Shown one piece after another: positions 1 through 48,414 of a stretch of 48,414 nucleotides of DNA. Position numbers and translations under genes: made by a program. A model generated the notes under the pieces. The model saw only the letters and a list, made by a program, of their open reading frames with translations. It was not told where the DNA came from and did not search any database. The number at the start of each line of letters is the position of its first letter. Within the stretch, counting starts at the first letter, position 1. The stretch lies in assembly GCA_023487205.1 (NCBI GenBank), contig JAMDBT010000018.1:1-48414 (forward strand), in the 5' to 3' direction. The DNA is from Thermoplasmatota archaeon. Lineage in GTDB: Archaea; Thermoplasmatota; Thermoplasmata; Thermoplasmatales; Thermoplasmataceae.

Positions 1-138
1 TGCGGTCTTTCCTATTCGGAGACGGAGAGAATCACTTCCGGGATAAAGGAAGTGGTCTACAGCAATGGGTCTCATGCCCCGGTGGAACTGACGAAGGAGC
101 AGAAATACGTCCTGGAGAAACTTTCAATTGAATTGTAG
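1..138 (+). pseudogene. C-terminal end of a coding region, possibly an IS1634-type transposase
   Basis: An open frame runs in from the left edge and ends at a TAG at 136-138, giving 45 residues. The tail, with a VELTKEQKYVLEKLSIEL ending, resembles the tails of IS1634/IS4-superfamily transposases, which often finish with a 'LTPEQ..IL..LGI' pattern. A better-preserved IS1634 remnant lies just downstream at 560-1399. The start is outside the window, so it cannot be told whether the gene is intact. The family call is a weak inference from a short tail. Confidence 0.4.
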
Positions 139-204
139 TGATACAATAGGGCAAAGATAGATTTTAAACGGCCGATCTGGTCAGTTTTCAATAGCCGAAA
201 ATGA

Positions 205-600
205 TCAATATTCAACTGCCGATGACACATTGGTCTTTGGAAGGAAATAAGGGACTATGCCGTACGCATCCAAGATGGAGCAGGCATTCCTGTTCGAATA
301 CAGGGCATCATCCAGCATCTCACCGATACCGGGGCAGAGTTCCATCGTCTGTGACACTACGTGCGGGAAATGAGACAGTTCCCCGATCGAGTGATCGTCC
401 GTCGTAGAAAATCCCGCAATGATCTTCGAGTGCGCTCCCACCGCGAAGACGGAATACTGGAAATCATGCCTTCCCTTTGTCGACGGGAAGGCATCGGATT
501 CCTTCTGGGCCTTGTCTTTCTCCCTCTCTAAACGCTGCAGACTCCTCCTGGACTCGTAGTTGACCTTCATGGTGCTGGGATCGCCCGTGCCGTCGGCGGA
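205..600 (-). pseudogene. Fragment of a DDE transposase, middle section
   Basis: On the minus strand a frame reading DGTGDPSTMKV (from about 594) through SIGELSHFPHVV to DDALYSNRNACSILDAYGIVPYFLPKTN resembles the catalytic centre of archaeal IS4/IS5-like DDE transposases. Those show 'D.TG.ST', then 'HDSP.F..L', then 'ADK.Y.SR.N...I...G..P.IP.K.N'. The first and second catalytic aspartates could be D in DGTG and D in DDALY. The frame stays open to 804, but that upstream part overlaps the opposite-strand IS1634 fragment and shows no similarity I recognise. The N-terminus and the final catalytic Glu region are missing, so this is a dead remnant. Confidence 0.6.
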
Positions 601-1399
601 GGGATACCGCATCATATGCGTGTGGAGCGCATGGAAAGCGGAGAGGGAACGGGACGCAAGGACAGGGATCATGGAGAGGGCCGTGAGCGCAATCGCCTCA
701 CTGAACGGAAAGCTGTCGGGAAGGTCCCGCATAAGAACCAGGGAGGATCTTGCCAGTAAAACCGGCCTGATCATGAAGGAGGCGAAGAGGCATCTCTCCT
801 TCACGATCCATGAGGACGAGGTTGAGACGTTCCGTCAGTCAAGGCGTGGACGACCCGGTCCGGATACCACATATGTGAGAACCGTGAGGAAGAGGTTCCG
901 CATCACCACGGAACCGATCAGGGAAAACATCGCATATGACGAACGGTGCGACGGCATCTTCCCGCTCATAACGAACGCATCCCTGACACCGGAGGAGGTG
1001 CTGCAGAACTACAAGTACCAGCCAAGGCTGGAGAAGAGGAACGAGCAGATGAAGAGCGTCTATTCCGTAATGCCCATGGTCTTCAAGCGCGTCGACAGGA
1101 TAGAGTCCTTCCTTTTCATGTTCTTCATTGCAATGCTCATAGAGGCCCTGATCGAAATGTCCGCAAGGCTCTCCATGAAATCAATGAAGATCGAAAGCAT
1201 TCCTATATACCACGAAAGAAAGGAGCGTGAATCACCCACAGCGGATCGCCTGCTCTCCATATTCAGCAATGTGCAGTTCCACATGCTCCTCACACAAGAG
1301 AAGGTAATGGAGGTGTTCCAGCCGGAACTCTCCGGAATCCAGAGAAAACTCCTGAAAATGATGGAGATTGATCCGGAAAAGTACGTTCTCCCCGCCTGA
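560..1399 (+). pseudogene. C-terminal remnant of an IS1634-family transposase
   Basis: Residues from about 15 onward match the C-terminal half of IS1634-family (IS4 superfamily) transposases. There is a charged helix (KAERERDARTGIMERA), an RGRPGPDTTYVR segment, then DGIFPLITNASLTPEEVL followed by YKYQPRLEKRNEQMKS, which holds the catalytic Glu region. A hydrophobic helix (about 190-205, FLFMFFIAMLIEALIE) follows, and the tail ELSGIQRKLLKMMEIDPEKY is typical. Intact members have roughly 450-600 residues, so the N-terminal half with the first catalytic Asp residues is missing. The apparent ATG at 560 lies inside the opposite-strand transposase fragment and is not a credible native start. Confidence 0.75.
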
Positions 1400-1754
1400 A
1401 AAATAATTCGGAGTTATTCATTTCCAAAAGTGCGGAAAATAAGATATAGTATTGCATCACTGGAATAATTATCTTCGGAGATACTGGAAGAAGAGAAAAA
1501 AAATAGGCGGAGAACATTAAAGGGTGAAGGAAGTTGATCGGTAGACAGAGTCGGAAAGGTGTACCAACCCCACTGGCCCATGTAGGCACCCGGTCTCAAG
1601 ATAACTCACCATAGGACGTTCGGATTTGGAGGTTGATCGGAGTTGAACGAAATTCATCGTAGCCTTTGGCATTCGCGGTGCGGGCTCAAGGCTTTTGCCA
1701 ACGAGGAGCCCGAATTGAGAAACAGGCCTTACTTCACAAGAAGGAGCTAGGCAA
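1400..1754. other. Intergenic region after the transposase debris
   Basis: No gene is recognised in these 355 bases. The left part (about 1400-1530) is A/T-rich and may include the decayed end of the insertion sequence, though no inverted-repeat terminus could be matched. The right part is the leader of the first glycosyltransferase and ends in a Shine-Dalgarno-like purine run. An antisense open frame here has no supporting features. Confidence 0.4.
1738..1746 (+). promoter_or_regulatory. Shine-Dalgarno-like site for the GT4 gene at 1755
   Basis: The run AAGAAGGAG ends 8 bases before the ATG at 1755. It supports this start and suggests a leadered transcript, unlike the many leaderless genes in the rest of the window. 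Confidence 0.5.
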
Positions 1755-2882
1755 ATGAAACTAGCATTCCTTATCCAAGGGATACACCCTAATGCAGGCC
1801 AGACGCATAGTATCTCAGAAGTCATTAGTTATCTTTCTTCTGTGCACAGTGACTGGCAAATTGATGTTCTAACTCCTAAAATTAACTACCCCCTCGTAGA
1901 CGGTCTTAATGCGAAAAATGTCACGGTAACCAGAATTGATCAACTGTACAGTTGCGTGATATTCAGCGGGAGACTCGCAAAAAGATTAAGTGAGTATGAC
2001 CTCGTATATGTAAAGGGCAGCCTTCCTTATGTCTTTCCTGCAGTCAAGTCGGGCAAGCCGAGCATTCTTGTCGTGCATCAACTTGATTCTCCAAGGCTTT
2101 TTCGATCTGTTAGCAAGAAACTTCGTATTATGGCGGCAACTCTTTTAACTTACTACGTTCTGAAAAGACCAGACGTAGTCGTTACAGTTACTCAAGAACT
2201 TGCTGATTTTTATGCTCACCAGTACGGACTAAGAATGACAGTAATTGAAGATCAGATTCCCAACTCATTCTACGAAATCAAAGAGAGAAACCCTCCGACT
2301 AGTGATGGTAAACTCAGACTTCTTTCTGTTGGTCCGTGGGACGGTTACAATGGAAGAAAGAGGCACGATATCCTTTTGGAATATTTCTCGACCGCAGTAA
2401 ATTATAACTCATCTCTCAGACTGACTTTGGTAGGTCTGTCCGATGAAAATATAAAGGAACTTGGAAATCTCTCAAAGAAATATGGAATTTCTGAGTTTGT
2501 GACGCTCAAAGGGTATATGACGGAATTGAACCTGATTAACGAATACGCAAGGAATCATGTATATGTCACTGCAACCTCTTACGAAGGATTCTATCGGCAA
2601 ATCATAGAGGCGTTTGCGACCGGAATGCCAGCCCTTGTGTATGATGCCGCCAAGATAGTCAGGGATCGATCGCAGTCTGCCGCTACAAATCATGTTCTGA
2701 AATCAAATGCTGGAAAATTGTATGATAGTTCAACGTCGTTTGCGCAATCCCTGAAAACTATACTGAGAAACTATAAAGAATTTAGTGATAAAGCAAGACA
2801 ATACAGTCTTTCCTACAGGAGTAATGTTGTTGGTACTAAGACAGAACGAATGATGTTGACGCTTTTACATAAGGATGAATAA
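1755..2882 (+). CDS. Glycosyltransferase, GT4-like (GT-B fold)
   Basis: The 375-residue protein has a glycosyl-transferases-group-1 layout. An N-terminal Rossmann half begins MKLAFLIQGIHPNAGQTHSI. The C-terminal donor-binding half has SVGPWDGYNGRKRHD (about 191-204), LTLVG (224-228) and the E-x7-E motif EGFYRQIIE (E277, E285), followed by AFATGMPALVYD. Such retaining enzymes transfer a sugar from an NDP-sugar on the cytoplasmic side of the membrane; donor and acceptor cannot be read from the sequence. The ATG at 1755 is favoured by the upstream purine run. The 3' end overlaps the next GT2 gene by 8 bases (ATGAATAA), so the two are almost certainly translationally coupled. Confidence 0.88.
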   Translation: MKLAFLIQGIHPNAGQTHSISEVISYLSSVHSDWQIDVLTPKINYPLVDGLNAKNVTVTRIDQLYSCVIFSGRLAKRLSEYDLVYVKGSLPYVFPAVKSGKPSILVVHQLDSPRLFRSVSKKLRIMAATLLTYYVLKRPDVVVTVTQELADFYAHQYGLRMTVIEDQIPNSFYEIKERNPPTSDGKLRLLSVGPWDGYNGRKRHDILLEYFSTAVNYNSSLRLTLVGLSDENIKELGNLSKKYGISEFVTLKGYMTELNLINEYARNHVYVTATSYEGFYRQIIEAFATGMPALVYDAAKIVRDRSQSAATNHVLKSNAGKLYDSSTSFAQSLKTILRNYKEFSDKARQYSLSYRSNVVGTKTERMMLTLLHKDE

Positions 2883-3819
2883 CGAAATGCAGTATTCCAA
2901 TGGCGATAGAGTTCTTATCGGTATTTTTTCCTACAACGAGGGAGAGAATCTAAGGAATATGTACAACCAAGTATCGACACAATCACAAGATATGAACAGG
3001 GAAATTGTGCTTATGGATCAAAGTGATGATGACCAAAGCCTAAGCGTCGTGAATGAGATCCTATCGTCGGGAGTCAGAAATTTATGGGCAGGATCGACGG
3101 TAAGGGGAAAAGTGCATTCCATGAACCGACTTTTCCAATATTTCCTGGATTCTAAGTGTGAAACCCTCCTGCATTTTGATGCGGATCATATTTTATCTGG
3201 TAACGCCGTAGTTTCCCTCGTAAAGCAAATTCACGAAGGGAGCGATGTGGCAACATTACTGAACAAGCCCCAAAGACCTGAAAAGTTTTTCCAGAGAGCC
3301 ATCGGCGTCATGTCTCTTCCAGCAACTCTTGGACGAGAAGCCGGAAGCTTCAGTCTGCCTTTGGTGGGACACAACGGAGCATACAACAGAAGAGCTGTTG
3401 AGTTAATGGGCCGGATACCCACAGACGGGGTGGACGAAGAAAGTTACGTACTCTATAAAGTCCTTACAAACAATTTGAGGTTCATCATAGCAAGGGATGC
3501 TGTGAGCTATTACGCCCTACCATCTGACTTGGGCGAATATCTCATTTCTGTCAAAAGAATGGTAGCAAGGATCAACGCGTTCGAGAATTGGAAATCTATG
3601 CACAAATTTCCGGAAACCGGATTAAATACATTCCGGATTGTGTATTCTCGCCCTCCAATTTCGCTGGTAATAAGAAGTATGTTATCTGACCCCCTCCCCT
3701 CTTTTATTATTCCCTACATTTATATCAGAAGAGCGATCGCAATAAATGCGGCGGGAATCTATACATCAGATACGTGGACGACAATTGAAGGGACCAAGGT
3801 GCTGAAGCAGAATGGTTAG
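2875..3819 (+). CDS. Glycosyltransferase family 2 (GT-A fold)
   Basis: The 314-residue protein has an N-terminal GT2 domain: VLIGIFSYNEGENL (13-26), EIVLMDQSDDD (43-53), and the metal-binding FDADH with D102 and D104. The later IPTDGVDEESYV stretch is a likely catalytic-base region. The last 80 residues contain a hydrophobic segment near PSFIIPYIYIRRAIAINAAGIY, suggesting membrane association. It starts inside the end of the preceding GT4 gene and forms a two-gene operon with it. It is a probable inverting transferase adding a sugar to the island's glycan. The acceptor is unknown. A 208-base gap with no recognisable gene separates it from the convergent methyltransferase operon. Confidence 0.87.
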   Translation: MNNEMQYSNGDRVLIGIFSYNEGENLRNMYNQVSTQSQDMNREIVLMDQSDDDQSLSVVNEILSSGVRNLWAGSTVRGKVHSMNRLFQYFLDSKCETLLHFDADHILSGNAVVSLVKQIHEGSDVATLLNKPQRPEKFFQRAIGVMSLPATLGREAGSFSLPLVGHNGAYNRRAVELMGRIPTDGVDEESYVLYKVLTNNLRFIIARDAVSYYALPSDLGEYLISVKRMVARINAFENWKSMHKFPETGLNTFRIVYSRPPISLVIRSMLSDPLPSFIIPYIYIRRAIAINAAGIYTSDTWTTIEGTKVLKQNG

Positions 3820-4027
3820 TGCACCCAATGGGCCCAAAAATCACCACGCTACTGAAACTGGAAGAGTACCAAGATCACACGGGGAATCCTACAGGATTCT
3901 GACGCCATATTGTCTAGTTCTCTAGGTATCCAGTACAACTGGCTAATGTAAGGGCGGAAGGCTGACCTGAGAATTTGCATGCGTGTCCAGAGATGAGGTG
4001 AACATTTCACGTCCCTTAAGACGAGAT

Positions 4028-4765
4028 CTAAATTCTGTTGTTATCTTCCTCACCGATCATATAAACCCTAGTCAAGAAGAATGGAAAGGAATCTAGACTT
4101 GCTATTTCTCTTAGTCTCGATTTAAAGTTTGACAATAAGCTATCGATGCTTGCTTTTGTTCGTAGAAGATGTCCATCAAGCGGGTTTTCAAAGAATCGAT
4201 ATATATGCCCCTCGCTTGGGAGTGACAGGACTATTAATCCACCGTTTTTCAGAATTCTGATGAAATGTGGAAGCACTGACGTTGGATCTTCCATGTGTTC
4301 CAGAACATTATCAGCAACTATTGCGCTAAAACTATGATCCCCGAAAGCGTCAAATTCATCGGAAGGGGATTTCAGGACTAAGGATACATTAGTGATTCCC
4401 GCGGAATTAACGATACTTTGGGAAGCTTTCATTTGTGAGCGGTCAACGTCCAATGCAGTAACCTTGTCATACATGCGGGATAATGCTGGGAGTAGTATCC
4501 CGAATCCTGGACCAAAATCGAGAATGTGGGCTTTGGACTCCGCCAAACTGCATCCCGTCAACACAGAATTAAGATTCTCGAGAACAAAATGGCGTTTGAT
4601 AAAGTTCCTGGAAAAATAAAGATTATTTGTAAGACCAGCCTTTCTGGCAGAATCAAGACAAAAAGACCTTAAATTAGAAACATTTTCTCTATTCTTGCTT
4701 CTGCCCCTATATTCCTTGCTGTATATCCTGTAACCCCCCTTTTCATTCTCATCGAGCTTTCTCAT
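4028..4765 (-). CDS. SAM-dependent methyltransferase (class I)
   Basis: The 245-residue protein has the class I Rossmann signature ILDFGPGFGILLPAL (81-95, motif I). ALDVDRSQMKAS follows (acidic residue D106 for the ribose hydroxyls), then IVADNVLEHMEDP and a post-motif LKNGGLIVLSLPS. This is the Methyltransf_11/UbiE-like pattern. It is the last gene of a three-gene minus-strand operon, 23 bases after a GT4 gene. A role in O-methylating a sugar of the glycan is therefore likely but is inference from context. The basic N-terminal 45 residues are not part of the fold and may contact the acceptor or membrane. Confidence 0.82.
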   Translation of the reverse strand: MRKLDENEKGGYRIYSKEYRGRSKNRENVSNLRSFCLDSARKAGLTNNLYFSRNFIKRHFVLENLNSVLTGCSLAESKAHILDFGPGFGILLPALSRMYDKVTALDVDRSQMKASQSIVNSAGITNVSLVLKSPSDEFDAFGDHSFSAIVADNVLEHMEDPTSVLPHFIRILKNGGLIVLSLPSEGHIYRFFENPLDGHLLRTKASIDSLLSNFKSRLREIASLDSFPFFLTRVYMIGEEDNNRI

Positions 4766-4788
4766 TTTATTTCTCCCCCATTCTCAAT

Positions 4789-5961
4789 TTATCGCGAAAA
4801 AACCTTCCGTATCATTGTTTCATATTCCTTAATCATCCTATCGAAAGAGAAGTCCTCAATTGCTCGGTTTCTGCGTTCGATCTTATCCAAAAAATACCTC
4901 TCCGGGCTCCCTCGCCACAAATCAAAATATTTAATAATACTATCTGAAAAAGCATTGGGATTGAAACCAGAAATGTCTCCGTAGAGAGAGTTCAACTTAA
5001 GCATACCGGCAATTCCCGACACAGGCGTTCCCACAACAGGGAGACCTGATAAGAGTGCTTCGATAACAACTGCTGGCGAAGGATCCATATTCGAGGTGAT
5101 GACCAAAAGGCCGGCTTCCTTGAGGACCTTCACCTTCTCCTCGCTAGTAACGAAACCAGAATAGGTTAAGTTCTTGGTGTTTTCAATCTTACTCGAATAG
5201 GATCCGCTTCCTATTATCTCAAATTTCAATTCAGGCCGCTTGACAGACAAAATTTGCGAAACTCTCAAAAGACGTCTTATACCTTTCTGTACATTTTCAA
5301 TCCTTCCAATGAAAATCACTTTAAAGATGTCATCATTTCTTCCTACCATGTAGGAGCCTGACTGCACTCCATTCTTTATCAGAAATATGTTTTCTGGCTT
5401 TCTGAGTAATCTGCATAGGTAATCATACTGAAAATCATTGAGGACCTGGAAGTATAGGTTCCTATCGGACAAAATGGGTCTCTTAAGGTGAAGCTGCAAA
5501 CGGAGATATAATTGGTATAGAATTACTGTAAGATTAGCGAAATGCAGCCTGTCTATTCCAATCCCGTGAAGCAGCAAAATGCACTTTGAACTACTATCCG
5601 TGCAAGCCATAATCTGGTTACGACTAGGTACCCTCCATAACATAATCAGGTTTAGCGCGCCAATTCTCAGACTATCGATAGAAGGGAATTTGTGGTACAT
5701 AATCCTGCCAATTCCCCGATGTTGCTGCATCCTTATTTCCTTATAGGTTATCCGATAATCGTCCTCTCGCAGTTCTTGAACTCTCTTGATTCCTGAATAT
5801 TGGTCATCTCCATAAATTGTCGTGTTGAAACCAAGCTTGTTCAACATTGAAGAGATCAGAATTAGTATTATTTCTCCTCCTCCATAAAATCTAAGAGAGT
5901 TGGGAGTAAAAATACTGATTCTTGAATCGCCACTGTCCTTGCTCTGATGAGCTTCGGTCAT
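4789..5961 (-). CDS. Glycosyltransferase, GT4-like
   Basis: The 390-residue protein has a group-1 layout. The N-terminal half contains ISIFTPNSLRFYGGGEIIL (15-33), where the Gly-rich loop contacts donor phosphate in GT4 enzymes. The C-terminal half has FIGRIENVQKGIRRLL (217-232), FEIIGSGSYSS, and the nucleotide-binding motif as DPSPAVVIE (D293 in place of the usual first Glu, E301), followed by LLSGLPVVGTPVSG. The D-for-E change is conservative. The ATG at 5961 lies 2 bases after the stop of the upstream GT4, so they are co-transcribed. Specificity is unknown. Confidence 0.86.
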   Translation of the reverse strand: MTEAHQSKDSGDSRISIFTPNSLRFYGGGEIILILISSMLNKLGFNTTIYGDDQYSGIKRVQELREDDYRITYKEIRMQQHRGIGRIMYHKFPSIDSLRIGALNLIMLWRVPSRNQIMACTDSSSKCILLLHGIGIDRLHFANLTVILYQLYLRLQLHLKRPILSDRNLYFQVLNDFQYDYLCRLLRKPENIFLIKNGVQSGSYMVGRNDDIFKVIFIGRIENVQKGIRRLLRVSQILSVKRPELKFEIIGSGSYSSKIENTKNLTYSGFVTSEEKVKVLKEAGLLVITSNMDPSPAVVIEALLSGLPVVGTPVSGIAGMLKLNSLYGDISGFNPNAFSDSIIKYFDLWRGSPERYFLDKIERRNRAIEDFSFDRMIKEYETMIRKVFSR

Positions 5962-5963
5962 TA

Positions 5964-7142
5964 TTACATTACTCCCTGATTTGGGCAGTATTCTTTGGTC
6001 CCAAACAATTGATTTACCATTTGAACGTTCTTCTCCATAACCGACTCAATGTTTGTTCCCACTCGTGGCTCCCAAACAAAAGCTTTCAACTCCTGCACAA
6101 TATCATCGATCATTGAATTGCTAACAAATCTAGCATCAATATCTATCAGGTCAGAGAAAAGCTGTAGATCCGCGTTAGCATAACAAAGTACTCGGATGCA
6201 ATACAGTTTTGCAACGTTCATAACTGCTGAATAGCCGCCCGCGGCCTTATATGGTAGAAGCAACACATCTGCATTGATAAAAAGTTCTGGAATGTCTTCT
6301 TCTCTAGGATTCTTGATATACGTTAAATTACTATTATTGAACTTGGTTAGCATTTCCTCGAATTTTCTCTCATACTGAGGAAAATTGGAATTAATGGAGC
6401 CAGCCACTGTCAAATGGAAGGACTTCAGGTCGCAATTATGATTTCCCAAAATATTCAAGATCCTAGCTATATCCTTTTGCGGCCCTATAGCCCCAAACAT
6501 TAAAATTCTGATGCCAGAGAATCCGCGCACCCTTGAAGAAATATTTGATCTCAGGTAGTTATTGTATGCCCAAATCCCTTCCAAGCCCGGGAAGACCAAT
6601 TGACGCGGAGCACTCCTAATAAATGAAGAAATCTTTGACTGTTGCGAAGGGAGCGGCACTATCACTCTTGTAGTAACAAAGACTAGACGTTCAATTAACA
6701 TGGCAATTGCAGCCGACAATTTTTTCTCTCCGTATCCTAATTCACCCAGATTCTGGGTCTCTACTATATGATGGAGGTAAACTATTACCCTTTTTCGCGT
6801 CAGAAAACTGAGTAGGACTGGAACCAGTAAGCCGAGTGCGTTGGACAAGCCACGCCTTCCGAAGGATGTGAGAATCAGGTTGAAGAAAAATAAATCAAAA
6901 TGTTTCCTGTCGAGGAGCATTGTCTTCAGAGTCTTGAAAATTGATAAAATATCGTCATACTCCCAAATGGAATTCAGGTTGACTTTGGCTGGAAAATTTG
7001 GAGGTATTCTTGACATTAAGGGACCAAACACGGTGATTTCCTCAACATAAGAAACGTTCCCAAACAGGTACGCTAAACCAATAGAAGTAGTTGAGAGTCT
7101 ATCTATTCTCGGATAAAAGCTACCAAAAAAACCTATTTTCAT
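5964..7142 (-). CDS. Glycosyltransferase-like protein, GT4 type, degenerate motif
   Basis: The 392-residue protein begins MKIGFFGSFYPRIDRLSTTS, a typical GT4 acceptor-side start. It has a hydrophobic patch (about 118-137) and a donor half with IRILMFGAIGPQKDIARIL, HLTVAGSIN and LLLPYKAAGGYSAVMNVAKL. The normal E-x7-E motif is replaced by a stretch without either glutamate, so either the catalytic geometry differs or the protein is no longer an active transferase. It is the first gene of the minus-strand operon ending at 4028. A purine-rich run (GGGGGGATT) sits directly before the ATG. A divergent A/T-rich promoter region separates it from gmd. Confidence 0.78.
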   Translation of the reverse strand: MKIGFFGSFYPRIDRLSTTSIGLAYLFGNVSYVEEITVFGPLMSRIPPNFPAKVNLNSIWEYDDILSIFKTLKTMLLDRKHFDLFFFNLILTSFGRRGLSNALGLLVPVLLSFLTRKRVIVYLHHIVETQNLGELGYGEKKLSAAIAMLIERLVFVTTRVIVPLPSQQSKISSFIRSAPRQLVFPGLEGIWAYNNYLRSNISSRVRGFSGIRILMFGAIGPQKDIARILNILGNHNCDLKSFHLTVAGSINSNFPQYERKFEEMLTKFNNSNLTYIKNPREEDIPELFINADVLLLPYKAAGGYSAVMNVAKLYCIRVLCYANADLQLFSDLIDIDARFVSNSMIDDIVQELKAFVWEPRVGTNIESVMEKNVQMVNQLFGTKEYCPNQGVM

Positions 7143-7270
7143 AATCCCCCCATTGAATCAGTCTTTGACTAGGCGCCAGACATTGTACCGGGGATGAAGA
7201 ATAACAGATTCCATTGAACATAAGACTTGATATGTACTGCTGTATAGCAATGTACCAGCAGAATTGTAAA

Positions 7271-7280
7271 TTATTTATAT
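7271..7280 (+). promoter_or_regulatory. TATA-like box for gmd
   Basis: The sequence TTATTTATAT is centred about 25 bases upstream of the ATG at 7301, as expected for a leaderless archaeal transcript. The run is A/T-rich on both strands and could also serve the divergent operon with a leader of roughly 100 bases. Confidence 0.6.
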
Positions 7281-7300
7281 TTTTTACCTATAGCCAAATA

Positions 7301-8326
7301 ATGAAAGCGCTTGTCACTGGCATTTCCGGACAGGATGGGTACTTCCTCACTCAGTTGCTGAAGTCAAGAAAGTATGAGATCCACGGAATAATTAGAAGAA
7401 ACAGTTCCATGGGCACAGGAACAATGGCACTGCTACCTGACGAGGTTAGAGACGAGGTGGAAATCCACTACGGTGACATAAATGACGCACATTTTGTGAC
7501 TTCAATTATAGCAAGGGAGAAACCTGATGAACTGTATCACCTTGCGGCTCAAAGTTTTGTTGGCTACAGCTTTCAAAACCCATTCTCTACCTACGATTCC
7601 AATATCGGTGGAACGCTAAATATCTGCAACGCGGTGAAGGATGTTTCCTCAGATACAAGATTCTATTTTGCCGCTACCTCCGAGCTTTTTGGCCATCCCG
7701 CTCAGACCCCCCAGAACGAGAACACACCATTCCTGCCTAGAAATCCCTACGCGATATCCAAACTGGCTGGGATATGGACTACGAGAACCTACAGGGATGC
7801 CTATAAACTTTTCATATCCAACGGCATCCTTTTCAATCACGAGTCGGAAGTCAGGGGACCTGAATTCGTTTCCAGGAAAATTTCGATTGGTGTTGCCAAG
7901 ATATATCGTGGCTCAAACAATCCAATTCTTCTTGGAAACCTGAATGCAGTAAAAGACTGGGGATACTCCAAGGATTATGTCTATGGGATGTGGCAGATGC
8001 TTCAACAAGACACTCCCGACGATTTCGTTTTGGGTACCGGAGAGTCCCATACAGTTAGGGATTTCGTGGAGGCTGCCTTCAAGGAGATCGACATAGGTCT
8101 GGAGTGGAAAGGTTCGGGACTAAATGAGGTAGGGATTTGCAACGGGAGAACCCTCGTCAAGGTCAGCAAGGAGTTCTTGAGACCGCTGGAATCGGAAAAT
8201 TATCGAGCCGATTATTCAAAGGCAAAGAAAAAATTGAAATGGGAGCCAAAGACCAACTTCCAACAACTGGTAAAGATAATGGTGAGGAATGACATCGCGA
8301 GATTAGGCAAAGCTGGTTTGGAATGA
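7301..8326 (+). CDS. gmd: GDP-mannose 4,6-dehydratase
   Basis: The product converts GDP-D-mannose to GDP-4-keto-6-deoxymannose, the precursor of GDP-fucose, GDP-rhamnose and GDP-perosamine. The 341-residue protein opens with the NAD(P)-binding VTGISGQDGYFL (5-16). The catalytic set is T126 with E128 (AATSELFGHP) and Y150-x3-K154 (NPYAISK). The Gmd-specific NGILFNHES followed by RGPEFVSRKI, and later VLGTGESHTVRDFVE, are also present. The frame is open back to 7214, but ATG 7301 matches the normal Gmd N-terminus and sits correctly after the TATA-like box. It stands alone between divergent and convergent genes. No reductase, epimerase or perosamine synthase for its product was recognised in the window. 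Confidence 0.95.
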   Translation: MKALVTGISGQDGYFLTQLLKSRKYEIHGIIRRNSSMGTGTMALLPDEVRDEVEIHYGDINDAHFVTSIIAREKPDELYHLAAQSFVGYSFQNPFSTYDSNIGGTLNICNAVKDVSSDTRFYFAATSELFGHPAQTPQNENTPFLPRNPYAISKLAGIWTTRTYRDAYKLFISNGILFNHESEVRGPEFVSRKISIGVAKIYRGSNNPILLGNLNAVKDWGYSKDYVYGMWQMLQQDTPDDFVLGTGESHTVRDFVEAAFKEIDIGLEWKGSGLNEVGICNGRTLVKVSKEFLRPLESENYRADYSKAKKKLKWEPKTNFQQLVKIMVRNDIARLGKAGLE

Positions 8327-8708
8327 TGGCAGTTCTATACTGCAACAATTCTGCTGGCTGATAGTTAATAACTTATCACGGAAAAAGCAAGTGGAGACCT
8401 CCATTATCTAATTACCCGGTTCTTCCATGTTTTCTTGCCTCTCTGGTGATTCGGGGGCAAACTTCTATGTTTCATGAAACTTATTTCACGAAACACCTAT
8501 ATTCAGACGTTACGCGGCATTCTGCACGCTATCGGGAGTGACTTAAAAAACGGTGCAGATCAAACCGTACAAAGATACAGGGCGTGACAATTGAACGTTT
8601 CGTGTGAACAAATTAAGTTTGTGGTTTCGTTCAAGTTTCTTCTCTAAGCTTGCAACGAATAATCCCTCCCGACAATGGCGTGAAGGTTCGTACTCGCACC
8701 CGCGTTAC
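8327..8708. other. Intergenic region between convergent gmd and a GT2 gene
   Basis: No gene is recognised in these 382 bases. They contain the 12-base palindrome GTTTCATGAAAC at 8469-8480, a related TTTCACGAAAC at 8485-8495, and an interrupted inverted repeat TTGAACG (8591-8597) / CGTTCAA (8628-8634). The inner arms are ACAAA (8608-8612) and TTTGT (8618-8622). The structure could end transcription from either side or be a decayed element. Nothing here identifies a known RNA. Confidence 0.35.
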
Positions 8709-9659
8709 TCAAATTCTTATCTCTCTCGAAATTCTCGAAAAATCTGGGATCTTGCCTCTGGCTTTAAGTGAATGTATAACCCTCAAAGCGACAAGTGTGG
8801 CAAACATAAAAGGAACTGCTTTCCAAATTCTCAACTTGGTGCCGTCTTTATGTTCCCACTGAATTCCCACTTCGATAATCCTCGATTTCAAGAGCTTGAC
8901 CTGGTACAACAAGGCGACATCAATCATGCGACCGTTCACTGTTACTTTCTTAATTATCGATTTCAGGGTGAAATGATGGAAAAACTTCACTCCACATTGA
9001 GTGTCTTTCACCCCTAACCCTAAGATTAAGAATGTTAGGAAGTGAAAGGCCCTTCCAGCAATGACATTCAAAAATGGCTCCTGTCTGACTATATACGATC
9101 CCTTGACCCATCTCGATCCAATTACGCAAGGTTCTTGCTCACTGGTCATCAGGGCTAGTCTAACTGCTTCGGACGCGGAAATTGAACCATCAGCATCAAC
9201 GAATCCGATTGTCTCTCCTTTCGCGACCTTGAAACCCTCAAGTATTGCACCGCCCTTTCCAAGCCTAGAGCCAAATTGCAGTAATCTAACCCTGCCTCCG
9301 ACTGAACGAACCTTCTCGGGGGTATGGTCATCGCCATCACAAACAACAATGATTTCAGTGGAATTCGGCACAGCATTAACTAAAGAGTCTAGAAAGTTTC
9401 CAATACGCTCTTCCTCATTATACGCAGGTACCACTATGGAGATACTGATTTTCGGTGCAGGCAGCGGACTGTCTTCCGTGTGCGTGTCAAATTCAGACCC
9501 GGGTTCGTCAGATCCTGAAGTTGTGACTTGAGTCAATGTCCGCACCCATTTATGCTCATACTTCGGCCAACAATATCTTCCCTTATTCATAAATATTTGT
9601 TCGAACCGCAGGTCTTGATGAGGGATTGACGCGCTAACACGCGAGTGGTAGAATAACAT
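8709..9659 (-). CDS. Glycosyltransferase family 2, dolichol-phosphate-mannose-synthase-like
   Basis: The 316-residue frame carries a DPM1-like GT2 domain from about residue 71. It shows ISIVVPAYNEEERIGNFL, EIIVVCDGDDHTPE, SRLGKGGAILEGF and the metal-binding VDADGS (D155, D157). IGSRWVKGS, DTQCGVKFF and IEVGIQWEHKDGTKL follow. In this family the enzyme loads a sugar onto a polyprenyl phosphate or extends a lipid-linked glycan. The first 70 residues lack family similarity, and the ATG at 9659 lies inside the putative promoter of the divergent gene. The ATG at 9590 (M24) is therefore a plausible alternative start. Its closest relative in the window is the divergent neighbour at 9689. Confidence 0.85.
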   Translation of the reverse strand: MLFYHSRVSASIPHQDLRFEQIFMNKGRYCWPKYEHKWVRTLTQVTTSGSDEPGSEFDTHTEDSPLPAPKISISIVVPAYNEEERIGNFLDSLVNAVPNSTEIIVVCDGDDHTPEKVRSVGGRVRLLQFGSRLGKGGAILEGFKVAKGETIGFVDADGSISASEAVRLALMTSEQEPCVIGSRWVKGSYIVRQEPFLNVIAGRAFHFLTFLILGLGVKDTQCGVKFFHHFTLKSIIKKVTVNGRMIDVALLYQVKLLKSRIIEVGIQWEHKDGTKLRIWKAVPFMFATLVALRVIHSLKARGKIPDFSRISREIRI

Positions 9660-9665
9660 TTAAGA
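9656..9665 (+). promoter_or_regulatory. TATA-like box for the GT2 gene at 9689
   Basis: ACATTTAAGA is centred about 28 bases before the TTG at 9689. It supports that start, in a frame that has no ATG ahead of the conserved domain. Confidence 0.5.
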
Positions 9666-9688
9666 ACGAATCACATCATCCCTTTACG

Positions 9689-10513
9689 TTGCTTTCAACC
9701 CCCAGTCTGCACCTTTCACGGGAAGTAGAAATTGAGGCTTCTGCGGAATCCCAAGTCCATCAGACCTTTACCATTGTCATCCCCGCTTACAATGAAGAGA
9801 GACGAATTGTGCCTGTTCTGGAGGAACTTACGTCTTTGATCAAGAGTCAGAACCTGCCGTGGACCATTATATTTTCCGTCGATGGAAACGACGGAACAGA
9901 GGGGATTGTGAGGGAAGCATCGGAAGCTTACCCATTCGTGAAGATATCCGTCTCACTAGGCCGGAATGGCAAGGGAACTGCAATCAAGCGAGTCACAAGC
10001 ATGGTGGATTCCGAGTTCATCATTTTAATGGACGCGGATAGGAGCATTACCATTTCGGATATCGTTGATCATTTGGATACTATGGATTCTTCAGATGTTA
10101 TCATTTTTTCACGATATGCTAAGGGTATGAGTGAAATTCCACTGATGAGAAGAGCATTGAGCCGCGGTTTCAACGCACTGGTTCGTCTTTTGCTTCGAAT
10201 TGACGTGAGAGATACGCAGTCCGGTTACAAGGTGCTCAGAACCTCCTATTTCAGAGATGCAATAAGCCGGGTGGATTGTTCAAATGCATTTTATGATGTT
10301 TCACTGCTCTATCACCTTAAGCTCTTGGGGGCGCGAATAGAGGAGATTCCGGTGAAATACAAGCATCGCGAAGACGGCAAGTTCCATGCTGGCCTACTTA
10401 CGCTGAGCCTCGGGCTGAATCTTATCGCTTTCAGGGTACGGCATTCACGTTCTTACTTGTATATTCCTGAAGCTTTTGCTTGCTATTACCGCAGGGTGTT
10501 CAAGTGGTTATGA
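9689..10513 (+). CDS. Glycosyltransferase family 2, dolichol-phosphate-mannose-synthase-like
   Basis: The 274-residue protein is a single GT2 domain of the DPM1/DpgS type. It contains FTIVIPAYNEERRIVPVLEE (27-46), IIFSVDGNDGTEG, LGRNGKGTAIK and the metal-binding MDADRS (D115, D117). It continues with IIFSRYAKG, DTQSGYKVL and IEEIPVKYKHREDGKFH. No transmembrane pair follows, so it resembles the soluble class of polyprenyl-phosphate hexose synthases. The start is a TTG, chosen because no ATG or GTG precedes the conserved block in frame and a TATA-like box sits at the right distance. It is arranged head-to-head with its paralogue at 8709-9659 with 29 bases between the annotated starts. Confidence 0.87.
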   Translation: MLSTPSLHLSREVEIEASAESQVHQTFTIVIPAYNEERRIVPVLEELTSLIKSQNLPWTIIFSVDGNDGTEGIVREASEAYPFVKISVSLGRNGKGTAIKRVTSMVDSEFIILMDADRSITISDIVDHLDTMDSSDVIIFSRYAKGMSEIPLMRRALSRGFNALVRLLLRIDVRDTQSGYKVLRTSYFRDAISRVDCSNAFYDVSLLYHLKLLGARIEEIPVKYKHREDGKFHAGLLTLSLGLNLIAFRVRHSRSYLYIPEAFACYYRRVFKWL

Positions 10514-10655
10514 TCGGCCGGTCTTTTGATGAGGAGTGTCCCCTGTTTTTGCTCAGATTTGGTTAAATCTTGGGGAATGTCTCTTTCAGGATCACCTCCT
10601 ATGAACCCCCAAAACGGTTCGAGAGACCTGTGATGAGGGCAGTTCAGAGAACCTA

Positions 10656-10664
10656 CTTATTTTA
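10656..10664 (+). promoter_or_regulatory. TATA-like box for the GT4 gene at 10686
   Basis: CTTATTTTA is centred 26 bases before the GTG at 10686. This fits a leaderless transcript and confirms the GTG start. Confidence 0.55.
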
Positions 10665-10685
10665 CTCGGCGCAGTATTCCCAATC

Positions 10686-11771
10686 GTGAAGATACTGTGG
10701 TTCAATCACAGAGATCTGACGCACCCAAGGGCCGGAGGGGCGGAGAGAACTTGTGCGGAACTGTCGAAGCGTTTCGGCAGTATGGGTGATTATACCACAC
10801 TGGTCACCGGGGGCTACAACGGAACAAACCGCAAGGAAAGAAATGGTTATACCTCTATTGAAAGATACAGTGGATACATTGGACCTCATTTTGCGGTTCC
10901 CCATTACCTAGGACAGGATTTCGATGTTGTGGTGGACGATTTGGCCCATGCGATGCCTTGGTTCTCCGAGATTTTGGGCAGCATTCCTGGTGTAGTGTTT
11001 TTTCATCATCTTCACGCAAGAACCCTCAGAGGACAGGTTTCTCTTGCGGCTGAGATTGCACTCAGGTTAACGGAGAAAAACTATTCCAGAATCTACAGAA
11101 AGTGGCCTTTCGTCACAGAATCCAGCAGAGCTGTTGATGATTTGATACGGCTGGGGATTTCGTCTGATCGGATTCAAAAGATAAATCCTGGAGTGGACAC
11201 TCGATTCTTCAGACCGGGAAATAAGACGGATAATCCCAGCATAGTTCTTCTAGGACGCCTTATGGATTACAAGCGACCTGATCACGTGGTCAGAGCGATG
11301 ACTAAGGTTGTCAAGCGTTTCCCAGATGCCACACTTACTGTGATTGGGGACGGTCCGCGGCTAGATCACACAAGGACTGTGGCCAAAGATCTTGGGATTG
11401 AGACATCAGTACTGTTTACTGGTCGCGTTCCAGACGAACGCGTCGCGAGTATTCTTGCCTCCTCATGGGTCAACGTGCATGCAGCCACTTCGGAAGGGTG
11501 GGGGTTTTCCATAATGGAAGCTTCAGCGAGTGGGGTGCCAACGGTAGCGTACAATGTCCCGGGCGTTTCAGAAGCTATTCAAACAGGAAAAAATGGCATC
11601 CTTGTAGAAAACGACAATATAGACGCATTGGGTGAAGGGTTGATCTCTGTTGTTGACAATCCTTGGGACCTCTCAGTCACGTCCAGAAAGTATGCAGAAG
11701 GTTTCGATTGGGATATCACTGCAACAAAATGGAGAGCGTTTCTGAAGAAGGTGTCGGAAGACCGCGTATAA
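10686..11771 (+). CDS. Glycosyltransferase, GT4 family
   Basis: The 361-residue protein is a canonical GT4. It has MKILWFNHRDLTHPRAGGAERTCA at the N-terminus (the Gly-rich donor-phosphate loop), VFFHHLHART (104-113) and INPGVDTRFFRP (166-177). LLGRLMDYKRPDHVV (188-202) and LTVIGDGP (217-224) follow, and the intact E-x7-E motif is EGWGFSIME (E270, E278) followed by ASGVPTVAYNVPG. The pattern is close to the capsule and glycan mannosyl/glucosyl transferases of the GPGTF type. Donor and acceptor are not readable. It begins with GTG and follows the GT2 gene on the same strand by 172 bases, with its own TATA-like box. Confidence 0.9.
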   Translation: MKILWFNHRDLTHPRAGGAERTCAELSKRFGSMGDYTTLVTGGYNGTNRKERNGYTSIERYSGYIGPHFAVPHYLGQDFDVVVDDLAHAMPWFSEILGSIPGVVFFHHLHARTLRGQVSLAAEIALRLTEKNYSRIYRKWPFVTESSRAVDDLIRLGISSDRIQKINPGVDTRFFRPGNKTDNPSIVLLGRLMDYKRPDHVVRAMTKVVKRFPDATLTVIGDGPRLDHTRTVAKDLGIETSVLFTGRVPDERVASILASSWVNVHAATSEGWGFSIMEASASGVPTVAYNVPGVSEAIQTGKNGILVENDNIDALGEGLISVVDNPWDLSVTSRKYAEGFDWDITATKWRAFLKKVSEDRV

Positions 11772-11866
11772 CTCGTTGACTCTATCAGGGAAGCGTATCA
11801 TTCGACTCATTTCCGGTGCACTTTCTTCACCAATACCAAGACGACAGGTAGGAGAAGCATGTCACG

Positions 11867-13906
11867 CTAGAATGGCCCTGTCACGTCCATTGTCAAGTAG
11901 TTCAGATCCAACAAATTACCAGTGGAATTGACAGAAGACGCATACATCGCATACACCGCAGGACTGCGGACGTCAAAGGTTCCATTCAGGAGGATTGGAA
12001 GAGCGCTGCTGCTATCGTTTAAGCTCTTGACGTATGTATTGAGGACAATGCTGCCCTGTGAAACTGTCATCTTGACGATTCCATCGAAATGAGATTCGCT
12101 AAGAGAACATCTGAAGCTATAAGTTCCAGGCATCAGAAAAAGCTCGTATGAGGTGCCCTTCATTACCGAGAAGTTCCCATTTGACCCATTCTGATCTTGC
12201 GTAGGGGCATTGTTAACTCTCTGGCCCGTCTGGGTGACGTTTATAGGGACAGAAACAACGGCGTGCCCAAAGTAGTTCCTTTCGTAGAGGTAGTAAGGAT
12301 AAGCTACGGCAAGAAGCCCGTACGCGTAGTTATCGTAAAAGAACGGAAACCATGTTGCCATTGATCCAAGGGAAGAGTTGTAGAACCAGAAGAAATACCA
12401 GCCGCTCCCATTTATAGCGTTCATTACCTGTGGGGCCATGTAGTTCGGGATCGGGGACGATGGTCTTGGGCCGTAACCGTACCAGACTCCTAAAGACTGA
12501 TTTAACCAGGGTAGCATTCCTGGCCCGAGCAGGTAGTTCCTGGGCCTATCTGAAAATCCTGGCATATTGTCTTCGACAAGCACTGACGAACCAGAAGGCA
12601 CAAGAGAATAAAATGAGTATCCGGTCACGTCATTGGCCGAAGGGTGAAGGTCGTCTTGAATGTCTGCAAACGCTCCAGTGCCGGGAACGGCAGGAGAGTT
12701 CGAAAAACCGATTGGCGAGAACCAGTTCCACATGAGTAAAACGATCACAAACAGGGAAAGAGCCTTCAGGGGTAGCTTTGGAAAATGTCTAAGTAAGCTG
12801 AAATTCCTCGATAGTGACCACGGAACTTTGGGAGAATTGGAAACGCCCCCCACAATTTCCCTAGGGCGTAATCCTGAGGCGGACTTCAGAATAAACAGGA
12901 AAAGGAATGGAACAAAGAAGTCTCCCGAGTACTGTGTATAAAAATGCCAGAACGGAAGGCCTACGAGCACTGCGATAGAGACAAAACATACGATCAGAGG
13001 GAGAATATGGACGGATGTTTTTCCTTTTGTTACAAGCAATACGAACACTGCTGGGGCTATAATCAACAGAGATGCCAGAAACCCATTATTGATTAGGACG
13101 TTTACGTTCTCAAAGTACTGGGATAGGAGAGGTGCGTTTCTCCCTGAACCCACGGTCCCATAGCTTGATCCATAGATCAGATTGACGAATCCGCCGTTGG
13201 GAGAAATAACGTAAAAGACAAACAGACCCATGATTCCGGTGATCGACAAAATTGCTAGATTTCTCCTCTTTATCCCTTGACCCCCTCTAGTTCTCGCTGA
13301 AAGCAGTGCTTCGATGGCAAAATACATGGCGGTTATCCCTCCGAGCAGAAGATTGCACATTGATGCCAGCAGGGCGAGGAGCGAAGCTACTTTCCTTTCA
13401 CGTTCGAAAAAGTATATGGCAAGGAAAAAGAATGGTTGAAAAAGGAGCTGAAAGTGAAAGTCGTCAAGGAGAGAAATTTCGAGCGGGTACAATAACAGGT
13501 ATGATGCAACAAGAAGATACGCAGTCGACTGCGATCTCGTCGAAGCATATGTATAATAGAATATGGGAAAGATTGACACGGGAACCCAAAAGTCCTGTAT
13601 TGCCAACAAAGTAAGTGGTGATGGATGGATGAACATGAAGAGAGACACAATCAGTTCAATGGGCTTGATGGGGGAGAGTATGTAAATCAGAGAGTAACTG
13701 AATAGGGAGTCCTTTAGAGATATCAGACTGGAAGTCGAAGCCCCAAGGTCGTAAACGTGCGCATTTCCTGATAGCATGCGTGCATAATCTAGCAAGAACC
13801 AACCTAGGGAGAAAAGGACGTATACGAGAGACAGAATGATAGCCCTTGCATATTTCATGGCCTGTGGTCTCCTACAAGCACCAAGAACTCGCATGATATC
13901 AAACAT
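11867..13906 (-). CDS. DUF2079-like polytopic membrane protein with C-terminal beta domain
   Basis: The 679-residue protein has about 9-11 hydrophobic helices in residues 20-400 and a long, probably extracellular C-terminal part. DUF2079 hallmarks are YDLGASTS (52-59), IHPSPLTLLAIQDF (93-106) and the DDFHFQLLFQPFF block (148-160). A later loop motif SSVLVEDNMPGF corresponds to 'TNNL.P.LS' of the family. The last 115 residues (about 565-679) read like a beta-sandwich with MPGTYSFRCSLSES and alternating Thr/Val strands, and include several N-x-S/T sites. DUF2079 proteins are thought to be GT-C-like; no activity is proven. It overlaps the upstream GT2 by 8 bases and ends the minus operon. Two paralogues lie at 30972 and 35813. 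Confidence 0.75.
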   Translation of the reverse strand: MFDIMRVLGACRRPQAMKYARAIILSLVYVLFSLGWFLLDYARMLSGNAHVYDLGASTSSLISLKDSLFSYSLIYILSPIKPIELIVSLFMFIHPSPLTLLAIQDFWVPVSIFPIFYYTYASTRSQSTAYLLVASYLLLYPLEISLLDDFHFQLLFQPFFFLAIYFFERERKVASLLALLASMCNLLLGGITAMYFAIEALLSARTRGGQGIKRRNLAILSITGIMGLFVFYVISPNGGFVNLIYGSSYGTVGSGRNAPLLSQYFENVNVLINNGFLASLLIIAPAVFVLLVTKGKTSVHILPLIVCFVSIAVLVGLPFWHFYTQYSGDFFVPFLFLFILKSASGLRPREIVGGVSNSPKVPWSLSRNFSLLRHFPKLPLKALSLFVIVLLMWNWFSPIGFSNSPAVPGTGAFADIQDDLHPSANDVTGYSFYSLVPSGSSVLVEDNMPGFSDRPRNYLLGPGMLPWLNQSLGVWYGYGPRPSSPIPNYMAPQVMNAINGSGWYFFWFYNSSLGSMATWFPFFYDNYAYGLLAVAYPYYLYERNYFGHAVVSVPINVTQTGQRVNNAPTQDQNGSNGNFSVMKGTSYELFLMPGTYSFRCSLSESHFDGIVKMTVSQGSIVLNTYVKSLNDSSSALPILLNGTFDVRSPAVYAMYASSVNSTGNLLDLNYLTMDVTGPF

Positions 13907-14792
13907 ACCTTAAGGGATACCTTGAAAACAGACCGTCAAAGGCACCCAATATTACGCTTTTCATACAAGCCAGCTTGTTCTCGCCTTTCATAGAAGTGAA
14001 AAAGTACCAAAGGAAGAAAGCCGGGATGAACGCAGAAAACAGCAAAATACCAGTTCCAGAATCAAGCTCTCTTTCAAACGTCAGTTTCCCTCTCATAAAA
14101 TAGTAGAGCCTGAAGGGTGTTGCCCTCATAAACATCCTATTGTCAGGGGCATCGTGAAATACCAAAGCATCACCGATGCATACCAACCTGTAACCCATTT
14201 TCTTGATCTTGAGTTGAAGATATCCATCTTCACCCGAGAATGGTATCTTTGGAGTCGTTAAACCTGCGCCAATGGCTAGGTCCCTGCGAAGCATAAAACT
14301 GTTTGCGAATCCGTCGGTTTCAAATGTTCTTCCCTTGACCGATGACCTGTCTTCACCTGAATGAAGGAATTCAGTTTTCTTGGTGATCCTGTGAAAGCGG
14401 GAACCCGCATACATTATCACATCCGGTCTGTCATAGAAACAAGTAACAGGAGCAATAACCCCACAGTCACCGTTTGACTGGGCAAATCGCATCAGGATCT
14501 CAATAGCATGCGGATCAATGGTGTTGTCGTCGTCAATCATGAGAACAAGGTTTGCGGCAGATGCAAGTATTCCGTCATTCCTTGATTTGCCAACGAGTTC
14601 AATCTTGTTGTGCCTGAAATACCTCACATCGGAAAATGAACTCCTCATCAACGCATCAGTTTCGTCTGAAGATGCGTCATCTACAACAATGATCTCGAAA
14701 TCCGTATAAGTGGATTGCTTTAATGATTCCAGCAACCTTTTCAGTTTCTCCTTCCTGTTAAAAGTTGGGATCACCACCGAGAGACTAACCAT
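13899..14792 (-). CDS. Glycosyltransferase family 2 with C-terminal membrane segment
   Basis: The 297-residue protein has a GT2 domain: MVSLSVVIPTFNRKEKLKRLL at the start, FEIIVVDDASSDET (32-45), SRNDGILASAANLVLMIDDDN with the DxD at D87-D89, and a possible catalytic region near IPFSGEDGYLQLKIKKMGY. A hydrophobic stretch near residues 245-262 (GILLFSAFIPAFFLWYFF) probably anchors it to the membrane. WsaF- or rhamnosyl-type specificity cannot be decided. The last bases overlap the DUF2079 gene start by 8 bases, implying translational coupling. It lies in the rmlB-GT2-GT2-DUF2079 minus-strand run, so it may use a deoxysugar donor. Confidence 0.86.
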   Translation of the reverse strand: MVSLSVVIPTFNRKEKLKRLLESLKQSTYTDFEIIVVDDASSDETDALMRSSFSDVRYFRHNKIELVGKSRNDGILASAANLVLMIDDDNTIDPHAIEILMRFAQSNGDCGVIAPVTCFYDRPDVIMYAGSRFHRITKKTEFLHSGEDRSSVKGRTFETDGFANSFMLRRDLAIGAGLTTPKIPFSGEDGYLQLKIKKMGYRLVCIGDALVFHDAPDNRMFMRATPFRLYYFMRGKLTFERELDSGTGILLFSAFIPAFFLWYFFTSMKGENKLACMKSVILGAFDGLFSRYPLRYV

Positions 14793-14844
14793 TTCCTTAT
14801 CCTCCCCTCCCGCTTGGGCATTATGGCAGGCTCTCTTTAAGGTT

Positions 14845-15879
14845 TTAGATCGACCTCCTTCGCTTCGCCTCTAGGCTCGACGCGAGGAAATACACCTTCT
14901 CGGAAAGACCTCTGTTCATTGATCTGATCAGGAACAGAAGGACCAAAGTGATATTTTCAATGCTCCTAGAAAGGGGATTGGACAGGATGGATCGAACCAA
15001 AGTAATGGGAGACTCTGCGGTCTCTTCAGAGTTTCCTAGCAATGCAAGTTTCATGAGATTTGTGTTCATTCTATAGTCCAGAATGCTATCAAGGCCGGGA
15101 ACTGGGTACTTTCCCATCCTTTCTCTGATGAGCCTGAAACCCTGCAACTGTCTTTTCAGATTTCCTATAGTATAGCTCCTGCTCGGCACTTCTTTGCTTA
15201 TTCTGAAAAAAGCGAGGAGTTCTCTTGTTCTTGCGAGCTTCCTTCCCGATGCAAGCGCAACTGCGAAAAGAAATGTGTCTAATCCTCCCTCAAGATTCTG
15301 CAACATCCCCATCTCCTCTGTAAACAGTTCCCTCTTTATGGTCACGGAACTCGCGTTGTGGTCGCACAGGTTGATTCTTGGGGTCTTCCAGAAGCTCTGG
15401 CAATCAAAGACGAAGCAGGAATTGGAATCAGTCTCGCGCAGCACCGGGTCTGGATCGGGAGCATCGTCTCCTACAAAGGGGCGGGGTTTGTCGTGAACGT
15501 ATACAATATCGTCCTCGCAACTGCTGATCAGTTTCAAGACCCTGGACAATTTCAGGGGATGCCAAAGATCATCATCTTCCAGTATTGATATCCAGCTCCC
15601 CTTCGCGGCATCTATTGCAAGTTTCAGTTTAGTGCCCTGATGAAATCCATCATGTGTGAGAATCCTGATTGGAACGGTCCTGCTTTTTTCCTTAAGCATC
15701 TCTGTTGCTGCGCCAGTGGACTTCGCCACGGCTATGATCTCAAACAAATCTCTATTAATGTCCTGATTCAGGATCGATTCCAGGGCTTCTCCACAATAAT
15801 TGTCGTGCCTGTACGATATGAGGACTACGGTGAAAAGCGGATGAGCTGCTCCATTGGATTCCATCGTGCCAGAACTCAC
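14845..15879 (-). CDS. Glycosyltransferase family 2
   Basis: The 344-residue protein has a GT2 domain from residue 14: LFTVVLISYRHDNYCGEALESIL, FEIIAVAKS, then GTKLKLAIDAAKGSWISILEDDDLWHP with the acidic EDDD at 101-104. IVYVHDKPRPF and a C-terminal half with basic and hydrophobic helices follow. It resembles the GT2 protein at 34715-35722 in the order of these blocks and in its C-terminal extension, so the two are probably paralogues. It overlaps the rmlB stop by 4 bases (15876-15879), which implies tight coupling to dTDP-4-keto-6-deoxyglucose supply. The start used here is the ATG in that overlap; M6 is an alternative. Confidence 0.84.
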   Translation of the reverse strand: MSSGTMESNGAAHPLFTVVLISYRHDNYCGEALESILNQDINRDLFEIIAVAKSTGAATEMLKEKSRTVPIRILTHDGFHQGTKLKLAIDAAKGSWISILEDDDLWHPLKLSRVLKLISSCEDDIVYVHDKPRPFVGDDAPDPDPVLRETDSNSCFVFDCQSFWKTPRINLCDHNASSVTIKRELFTEEMGMLQNLEGGLDTFLFAVALASGRKLARTRELLAFFRISKEVPSRSYTIGNLKRQLQGFRLIRERMGKYPVPGLDSILDYRMNTNLMKLALLGNSEETAESPITLVRSILSNPLSRSIENITLVLLFLIRSMNRGLSEKVYFLASSLEAKRRRSI

Positions 15880-16856
15880 GGTTTCGTTGCCCGCGCAATC
15901 TTGTCCCGGTAGAGATCGGGGTTTGTGCTGTAGTGTTCAATTGTCTTCCTCAGTCCCTTTTCCAGATCAATTTCAGGCTTCCATCCGAGCTTTTTCTCAA
16001 TGTACGAATAGTCGCTGCAGTACCTGGAGTCATGGCCGGGTCTGTCTGCCACATATTCTATCAAGTCATCTTCGCGGCCAAGTAGCCTTAGAATTCTCCT
16101 GACTAGCTCCACATTAGAAATGGCCTTCCCAGAGCCTACAAGAAATCTTTCTCCCGTCCTTCCCCTCTTCAATATGAGGCTGATCGCCGCGCAGTGGTCC
16201 TCCACGTAGACCCAGTCTCTCATCTGTCTCCCATTTCCATAGACGGGAATCTTCCTGTCAAGCATGGAGAGAAAAATCGTCTTCGGTATGAGTTTTTCAG
16301 GGTGCTGGAACGGCCCATAGTTGTTACCTGAATAGGAGATTGTTGAATTGACTCCGTACGTATTGACATACGCACCAATCATCAAGTCTGCGGCGGCCTT
16401 TGTGGCGGAGTAGGGGTTGCGGGGATCATATCTGGACAGGTGCCTGAACTGCGTCTTCTTGTTATAGGTGAGAGAACCAAAAACCTCGTCTGTGGACACC
16501 TGATGCAACCTTATGTCAGTTCCCTTTATCAGATCAAGCATATTCTTGACTGCCAAGTAATTGGAACTTACAAACTCATCCGAGTCCTCAATGGATCTGT
16601 CAACGTGAGACTCGGCAGCAAAATTGACGATTGCATCAGCATCCTCTACCGCGCTTTGAATTACCTCCCTTGAGCGTATGTCGCCCCTGATGAACTTATA
16701 TTCGAATTCCTTCTCCACACCACTAAGATATCTTGGGTCCGCAGCATAAGTAATCTTGTCTACGTTTACTATGGAGTCGTTCCTGTTGTTCCTGAGCCAG
16801 TGCCATATGAAATTTGAGCCGATAAATCCAAGTCCGCCTGTCACAAGAAGCTTCAA
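15876..16856 (-). CDS. rmlB: dTDP-glucose 4,6-dehydratase
   Basis: The 326-residue short-chain dehydrogenase removes water from dTDP-glucose to give dTDP-4-keto-6-deoxyglucose. It shows VTGGLGFIGSNFI (5-17) for NAD binding, NFAAESHVDRSIEDSDEF, and the dehydratase acid pair in STDEVFGSL (D123, E124). The Y149-x3-K153 pair is in NPYSATKAAADL, followed by SGNNYGPFQHPEKLIP, GNGRQMRDWVYVEDHC and RPGHDSRYCSDYS, all diagnostic of RmlB. The start is TTG. It sits just downstream of rmlA on the same strand. Its product can feed the ketoisomerase/aminotransferase pair at 19043-20550. Confidence 0.95.
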   Translation of the reverse strand: MKLLVTGGLGFIGSNFIWHWLRNNRNDSIVNVDKITYAADPRYLSGVEKEFEYKFIRGDIRSREVIQSAVEDADAIVNFAAESHVDRSIEDSDEFVSSNYLAVKNMLDLIKGTDIRLHQVSTDEVFGSLTYNKKTQFRHLSRYDPRNPYSATKAAADLMIGAYVNTYGVNSTISYSGNNYGPFQHPEKLIPKTIFLSMLDRKIPVYGNGRQMRDWVYVEDHCAAISLILKRGRTGERFLVGSGKAISNVELVRRILRLLGREDDLIEYVADRPGHDSRYCSDYSYIEKKLGWKPEIDLEKGLRKTIEHYSTNPDLYRDKIARATKP

Positions 16857-16939
16857 GGTAAAACCCTCTAAATCGGGAAATGCACAGCGAATAAAATTCT
16901 AGCGGCTTGTTAGGGTATCAAATCACAGGCTGCACATAT

Positions 16940-17668
16940 TCACATTCTAGGCTCGCCGTCTTTCAGAAATCTTCTTACCATTTCTTGCGCTTCATACAAG
17001 GATTCTACGGTTCCCGCGTCGATCCACTGGTTGTGTATTATTTCATACTCAACTCCCCCCCTAGCCAGCAGTTCCCTGTTAACGTCCGTTATTTCCAGTT
17101 CATTCCTCCCCGAAGGAGTCAGGTTCTCAATGATATCAAAGACCTCGCTGGAATACTGGTAGATACCAGTCACAATCAGGTTGGAGGGAGGGTTGGAAGG
17201 TTTCTCCAGTATGTCAACCAGCTTCCCCTCCCCTGAGAGCACGGCTACTCCATATCTGCCAGGATCGGGCACCTCCTTCAGGAAAAGCTTGCAGTTTCCC
17301 TTGAATCGGTCGTTCAGCCAAGCTGATTCACCAAGAACAATATTGTCTCCCAGAATCACTGTCATCTTGTCGTTTCCCGCGAAGTCCCTTGCTCTGAGCA
17401 ACGCATCCGCTATCCCCTTCGCCTTATCTTGTAATCCATAAGTGAATCTTGCCCCGAATTCCTCTCCGCTCCCCAGCAGTCTGAGAAAATCACCAGCCTT
17501 CCTCTTATCGGTAACAATCAGGATAGACCGTATTCCCGCATTAATCAGCGTCCTCACAGGATAGTATATCATCGGCTCATTGTAGACGGGCAACAGATGC
17601 TTGTTTATGACTTTAGTAAGCTCGCGTAGTCTAGTTCCTGTTCCTCCGGCAAGAATTACACCTTTCAA
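16940..17668 (-). CDS. rmlA: Glucose-1-phosphate thymidylyltransferase
   Basis: The 242-residue nucleotidyltransferase makes dTDP-glucose from dTTP and glucose-1-phosphate. The N-terminus is LAGGTGTRLRELTKVINKHL followed by LPVYNEPMIYYPV, matching the RmlA signature 'GG.GTRL.P.T...SK.LLP.Y.KPMI' with N for the usual S before K. Further blocks are GLQDKAKGIADALL, VILGDNIVLG and DPGRYGVAVL, then EKPSNPPSNLIVTGIYQY and WIDAGTVESLYEA. It is about 50 residues shorter than bacterial RmlA and lacks most of the C-terminal regulatory helices, like other archaeal short forms. The start is TTG, supported by a TATA-like box 26 bases upstream. Confidence 0.93.
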   Translation of the reverse strand: MKGVILAGGTGTRLRELTKVINKHLLPVYNEPMIYYPVRTLINAGIRSILIVTDKRKAGDFLRLLGSGEEFGARFTYGLQDKAKGIADALLRARDFAGNDKMTVILGDNIVLGESAWLNDRFKGNCKLFLKEVPDPGRYGVAVLSGEGKLVDILEKPSNPPSNLIVTGIYQYSSEVFDIIENLTPSGRNELEITDVNRELLARGGVEYEIIHNQWIDAGTVESLYEAQEMVRRFLKDGEPRM

Positions 17669-17689
17669 TGATCGGTAAACTTGGCCTCA

Positions 17690-17698
17690 ATCTTAACG
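17690..17698 (-). promoter_or_regulatory. TATA-like box for rmlA
   Basis: On the minus strand CGTTAAGAT is centred 26 bases before the TTG at 17668. It suggests that rmlA can be transcribed separately from the upstream GT4. Confidence 0.4.
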
Positions 17699-17771
17699 GT
17701 TCTCTTCTCCCACCAACACCCTTATGCTGAAAGAATTCACGGATTCTGCCATCCGTGGCAGGGATGCGGCT

Positions 17772-18935
17772 TCACTTCGACATACTGCGGAAGAGCCTGT
17801 CATACCTCTGAGCGCAGTTAACCGGAAGATGCAAACTGGCTCGGGCAAGGGCATTCTGGACCTTCTGCTCTATCTTTCCGGGATCGTTGGCCAAGGAGTC
17901 AAGCAGTTTAACGGTATCAGCAACATCGTCGACAAAGAAGACCTCGTTTGTCGAGAAATGTGCAGGGGAGAATCTTGAATCCAGTACTGGAACGACGCCC
18001 GAAAGCATGGCACTCAGCACGGCCAGTTCAATCCCCTGATACCTCTTTGGGAAAAGTATTATGTCAGACGCACGGTAATAATCTCCCAGCGCGGAATGAT
18101 CCAGGAACCCAACATAGTGAACCCTGTCATGTTTGATCGCTTGCGGAGGCCCGACGACGATGAGTCGCCATTTGCTTTGAACACCAATAACCGCTTCAAT
18201 CGCACGGTCCAGCCCGTAATTGAACGGGTTCGTGCCCACCCAAATCGCACACATTCCAGATTCGCCGATCCCCAGTTTCATCCTCAGGTTACGCTTATCC
18301 TCCCGGTTTCGAACCGGGTAAAAATGAGCAGGATCTACGCTGTTTGGTATCAAAAGCACCTTGGCAGGTTTTAGGTGGCCCAGAATCGCTTTTTCTGTGA
18401 CCGCATTGTCGCACACCGCGTACGCAGAAAATTGCAGTGCCAATTGCTCGAAAATCATAGAGGGAAAATAAATGAATCCCATCACGGCTCGTCTAAGGAA
18501 AGTCGAACTTCCAAACAGGGACCTGCCCTTCAACAGGGTAAGACCGGGTAAAGAAAAAACGACACCTTTTCTCCTGAATAGGGTTATGAGTCCACCGTTA
18601 TCGCCATTTATGTGGACTATGTCGAAGTCTCCCGAGCGCTTCGTCAAGTAAAAGAACAGCCACAAGTTGAAAAGAATCTTCTGAAGTACCATATTTCTGA
18701 TTCTCCAAGTCCTTCCACCGAACATGCTTATTGGTCTTGCTCCTTTCAGCTTTTCCGTTCCAGACACACCTCCATTTCGACAGAATACGCATGTAATCTC
18801 ATACCCCATGGAAGAGAGCTCCTTGATCAAGTTCAGCGTTGAATCTTCAATTCCTCCAGAATGGCTCATGGGATTCCCAAAGGTAATTTCCAGTAGGTTC
18901 ACCTTGACAATGTTCTGTCCATTGCCTTCTCCCAT
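17772..18935 (-). CDS. Glycosyltransferase, GT4-like, atypical donor motif
   Basis: The 387-residue protein has a group-1 architecture. It contains NLLEITFGNPMSHSGGIEDSTL (13-34, with the Gly-containing loop), FDIVHINGDNGG, LLIPNSVDPAHFYP, AIWVGTNPFNYGLDRAIEAV, RLIVVGPP and VHYVGFLDHSALGDYYRASD. The segment that should hold E-x7-E reads QGIELAVLS followed by AMLSGVVPVLDS, so both glutamates are replaced. A long hydrophobic stretch (about residues 147-175) may be membrane-associated. It is the first gene of the minus-strand rml operon and is divergent from the ketoisomerase gene. Activity is uncertain because of the lost motif. Confidence 0.8.
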   Translation of the reverse strand: MGEGNGQNIVKVNLLEITFGNPMSHSGGIEDSTLNLIKELSSMGYEITCVFCRNGGVSGTEKLKGARPISMFGGRTWRIRNMVLQKILFNLWLFFYLTKRSGDFDIVHINGDNGGLITLFRRKGVVFSLPGLTLLKGRSLFGSSTFLRRAVMGFIYFPSMIFEQLALQFSAYAVCDNAVTEKAILGHLKPAKVLLIPNSVDPAHFYPVRNREDKRNLRMKLGIGESGMCAIWVGTNPFNYGLDRAIEAVIGVQSKWRLIVVGPPQAIKHDRVHYVGFLDHSALGDYYRASDIILFPKRYQGIELAVLSAMLSGVVPVLDSRFSPAHFSTNEVFFVDDVADTVKLLDSLANDPGKIEQKVQNALARASLHLPVNCAQRYDRLFRSMSK

Positions 18936-18956
18936 TGTCTAGTGAAGCCCGCCACA

Positions 18957-18965
18957 GTAATAATG
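18957..18965 (-). promoter_or_regulatory. TATA-like box for the GT4 gene at 17772-18935
   Basis: The minus-strand CATTATTAC is centred 26 bases upstream of the ATG at 18935, consistent with a leaderless transcript for the rml operon's first gene. Confidence 0.5.
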
Positions 18966-19010
18966 TATCTTCGAGATCTGAGGATTCGACCCAAAAAAAA
19001 AGAAAGAAAC

Positions 19011-19018
19011 GTTTAATT
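19011..19018 (+). promoter_or_regulatory. TATA-like box for the ketoisomerase gene
   Basis: GTTTAATT follows a purine-rich run and is centred 28 bases before the ATG at 19043. That distance favours 19043 over the ATG at 19034 or the far-upstream TTG at 18935. Confidence 0.5.
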
Positions 19019-19042
19019 CTTCCCCCAGTCTGCATGTCTCCG

Positions 19043-19462
19043 ATGACTGGAAATGTTCCTCCTCAGTGGATTATCGAGGCGGATACTCACAAGGACGAAA
19101 GAGGAGAATTGGTCGTAATCACAAGCTCGATTCCTGACAATTTTCGAATAGAGCGCGTGTACATCGTGAAGGGGACCAAAATAAATGTGTCTCGTGGAGG
19201 ACACGCACATCGACGGGTTTCCCAGATTATTTTCCTTTCCTCTGGGAAAATGATGGTAAGGCTGGAAAGTGCGTCAGCTAGCAAAGAATACATTCTTTCT
19301 GACACTTCAAGAGGGATTTACTTACCACCCCTAGTATGGAGCGAGATCATTCCACTGGAAGACGACACCTCATATGTTGTCATGGCTGACGGGCCGTATG
19401 ATCGTAACGAATACATAACTGAAAAGCGGGAGTTTCGGATCAAGGTGGGTGGAGACAGATGA
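19043..19462 (+). CDS. dTDP-4-keto-6-deoxyglucose 3,4-ketoisomerase, FdtA/QdtA family
   Basis: The 139-residue single-cupin protein matches the FdtA/QdtA/WxcM family, which moves the keto group of dTDP-4-keto-6-deoxyglucose from C4 to C3. Signature blocks are DERGELVVI, FRIERVYIV and SRGGHAHRRVSQIIF with the two catalytic histidines (H54 and H56 in this numbering). Then come GIYLPPLVWSEI and VMADGPYDRNEYI. Whether the product has galacto (Fdt) or gluco (Qdt) configuration at C4 cannot be told by eye. The stop overlaps the aminotransferase start by 4 bases (ATGA), as expected for a pathway pair. The frame is open back to 18935 but would then overlap the divergent gene. ATG 19043 is preferred from the TATA position. 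Confidence 0.88.
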   Translation: MTGNVPPQWIIEADTHKDERGELVVITSSIPDNFRIERVYIVKGTKINVSRGGHAHRRVSQIIFLSSGKMMVRLESASASKEYILSDTSRGIYLPPLVWSEIIPLEDDTSYVVMADGPYDRNEYITEKREFRIKVGGDR

Positions 19463-20550
19463 AAGTTCCTTTTCAGAACCTCAGGGCACTGTATCGGGAA
19501 CTGAAGGACGATCTGGATTCCGCGTATTTCAGGGTGATGGAACACGGAAACTTCATTCTAGGGGAAGAAGTGAAACTCTTCGAGAAGGAGTTTGCGAACT
19601 ATTGCGGGTCGAAGTACTGTGTGGGAGTCGCGTCCGGGTTGGATGCACTCACACTCGCCCTGGAGTCCCAGGGGTTCAAGACGGGAGACGAAGTTATCGT
19701 CCCCGCCAACACATACATCGCAACGTGGATTGCCATTAGCAGGGCCGGCCTGGTTCCAGTTCCCGTGGAAGCACGCAAAGGAACCTTCCAGATGGATCAT
19801 GAAAAGATCGGGGATGCCATCACCGAGAGGACAAGGGCGATCATGCCCGTGCATCTTTACTTCCAAACGCCTGACATGGACCCCATACTTGAATTGGGAA
19901 GAGAGTCTGGTGTTAAAGTCATCTCGGATGCAGCACAAGCACACGGAGTTCGGTACAAGGACAGGATAGTGGGCTCACTTTGCGAGATCGAATGCTTCAG
20001 TTTTTTCCCAACGAAAAATTTGGGTGCTCTGGGAGACGGAGGGGCGATAACCACGAATAGTTCAGAGACTTATGAGAAGCTCCTGATGCTAAGAAACTAC
20101 GGCACTAAGAGAAAATACGTCAGCGAGATAATAGGGTACAACTCACGTCTCGATGAGTTGCAGGCGGCATTCCTCAGGGTCAAGATGAGTCGCCTGGAAA
20201 TGTGGAACCGGAAGAGGAGGGAATTGGCCGATCTCTACGCCATGGAGTTAGAGGACTCCGGTCTAGAGATTCCAAGACCACAACCTTACGCGTTGCCAAA
20301 CTGGCACATATACCCAGTGATGTCAGATCAAAGAGACAAAATCCAGAGCAAACTGAACAAAGCTGACGTAGAATCTATTGTACATTATCCGATTCCCCCA
20401 TATCTTCAGGGAGCCTACAAGCAAGAGCATTTCACCCGGTATGATTTTCCCATAAGCACTGAGATTGCGAACAATATACTGAGCCTTCCCATGCACCCAT
20501 ACATGGGCAAGGAGCAAGTTGAATATGTATCCGAAGTGATCAGGTCTTAG
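19459..20550 (+). CDS. DegT/DnrJ/EryC1-family sugar 3-aminotransferase (FdtB/QdtB-like)
   Basis: The 363-residue PLP enzyme would aminate a dTDP-3-keto-6-deoxyhexose, giving dTDP-3-amino-3,6-dideoxy-galactose or -glucose. Visible motifs are VPFQNLRALYRELKDDL at the start, HGNFILGEEVKLFE, CVGVASGLDALTLAL (cofactor phosphate region), NTYIATWIAI, ISDAAQAHG with the PLP-pyridine aspartate D157, and the Schiff-base lysine K186 in SFFPTKNLGALGDGG. YNSRLDELQAAFLRVKM and HYPIPPYLQGAY follow. The ketoisomerase immediately before it is strong evidence for C3 amination rather than C4. No N-acetyltransferase or N-methyltransferase partner was recognised. The end overlaps the convergent FkbM gene by 11 bases. 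Confidence 0.92.
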   Translation: MKVPFQNLRALYRELKDDLDSAYFRVMEHGNFILGEEVKLFEKEFANYCGSKYCVGVASGLDALTLALESQGFKTGDEVIVPANTYIATWIAISRAGLVPVPVEARKGTFQMDHEKIGDAITERTRAIMPVHLYFQTPDMDPILELGRESGVKVISDAAQAHGVRYKDRIVGSLCEIECFSFFPTKNLGALGDGGAITTNSSETYEKLLMLRNYGTKRKYVSEIIGYNSRLDELQAAFLRVKMSRLEMWNRKRRELADLYAMELEDSGLEIPRPQPYALPNWHIYPVMSDQRDKIQSKLNKADVESIVHYPIPPYLQGAYKQEHFTRYDFPISTEIANNILSLPMHPYMGKEQVEYVSEVIRS

Positions 20551-21490
20551 CGCGACCGGCGAATTTCCTTCTCGCCTTGATGTGCCCCAAAATCCGTTGT
20601 TCTCCCGTCAGGATATTCACGGAGTAGCGAGGCAAGGCAACCTTCACATGAAAACCGGCATTTCTCAGCAATCTGGGAATCTGCCCTTTTCCATGAAAGT
20701 ACTCAACATGTACGAGGTCAAACTTTTCAAGAGTCTTAGGATCAATAGAACTGAACAGACCAACTTCACAACCCTCGCAGCTGACTTTAAGAATTGCTCC
20801 CGGGCCTATTCCATAGGTTCTTACTAACTCCTCTAAAGACGTCTTGCTAACCGGGGGCTCATAATGACTGGTCATTGTCTTCCCCTCAAATACTTGCGAA
20901 TCGAAAATCTTGCTTGTTTCACTGTTCTCCATCCTGGTGGCTTCGATCCCCATGGGAAGGAACTCTATCTTGTTCGTCAGACCATTTAGGCTTACGTTTT
21001 CTAATCCCATTGCATACCTGACTGGGTCTGGCTCCAAACCGATTACCCATAAGGCCCCTTTGCATGCAAAATAGAGACACGAATCCGCCACCCCTGCACC
21101 GATGTCCAGAACCATCCTGTTCTTGCAGTCTAGCCAGTCATACCGATTTCCCTCGAAAACATACTGAAAAGCATACCTGTAATTACTTATCCTGATTTCT
21201 TTCCCAAGCTCACCACAATTGACGGTAAATTGGACATCCTTTTCTTCTGCTTTTATCTTTTGAACAAAATCTTTCATGCCATTTGCGAGGAAGGAATTCC
21301 CATTCTTTAGAGTGTATGAACCATTCCCCTTACGCACAAAACTCTTCAAGAGCGAAGCAAGAGGATTTCTGAGGTTTCTCCTAAAGAAGACATACCTAAG
21401 ATACCCCCCATAGGGCATCAAAACCAACGTTACGAATTTAGCGAGCCGTGTCTCGTATTTTGAAGTGCTCACGAATTCCACCGCAGACAT
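20540..21490 (-). CDS. FkbM-family methyltransferase
   Basis: The 316-residue protein has the FkbM-type SAM domain. VLDIGAGVADSCLYFA (127-142) is motif I, VIGLEPDPVRYAMGLENVSLNGL follows, then SLEELVRTYGIGPGAILKVSCEGCEVGLF and FDLVHVEYFHG. This is the usual order of FkbM blocks, with the C-terminal DhE-type acidic region. Family members O-methylate sugars or polyketides, and the setting in a glycan locus suggests a sugar. The first 110 residues are basic with no family match and may bind the lipid-linked acceptor. A TATA-like box upstream indicates separate transcription from the epimerase gene 230 bases upstream. Confidence 0.85.
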   Translation of the reverse strand: MSAVEFVSTSKYETRLAKFVTLVLMPYGGYLRYVFFRRNLRNPLASLLKSFVRKGNGSYTLKNGNSFLANGMKDFVQKIKAEEKDVQFTVNCGELGKEIRISNYRYAFQYVFEGNRYDWLDCKNRMVLDIGAGVADSCLYFACKGALWVIGLEPDPVRYAMGLENVSLNGLTNKIEFLPMGIEATRMENSETSKIFDSQVFEGKTMTSHYEPPVSKTSLEELVRTYGIGPGAILKVSCEGCEVGLFSSIDPKTLEKFDLVHVEYFHGKGQIPRLLRNAGFHVKVALPRYSVNILTGEQRILGHIKARRKFAGRAKT

Positions 21491-21514
21491 CTGGGAAAGT
21501 GCATCAGGACCATG

Positions 21515-21522
21515 GATTAATT
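21515..21522 (-). promoter_or_regulatory. TATA-like box for the FkbM gene
   Basis: The minus-strand AATTAATC is centred about 28 bases before the ATG at 21490. Confidence 0.45.
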
Positions 21523-21720
21523 GGTTCCTTTAGAGAATTTACTCTTGTGCTGTCACCAAAAATCTGCAAATCGAATTCATTGAAGGTCCCGTCGTCTTCC
21601 ACGGTTCCGGCAACGAGTTTTCGAGAGCTGAGAAGAACTTGCAACCTTGATTTCAGTTGGAGCCAAATGCTCGTGAAATAAACCTTCCCTGACCGTTACT
21701 AACTTCAATAGGACAGATTG

Positions 21721-22614
21721 TCAAGATTCCTTTTCCAGAGCTGCCACTTCCTTGATTCCTGCCTCTAGGTCAAATAGGTGTTTCCATCCCGTATCCTGTT
21801 GAATTTTAGCAATATCAGCTTGAGTAAACATCTGGTAGTTCCTCAGCGGATTGCTTACGTGAACTATCCTGGAATTAGATTCGGTAATATTTTTCACCTT
21901 TTGCGCAATATCGTTGAAAGAATGAGTTGTGCCTGATCCAACGTTATAACTATTTCCAGACTTACCCTTCTCAAATGCAGCAATTGTTCCTTCAACCGTA
22001 TCCTTAACGTATATGAAATCCCTCGACTGAGTGCCGTCGCCGTATACCACTATGTCTTCAGATTTCAGAGCGGCGGTCACGAACCTCCAAACGACACTCG
22101 CATACAGGCTCTTTGTGTTCTCTCCCTTTCCGTAGGTGTTGAAATACCTAACCGAAACGACCTCTGTTTCGTTCCTGTTGCTATAATATTTCCCTAACAG
22201 TTCCCCGAATACCTTGGTCAGGGGGTACAGGTTAACGTGATTCAATGAAATCCCGGATTCACTTACCTTCTCTTTCAGATCACCGTAAGTCGAAGAGGAA
22301 GAAGCAAACACAACCCTGGGCACACCGTTTTCTGAGGCACACTTCAGGACATTCAAAGTCCCCATCACATTTACCGTAAATCCGTCGACTGGATCTTTCT
22401 CGAACTGTGGCGGCGAAGTGATTGCAGCGAGGTGAAAGGCTCCATCGATATTCCTGGAAGCCTTGCGAACCAGGTCGTGATCGCAAACGCTTCCCTTGAA
22501 GTCCGGCTTGCCGGCAACGTCGAGTGTCACCACTTCGTTTCTCAAGCTTCTAAGGTGTTGGACGAGGTATCTCCCAATGAATCCCTCTCCGCCCGTAACA
22601 AGGTATCTTGCCAT
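21721..22614 (-). CDS. NAD-dependent nucleotide-sugar epimerase/dehydratase (GalE-like SDR)
   Basis: The 297-residue extended SDR protein opens with YLVTGGEGFIGRYLVQHL. It has the VTLDVAG strand for NAD ribose, FHLAAITSPPQ, a VFASSSSTYGD stretch and the catalytic Y130-x3-K134 in YPLTKVFGELLG. VRYFNTYGKGE, VYGDGTQSRDFIYVKDTV and YNVGSGTTHSFND complete the pattern of UDP-hexose 4-epimerases and related archaeal enzymes. Likely substrates are UDP-glucose or UDP-glucuronate made by the genes upstream in the same run. Exact specificity (Glc, GlcA or N-acetylhexosamine) is not determinable. It starts with ATG and lies 75 bases after the small unknown gene. Confidence 0.88.
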   Translation of the reverse strand: MARYLVTGGEGFIGRYLVQHLRSLRNEVVTLDVAGKPDFKGSVCDHDLVRKASRNIDGAFHLAAITSPPQFEKDPVDGFTVNVMGTLNVLKCASENGVPRVVFASSSSTYGDLKEKVSESGISLNHVNLYPLTKVFGELLGKYYSNRNETEVVSVRYFNTYGKGENTKSLYASVVWRFVTAALKSEDIVVYGDGTQSRDFIYVKDTVEGTIAAFEKGKSGNSYNVGSGTTHSFNDIAQKVKNITESNSRIVHVSNPLRNYQMFTQADIAKIQQDTGWKHLFDLEAGIKEVAALEKES

Positions 22615-22689
22615 TCTTATCTGGTTAATCTGATTTCAACTGCCATTTGAATCTTGTGCAACCTCATTCAACGGCAGAAACGGAACGAA

Positions 22690-23064
22690 TCAGAAATATT
22701 CCCAAAACCTGTCTTCCCACAGATCGAATTCCTCTTTCAATTGTGTGATGCGCTTGGTTTCAAATTCCGCTTTCCTCTTCTCTTTCTTGTAGAGGCGCAT
22801 CAGTTCAGCATAATTGTCTCTTGAGAGCGTATCAAAGCTTTCCCTGATCTCCTTCTCTATGTGAGGGTGCAGCCTTCCCACCTTTCGCCCTTCAAAGAGG
22901 ACTTTGTAAAACCTCTCGTTGCCGAGCGTTACGTGAAATACCCTCCAGTCAATGTCCAGCGATTCCCTGAAACGGTTGCCTACGATGCTTGCGAGTGCCT
23001 CAACCACTTCTGTTTCGTGAGTTCCTGCTCTGGCCTGGAAGGAGATTTCAAGACCCTTCTCCAT
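22690..23064 (-). CDS. Uncharacterised 124-residue protein in the nucleotide-sugar operon
   Basis: I do not recognise the family. The protein appears alpha/beta in its first 75 residues (GLEISFQARAGTHETEVVEAL, then IDWRVFHVTLGNERFYKVLFEGRKVGRL). A strongly charged, probably coiled-coil helix follows (about residues 75-115, rich in Lys/Glu/Arg, including RLYKKEKRKAEFETKRI) and the C-terminus ends in Trp/Phe-rich DLWEDRFWEYF. Codon use (AGG/AGA for Arg) is like its neighbours. It lies between galU and the epimerase gene on the same strand, so a link to UDP-sugar metabolism is possible. The ATG at 23064 is taken as start; an in-frame TTG at 23088 would add 8 residues. Confidence 0.6.
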   Translation of the reverse strand: MEKGLEISFQARAGTHETEVVEALASIVGNRFRESLDIDWRVFHVTLGNERFYKVLFEGRKVGRLHPHIEKEIRESFDTLSRDNYAELMRLYKKEKRKAEFETKRITQLKEEFDLWEDRFWEYF

Positions 23065-23201
23065 GCGAAAACATTCCCCCACCTGCAATAGCGTTTTCTA
23101 TTACATCTCTCCTTCACTTAGATGACAGGAAAAATGGCAAACAGCGTAGCAGAGACCGTAATTCCCTCGAGATGATCACCTCCCCGACCTGATCTTCCAA
23201 A

Positions 23202-24023
23202 CTATTTCGAATCGAAAGAAGAGGCGAAGCGCTTATCCCGTGATACGTACTCCATGAACGTTTTTATCCACAGTTCCTTGGTTCCAATGTCATGCCTGGT
23301 TCCGTTGAACGAGGTCGCGTAGACGTCCCTCTTCCGCACCTGGTCAAGGAGGGCGTCGGTAAGCTGGTATTCCCCATTCCTGCCGGGTTTTGTGGACCTG
23401 ATGGAGTTGAATATGTCAGGCTCAAGCACGTAAATTCCCGTGATGCCCAGGTCTGATTTTGTTTCGGACGGCTCAGGCTTCTCCAGGAGATTCCTGATAG
23501 CCCAGGTTCCCGGTCCCACAGGATCTCCCTCCACCATCCCGTAGTCGCGCATCTTCTCCCGTGTAACCTTCTCAACGGCAATTGTAGGCTTGTCGTATCG
23601 ATCATACGCTTCGAGTATCTGGGAAGTGACCGTCTTATCCGTACCGCTTTCGTAGATTGTATCCCCGAGTAGGACAGTGAAAGGATCTTCACCGACGAAC
23701 GCCTCAGCTGTCAGGACTGCATTTGCGAGACCGATCTGCTTCCTCTGCCTGACGAAATAGATGTCCGGCATTTCGCTGAAGTATGACTCGTCCATGCTGT
23801 CGTCAAGGAAGTGCCTGTCGAAGTAATTGATTATTGCATCTTTCCCGGCGCCGACCACGATGACTATCTCATCAAGCCCCGATTTTACGGCTTCCTCGAC
23901 AACGTAGTGTATGACCGGTTTGTCCACAATCGGGAGCATTTCCTTCGGCTGCGCCCTGGTCAGGGGATAGAACCTGCTCCCTATTCCCGCGGCAGGGATC
24001 ACTGCCTTCCTCACCTTAGGCAT
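23202..24023 (-). CDS. galU: UTP-glucose-1-phosphate uridylyltransferase
   Basis: The 273-residue protein makes UDP-glucose from UTP and glucose-1-phosphate. It has the GalU signature AVIPAAGIGSRFYPLTRAQP followed by KEMLPIVDKPVIHYVVEEAV. Later blocks are EIVIVVGAGKDAI, YFVRQRKQIGLANAVL, FTVLLGDTIY, DYGMVEGDP, LEKPEPSETKSDLGITGIYVL and GEYQLTDAL. Ser replaces the usual Thr in GxGTR. The start overlaps the end of the UDP-glucose dehydrogenase gene by 8 bases, so the product and the next enzyme of the pathway are made from the same message. Confidence 0.95.
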   Translation of the reverse strand: MPKVRKAVIPAAGIGSRFYPLTRAQPKEMLPIVDKPVIHYVVEEAVKSGLDEIVIVVGAGKDAIINYFDRHFLDDSMDESYFSEMPDIYFVRQRKQIGLANAVLTAEAFVGEDPFTVLLGDTIYESGTDKTVTSQILEAYDRYDKPTIAVEKVTREKMRDYGMVEGDPVGPGTWAIRNLLEKPEPSETKSDLGITGIYVLEPDIFNSIRSTKPGRNGEYQLTDALLDQVRKRDVYATSFNGTRHDIGTKELWIKTFMEYVSRDKRFASSFDSK

Positions 24024-25236
24024 GGTTCAGCCCCACCGCATAGAACTTTTCTGAAATATCGGGCGATAGTATACGCCTCCCGTCGATCACGTTCCCCGTG
24101 AATCCCATGGTGCTCAGCCTCCCGAATTCAGGCCATTCGGTGGCAATTACTACAGTCCTGGATTGCTGAATGCACTCTTCCAGGCTGCCGCATCTCGTCG
24201 CGCCCTCGAAAGTCTTGACGACAGGATCATAAAAGTACACGCTTCGGTAGAGCGGAATCAGGGCCCTTACCAGCTTTGCGGCCTGAGACTCGCGGATGTC
24301 ATCGGTGGAATCCTTGAATGCTACCCCCAGAACCGAGATGTCCGTTGCGTTTGAAGGCGGTTCCGCTCTCTTCACCATGTCCAGAAAGCGCGATATCCTC
24401 CCCTCGTTCACCATCCTCGAAGCCTCGACGATCTTCAGGGGATCGCCCTTCTCCTGTGCGAATGACAGGAGCGCCTCCGTATCCTTGGGGAAGCAGGAAC
24501 CACCGTATCCTATCCCGGCTTTGAGGAAGTAAGGAGCAATCCTCCTGTCCATTCCCATCCCCTTCGCAACAACTTCCACGTCTCCGCCTGGAATTCTTTC
24601 ACAGAGATTGGATATCTCGTTTATGAACGATATCTTGATCGAAAGGAACGCATTGCTTGCGTACTTTATCAGTTCCGCGTTTTCGTTGTTTGTGCGCAGC
24701 ACTGGCGATCCCGTGAATTTCCATATATTCTCAACCAGTTGAGCTTCTGGCGCGCCTGCGGATCCGACCACGATCCTGTCCGGATGCCTGGTGTCCTCAA
24801 CCGCACTTCCCTCCCGGGTGAATTCCGGGTTTGATACGACCCTCATTCCGGCTCGTTCCCTCACCATTGATGCGGTTCCGGGAAGCACGGTGCTCTTGAT
24901 CACAATAACCGTGTTTGCATCAACCGAAGAAACTGATTCAGAGGCGCTGACTACGTAACTCAGGTCGATCTTGCCTCCTCTGTTGGGGGTGGGAACACAG
25001 AGGAAGCACGCCGCAGAACCCCTGAGCTGTTCGAACGACGAGGAAAAGTGAATATTCTCCCTGTTCCGTGTCAGGGCTTCTTTCAAGCCCGGCTCGTATA
25101 TGGGCGGCTCTCCCCGGGACAGTGACTCGATCTTGTCCCGATCCACGTCCACAGCGATAATTTCATTGCCCGCCTCTGCCAGTACCGCAACTGTGACGCT
25201 ACCCACATATCCAAGACCCACGACACCGATCTTCAT
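24016..25236 (-). CDS. ugd: UDP-glucose 6-dehydrogenase
   Basis: The 406-residue enzyme oxidises UDP-glucose twice to UDP-glucuronate with NAD. It has GVVGLGYVGSVTVAVLAEAG (4-23, NAD-binding), the VDVDRDKIESLS strand, EPPIYEPGL, LCVPTPNRGGKIDLS and VIKSTVLPGT. SNPEFTREGSAVED and RIVVG follow, then the active-site segment GIGYGGSCFPKDTEAL with the nucleophile C248 and K251. The C-terminal domain has VLGVAFKDSTDDIRES. It matches the standard Ugd/AglM type, not the WecC type seen at 45548. It overlaps galU by 8 bases downstream and the UXS-like gene by 4 bases upstream. Confidence 0.95.
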   Translation of the reverse strand: MKIGVVGLGYVGSVTVAVLAEAGNEIIAVDVDRDKIESLSRGEPPIYEPGLKEALTRNRENIHFSSSFEQLRGSAACFLCVPTPNRGGKIDLSYVVSASESVSSVDANTVIVIKSTVLPGTASMVRERAGMRVVSNPEFTREGSAVEDTRHPDRIVVGSAGAPEAQLVENIWKFTGSPVLRTNNENAELIKYASNAFLSIKISFINEISNLCERIPGGDVEVVAKGMGMDRRIAPYFLKAGIGYGGSCFPKDTEALLSFAQEKGDPLKIVEASRMVNEGRISRFLDMVKRAEPPSNATDISVLGVAFKDSTDDIRESQAAKLVRALIPLYRSVYFYDPVVKTFEGATRCGSLEECIQQSRTVVIATEWPEFGRLSTMGFTGNVIDGRRILSPDISEKFYAVGLNHA

Positions 25237-26162
25237 TTAGACCTCAGCCTGAACCAGTTGATTGTCTTTTCCACCCCGTCTTCCAGGGAAGTCCTCGGTT
25301 CCCAGTTCAAAAGTTTCTTCGCCTTTCCAATATCAGCGGAACGCCGTTCCGGATCGTCAATCCTCTTCTCCGTGTGCTCTATTCCTGAACTGCTTCCAGT
25401 AAGTGCCTTAATCTTTTGCGCCAGTTCAAGAACGGTAAACTCCTTCTCGGAACCCACGTTAAGCACCTCTCCCGATCCATCAGGACTGACGATGAATCTC
25501 CATGATGCCTCAAGCCAGTCATCCACGTACAGGAACGACCTGGTCTGATCCCCTTTCCCGTGCACGGTTATGTTCTCCTCCTTAAGCGCCTGTGAAATGA
25601 ACCTGGGTATTACCCTGCCGTAAAGGCCGTCTTCCCTTATTCTAGGACCGTATACGTTGAATGGTCTCTCTATCCTCACGTCAAGCCCATACTGCCTGTG
25701 ATATGCCATTGCGATGGCCTCAGAGAATCTCTTGCCCTCGTCGTAGCAACTCCGAATTCCATTGGGACTGACGTAACCGTTATACGATTCAGGGGTGGGA
25801 ATAACCTGTGCGTTGCCGTACACTTCCGAAGACGAGGTGTAGAAGAACAATGCGCCAGATTCTCTTGCAATGTCCAGCATTCTTATGGTGCCCGTAGAGT
25901 TCGACATCAGGGTGGCAACGGGATTCATGGAATAATCCTCCGGGGAGGGACGGGACGCGAGATGAGCCACCAGATCGAAATGCACTTTGGAGACGAAATC
26001 TTCAATTCTCTTCCTTACAAATGTCACTTCGTCCCCGTACGAAATGTCCTTACTTGTGGAAAGATCATCAACGACTGTCACGTCATACTTCTCTTTCACC
26101 AGCTTGGTCACAAGGTAATAACCCAGGAAACCGTTTCCACCTGAAACAAGTGCCGATTGCAT
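25233..26162 (-). CDS. UDP-glucuronate decarboxylase-like SDR (UDP-xylose synthase family)
   Basis: The 309-residue SDR protein has SGGNGFLGYYLV (7-18), VVDDLSTS, HLASRPSPEDY and SSSEVYGNAQVIPTPESYNG. It continues with the UXS hallmark RSCYDEGKRFSEAI with Y140 and K144, then ERPFNVYGPRIREDGLYGRVIPRFI and VHGKGDQTRSFLYVDD. UDP-xylose synthases carry the RSCYDEGKR motif and the catalytic Glu in the PE.Y.G loop (here E125). Coupling by a 4-base overlap to UDP-glucose dehydrogenase supplies its expected substrate, UDP-glucuronate. A 4-epimerase or UDP-apiose-type product remains possible. It is the first gene of the operon and has a well-placed TATA-like box. Confidence 0.85.
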   Translation of the reverse strand: MQSALVSGGNGFLGYYLVTKLVKEKYDVTVVDDLSTSKDISYGDEVTFVRKRIEDFVSKVHFDLVAHLASRPSPEDYSMNPVATLMSNSTGTIRMLDIARESGALFFYTSSSEVYGNAQVIPTPESYNGYVSPNGIRSCYDEGKRFSEAIAMAYHRQYGLDVRIERPFNVYGPRIREDGLYGRVIPRFISQALKEENITVHGKGDQTRSFLYVDDWLEASWRFIVSPDGSGEVLNVGSEKEFTVLELAQKIKALTGSSSGIEHTEKRIDDPERRSADIGKAKKLLNWEPRTSLEDGVEKTINWFRLRSK

Positions 26163-26183
26163 TCTTAGGCGGAATCCTCGTGA

Positions 26184-26192
26184 CCATAAATG
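26184..26192 (-). promoter_or_regulatory. TATA-like box for the UXS-ugd-galU operon
   Basis: The minus-strand CATTTATGG is centred 26 bases before the ATG at 26162. It lies just downstream of the small ribbon-helix-helix-like ORF (26206-26454). Confidence 0.55.
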
Positions 26193-26205
26193 ATTCTTTG
26201 GTAAC

Positions 26206-26454
26206 CTATGACTCTCTCTTGACTTTTCCTAGAAGCCCATTCCCGATCGTCTTCATTCGGCATGATTCTTTGCGGTCTTCATGTTTCGATTTTGATCTTG
26301 ATTCCGTGAGAAGGAACCTCAGGGTCTCACGGAAGAGACCGACGGCGGAATATCCATATGCGGTCATCAAGCGGATGTTCCATTTCTCAAATGTTAAGTC
26401 ACCCTTCATCGGGATGGCAATAATGAAATTCGTGTTCGTACGCTTTCCCTTCAA
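26206..26454 (-). CDS. Possible small ribbon-helix-helix (CopG-like) DNA-binding protein
   Basis: The 82-residue ORF starts with TTG. Residues 9-51 fit a ribbon-helix-helix layout: a short beta strand (NFIIAIPM), a first helix (LTFEKWNIRLMTAYG), then the typical turn and second helix (YSAVGLFRETLRFLLTES), resembling 'EYGYS.SELIREALR.LL' of CopG/Arc-type proteins. The tail is strongly basic. No other gene occupies this gap. It lies 43 bases upstream of the UXS-operon start and downstream of the radical SAM operon, so it could regulate either. No recognisable promoter precedes it. The call rests on pattern alone and could be chance. Confidence 0.42.
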   Translation of the reverse strand: MKGKRTNTNFIIAIPMKGDLTFEKWNIRLMTAYGYSAVGLFRETLRFLLTESRSKSKHEDRKESCRMKTIGNGLLGKVKRES

Positions 26455-26505
26455 TCTCAGTCCATTAGTTCCTGGCCCCGAAGCCCACTGCTTATGGCAG
26501 GGTAG

Positions 26506-28053
26506 CTACACGTGATCTAGACCAACAACTGCTGATCCATACCCGACGACGGCGTCGTAAGGATTGCACTTAGAAGACTTTCGAAGAGCCAAGCGTGCGC
26601 GTCTGTCGAGCAACTGTCTAGTCGCAGTCCGGAGTTCTGGAGCGTCATTCCATCTAGGATCTCGAATGCGCATTTTCAGCTGTTCACTCAACGGGGCAAA
26701 CCGACGCTCGGAGACGCCGGATAAGGCTGCCCAGCGGCCTACTGGAGTTATTTCTTCCCATCGAGAGGCGGTCGTCTCTTCGAATCGCTTCCCGGCGCGC
26801 AGAGTTTCTTCCAAGACTAACTTGGCCATTTCAAAACTGTCACGTAGATTGTTGTGTTCCTGACGTACGTAAGAGATAGGGGATCTTAAGATCATGGAGG
26901 CGACCAAGTTTGGAAGAACGGGCGTTAGTCCCAATCCTGTCCATTCCTCGCTCTGTTCTGCAACAAGTGTTGCGAACGGTCCTAGCAATGCTGCAAATGG
27001 TCGTATCGCGTCGTCGAGTTGACCTGGGGCGTCACGCCTTAAATCGTTGAGCCTGTCCCAAGGGACGCTCTCCACGGGTCCAGGCATTCCATCTTCCTGC
27101 CGCCTAGTAAAATAGTCCCTCATCCATCTCCCAAGAGCGGCACCATGCTCGGTCCATTGGAACGCCCCTGATGGAGCTATCTGCACATCGAGAGAAGGAT
27201 TGTAGCTACGAGCCAAGAGTCCCACCATACGCTTGTAGTAGTTGCGTTTCTTGCGATCTCCATGCCAGCGGTGGAGAACAGCGCCTCTGGTAAATCCGAC
27301 TCTAGAACGAACGTCTTGATTAAAGGACATCGCCCAACTATGAAACGAGTCACGGAAGGGGGTTGCTGCACCCACAGAGTTTGTGACGCACGGCGATGAT
27401 AGATCTCCCATCATTCCATGAGCCATGAGATGGTCTCCGCTTCCTGCAATTGAACGGTCGTAAAGACCGTGCTTCAAGATTAAATCCTTCCGAGCTGCCC
27501 ACGCATAACCCGAGTGCCCGTGTCTATCGAAGTCACCCGAAAGGTATAGGCCAGGATGGTTATATGCAACCGAGGCAAATCCGGACCAAGCGATGCCCCG
27601 GCCGCGGAATTGCTTGGCACCTTTCGGAAGCCAGAGTGCCAAGTCAAATGGCTGAACAATAGGGAAATCATCTAAGAGGTTCGCAGTTTCCACCGCCCAG
27701 CGTGGATTCTCGAAAAAGATATCTGTGTCAAGCCAAGCAACTTTTCTGCAGGAGTTTGGCAGATGCTCAATCGCAACATTGAGCAGACGCTCCTTTTGCC
27801 ACATGACGCTAGGACAGCGAACGTGGAGGATTCGGTCTGATTTAGGTAACAAGAAAGGACGCTTTCCGAAGGCCCCCTCTACTAAGAGCATCTGAATCCC
27901 AGATGCCTCCATGACGGAGATATACGATTGAAATGCCTTGAGCTTGCTCGCGTATCCTTCAGAATCGAAATATGCCGAAACGACCCATAGGTCATTTGAC
28001 GCCTCGTAAACATCAGCGGGGATAATCGACAGCTGCTTCCTCCCGGATGTCAT
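26506..28053 (-). CDS. GT-A-like glycosyltransferase with a C-terminal domain of unknown function
   Basis: The 515-residue protein's N-terminal half (about 20-280) resembles a family mostly seen in bacteria. It has DLWVVSAYFDSEGYASKLKAF, VMWQKERLLNVAIEHLP, the DxD-like VAWLDTDIFFENPRWA (D109, D111), GYAWAARKDLILKHGLYD, the GSGDH motif (204-208) and VLHRWHGDRKKRNYYKR (259-275). This pattern suggests a nucleotide-sugar-dependent GT-A transferase. The C-terminal 230 residues are predicted helical, Arg-rich and unrecognised. The start overlaps the radical SAM gene's stop by 4 bases (28050-28053), so the pair forms an operon. Arg codons in the first 210 residues are mostly CGN, unlike neighbouring genes, which suggests horizontal transfer. 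Confidence 0.7.
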   Translation of the reverse strand: MTSGRKQLSIIPADVYEASNDLWVVSAYFDSEGYASKLKAFQSYISVMEASGIQMLLVEGAFGKRPFLLPKSDRILHVRCPSVMWQKERLLNVAIEHLPNSCRKVAWLDTDIFFENPRWAVETANLLDDFPIVQPFDLALWLPKGAKQFRGRGIAWSGFASVAYNHPGLYLSGDFDRHGHSGYAWAARKDLILKHGLYDRSIAGSGDHLMAHGMMGDLSSPCVTNSVGAATPFRDSFHSWAMSFNQDVRSRVGFTRGAVLHRWHGDRKKRNYYKRMVGLLARSYNPSLDVQIAPSGAFQWTEHGAALGRWMRDYFTRRQEDGMPGPVESVPWDRLNDLRRDAPGQLDDAIRPFAALLGPFATLVAEQSEEWTGLGLTPVLPNLVASMILRSPISYVRQEHNNLRDSFEMAKLVLEETLRAGKRFEETTASRWEEITPVGRWAALSGVSERRFAPLSEQLKMRIRDPRWNDAPELRTATRQLLDRRARLALRKSSKCNPYDAVVGYGSAVVGLDHV

Positions 28054-29819
28054 ATCGCAAATCCTCCAGTCACATCATTGGAGGATCCAGTGACATGTGA
28101 AGCTGGCTCTGTTCTGAGTTCGGCGACGCAGTTCCTCCACCGGACCCGAGTTGGAGGTTCTCCCTGAGAGTAGAATACGAGCCCGTCAAGGAATTCCATC
28201 ATTGGGAAGTCACCTAACCGCCCCCCCATTAAGGTTGTTCGCACAACTTCAATTTCTCTGTCATGACCGACGTGGATGTGAATGCTTCCTGGAAGCGCTT
28301 TTCTGATTCTTGTCTCTATATCCGCAAGAAACCTATCGATTGTTTCACCAGCAGGTCGCATGATGGTTCCAGGCACGTCTCCATCAAGCCACATTTGGGC
28401 AAAGACCTGTCCGCGCAAACTTGCGCGATATGCATCTCTCAAACTTTTGCTAACTGTCCCTCGGTAGATCACAGAAAAGGTTGAGTCTTTACCCTCAAGA
28501 GTGACCCTGGATTGAGTCTGAGATTGAAGCAATCCACCGTGAATCTCTGTAGCCGTCTGAATAGAACGGGTAATACTAGTGTGGCTGACTGAGGCGCGAT
28601 CATAGACGGGTAGTTTTCGTCCGAAGCGCTGTGCCAACTCTAATCCACGCTTCGTCAGTAGAATATTATCCATTCCAACGTTCGCAGGAGATGGAACTTT
28701 GTCGCGTTCAGAGTGTCGAATAAAGGCGATGACACTGCTCCTATGGTCTAGTTCTCCTAGGATGTTCAGCACGGGATCTCCAATTACGCTGTTACTATTC
28801 TCGCGGGTTTCATTCAGCGTAGGTGATAATTTGACCTTGGAAACCACTAGGCCCGAGGAATACGAGTCCTCGCTTGGTGGAGACTGCCAAAGGCCGAGCA
28901 GTTTCAATCGAAGCGTATCAACATTAATCTCCCCTACATCCTGCATCGCTGCAGATACCTCCTTTCTCAGTCTCATTGCGAAATCGGGGTGGCTAGCGAG
29001 GTAAGGGAGAACAGTCTCCTTCCAGTAACCAAAATTCACGCGATCGAATCCGAATTCGCGGAACAAGTGAAGGAAAAGAGGGATCTCGTGGAGATTAGAG
29101 GTTGTAATGGTCATATGACCCACAATAATCAAATTGGAATGAAGAGAGTCCCTCGCCCGTTTCATTCTCTTGATGTTATTGACCACCCTCTCGAAACTGG
29201 AACCCTTATTCACGGACTCGTGTCCTTCCCTCGTCGCTCCATTTAGGGAGACGATCACACTATGCGCGTGTTCGGCTAAGCGCTGCGCTCGAGTCTCGTC
29301 GATGAGGGTTCCGTTAGTCAAAATTGTGTATCTCTTCCCAATTTTCTCTAAGTAATCCATAAACTCAAGACACGGACGCAGCACAAGGGGCTCTCCGCCA
29401 CGAAGCATTATGGTCATGAATGGGGCGAGGTCAACGTTTCTGATGATGATCTTTGAATCGAGCAGAATCGGGTTTGCCGCATGATTTTGGGGGTTGTTGC
29501 ACATCACGCATCGAATGTTGCATGCTTCTCCGAAGCTAATGTGGAGTCGCTTCAACGAGTTATAGTCTATTCGCGCACTCTCGTAGCCATGGCGAACCGA
29601 GTGATTCTTGTCTAACAGGTTACAGGATTGATAGCAGGTCAGTTGGCCATTCAATGAGTCCGATCTAAGTCGGAGGGCTGAAGGCGAATTGACCAGTTCC
29701 CTCAGAGGAGTATCATGAATGTTGCCGTACGGTACAGGTCTCTGATGACAGCAAGCGAAGACTTCGCCGGACCTGTTGACGTAAATACCTTCCCAAAGAT
29801 ACGAGCAGAAAGTTCGCAT
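28050..29819 (-). CDS. SPASM-like / radical SAM / histidine phosphatase fusion protein
   Basis: The 589-residue protein has three parts. Residues 1-70 form a SPASM/twitch-like cluster module (C5, C23, C24, C62, C66; GEVFACCHQRPVPYGNIHDTPLRE). Residues about 88-290 are a radical SAM core with the 4Fe-4S motif CNIRCVMC (C100, C104, C107), a LRGGEPL motif (139-145) and YTILTNGTLID. Residues about 362-555 are a histidine phosphatase: IAFIRHSERD (R368, H369), R418 in SITRSIQTA, PAGETIDRF, and HVGHDREIEVV (H519, D520), which resembles branch 2 enzymes. Radical SAM/SPASM enzymes usually modify peptides or sugars; the phosphatase would remove a phosphate from a small molecule. Substrates are unknown. 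The ATG is supported by a TATA-like box. Arg codons are CGN-rich. Confidence 0.82.
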   Translation of the reverse strand: MRTFCSYLWEGIYVNRSGEVFACCHQRPVPYGNIHDTPLRELVNSPSALRLRSDSLNGQLTCYQSCNLLDKNHSVRHGYESARIDYNSLKRLHISFGEACNIRCVMCNNPQNHAANPILLDSKIIIRNVDLAPFMTIMLRGGEPLVLRPCLEFMDYLEKIGKRYTILTNGTLIDETRAQRLAEHAHSVIVSLNGATREGHESVNKGSSFERVVNNIKRMKRARDSLHSNLIIVGHMTITTSNLHEIPLFLHLFREFGFDRVNFGYWKETVLPYLASHPDFAMRLRKEVSAAMQDVGEINVDTLRLKLLGLWQSPPSEDSYSSGLVVSKVKLSPTLNETRENSNSVIGDPVLNILGELDHRSSVIAFIRHSERDKVPSPANVGMDNILLTKRGLELAQRFGRKLPVYDRASVSHTSITRSIQTATEIHGGLLQSQTQSRVTLEGKDSTFSVIYRGTVSKSLRDAYRASLRGQVFAQMWLDGDVPGTIMRPAGETIDRFLADIETRIRKALPGSIHIHVGHDREIEVVRTTLMGGRLGDFPMMEFLDGLVFYSQGEPPTRVRWRNCVAELRTEPASHVTGSSNDVTGGFAI

Positions 29820-29840
29820 CTCTTATCGTAGACTTCGATA

Positions 29841-29850
29841 AACTAAATAA
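29841..29850 (-). promoter_or_regulatory. TATA-like box for the radical SAM operon
   Basis: The minus-strand TTATTTAGTT is centred 27 bases before the ATG at 29819, consistent with a leaderless message for the two-gene operon. The region is shared with the divergent HEPN gene. Confidence 0.55.
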
Positions 29851-29942
29851 TTTTTCCCTTTCTTGTAACAGTTCATTCTTATACACAGGGAAGGATATTG
29901 AATTGCCGAGTACAATTGCCGGAACGCGGGGCAGGCCGGATC

Positions 29943-30311
29943 ATGCACGGGAGAAGGGGTCTGGAAAACGCGAAATACGGGATGGAAGGAGAATTTCATG
30001 AATTTGCCTGTTTCCTTTCACAACGGTCGGCAGAAAAAGCTTTCAAGTCGGCGTACCAGAGACTCAAGGCCGATGTTGTAAGCCACTCCATCATTGTTCT
30101 GATACAGAGGTTCCCGCAAAAGAACAGATTTGACCAAAAGATTATGGACGAAGCGAAGGAGCTCGATCAGGCATACATTCCCACCAGATATCCCGACTCA
30201 TATCCTGAAGGTGCGCCGTTCATGATGTATAGTGAAGAACAATCAAGGAGGTTGATATCATTTGCTGAACATATCCTCAGAAGATGTGAAAGTATTCTTT
30301 CCGAAGTATGA
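29943..30311 (+). CDS. HEPN-domain protein (HEPN/MNT pair)
   Basis: The 122-residue protein fits the archaeal HEPN (PF05168-type) pattern: a first helix with ENAKYGMEGEFHEFACFLSQRSAEKAFKSAYQ, where CFLSQRSAEKA matches 'CF.AQQAAEKA' of the family. HSIIVLIQRF follows, then a second half with AKELDQAYIPTRYPDSYPEG and SEEQSRRLISFAEHIL. The R-x4-6-H RNase motif of active HepT toxins is not evident, so nuclease activity is doubtful. It overlaps the MNT gene by 50 bases, typical of the paired arrangement. The ATG at 29943 gives the usual HEPN length. The frame is open back to a TTG at 29898. Confidence 0.75.
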   Translation: MHGRRGLENAKYGMEGEFHEFACFLSQRSAEKAFKSAYQRLKADVVSHSIIVLIQRFPQKNRFDQKIMDEAKELDQAYIPTRYPDSYPEGAPFMMYSEEQSRRLISFAEHILRRCESILSEV

Positions 30312-30624
30312 TGTTCCGGAGCTAGTGAAGAAACTCCGTACCGCCTTTTCATTGATTTCAAAGAATTTGCGCTTAACGGACGCACGGCTTTTTGGTTCGT
30401 ATGTGACTGGGAATTACACTGCTCACAGTGACATAGACGTGCTTGTCGCTATCGACGGAAACGACAAGCGGGATGCGTATTCTCGCTGCTGGGACGCCAT
30501 CAGCATACCGGAACTGGAACTCCATGTCTACACGGCGATTGAAATTGAAAAGATGAAGCTCAACGGCAATCCATTTCTCGGGCGTGTGATGAAAGACTCC
30601 ATCGAGTTGCTTGGCGGAAAGTGA
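30262..30624 (+). CDS. Minimal nucleotidyltransferase (MNT) of a HEPN/MNT pair
   Basis: The 120-residue protein has the MNT pol-beta-like signature GSYVTGNYTAHSDIDVLV (45-62), with GS at 45-46 and the metal-binding D57 and D59. The next acidic strand may be in LELHVYT. In HepT/MntA systems the nucleotidyltransferase acts as antitoxin by AMPylating the HEPN partner; whether this pair works so is inference. The start is TTG within the HEPN gene, overlapping by 50 bases. A GTG at 30286 would shorten the overlap and is an alternative. The pair diverges from the radical SAM operon. Confidence 0.78.
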   Translation: MLNISSEDVKVFFPKYDVPELVKKLRTAFSLISKNLRLTDARLFGSYVTGNYTAHSDIDVLVAIDGNDKRDAYSRCWDAISIPELELHVYTAIEIEKMKLNGNPFLGRVMKDSIELLGGK

Positions 30625-30930
30625 ATAGCTTTTCTCCTGGCGCTCAAAGGCCAGCGTGCATATTCGAGTAATCAATCAGGTCAAATGTTGGTCAGGTCCT
30701 GGGTGGCCTCCTTTAGAATTCTGTCTCGAAGGAACGATTACTCTGTACCTGAACAGAAGATGGAAATGACATAGAAATGAAGAATTGCCCGAACCTGACA
30801 TTCCAGGTCTTACACAACTTTCGGGACACTATCCAGGACCAATGGCAATCAAAATATGTACATAATTATGCGCCAGAATTTGTCTCCCTGAGATATGAGC
30901 AAAGTGTGAAAAAGAGGTCTGAGAAGTGTA
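30625..30930. other. Intergenic stretch after the MNT gene
   Basis: No recognised gene. A short plus-strand frame runs from an ATG at 30777 to a TGA at 30939-30941 (54 residues, starting MKNCPNLTFQVLHNFRD). It ends inside the left arm of the inverted repeat at 30931-30973. It has no family I recognise and no clear promoter. It may be chance or a decayed fragment. Confidence 0.3.
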
Positions 30931-30973
30931 AGGCATTGTGATGAAATAATCCGGTTATTTCATCACAATGCCT
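30931..30973. repeat. Perfect 19-base inverted repeat with a 5-base loop
   Basis: The left arm AGGCATTGTGATGAAATAA (30931-30949) is exactly complementary to TTATTTCATCACAATGCCT (30955-30973), with TCCGG between. The right arm covers two bases of the minus-strand stop codon of the DUF2079 gene (30972-30974), so the hairpin forms at the very end of that message. No oligo-T run follows directly; the nearest on the minus strand begins about 15 bases beyond. It could be an RNA-end structure, a terminator, or a mobile-element trace. Confidence 0.85.
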
Positions 30974-32465
30974 AAGAGATTGGAATGTAATATACAGGAG
31001 TCCCGTTGTAATTGTGTTCGTAAAGCGTGATGCCGTCCATTTCTGCCAGAGTTCCGTACGATCCGGTTGACAGTAGAAAGTCTGTCACATTTATGAAGGA
31101 ATCATCCGGAGGTGTTGTCGGAGACACGGTTTGCCAATTTGAGAATGCATTGTAAGGGTCCATGAGAATGTACTGTGGCCTTAGGGAATGGTTGAATCCG
31201 TCAGAAATGTACCAATTATAATTCTGCGTCACCTGGGGGATGTTATTCGGGACGAGTATTGTTGAACCGTAAGGAACAAGGGAAACTTCTTTAGAGATGT
31301 ATGAGTCATATTTGTGCACAGTTATGTCTGAGAGAGAATTATATGTGGATCCGCTGCCGGAAAGCTGAATAAGATACCCCATTCCTGCGTTTCCGGTAAG
31401 CAACTGGCCCGCAGGCGTGAGGAACATCATGAGGACTAGGTTCAGCGCAAGTACAGCAGTGACGGATTGCTTGCACACGAAAATTACTCGCTTGCCGTAT
31501 TTTGAAACAATCAACATGAGACGTGAGATTCCCTTGGCTGTGGAGACAAATATTATTGGTGCAATCAAGGAAGGATACTGGTAGAACATTGTCGTCACGT
31601 ACGGCAGGTAATTGTTATGCAAGGCAAGTCCGGCGTACGGTATAGCCATGACCATGATTTCCGGGGCCAAAAGGCATACAAAAAGTACCGGCAGCATCAT
31701 TCTCAGTAAAAAGTACACCTTATCCGGAATTGAAACCTGTCGAATAGCCGGTAATGTGATAGTATTTCCAAGAAAACTCAGGCCAAGGTATGCGGTCACA
31801 ATGGCAAACTCCACGATCCCTGTGGCAAGGATGGCCATTGCAAGCCTGTTCTTCAAAGGATTAAAACCCAGCTCTCGCCTTGCGCTGAACCACACGTAAA
31901 AAGAATAAAAAATCGCAATAAGTGGAACCAGGTAATCTGTCGCAATTGCAAGAAGTATGAAACCGTAAGACAGGCGGGGATGTCCTGAAAGGTAAAAATA
32001 GACAGACAGGAGAAATAGGGTAGGAAAAAGCGCCATGAAGTGGAAATCAAACCACATTACGCCTCCTAAGGGATAATAAAGGAGGTATGAAATGGATATC
32101 ATTAGCGCCATCCATTCCCGGTGCAGGTACTTCATGGAGATTCCGAAAAGTGGTATGGCCCCTACCGAAATCCAGAATGCCTGGGAAACCACTAACAGGG
32201 GCTGGAATGGAAACAGATCGTAAAGTGGCCCAAGAATGAGATAGATGGGCCTGTTCAGCGACAGTTGACGACCAACAAACAGGGGCCACGAAACACCTCC
32301 ATGCATGGTACTGTAAAGAAGTTGAGAGGCTACACCGAGATCTAAGATTGCGGCATTATACGCGTAATACCTTAACACAGTGATAACACCATAGACGACC
32401 GAGTTTGCAGCGACTGCACACAGCAGTGCCATTTTGAATAAATCAGGTCGTGAAGGAATATTCAC
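30972..32465 (-). CDS. DUF2079-like polytopic membrane protein (short form)
   Basis: The 497-residue protein has about 9-10 hydrophobic helices in residues 10-350. Family blocks are ILDLGVASQLLYSTMHGG (40-57), LYDLFPFQPLLVVSQAFW (81-98) and WFDFHFMALFPTLFLLSVYFY (138-158). The extracellular STILVPNNIPQVTQNYNWY corresponds to 'QNNL.P' of DUF2079. The protein ends at YEHNYNGTPVYYIPIS, exactly where the two paralogues (11867, 35813) continue into an extra beta-domain. It starts with GTG. The stop lies in the perfect inverted repeat. GT-C-type transfer of lipid-linked sugars is a possible role; no catalytic residue can be confirmed. Confidence 0.75.
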   Translation of the reverse strand: MNIPSRPDLFKMALLCAVAANSVVYGVITVLRYYAYNAAILDLGVASQLLYSTMHGGVSWPLFVGRQLSLNRPIYLILGPLYDLFPFQPLLVVSQAFWISVGAIPLFGISMKYLHREWMALMISISYLLYYPLGGVMWFDFHFMALFPTLFLLSVYFYLSGHPRLSYGFILLAIATDYLVPLIAIFYSFYVWFSARRELGFNPLKNRLAMAILATGIVEFAIVTAYLGLSFLGNTITLPAIRQVSIPDKVYFLLRMMLPVLFVCLLAPEIMVMAIPYAGLALHNNYLPYVTTMFYQYPSLIAPIIFVSTAKGISRLMLIVSKYGKRVIFVCKQSVTAVLALNLVLMMFLTPAGQLLTGNAGMGYLIQLSGSGSTYNSLSDITVHKYDSYISKEVSLVPYGSTILVPNNIPQVTQNYNWYISDGFNHSLRPQYILMDPYNAFSNWQTVSPTTPPDDSFINVTDFLLSTGSYGTLAEMDGITLYEHNYNGTPVYYIPIS

Positions 32466-32791
32466 TTACTTCCCCTTTTCTTCCATGGTATCGCCGATTA
32501 TGGACATAAATCTCTTCCGGATCGAGATGTTCCTTGTCATATTCCCAGAACCTTTGTGATGGTTACCTCATACATATTCCCATTTCCCTGTAGGTCCAAC
32601 TGCATTTTTTCCTCCATGATGATCTTATCCGTTTTCCCCTTCGACCCTGGCGAGAATTCCCCCGCCACATGATTCCTCCTCAAATTGACTGCATATCTAC
32701 GCGCCTCCATCCAGAAATTCCTGATCTATTGTTTGCTTTATCCCGTCAGCGGGAGAAGCCTGAGGTGATGAACTTCGGTTAACCAACAAAC
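32466..32791. other. Gap between two membrane-protein genes
   Basis: These 326 bases hold no recognised family. On the minus strand they contain a 57-residue open frame (listed separately at 32537-32710). A TATA-like ATTTATGT lies near 32504-32512 on the minus strand, about 42 bases before the GTG at 32465, so the DUF2079 gene may have a short leader. Confidence 0.35.
32537..32710 (-). CDS. Possible 57-residue small protein
   Basis: An ATG at 32710 opens a frame that ends in TGA at 32537. The peptide is basic at the N-terminus (MEARRYAVNLRRNHV) and ends with alternating residues (MQLDLQGNGNMYEVTITKVL) that could form a beta hairpin. Codon choice (AGG, ATA, GGG) resembles the neighbouring genes, and it lies on the same strand between the GT-C-like and DUF2079 genes. 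No family was recognised and no clear promoter or Shine-Dalgarno was seen, so it may be fortuitous. Confidence 0.3.
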   Translation of the reverse strand: MEARRYAVNLRRNHVAGEFSPGSKGKTDKIIMEEKMQLDLQGNGNMYEVTITKVLGI

Positions 32792-34459
32792 TTATGCAAG
32801 GTAAATTCCATAGAACTCGTTCTGATAAACCAGTTTGTATTCCGAATTGATTTTGTTGACATAATGAGGAATAACCACGTAAGAAACTATATATTGGGTT
32901 ACATAAGAATTCGCCAGTGAGGATTCGTTATACGATTCAAATATCAGAACGTAAGCTACGTGACTTTCCGTCCATTCGGCTGGTTGTGTGAGATCGGAAT
33001 AGTTATAGAAGGAAAATACGGGATTTCCTGAATGCTCAGAAATATAATAGCCCAGATAACCGGGAGCGCAGACAATGGAGTCTCTGTTTGAGACGTTGTT
33101 GAGGAAATAGTCGGCAACTCCATTTACCCCGGGGGTGTTCGCGGAACCCACTGAATAATAGGCGTGAGATACTGCATTGAAATCTATGGCAACTGCACCA
33201 TTTGAGATGACCAGAACCGCCGCAGATAATAATACGGCCGTGGATCCCCGATGTTTCTTCACGCCCCTCCTTACGTCATAATGCCGCTGAAGAGCAGATA
33301 TACCCTCCAAAACGACATAAGCAACCACGGGGAAGGAGAACAAAATGACAATGTATGATAACCTTGCAAACAGCGTTGGGTTCCCTATCTCTATGACCAT
33401 CAACAACAGAGGAACAATGACGAAAAACGCCAGGACCAGGAATTTCACGCTTCCAAAACCGTGCTTAAGCAGGCGATACAAAACCGCCAGGAATAATCCA
33501 ACTCCAATTATCATAATTGGCCACAGCGCAAACAGTCCATTTGCTACCTGGGTCAATGCAAGGAGGTCTTCCGTCAAGGAAGAATAGAATGATCCCGAAA
33601 CCGTGGATCTTACAAGCCCATTGTATACTTGCGAAGACGTAGGAAAAATAGAATACAGGACCCACTGCAGCCTCGGAAGATACCAATAGATCGCGGCAAC
33701 CATTCCCATGGAAAAAGAGATCGCAAAAAAGGCAGCGTTGCGACTGGTCTCTGCGTTCGATCCCATAAGCATTCTTCTCGTCAGAAAATACACAGTTACT
33801 GCTGCGAAGACAAGGACTGTAGCTATCCCGCTTACGTCGTGAGTCAGTACAAGTGCACCGACCAAAAGTCCTTCTATCAAGCCGCTTCTTAACACTTGAA
33901 ACTTGAAGTCTTGAAATCTCAGGGCGAAATACAGAATCCACACCATCAGGACGAAAGCCAACAGTTGCGGATACCCACCCCAGGTCAAGGTATAGAGAGA
34001 AGGCGGGTAACAACTGAAGATCAGCGATATGATCCTTCCCTTAACTTCGCCAAACAGATTCCTGCTGACCAGGTACATTGGAACGCAGGACAGGGAGACC
34101 AGTATTGCCCCCAGAATCGTAATCGAAACGAAGGCAGAACTGCCGTAGCCAGTGAAAGTCAACAGAAATGCAATCATATACGGAACCACAGGTGGGTATA
34201 TCCATTGACTTCCGGGATAGTGGAGAGTATTGGTGGAAGGTATCATGTAACCGTTATCGATAATTTCTCTCCCCAGTACTGCGTAACCCGATGCATCCCC
34301 GGTGGCAATGAATGAGGGGGCTGACGCCATTACTGCCAGTGCTGAGGAAGCCGAAACCGCCGTGACAAGTATTACAAAATAGGGAGTTGGAATCTGCCGA
34401 AGAACGTAGGTTGGAATGCTTGCCATTCTGTCGAAAAATTTGGAGCTGATTGATTGCAA
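32792..34459 (-). CDS. Polytopic membrane protein, GT-C glycosyltransferase-like
   Basis: The 555-residue protein has about 11-12 predicted transmembrane helices and an extracellular C-terminal part from about residue 440. The first outer loop reads ATGDASGYAVLGREIIDNGYM with an acidic D55, then TLHYPGSQWIYPPVVPYMIAFLL. In PMT/ArnT/oligosaccharyltransferase-like GT-C enzymes the first loop carries the catalytic Asp and is followed by such a 'YPP' helix. LVLTHDVSGIA (about 204-214) corresponds to the 'LTH' element of that group. The STT3 WWDYG motif is absent, so it is not AglB. It may move a sugar from a polyprenyl-phosphate donor outside the cell. The TTG start is supported by a TATA-like box. 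Confidence 0.72.
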   Translation of the reverse strand: MQSISSKFFDRMASIPTYVLRQIPTPYFVILVTAVSASSALAVMASAPSFIATGDASGYAVLGREIIDNGYMIPSTNTLHYPGSQWIYPPVVPYMIAFLLTFTGYGSSAFVSITILGAILVSLSCVPMYLVSRNLFGEVKGRIISLIFSCYPPSLYTLTWGGYPQLLAFVLMVWILYFALRFQDFKFQVLRSGLIEGLLVGALVLTHDVSGIATVLVFAAVTVYFLTRRMLMGSNAETSRNAAFFAISFSMGMVAAIYWYLPRLQWVLYSIFPTSSQVYNGLVRSTVSGSFYSSLTEDLLALTQVANGLFALWPIMIIGVGLFLAVLYRLLKHGFGSVKFLVLAFFVIVPLLLMVIEIGNPTLFARLSYIVILFSFPVVAYVVLEGISALQRHYDVRRGVKKHRGSTAVLLSAAVLVISNGAVAIDFNAVSHAYYSVGSANTPGVNGVADYFLNNVSNRDSIVCAPGYLGYYISEHSGNPVFSFYNYSDLTQPAEWTESHVAYVLIFESYNESSLANSYVTQYIVSYVVIPHYVNKINSEYKLVYQNEFYGIYLA

Positions 34460-34484
34460 TTTATCGCTTATGATCTGTACAAAT

Positions 34485-34492
34485 CAAATAAG
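34485..34492 (-). promoter_or_regulatory. TATA-like box for the GT-C-like gene
   Basis: The minus-strand CTTATTTG is centred about 29 bases before the TTG at 34459. It supports that non-ATG start. Confidence 0.5.
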
Positions 34493-34611
34493 CCTTTTCC
34501 GCCGGCATAATTCATTGATTCCAGTAACCTTGAGTATCTATTTACACCAATTGAACTGAACCCCTTAATTTTGGACAGAAATTCCACCTTCCAATGAGAC
34601 ATTTTCCTTCT

Positions 34612-34654
34612 ACCCCCTTTTCTTCTCTTTCCTTTTCTCCCTTCGTCTCACACT
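34612..34654 (+). repeat. Polypyrimidine tract upstream of a GT2 gene
   Basis: About 43 bases are nearly all C and T on the plus strand, with very few purines, in the divergent intergenic region between the GT-C-like gene and the GT2 gene. It is low-complexity sequence with strong strand asymmetry. A structural or regulatory role is possible but not shown. Confidence 0.55.
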
Positions 34655-34714
34655 CATTGTTCTTATTCAGCGGGCTTGAATAAATCCTGAAATAGTTTTA
34701 TCTGACCGTTTCGC

Positions 34715-35722
34715 TTGAACCGACAATTGAATTCCGTCGATATTTCGGTCATAGTGATCGCCCACGACAGAAAGGAATACCTTATCGATGCTCTTAAGTC
34801 CGCGAACGATCAAACACTTGACAGGAATAAATACGAAATAATCTGCGTGAAGAACTTCGTTGACGATAACTACGATCGGGAAATCACTTGTTTGGTGGAT
34901 AAACTTATAACCTCCAAGAGCACCGCAGTTGGTCCAAAGTTGAAGGTGGCCATCGAAGAGTCCAGAGGAGAGATCCTATCATTCCTTGACTATGATGATT
35001 TATTTCTACCCGGCAAACTACAGTATGTCTCAGAATCATTCCTAGCTGTTGGCAGATCGGTGTACTTGCATAACGCGCACATGACTCGCCGCGGCAATGA
35101 GGATAATCTATCCAGTTCAATTTCTCCAGCCCCGGAATCCGTTGTAACGTTGGACGCCAGTAGTGCGGGGAACAAGGAAATGAAAGTGTTAATGTCCATG
35201 TATCCTGACTTCAATTCCAGCTCCATATCCATTTCGCGCAAAATCATTGTTCCGCGGCTCAACCAGATGGAGAAACTCATTATGCATCCCGACACCTTCA
35301 TATTTTACGCAGCACTGGAAAGCGGAGGGATTCTGGTCGACGATCCCAGGGTCCTAACAGTTTACCGGGTCCACGGTAGCACCACGAATTACGAGAAAGT
35401 AAGCATTCGGAGTTTCTTCTCATCAGGAAAGGAGTATTATTCCAAGACAATGTCCGACTGGGATGCAATTTCCTCCATACTCTCTTTGGAAAGGAACGGG
35501 AAGATGTGTGAGTGCCAGAAGAGACACAGTGAGATTCTCGGCGGACTTTTCAGCCTGAAATCGAAGCGGAGTGAATTATTCCGCGTCTGTCTTGGATTCG
35601 GGAAGTGCCTGACTTCACGATCCGGAGTGAATCTGGTGATTCTTGAGATTATAGTTCTCGCCGCAGTTTTTCTGCCGCGATCCATTCGTGCACTGTACTT
35701 CCTTATCAGGACAAGACCATAG
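34715..35722 (+). CDS. Glycosyltransferase family 2
   Basis: The 335-residue protein has a GT2 domain. ISVIVIAHDRKEYLIDALKSA (10-30) and YEIICVKNF come first, then GPKLKVAIEESRGEILSFLDYDDLFLPGKL with acidic D92, D94 and D95, and VYLHNAHMTRR. The C-terminus has a hydrophobic helix (VILEIIVLAAVFL) followed by basic residues, suggesting membrane contact. The order of blocks and the C-terminal helix resemble the GT2 at 14845-15879, so the two are probably paralogues. The start is TTG at 34715; another in-frame TTG at 34727 lies at a better distance from the A/T-rich ATAGTTTTAT and is an alternative. It is a single gene between divergent and convergent membrane-protein genes. Confidence 0.84.
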   Translation: MNRQLNSVDISVIVIAHDRKEYLIDALKSANDQTLDRNKYEIICVKNFVDDNYDREITCLVDKLITSKSTAVGPKLKVAIEESRGEILSFLDYDDLFLPGKLQYVSESFLAVGRSVYLHNAHMTRRGNEDNLSSSISPAPESVVTLDASSAGNKEMKVLMSMYPDFNSSSISISRKIIVPRLNQMEKLIMHPDTFIFYAALESGGILVDDPRVLTVYRVHGSTTNYEKVSIRSFFSSGKEYYSKTMSDWDAISSILSLERNGKMCECQKRHSEILGGLFSLKSKRSELFRVCLGFGKCLTSRSGVNLVILEIIVLAAVFLPRSIRALYFLIRTRP

Positions 35723-35812
35723 AAAGACGATTTCTATCCTTTACTGCTCCTTAGGCAAGCGGTTATCCTTATTGAGGGAAATCAAGAGGGTAAAGAAGAA
35801 TAACAATACAGT

Positions 35813-37945
35813 TCACCATGATATCTGCTGAACCGACACCTGTTTGAAGTATACTGTGCCCTGAAAATCCCCGTACCCTCTGAATTCCACCCCGTACTGT
35901 GGCGTGGATACTGTAACGTTGGCGCCTATGACAAAATTTGAGGAAAGCCGGATAGAGGAGAGGTTGCCGAGTAAGGATCTCGAGAACAATATGACTTTTC
36001 CGCCGTCTGACGAGATCGTAAGGTTCAGGTAACTGCTCGGAGTGAAATTAGAAATTCCCAGACTGAAAGTGACATTATAGGTTCCCGGCATCAAGGTGGA
36101 ATAGGGTCCTCTCCACAGGAAACTTCCATTGTCGTTCTTCTTGACCAGCGTTCCGTTTTCGGAAATGGAACCGTTTTCAAGTTGCAAATCGCGCGCATTA
36201 TAAACTTGGCTTGAGGGATCATAATAAGCAGGAACGCCGGAATAGCCCTTCTTGATCGCAATGACCGAACCACCTTCGGCGTATATTCCATAGGTCTTGT
36301 TGGCAAGATCGTTTGAGACTATCTCGGCGATGGACGGCTCAGGATGGCTCGTTTCCAGTGCCCATTGACTTGCGTAGTCCCCGATAATGAAGTCGAAATT
36401 ACCCACAGTGGTATTATTAACGCCCGGAGACCATGGTGTTGAAACAGCATTTGGAAAATTTGAGAAAAACGGGAATAGGTTGTTCTGAGTCAGAATTTGC
36501 GACGTTCTGTTCAGATGGGTCGAGAGAAAATTCACGACCTTTGTGGATTCACCGATGCTTGGAACGTGGTAAGTCGAGAATGCACCAACGGGCAGGTAGA
36601 TTGGACTGGGATTAACTGGATCTACCGTCAAAGAGAGGGCACAACCACCGATCAGGGCAGCAGAAAAAATGGCCAGGGAAGCCTTTCTGAATCTGCCAGT
36701 CCTCTTATGCCTGTTAAACGAGGTTGAAAACTTCACCACTCCCGGAACTGAAAAAGCAGATGCCGCAAAAACCGCAGGCAGAAGCATGGCAGGATACTGA
36801 TATCCAAGGCTGTAGTATCCGGAATAAGTGGAAATAAAGCCATAAGAGAAGTACGGCAGTGAAGCCAGCAGGATCACTGGCGACAATAACGCGGTGAACC
36901 CAGTGCCGCCGAAAGAGAACAGCAGGAAGGCAGATTTGGTCGGGTAATCATATGCTAACATATTTATCACGCTTGCCGGGTCCGTGAATATGCCAGTGAT
37001 CAGGCCCGTTACCGATCCGTATGACCCAGACTCTCCGGTGGCTAAACTCAGGTTCACCCTTGCGCTTCCCGCCAGATAACTCTTGGCATATGACGCGGAT
37101 ATAACGTACACAATCAAGACTGCAGATCCCAGGAGAAGACTAAAGAATGACCAGTGTCTGAGAATCACGGATCTCAACTTTCCAGAACCGATGGATGAGG
37201 GCAAGTTGACAGCCAGGGATTCGCCATGAATGCGCTGCATAAGATACTCTGAGATTCCGAGAGCAATGACGATGAACACGAAATTGGAATGCAATGATAC
37301 AATGGCAGCGAGCGAAATTATGTGCAGCAGTCTCATCCTCTTCAAGAAAGCGTAAAGAGCAAGGAAAAAGAAGAATGGCAAAAAAGCCATGAAATGGAAA
37401 TCAAAGAATATCAGGCCCTCCGTCATGGGGGACAAGAGATACGAAACGCAAATTATGACCAGAAGAACATTCACTGATCTGCTGATCCTGACTCCGAACC
37501 TTTCCGCGTAAGATCTGCCAAGCAGGAAAAGGGGAATGGCCGCCGCAGCAACAAATATGGCCTGCAAAATCAGCATTGTCACCGGGGAGGGATAGATGGA
37601 ATATACGGCAGCAACAACAAACGCAAACAGGATCCAGTGCTCAGCTAACAAACTCCCGCCGAGCAGGGGTGAATAGAAGAGATGACCGTGCAGGGTATTG
37701 TACATCATCTGTGAGTCCTGGCCCAGGTCCCAGCCTGTTGCACTGAGCGAGTACATTTTCAGTACCGAGAAAGCAGAAAATATGTAGACGAAAAGAGCGC
37801 TCAGGATGATTACAGTCAGCAAGAACGGGTCCTTCAGAATGACTCCCCTGACCTTTCCCGGGACAAGCGTGGTGAGCCAGTAATTCACTTTTTTTATTGT
37901 GATGTTGGTGTCAGCATGCCTTGCTTCCTTTCTCATTCTCTGCAC
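35813..37945 (-). CDS. DUF2079 membrane protein with C-terminal beta-sandwich domain
   Basis: The 710-residue protein is the clearest DUF2079 member here. It has GWDLGQDSQMMYNTLHGHLF (71-90), LLAEHWILFAFVVAAVYSIYPS then PVTMLILQAIF (99-131), and LIFFDFHFMAFLPFFFFLALY (178-198). About 10-11 helices reach residue 440. The extracellular QILTQNNLFPFFSNFPNA segment is typical of the family. After GGSVIAIKKGYSGVPAYYDP the last ~110 residues form a likely beta-sandwich with LMPGTYNVTFSLGISNF and many N-x-S/T sites. That domain resembles the tail of the 11867 protein and is missing from 30972. The start is GTG; M4 is an alternative. It may be a GT-C-like transferase, with biochemical role unproven. 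Confidence 0.83.
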   Translation of the reverse strand: MQRMRKEARHADTNITIKKVNYWLTTLVPGKVRGVILKDPFLLTVIILSALFVYIFSAFSVLKMYSLSATGWDLGQDSQMMYNTLHGHLFYSPLLGGSLLAEHWILFAFVVAAVYSIYPSPVTMLILQAIFVAAAAIPLFLLGRSYAERFGVRISRSVNVLLVIICVSYLLSPMTEGLIFFDFHFMAFLPFFFFLALYAFLKRMRLLHIISLAAIVSLHSNFVFIVIALGISEYLMQRIHGESLAVNLPSSIGSGKLRSVILRHWSFFSLLLGSAVLIVYVISASYAKSYLAGSARVNLSLATGESGSYGSVTGLITGIFTDPASVINMLAYDYPTKSAFLLFSFGGTGFTALLSPVILLASLPYFSYGFISTYSGYYSLGYQYPAMLLPAVFAASAFSVPGVVKFSTSFNRHKRTGRFRKASLAIFSAALIGGCALSLTVDPVNPSPIYLPVGAFSTYHVPSIGESTKVVNFLSTHLNRTSQILTQNNLFPFFSNFPNAVSTPWSPGVNNTTVGNFDFIIGDYASQWALETSHPEPSIAEIVSNDLANKTYGIYAEGGSVIAIKKGYSGVPAYYDPSSQVYNARDLQLENGSISENGTLVKKNDNGSFLWRGPYSTLMPGTYNVTFSLGISNFTPSSYLNLTISSDGGKVILFSRSLLGNLSSIRLSSNFVIGANVTVSTPQYGVEFRGYGDFQGTVYFKQVSVQQISW

Positions 37946-38057
37946 GTATTACCGTGGTCTGCTGATGCTCATTCCGCTAATAATGGTTGTAGGAAGTCAC
38001 CATCTTGAGCCCCATATCTGCAATAGGAGGCGCTATTCATGTTGTCCGGATGACTTC

Positions 38058-38066
38058 CTTATATTA
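38058..38066 (+). promoter_or_regulatory. TATA-like box for the GT4 gene at 38100
   Basis: CTTATATTA is centred 38 bases before the ATG at 38100 and only 14 before the upstream ATG at 38076. Transcription would begin near 38088, so the second ATG is favoured. Confidence 0.5.
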
Positions 38067-38099
38067 TGAACTGCTATGCTGTCGATCTGGGAAATCCCC

Positions 38100-39209
38100 A
38101 TGGAACACGCCTCTAGCTACAGCGTTGCACTGGTGAACGATTCACCGAATTACGTTGGCATCACGGAATACTCGCTGGGTCTTTACGAAATGCTCTTGCA
38201 AAATGGAATCAATGTGAGGTACTACCAGTTTATGCCCCCAAATCAGGAGGGAAGGTTTCCATCCGTTGGCACCGCCGTAAAAGGCGCAGGTTTTCCTTTG
38301 AGGAAATACTCGCTTGAATTCAACCAGATCGCGGGAATAAATGTCCGCAGAACTGCCGGTATCACTGCGGACATTGTACATCTCTCAAACCCGATTCTGA
38401 TCCCCGTTAACCATGATGACAGGAATCTGATCTGCACGGTTCACGACCTGTATCACCTCTCCGTAGAGGATACAGGTCTTGTTCCCCGATACTTCAACAG
38501 GAGATGGTATTCCAGGATAAGGTCAGTGAAGCACGTTCTTGCAGCCTCAGAATGTACAAAAGCAGAGATCACAAGGCTAATGGGATATCCGGAGAACAGG
38601 ATTTCAGTAGTTCACAACAGCATAGACACAGATTTCTTCACTCCAGGGAGTTCCGGATATCGCACTTCCCTTGGCCTAAGAGTTGAGGATAAAGTGCTGC
38701 TGAACGTCGGCAGAGATCAACCGAACAAGAACCTCGATCTTTTATACCGGAGCCTCAGCAGACTTGGCGCCGGATACAAACTGATCAGGGTGGGAAACAA
38801 TTCGAAACGCTCACTGGAATTGGTGAAGCAACTGGGGCTGCAGAATCGCATTGTTTTCACCCAGAACGTTACGAAAGAGGTTCTGAGGGATATCTACCGC
38901 ACAGCGGACATTTATGTGCACACCTCGACTTTTGAGGGGTTCGGCAGACCCATTGGCGAGGCTATGGCTTCGGGGATACCCGTGATAAGTTCGGATCGTG
39001 CCTCGATGCCTGAAATTGTCGGTGATGCAGGCATTCTTCTCCACGATCTTACGGTGGATGAGTTAGCATCAAGAATTCAGGATTTATCAACATCCGGAGA
39101 GAAACAGGATCTGACAGTCAGAGGGTTGAAAAGAATTACCAAGTTCTCAAAACGCACCGTGCTTGATACGCTTCTGCGTGTCTACGATCAGTTGCAGAAG
39201 GGTTTGTAG
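38100..39209 (+). CDS. Glycosyltransferase, GT4 family
   Basis: This is a canonical GT4 of 369 residues from the ATG at 38100 (377 from 38076). Blocks are [22 protein letters not shown] near the start, [25 protein letters not shown], and [19 protein letters not shown] followed by [37 protein letters not shown] and [17 protein letters not shown] come next, and the intact E-x7-E is EGFGRPIGE (E279, E287), followed by [24 protein letters not shown]. The profile is close to mannosyl/glucosyl transferases of capsule-type clusters. It is followed at 52 bases by another GT4 with its own promoter. Confidence 0.9.
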
Positions 39210-39232
39210 ATCGAGCAATAGTATGGTGGAGG

Positions 39233-39240
39233 TTTAATAT
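39233..39240 (+). promoter_or_regulatory. TATA-like box for the GT4 gene at 39262
   Basis: TTTAATAT is centred 25-26 bases before the GTG at 39262, supporting a leaderless GTG start. Confidence 0.55.
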
Positions 39241-39261
39241 CCCAATTCCATTCTGATCTCC

Positions 39262-40413
39262 GTGGAGAGGCTTTTAATCATATCTGAACCACTCGACAAG
39301 GGTGTTCAGGACAAGATCATATCGACGGTCTGCTCCAGCCTTTCCAGGGATTTTGAAATTTTCATATATGCCCCGTACGTGGATGAAAGCGTGGCGGACG
39401 AATTTCGATTAAGGGGGGTCAAGATCGTTGGCGGCCAGAAGCGATCATTCTTTCTTAATTCAATACTGGGGTTTGCGGGCAGAAAGAGCGAATCTTCTCT
39501 ATGGTTCGAGAGCTGGATGAGGGAATCGTTCCTGAGGCTTAATTCCCTGAAGTTGAAACAATTGGTTAGAGAAATCGCGCCAGCCAAAATTCTGAACATG
39601 AGCATGACTGTTAATTACCCGAGTGATGTCTTCTGGATTCAGGGACCTCCACTTTCCGTGACTCTTAAGGGTCTAGATCTCACCTTGGGATCAGTGTTCA
39701 GGCTATTTTTCAGAGTATTCGGAAAATTCTTCACCTTGCTGGATAACACGCTCATTGACCGCATGATGAAGGGTTCGGTTACTCACATTACTAACTCAAA
39801 GTACCTTATGAACACGTACACGGCACGTGGGTATTCGGTGTCAGACTACGTATATTCACCTTACGACTTCGCAGAAATATTCTACCCTTCGGCTCTTTCC
39901 CCGACCAGGGATTACGTCCTCGCCTATATTGGAAAAGAAGTCGAAATTTCGGTAATCAGGGATCTAGCAAGACACGGAATTAAGATCAAGGCATTCGGGT
40001 CCAAGGTGCCAGTTGGAATTAACGTTAGCGACTGGAACAATGGTATAGAGTTTCTTGGAAAGGTTACCAACTCTGAGCTCAGGAACTTGTACAGCAACGC
40101 CCTCTTTACTGTGTTCCCTTTCACGGTTGAGCCATTCGGCTTGGTGCCCACAGAGTCCATGGCTTGCGGCACGCCGGTACTTACATACAATGACCAGGGG
40201 CCGTCCGAAACTGTCCTGCATGGTAAGACCGGATGGCTTGTAAACAGGGGAAAGTTGCATGACGAAGCCGTCCATCTGTGGAACACCAGGGAGATCAAGA
40301 TAGAGGCGAGGGAATGCGTGGTCAGAGCCGCTGAATTCTCTTGGCTAGTAACTATGGAGAAGTTAAACAAACACATTTCCCCCGCAATTATACCAGTCAT
40401 CGGACACAATTAG
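39262..40413 (+). CDS. Glycosyltransferase, GT4 family (ALG11-like pattern)
   Basis: The 383-residue protein opens with MERLLIISEPLDKGVQDKI and lacks the usual Gly-rich N-terminal loop. The middle has VFWIQGPPLSVTLKG, a hydrophobic stretch (about 145-165) and HITNSKYLMNTYTARGY followed by YVYSPYDFAEIF. The donor half holds YVLAYIGKE, IEFLGKVTNSELRNLYSNALF and the E-x7-E motif EPFGLVPTE (E290, E298), followed by SMACGTPVLTYNDQGPSETV and GKTGWLV. The EPFGL...ES.ACGTPV pattern resembles archaeal and ALG11/AglL-like mannosyltransferases, but the donor is not determinable. The start is GTG. Confidence 0.87.
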   Translation: MERLLIISEPLDKGVQDKIISTVCSSLSRDFEIFIYAPYVDESVADEFRLRGVKIVGGQKRSFFLNSILGFAGRKSESSLWFESWMRESFLRLNSLKLKQLVREIAPAKILNMSMTVNYPSDVFWIQGPPLSVTLKGLDLTLGSVFRLFFRVFGKFFTLLDNTLIDRMMKGSVTHITNSKYLMNTYTARGYSVSDYVYSPYDFAEIFYPSALSPTRDYVLAYIGKEVEISVIRDLARHGIKIKAFGSKVPVGINVSDWNNGIEFLGKVTNSELRNLYSNALFTVFPFTVEPFGLVPTESMACGTPVLTYNDQGPSETVLHGKTGWLVNRGKLHDEAVHLWNTREIKIEARECVVRAAEFSWLVTMEKLNKHISPAIIPVIGHN

Positions 40414-40582
40414 GTTGCATTTCGCTTCTTTTACCGTAGAATGCCCTGGATAACCAATCCTTTATTCTCCAGCCATGTAACGGAATCCCCTGATCGGCTG
40501 CGACTGGAATTCCCTGACGTCTATCTGAAAGAGAGACTGCGGGACGATACCATCGACAGTCACCGGATTATGATGGAATGCT

Positions 40583-42112
40583 TCAGTGAAGTATGAAAAA
40601 TGAGATTAGCCTCTTGACAAGCTTATAATTCTCGGGGAAAATGGACAGTACAAAATTCTTGTCCTCCTTGCTGAAGACTTTCAGAAACTTGGCTATAAGC
40701 AGGTATGAGCCAGCGCCAATAATCACGTAAGGGATCAGCAACATCAGGGAAAGGCCAAACTCGTATTCGCACAAAAGGACGAGCAAAAGCATTATCAGGG
40801 CAGATGACCACAGTTTCACTTCGCCTGTCAGGTCAAAAGATGCAATGTCCTCATTCCTTGCGAAATAGTACTGTACGAGGAATGTGGCCGCATAAACAGA
40901 AGAATATCCTATTGCAGCCCCAATTAGCCCGAAAGTTGGAATCAGGAGAACCGACAACGCTGCGTTAACCACGAGCGACGTAACGGTAGAATAAACAAAG
41001 ACCTTGGTTCTTCTCACCGAAGAAATCGCAATGCTGAGCAGGTTGTTCTGGGGGACGAATATTGCAGCGGAAAAAAGTATAATCATCAGCGGCAACACCG
41101 CTCCAAGGTATGAGGTCCCAATGAGTAAGGTGATAAAGACTGGGGACAGGGCTGCGGCTCCAAGTGCTATGGGCACGAATATCGATGAAAGGAGTATTGC
41201 CGATGATTTAACGTGCATCCCGATTTCTGCCCTCTTCCCGCCCCCGACCAGTTCGGAAAACTTTGGGAGCAGAAGGTTGTTGAACGGCCCAACAATCGTT
41301 GCCACTGCGGAAGCCCCCAGCAAAGCGTAATTATAGACTCCAAGGTGACTCAGCCCCGACAGGAAGTCTACAATGAGCCTGTCGATGTTGTTTGACCCAT
41401 AGGCGAGCAGACCCGATACCAGGATTGGGAAGGAATATTGAACAAGATACCCGCTCTGCGAAATGTTTTTCCCCTTTGGATAACGGCGTATCATTCCGAC
41501 AACGATAAAGCCCTCAGCAAACACGCCCAAGAATATCCCGATTGCCCATCCGAGCACGATCATATCCACGGACCGGATGAAGAAGGCCAGCGTGATGGTT
41601 CCAAAGTAATAGACCGCCCACATTATAATGTTTATTAGGGCGGAAAGGCGGAAGTACTGCATCCCCAGGATTGCACCATTCAGGACTCCCGTGATTACCG
41701 TCCCGAACAAGAGTACGCTCAAAAGCCTTACCAAAGAGGTGTATGAGTACGAATGAAAGAACAGTATTGAAATCTCCGGACTCAACAGAAAGAGCGTTGA
41801 TAAACCAAGAACCGAAAGCAGAGTGCCGATACCTATGATCTGATACAGAGTCCTTCTTACGGAAGCAAAGTCCTTCCGCCCGATGTTGTATGAAGTGAAG
41901 TGCTGTGCAGCGGACCCCAATCCAAATGAAAAAACAATGCTGAACAAACCAAGTATTGCGGCAACGGCAGTGATTGCCCCAACATTGTAGACGTTGAAGA
42001 GTCTCGCAACTATTATATAGAAAATTGTTCCGGAAAACAGTTGAACGCCGGAACCGGTATACTGGAAAATGGCGTCCAAGCCAAGAGAACTGTTTGACCG
42101 GATTCCCAACAT
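40583..42112 (-). CDS. Polysaccharide flippase, Wzx-like (MOP superfamily)
   Basis: The 509-residue, highly hydrophobic protein has about 14 predicted transmembrane helices. It begins with a short basic segment and GLDAIFQYTGSGVQLFSGTIFYI. Typical oligosaccharide-flippase elements are FGLGSAAQHFTSYNIGRKD (63-81), SGLLAYGSNNIDRLIVDFLSG and GVYNYALLGASAVATIVGPF, followed by LPKFSELVGGG and the late GAAIGYSSVYAATF. It would move a lipid-linked oligosaccharide from the cytoplasmic to the outer face of the membrane, and is the only export protein recognised here. A TATA-like box lies 28 bases upstream on the minus strand. It is convergent with the GT4 pair. Confidence 0.88.
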   Translation of the reverse strand: MLGIRSNSSLGLDAIFQYTGSGVQLFSGTIFYIIVARLFNVYNVGAITAVAAILGLFSIVFSFGLGSAAQHFTSYNIGRKDFASVRRTLYQIIGIGTLLSVLGLSTLFLLSPEISILFFHSYSYTSLVRLLSVLLFGTVITGVLNGAILGMQYFRLSALINIIMWAVYYFGTITLAFFIRSVDMIVLGWAIGIFLGVFAEGFIVVGMIRRYPKGKNISQSGYLVQYSFPILVSGLLAYGSNNIDRLIVDFLSGLSHLGVYNYALLGASAVATIVGPFNNLLLPKFSELVGGGKRAEIGMHVKSSAILLSSIFVPIALGAAALSPVFITLLIGTSYLGAVLPLMIILFSAAIFVPQNNLLSIAISSVRRTKVFVYSTVTSLVVNAALSVLLIPTFGLIGAAIGYSSVYAATFLVQYYFARNEDIASFDLTGEVKLWSSALIMLLLVLLCEYEFGLSLMLLIPYVIIGAGSYLLIAKFLKVFSKEDKNFVLSIFPENYKLVKRLISFFILH

Positions 42113-42135
42113 TCGAAAGGTTTATTATGAGTTCA

Positions 42136-42144
42136 CATAATAAT
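42136..42144 (-). promoter_or_regulatory. TATA-like box for the flippase gene
   Basis: The minus-strand ATTATTATG is centred 28 bases before the ATG at 42112. Confidence 0.5.
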
Positions 42145-42158
42145 ATTCGTTCGACCCA

Positions 42159-43094
42159 TTGGAGATTTCTGATACGATAAAGCCGGGGCACAACCTTAGG
42201 CTCGAAGTCGCCCATCGAGTTGTTCCTTGCAACGGCCTTTGCTCTCCGAGAGGCGTTGCAAACGACAAGATCGATGAGATATCTCTAATAGATGCACAGA
42301 CGAACACGCTTATCGGAAATATTTCCACAAACCCTTATTATTATCCTTTGGACGTTTACTTTGATCCCTACAATGGCATGGTTTATGCTGCGACCTCAAG
42401 CTCGCCGGATTTGCTCGTTATCAATCCTGGAAATGAAACCATCGTCGATGCCATCCCGTTGTCTGGCAACGGAGGATCCCCGTCAGTGGCTCTCTTCAAG
42501 AATTATCTGTATTTCACGGAAGATGGACCACACTACAACGATATAGTTCAAGTGATTAATACCAGCTCATATTCTGTTGTTTCCACGATAACCGTTGGAA
42601 TTTAGCCATGTGGAGATGCATATGATCCGATCAACGGGGAAATCTATGTCGCGAACTCGGTTTCCGGAAGCATTTCTTTGATAGCCCCAACCAGTAATTC
42701 AGTGATTGGAGTCGTAAACCTTGGAAGCGCATTTTGCAGCAGACCGTACTATGATCCGTATGTAGATCTGGTGTATGTCGCTGTCGCTGACGGGATTTCA
42801 GGGGTTGTGATTATTGCAAACGAAACCATACTTGAGAGAATGCCTGTGGGAACTTCATGCTACGACCTTGCCTATGACTCCTTCGACGGTAAGTTTTTTG
42901 TAATCAACGAATTATCCAATAGCGTCACCGAGTTCTCACCAAACTTAACAGGAACCCCGTTGGCAACAAACACAACCACGACGCCCGGATTCGGTTATTT
43001 TGCATTCTTCTTAGGTGGGCTTGTGGGATCTGGTGCAACTTTGGCAATGGTAGCGGCGGCAAACGTAGTTTGGAGAAGAAGAGGGACGCTCTAG
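42159..43094 (+). pseudogene. YVTN/YncE-type beta-propeller surface protein, broken by an in-frame stop
   Basis: A single reading frame runs from 42159 to 43094 with one in-frame TAG at 42603-42605. Both sides encode propeller blades: VYFDPYNGMVYAATSSSPDLLVINP and VSTITVGI before the stop, then PCGDAYDPINGEIYVANSVSG and SISLIAPTSNSVIGVV after it. A later blade reads CYDLAYDSFDGKFFVINEL. A C-terminal membrane anchor (about 25 hydrophobic residues ending VVWRRRGTL) would hold it on the cell surface. The N-terminus lacks a signal peptide and earlier blades, so the gene is also truncated in front. TAG is used as an ordinary stop elsewhere here, so readthrough is unlikely. Confidence 0.78.
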
Positions 43095-43492
43095 GTCTTT
43101 TTGGAGCAACGGATCATAATAGAGAATAGCCCAAGATCGTCAGGTGCGGGAGATCGTGTCACCACAACGGAAAGGGTTGCTGGCCCCTGACTTTTTTGTC
43201 GGATATATTGCATATCTTAGGATTTCTGTCCGTTGGGAGGGTCCGTTTCCATTGCGTTCAGGAATCTTTCCTCATCCGCGGCAATGTACGAAAAAGGATC
43301 TTAGATCATCAGTTCACTACGATAGACACTCCTTCGGAACCGCGTCGATTGGTCACCTCGAAAAATGACAATCGAGTTATTCCGTTGGCACAAACCGAGG
43401 ATAGATTGCGAATTTACTCTTGGAATAATAGGGTCAAAAGGGGAGGCGATAACGAGTATGAGGATGCTGGAGGCCTTTTCGTTCTAAAGGAC
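43095..43492. other. Intergenic region with no recognised gene
   Basis: These 398 bases separate the propeller pseudogene from the convergent GT-B-like gene. A plus-strand frame of 107 residues (43196-43519) runs through it and overlaps the end of the opposite gene. It has mixed codon use, no promoter-like box at the right distance and no recognisable domain. I see nothing further. Confidence 0.4.
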
Positions 43493-44518
43493 TCAGTCCG
43501 ATTCTTTAAGAACGGATAGAACGTGCTCTGCTCGTTTCACGTCCGTGTGGTATCTGTTGAAATGCACATGCCCATTCTTAGCAATTTCCTCGTATTGATC
43601 TCCTCTGAGAATTCCGATTAACCGGGTCTCAAAGTCTGATGTGCCGCGGAAGAAAACAGCAGACTCACCATCGATGAAGTTATTGGGGATTGTTATGGGG
43701 AGTTTCAAGGACATCATGCAACGCCCGTAGAACGGAACCTCCCAGTAGCGAAATATGTCGTAGCTGGATCCTGGAACAGAAACAATCACTTTACTCCGCA
43801 AAATTGTCTTGATGTAGTCGGTGGGAGCTAGGTTTCCCGGCGCACTTACGTACTTGAGATCGTTTCTCTTAGCGACGCTCTCAAATACGGCTGAAAATCT
43901 CTTCCGGAATCTTGTGTAGGGGGTTACCAAGAGAGACACGTCTATATCTCTTTCAATGTTATTGGGAAACTCGTGGGGAACCACGCTGAAGTTAATGGGA
44001 TACAATCTTCTTGAGGAAAAGACTTGAGGAGAATTGAATCGACCATGAATCGCGGCATACTTTGAAAGAAAGTAGAACTTCTTCACGTTCCGCATGCTGA
44101 GGGACCACTTCACCAGATCGACGGGTCCGAGGATTTCCCTCTTGAAGTAATGGGTAGAGACATCAACAGCACGTCTCACAAACGGATCGTCGTGGCCATC
44201 GATGAACACCATCCTTTTTGCTGCTCTCTTTATCACTGCAGGAAAGACCTCCTCGGGATCAAACCAAGGCGAATTCACAATGATGTGATCGTATGAGTCA
44301 AAATCCACGGAATCAAGGTCGGGAATTACATTCTCTGTCCCCCACGTCTGCACCAGCCAGAACGGTCTGGCCCTGTCGAATCTGGACTTGCTGGTTGCGT
44401 GATATGTCTGTTTTGCGGGGAACTCATGGAGCGCCACGGAGGGAATCTTGTGCAAACCAGAATACAACATATCGCCAATGCCATCCGGGTCCCTGTTTGG
44501 AACGAATAAGATCCTCAT
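43493..44518 (-). CDS. Putative GT-B-type glycosyltransferase (CgeB/group-1-like)
   Basis: The 341-residue protein starts MRILFVPNRDPDGIGDMLYSGL, a GT-B-like N-terminal strand and loop. It continues with DHIIVNSPWFDPEEVFPAV, RMVFIDGHDDPFVRRA and FYFLSKYAAIHGRF. The C-terminal half reads RDIDVSLLVTPYTRFRKRFSAV, then LRSKVIVSVPGSSYDIFRYWEVPFYGRCMMSL. This resembles the spore-coat CgeB-like group, where 'D..RYWE....G..LLS' contacts the nucleotide. The classical E-x7-E is absent. It ends near FETRLIGIL and HFNRYHTDVKRAEHVL, a pattern common in Glyco_trans_1_2 proteins. The role is probably sugar transfer in this glycan; confidence is moderate. Confidence 0.65.
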   Translation of the reverse strand: MRILFVPNRDPDGIGDMLYSGLHKIPSVALHEFPAKQTYHATSKSRFDRARPFWLVQTWGTENVIPDLDSVDFDSYDHIIVNSPWFDPEEVFPAVIKRAAKRMVFIDGHDDPFVRRAVDVSTHYFKREILGPVDLVKWSLSMRNVKKFYFLSKYAAIHGRFNSPQVFSSRRLYPINFSVVPHEFPNNIERDIDVSLLVTPYTRFRKRFSAVFESVAKRNDLKYVSAPGNLAPTDYIKTILRSKVIVSVPGSSYDIFRYWEVPFYGRCMMSLKLPITIPNNFIDGESAVFFRGTSDFETRLIGILRGDQYEEIAKNGHVHFNRYHTDVKRAEHVLSVLKESD

Positions 44519-44776
44519 ATTAGTGGCATCTCCAGCTTGTCTTCAAAGATTCAACGGCATTCCCATCATGATTTTGTAGCTCGAGACTTAGGGAAGATAC
44601 CAAGCGCCGTACGAATGCGATTCTCAGGCTCATGACATCCTGCGAGAATAGTTGCCTTCAATTTATTACTTCCCGATGAATGGTTGCAACCATTCCGAAA
44701 CAATAGCTTACCTTATCGACTATATCCCCGGTCACCGGGTTGAATCTTTCATTAGATTGTGGGTGCAGGGAGTGAA

Positions 44777-44784
44777 GTTTATTT
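44777..44784 (+). promoter_or_regulatory. TATA-like box for the second UDP-sugar operon
   Basis: GTTTATTT is centred 27-28 bases before the TTG at 44808. It supports the TTG as a leaderless start and marks the promoter of the three-gene operon. Confidence 0.6.
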
Positions 44785-44807
44785 GATCTCGCCAAATCAC
44801 ATCCGGA

Positions 44808-45551
44808 TTGATTTCAATAATTCTGGCAGCAGGCAGGGGAACTAGACTTAGGCCTCTTTCCTTCTATATTCCAAAGATTCTGCTTCCCGTCCGGGGGGTC
44901 CCTTTGGTTAGCTATCTGCTGAGGAACCTAGATGGATTGGACATAGAGACATCCTACATCGTTGCGTCAGAGAACATTGAGATGATAGAGAGGTACGTAG
45001 AAAAAACTGGGATCAAGGACGTCAAGGTGCTGAAGGGACTCGGATGGGAAACTGGAGGCGACCTGTCGATTGCTCTTGAAGAAATCTCAAGTCCTGTAGA
45101 CACTGTAGTAATGAACGGCGATCTAATCACCGACATCAAAATATCCGAAATGTACGAATTTCATAAGAAGAACAAACCGCTTTCAACTATTTCCGTGTTC
45201 GAGATAGACGATCTCAACGAGGCGAAGAGATTTGGAAGAATTCGCATGGACTCGGACGGTTTGATTACGGAATTCAAGGAAAAGGCAGCTACGGACGAGA
45301 AACTACCAGCCAAGGTGAACACGGGGTTTTACATCCTTGATAGGAAGCTGATCGAGATGAGACCCGATTACCTTCCGGTAAGGAAATTCAGACTTGAGCA
45401 AGAGTTCCTCCCGAGACTTGCCAGGGAAGGAGCATTGTACGGCTTTGTGTCGGAGGTTGGTTACTGGTGGGACGTCGGAACCATTGACTCTTATATGGAA
45501 GCCGAGAAATTCATGATAAACAACAGAAGGGTGATTCCTCCAGAGGGGTGA
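44808..45551 (+). CDS. Sugar-1-phosphate nucleotidyltransferase
   Basis: The 247-residue protein is a nucleotidyltransferase domain of the RmlA/GlmU-N/ManC-like family. It has IILAAGRGTRLRPLSFYIPK followed by ILLPVRGVPLVSYLL (the Lys in IPK is the conserved catalytic one), GLGWETGGDLSIALEE, VVMNGDLITDIKI, RFGRIRMDSDGLITEFKEK and VNTGFYIL, then YWWDVGTIDSYMEA. It has no left-handed beta-helix. From context it should feed the nucleotide-sugar dehydrogenase that overlaps it by 4 bases (GTGA), so UDP-glucose or UDP-N-acetylhexosamine is likely, but the base and sugar cannot be fixed by eye. The start is TTG with a good TATA-like box. Confidence 0.88.
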   Translation: MISIILAAGRGTRLRPLSFYIPKILLPVRGVPLVSYLLRNLDGLDIETSYIVASENIEMIERYVEKTGIKDVKVLKGLGWETGGDLSIALEEISSPVDTVVMNGDLITDIKISEMYEFHKKNKPLSTISVFEIDDLNEAKRFGRIRMDSDGLITEFKEKAATDEKLPAKVNTGFYILDRKLIEMRPDYLPVRKFRLEQEFLPRLAREGALYGFVSEVGYWWDVGTIDSYMEAEKFMINNRRVIPPEG

Positions 45552-46834
45552 GCGATTCTGTGAAAATAGGAATAATTGGGTTGGGGTATGTTGGGCTTCC
45601 TCTCGCAGCACTGCTAGCCAGAGAGTTTCAGGTCATGGGCTATGATCGTGATGTCAAGAGAGTCGAAAGCCTGAAAGCAGGAATAGTTCCGATTAGCGAA
45701 CCCGGACTTCCCGAATTGCTCCAGAACGCATTGTCCTCTGGCAAACTAACGGTAACTTCGAACCCGGGTGAACTCGGGGCAACTGATGTCAAGATTATCA
45801 CCGTTGGAACGCCTTACGATGAGCACCTTGACAAGGTAGACTTTTCGCAACTCCTGTCATCCTTGAGCGACATCAAGAATGCTCTGAAATCTGATGACGT
45901 GGTAATGTTGAAATCCACAGTTACTCCGGGTACGACTGAAGGCATGGTTAAGGATTTTATTGAGTCAATCGGATTCAAGGTACCGTCCGAAATTGGGCTG
46001 GCGTTCTCGCCTGAAAGGATGATCGAGGGACGTGCAGTGAAAGACTTCCAAGAACTTCCCAAAATAGTTGGCGCATCGGATGATCGTACCTATGGGGTTG
46101 CGAAGAGGATTCTTACGTCTCTAGGTGGAACGATTTCAAGGGTTTCAAATGCCACAACCGCAGAATTGGTTAAGATGGTTGATAATTACTCGAGGTACGT
46201 TTTCCTTGGATTGACAAATGAAATTGCGCTGATGTCTGAAGCGATTGGCGTAGATGTTCTTGAGGTTATCTCAGCTGCAAAGAGAGATTATCCCAGAAAT
46301 GCGGGCATTCTGCTTCCCGGCCCTGGAGTGGGTGGATCCTGCCTGAACAAGGATCCGTTTATTCTGCGAGAGAACATGCAAACGCGTGGCTTGGAGCTGA
46401 AAATGGTAAATGCCGCGAAAACAGTCAACAGAAATATGCCCTCACGTGTTGCGGAGATCGTTTCGAGATTCAGCAATGGAAGAAGGTCCATTCTTGTTGC
46501 GGGTCTAGCGTTCAAGGGCGACACGGACGATACCCGGTATTCGACTTTTGAGGAAATAAGTGCAATTCTTGAGAAAACGGGGTTCTTGATTTCCTATTCG
46601 GATCCGTATGTCAAGTCTCCATCGATTCATAACGGGAGCGACATTTATTCAGACCTCAAGGGAAAGGACGTTCTTCTGCTGCTGACAGACCACGGAGAAT
46701 ACAAGACGCTTAATCTAGAGCGAATCAAAGAACTGATGGCACGGAACCCCGTGATCGTCGACACGAGAGGAATAATTGAGCGGAGAGAGGCAGAGCGCAT
46801 CGGATTTGAGTATCACGGACTGGGGCGACTTTGA
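45548..46834 (+). CDS. Nucleotide-sugar 6-dehydrogenase, WecC/UDP-ManNAc dehydrogenase type
   Basis: The 428-residue protein has IGIIGLGYVGLPLAALLARE (7-26), YDRDVKRVESLKAG, EPGLPELL, ITVGTPYDEHLDKVDF and LKSTVTPGTTEGMV. It continues with LAFSPERMIEGRAVKDFQELPKIVG, DNYSRYVFLGLTNEIALMSE, and the active-site GPGVGGSCLNKDP with C265 and K268. The SPER...G.A..E..ELP.I.G and PGPGVGG.C..KDP patterns are those of UDP-N-acetylhexosamine 6-dehydrogenases (WecC/WbpA) rather than classical Ugd, but some archaeal UDP-glucose dehydrogenases look alike. It overlaps both neighbours by 4 bases and precedes a UXS-like gene, which would need UDP-glucuronate as substrate. An in-frame GTG at 45560 is an alternative start. 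Confidence 0.87.
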   Translation: MSDSVKIGIIGLGYVGLPLAALLAREFQVMGYDRDVKRVESLKAGIVPISEPGLPELLQNALSSGKLTVTSNPGELGATDVKIITVGTPYDEHLDKVDFSQLLSSLSDIKNALKSDDVVMLKSTVTPGTTEGMVKDFIESIGFKVPSEIGLAFSPERMIEGRAVKDFQELPKIVGASDDRTYGVAKRILTSLGGTISRVSNATTAELVKMVDNYSRYVFLGLTNEIALMSEAIGVDVLEVISAAKRDYPRNAGILLPGPGVGGSCLNKDPFILRENMQTRGLELKMVNAAKTVNRNMPSRVAEIVSRFSNGRRSILVAGLAFKGDTDDTRYSTFEEISAILEKTGFLISYSDPYVKSPSIHNGSDIYSDLKGKDVLLLLTDHGEYKTLNLERIKELMARNPVIVDTRGIIERREAERIGFEYHGLGRL

Positions 46835-47760
46835 GCAAGATTCTTGTGGCTGGAGGCGCGGGGTTCCTAGGATCACATCTTTGTGAACTTCTCTCCTCCA
46901 GCGGTCACGATTTACTGATCGTGGACGATTTTTCAAGCGGCACCAGGACAAATTTGTCTGAATTGGAACGTAGCATTCGACTGGTTGACTCTGAAGTCTC
47001 GCAATTCCGTACCGACGAGAGGTTCGATGCAGTCGTAAACCTCGCAAGCAGGGCCAGCAGGAAGGAATGGGAAACTTATCCCGTGAATGTCGCCCTGACA
47101 AACTCTCTTGGAAACAACAATCTCATTAACATAGCTTTGAAGGGCAAGAGTCTGTATCTGTACGCTTCCTCTTCAGAAATTTACGGAAATCCTGCGACGG
47201 TACCAACTTCAGAGGAATACTTGGGGTCTGTGAGCACTACGGGATCCAGGTCCCCCTATGATGAAGGAAAGAGATTTGGGGAGAGTTTGGTCAAGGCGTA
47301 TGAAAGGCAGCATGGCCTCAAGTCAATAATAGTCAGGTTCTTCAATACGTACGGACCCAGAATGAGAGGGGACGATCTGTATGGAAGGGTTGTTGACCGA
47401 TTTGTCAAGCAGGCGCTTTCTGGAAGTTCGCTCACTGTGTATGGGGACGGCAGGCAGACTAGATCCTTCACGTTCGTGAGCGATACGGTACGCGCCATAG
47501 ATCTCTTGATCAGAAAAGGCGAACCCGGAAGTGTATACAATGTGGGAAGCGACAGGGAAACGCGGATAATAGACCTTGCCGAGTTGATCGTGCGATTGAC
47601 CGGATCTGGTTCAAGAATTGATTTCCTTCCGCTTCCGGAGCATGACCCTGCAAGAAGAGCTGCGGACATCAGCAGGATGAGACAACTTGGTTGGGAACCA
47701 ATGGTCTCGCTTGAAGAAGGCATTCGGGCAACAATAGAGCATTTTACCTCTAGCAGATGA
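46831..47760 (+). CDS. UDP-glucuronate decarboxylase-like SDR, second copy
   Basis: The 309-residue protein parallels the gene at 25233-26162. It has ILVAGGAGFLGSHLCELL (4-21), VDDFSSGTRTN, NLASRASRKEWETYP, SSSEIYGNPATVPTSEEYLG and SRSPYDEGKRFGESL with Y143 and K147. RFFNTYGPRMRGDDLYGRVVDRFV, TVYGDGRQTRSFTFVSDT and EHDPARRAADISRMRQLGW follow. RSCYDEGKR of the first copy is RSPYDEGKR here. The TTG start overlaps the preceding stop by 4 bases. It is probably UDP-xylose synthase or a related 4-epimerase acting on the dehydrogenase product. Both copies belong to UDP-sugar modules but in opposite gene order. Confidence 0.84.
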   Translation: MSKILVAGGAGFLGSHLCELLSSSGHDLLIVDDFSSGTRTNLSELERSIRLVDSEVSQFRTDERFDAVVNLASRASRKEWETYPVNVALTNSLGNNNLINIALKGKSLYLYASSSEIYGNPATVPTSEEYLGSVSTTGSRSPYDEGKRFGESLVKAYERQHGLKSIIVRFFNTYGPRMRGDDLYGRVVDRFVKQALSGSSLTVYGDGRQTRSFTFVSDTVRAIDLLIRKGEPGSVYNVGSDRETRIIDLAELIVRLTGSGSRIDFLPLPEHDPARRAADISRMRQLGWEPMVSLEEGIRATIEHFTSSR

Positions 47761-47827
47761 ACGCTCCCGATGGTATGCTTAAGAGGCTGACGTAGCCGTA
47801 CCAGAGAATCTTATCGCCTATACGATT

Positions 47828-48160
47828 GTGAGATCACTGCCAAGAGGTGGTAGTCCCACGTGTACTGGAATGGACATTTCGACAAGAAATATTCTCTGCA
47901 CTACACTGGATAATGACGGAAACGTTGTGAGAAAGGGCGAGATAGAGAATAGATTCAACAGGATGGGAGATTTCCTTGACGGCAGCTCCCAGGACGATGG
48001 GTCTGCCAAGGAATCCATAGGATTCTATGAGCCGCTCTACAACTTCATGGAGTCCAGAGGCTTCGAGATCAAGCTGGCCAATCTCCTGGAGAGCAACGGA
48101 AAGGTGCATGACCGAACATTTCAATTACAGACAGAGAGGGGGCCATCAAGGCAGGGTTAA
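47828..48160 (+). pseudogene. N-terminal remnant of an IS110-family transposase
   Basis: The 110-residue frame contains TGMDISTRNILCTTLDNDGNVVRKGEIENRF, matching the RuvC-like start of IS110 transposases ('GIDVSK....VLD..GKVV...R'), with the first catalytic aspartate in GMDIS. AKESIGFYEPLYNFMESRGFEIKLAN follows, matching the 'E.TG.YW.L...L...G..V.LANP' block with its catalytic Glu. After VHDRTF the similarity stops. IS110 transposases are normally about 320-420 residues, so only the first quarter remains. No downstream half is visible in 48161-48414. It marks the right edge of the glycan island. Confidence 0.68.
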
Positions 48161-48414
48161 AGCGCATCGATTCATTGGTGCCCATGAAACGGTTCCCTCT
48201 AAGCATAAGTGAATGAAGGTGCTTTATGGTTAAGGTCTGGCGTCGCTTTGACTGGAGTCTGTGGGGCTGTTCCAAGTTTTCCCGACATGATCAAACACGA
48301 CCGAAATGCCTGTCCGCAAGTCATGGCCGATTCCAGTGCCCACCCAATTATCTTAAGCACATTTGGCGGAGACTGCACTTTAGTGACCTTGGAACTTGCA
48401 TAGCACAAGAAGCA
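48161..48414. other. Right-edge sequence with no supported gene
   Basis: Overlapping open frames of 60-70 residues occur on both strands, but none has a recognised domain or a well-placed promoter. The stretch follows the truncated IS110 fragment and may be mobile-element debris or the start of a gene outside the window. Confidence 0.35.

Follow-up and report, generated by a model that had tools for sequence, protein, structure and literature searches.

The 48,414-nucleotide stretch of DNA analysed here (the window), which comes from an uncultured archaeon of the class Thermoplasmata, encodes on its reverse strand a 589-aa protein in which an SPASM-like domain, a radical SAM core and a histidine phosphatase are fused (28050..29819). 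The fusion gene shares a 4-base overlap, ATGA at 28050-28053, with the gene for a 515-aa putative GT-A glycosyltransferase, just as an earlier note on this DNA had described, and this arrangement predicts that the two are translationally coupled. Tentatively, with somewhat less than even confidence, we read the fusion as an enzyme with two activities that tailors sugars in a UDP-glucuronate-type pathway for a glycan of the archaeal surface; the phosphatase half would remove phosphate from the product or a by-product, and the GT-A enzyme would act on the same glycan. We favour sugar tailoring with phosphate removal because genes for an SDR, a UDP-glucose dehydrogenase and a GalU-like enzyme lie nearby, and because the closest solved structure to the radical half is the sugar enzyme BlsE.

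The fusion gene begins with ATG and runs as one open frame without internal stops in an ORF check, with its domains assigned by Pfam and our own profiles, so that the placement of all three modules in a single 589-residue chain stands. The residues that had been singled out (C100/C104/C107, R368/H369, R418 and H519/D520) are all present. Between the two homologous regions lies a linker (residues ~314-348; 28776..28880, reverse strand). The junction region contains neither a stop nor an ATG, only TTG and GTG codons; GTG occurs at codons 325 and 350, so an internal start is possible. That an assembly error or a frameshift merged two genes into this frame looks unlikely, to the point that we give it next to no weight: the fusion was observed once, in one draft genome, but the frame is open throughout, the domain borders agree with homologues on either side of the junction, and the contig is 48 kb long in a genome of 1.56 Mb that is 96.5% complete and 0.08% contaminated.

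The radical-SAM half with its N-terminal SPASM-like domain (residues 2-313; 28881..29816, reverse strand) is homologous to standalone proteins of ~320-350 aa. It is 44-48% identical to its archaeal relatives across the shared region and scores E 2e-142 against our own profile, which was built including the window sequence. The SPASM-like domain (residues 5-66; 29622..29807, reverse strand) matches PF13186 at E 3e-8 and 34.1 bits, above the Pfam cut-off of 21.5, and C5, C23, C24, C62 and C66 are invariant across alignments of relatives; both the profile match and the conserved cysteines are those of a SPASM/twitch auxiliary-cluster domain. Residues 94-235 match Radical_SAM PF04055 (E 2e-18; 67.5 bits against a Pfam cut-off of 29.5). 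Within this core, the CxxxCxxC motif C100/C104/C107 (29499..29522, reverse strand; residues checked), the predicted site of the radical-SAM [4Fe-4S] cluster, is invariant in relatives and places the protein in the radical SAM superfamily. The best NCBIfam match, NF033640 N_Twi_rSAM (twitch domain-containing radical SAM protein), scores 78.5 bits where membership of the family would take 170; going by its name, that family likewise carries an auxiliary Fe-S domain ahead of the radical-SAM core, and we know of no fused phosphatase in it. A radical-SAM/glycosyltransferase protein of Wolbachia phage WO matches at 30%, confined to the radical-SAM core (residues 100-261).

Among PDB entries, the radical half is matched best by BlsE (7vob; E 4e-5 by sequence and E 1e-6 by fold), a cytosylglucuronate decarboxylase whose substrate is a nucleoside-linked uronic acid, glucuronate. 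BlsE is distant (the fold alignment gives about 21% identity) and, unlike the window protein, has no fused phosphatase. The nucleotide-sugar enzyme DesII is also among the fold matches, and the peptide maturases SuiB, SkfB and anSME rank just behind BlsE. Many SPASM radical-SAM enzymes act on peptides or proteins. The substrate might accordingly be a peptide or a surface protein to which the GT-A enzyme would afterwards add sugar, and the phosphatase would dephosphorylate its side chain or leader. Peptide maturases do make up several of the nearest solved folds and many of the best NCBIfam matches, although every one of the latter falls far under its cut-off. We nevertheless regard peptide or protein maturation as improbable, since most relatives of the radical half are housed in polysaccharide loci and a search for a precursor gene near the fusion yielded no convincing candidate. 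Of the small ORFs on the same strand in the 344-bp gap, the longest (26206-26454, 82 aa, TTG start) is of a size attainable by chance and has no relative in any of the related loci compared.

The phosphatase half (residues ~349-578; 28086..28775, reverse strand) was delimited with a window-free profile and a catalytic-residue alignment. In the whole fusion His_Phos_1 is detected at residues 364-430 below the Pfam cut-off, and the domain scored alone reaches 19.8 against 21.7, just under the threshold. A window-free profile of four relatives, two of them standalone proteins of genomes G147 and G127 and two the corresponding domains of the 1,102-aa and 1,106-aa proteins described below, gives the domain 66 bits, whereas none of 500 shuffles exceeded 4.3 bits; on this sequence comparison, the phosphatase domain is judged to be real despite its sub-threshold Pfam score. 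R368, H369, R418 and H519 align with conserved residues of these relatives, and D520 aligns with their H-D motif. The domain thus displays the RH motif, second arginine, second histidine and recognisable profile match that define the histidine phosphatase superfamily. On the branch, described earlier as branch-2-like, the observations point both ways: the RHxxR (R368, H369, R372) and H-D motifs resemble branch 2, but the profile that the domain matches belongs to branch 1 (PF00300). Structure prediction for the fusion gave no usable phosphatase fold, with pLDDT mostly <50 in this part.

The partner gene (26506..28053, reverse strand; 515 aa) has an ATG start and no internal stop in an ORF check. 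Its GT-A domain (residues 13-323; 27085..28017, reverse strand), which carries DxD at 109-111 and HxWHG at 261-265, was delimited by profile, invariant residues, predicted fold and PDB matches. Residues 20-320 are modelled with pLDDT mostly >90, and the top PDB matches are GT-A enzymes, so that the predicted fold, together with the DxD motif, supports the first ~320 residues as a GT-A glycosyltransferase. This agrees with the GT-A-like label given before, to which the sequence libraries lend no support: Pfam, NCBIfam and PHROG contain no matching family, and the protein falls in no known Pfam glycosyltransferase family. It shares the predicted fold and DxD motif with GT2/GT7 enzymes (ArnC, GtrB and beta-1,4-galactosyltransferase 7), but is only 9-14% identical to them in the fold matches. 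The helical C-terminal extension (residues ~326-515; 26509..27078, reverse strand) has no Pfam match and pLDDT mostly 40-60, and a search for its relatives found none. Relatives of the GT-A part, ~300-390 aa long and similar only over the first ~320-340 partner residues, occur on Burkholderia and Cupriavidus plasmids (Burkholderiales), in Xanthomonas phage XaC1 and in 90 viral contigs; 19 positions, including D109, D111 and H264, are invariant over 52 sequences. There was no clear relative in 400 genomes of the class, and no relative of the fusion near the viral copies. The partner represents a GT-A family that is common in viral contigs and unrecognised by the family libraries used. A viral origin of the fusion was considered and rejected, as scans of viral contigs with the fusion or its relatives returned nothing or two weak radical-SAM matches.

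Downstream of the pair, a same-strand run encodes an SDR-type sugar dehydratase/epimerase (25233..26162, reverse strand; Epimerase PF01370, E 2e-51), a nucleotide-sugar (UDP-glucose type) 6-dehydrogenase that overlaps the SDR gene by 4 bases (24016..25236, reverse strand; TIGR03026, 370 bits, above cut-off) and a GalU-like UTP-glucose-1-phosphate uridylyltransferase (23202..24023, reverse strand; TIGR01099, 279 bits, under the equivalog cut-off of 326.8). These three genes point to UDP-glucose and UDP-glucuronate. A sugar epimerase (21721-22614) and an FkbM methyltransferase (20540-21490) are encoded on the same reverse strand as the fusion, and the window also holds many glycosyltransferases, more nucleotide-sugar genes and a flippase; the pair sits within a cluster for glycan biosynthesis. 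The sugar-pathway reading of the earlier note fits the three downstream neighbours as well as the glycan loci in which most relatives lie, and its three activities (radical SAM chemistry, phosphate removal and glycosyl transfer) are supported by profiles, residues and predicted fold. Comparison with two same-genus and four same-family genomes gave short synteny matches only, indicating that the locus is not conserved en bloc among them. Scans for sigma-70 promoters and terminators, with bacterial models on an archaeal host, gave no more matches than in shuffles, and no structured RNAs or tRNAs were found in the window.

We then surveyed relatives of the radical half. Among 400 genomes of the class, strong matches came from the window's own genome, from G184 and G164 with two copies each (in tandem in G164) and from G129, where the copy is truncated, and none of the three other genomes has the fusion to a phosphatase. 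A species-wide collection added Methanosarcina sp. KYL-1, MAGs of Chloroflexi, Omnitrophota and Planctomycetota, Fulvimarina and Aurantimonas, along with the Methanomassiliicoccales archaeon E29_bin30 contig (G184), after which scores fall sharply; Candidatus Manganitrophus plasmids are a further carrier. No relative examined in these three sets is fused to a phosphatase. Most are located in glycan loci. KYL-1 and G164 (Thermoplasmata) encode a sugar dehydrogenase-GT2 fusion, a radical SAM enzyme, a GT2, a second radical SAM enzyme and a 1,106-aa (KYL-1) or 1,102-aa (G164) protein with kinase-like, unassigned, glycosyltransferase-like, GT2 and phosphatase parts; in both, the radical-SAM gene overlaps that for the UDP-glucose-dehydrogenase-like/GT2 fusion. 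As in the window, one locus brings together a member of the same radical-SAM family (~44% identity), a phosphatase of the H-D type, a sugar dehydrogenase and glycosyltransferases; unlike in the window, the phosphatase is fused to a kinase and glycosyltransferases, and the GT-A partner family is absent. The Manganitrophus locus encodes an APH-type kinase, the radical SAM enzyme (split in the record in 2/3 plasmids), a plain branch-1 phosphatase that is not an orthologue of the window domain, a GT4, a second kinase, more glycosyltransferases and an ABC transporter. G184 has kinase, radical SAM and GT2 genes and no phosphatase, the Omnitrophota and Planctomycetota loci have glycosyltransferase and polysaccharide genes close by, and no glycan locus is evident in Chloroflexi or Aurantimonas/Fulvimarina.

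The idea that the pair forms a conserved two-gene unit, for which the earlier note proposed co-occurrence in other genomes as the check, is rejected: the GT-A family occurs in no other scanned locus carrying the radical-SAM family, and the fusion was found in no other genome searched (the 400 class genomes and the species-wide collection), so the pair fails that check. The exact combination of fusion and GT-A partner looks unique, and the recurrent feature is a looser association: other microbes have genes for phosphatases, kinases and glycosyltransferases close to their N-SPASM radical-SAM gene. PF00300 phosphatase genes are scarce in the carrier genomes: one in G164 (in the locus, the only one found), none in G184, one in G129, about two in KYL-1 (one in the locus) and none in the Planctomycetota MAG. 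From these counts, and assuming a similar rate for Manganitrophus, we estimate that chance would place ~0.1 phosphatase genes within 10 kb across the nine loci; leaving the fusion aside, three loci have one. The proteins shared by KYL-1 and G164, apart from the radical-SAM enzyme, are 54-58% identical; the two carry the same homologous module and are not independent, which leaves two independent phosphatase-linked cases plus the fusion. This is suggestive, though not proof, of a link between phosphatases and the radical-SAM family beyond chance. The same counts bear on chance domain shuffling, whereby a phosphatase, for example a general one, was appended without a shared substrate. The single occurrence of the fusion, the unequal GC3 of its halves (0.57 vs 0.44) and the relatives that exist without a fused phosphatase would all fit such an event; the excess of nearby phosphatase genes over the base rate and the retention of all catalytic residues argue against it, and we consider it unlikely but far from negligible.

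Kinases invite a further reading, in which phosphate serves as a temporary handle: a kinase would phosphorylate a glycan sugar, the radical enzyme would edit it and the phosphatase would remove the phosphate, the parts being cassettes fused in varied orders. In KYL-1, G164 and G296 a single chain holds kinase and phosphatase along with glycosyltransferase domains, and in Manganitrophus kinase and phosphatase genes flank the radical-SAM gene on either side. We find this scheme rather doubtful, given that G184 has a kinase but no phosphatase match, that kinase-glycosyltransferase proteins are also found without a radical-SAM gene, and that a search of the window's own genome with the KYL-1 kinase, a weak test, turned up no relative. 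Similarly improbable, in our estimate, is the broader proposal that radical-SAM, kinase, phosphatase and glycosyltransferase domains are exchangeable cassettes of one glycan-editing system across archaea and bacteria, in which sugars would be phosphorylated, modified by radical chemistry and dephosphorylated during glycan building and the window protein would combine editing and dephosphorylation in one chain.

No report of a radical-SAM/phosphatase fusion was found by keyword search of a collection of papers, in agreement with the earlier note, which knew of no characterised system of this architecture; tunicaminyluracil biosynthesis was the one relevant match. One survey of archaeal fusion proteins lists, for a Sulfolobus genome, a sulfate adenylyltransferase joined to a histidine phosphatase; radical SAM goes unmentioned in the main text of that survey. 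Judged by gene classes only, the tunicaminyluracil cluster tunA-tunL resembles the window in placing a radical SAM enzyme (tunB), a histidine phosphatase (tunG), a glycosyltransferase (tunD) and epimerases (tunA/tunF) in one pathway, but there all are separate genes and the product is a nucleoside glycolipid (PMC6965331). A comparable nucleoside or glycolipid natural-product pathway, with all these genes serving one small molecule, is very unlikely here: the window genes scanned include no such acyltransferase, deacetylase, pyrophosphatase or ABC export genes, and tunG is reported to be dispensable in tunicaminyluracil biosynthesis (PMC6965331).

The sugar-tailoring reading that we prefer is inferred in its substrate, its chemistry and the sequence of events. 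The radical half would alter a sugar that is phosphorylated or linked to a nucleotide, the likeliest candidate being a uronic acid from the GalU, UDP-glucose dehydrogenase and SDR enzymes encoded just downstream; the phosphatase half would take a phosphomonoester off the altered sugar or off a released by-product, making the step irreversible; and the GT-A enzyme would add a sugar to the same glycan. The set could, as proposed before, make, dephosphorylate and transfer in one pathway, with the phosphatase being perhaps one of several exchangeable partners of this radical-SAM family, together with kinases and glycosyltransferases. Points against sugar tailoring are the remoteness of BlsE with peptide maturases close behind it, the single occurrence of the fusion, the relatives outside glycan loci, the non-independence of KYL-1 and G164, the non-orthologous Manganitrophus phosphatase and the poor phosphatase model.

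The fusion joins known kinds of enzyme and is not categorically new. To our knowledge, radical chemistry on surface glycans has been little described, and the association points to an as yet undescribed module for sugar modification. Where radical SAM enzyme, phosphatase, kinase and glycosyltransferase recur together, there are concrete genes and strains, Methanosarcina sp. KYL-1 among them, to examine for an unusual sugar and for an editing step that depends on phosphate.

Relatives of the GT-A-like partner of the fusion gene (window 26506-28053; family loci L029-L108) were found in 90 viral contigs, one Xanthomonas phage and Burkholderiales plasmids. A PHROGs scan of three members of this family returned no matches, and a Pfam scan of three members yielded none above the cut-off. 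On the minus strand, the gap separating the GT-A gene from the SDR gene holds an 82-a.a. ORF with a TTG start (window 26206-26454), for which we found no relatives in the fetched loci and which is probably a chance ORF.

Regarding the radical-SAM family of the fusion gene, the Candidatus Manganitrophus member is one intact gene in plasmid GAC2 and is annotated as two genes in each of plasmids GAC1 and GAC4 (L023 8001-8971 and L025 8001-8839), a split that may reflect either natural decay or assembly indels. Two other genomes encode a QueD-like protein near the radical-SAM gene: in G129 (L002 1495-2277), the QueD-like gene adjoins the truncated radical-SAM copy, and in G184 (L120 12749-13216), it lies one gene away from one of the intact copies.

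Kinase-like and glycosyltransferase domains are also combined in single proteins elsewhere. Very long Thermoplasmata proteins (L219-L223) carry a central kinase-like domain and C-terminal glycosyltransferase domains; each is a single ORF of 1,630-1,737 a.a. in L219, L220, L221 and L223, and the counterpart in L222 is two adjacent ORFs. Genome G296 encodes a 781-a.a. kinase-GT2-phosphatase protein (L224 6138-8483, plus strand), and no radical-SAM gene of the fusion's family was present in the fetched 16 kb around it.

Elsewhere in the window, a stretch of about 90 bases (34549-34638) aligns at 83-86% identity with three sites in G001, a genome from the same genus, and scans of this window stretch detected no tRNA or Rfam family. 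Near the contig end, a short ORF (47828-48160, plus strand) has a weak match to IS110-type transposases. Divergent from the fusion gene, a HEPN protein gene (29898-30311) and its paired MNT-like nucleotidyltransferase gene (30262-30624), both on the plus strand, look like a HEPN/MNT toxin-antitoxin pair.
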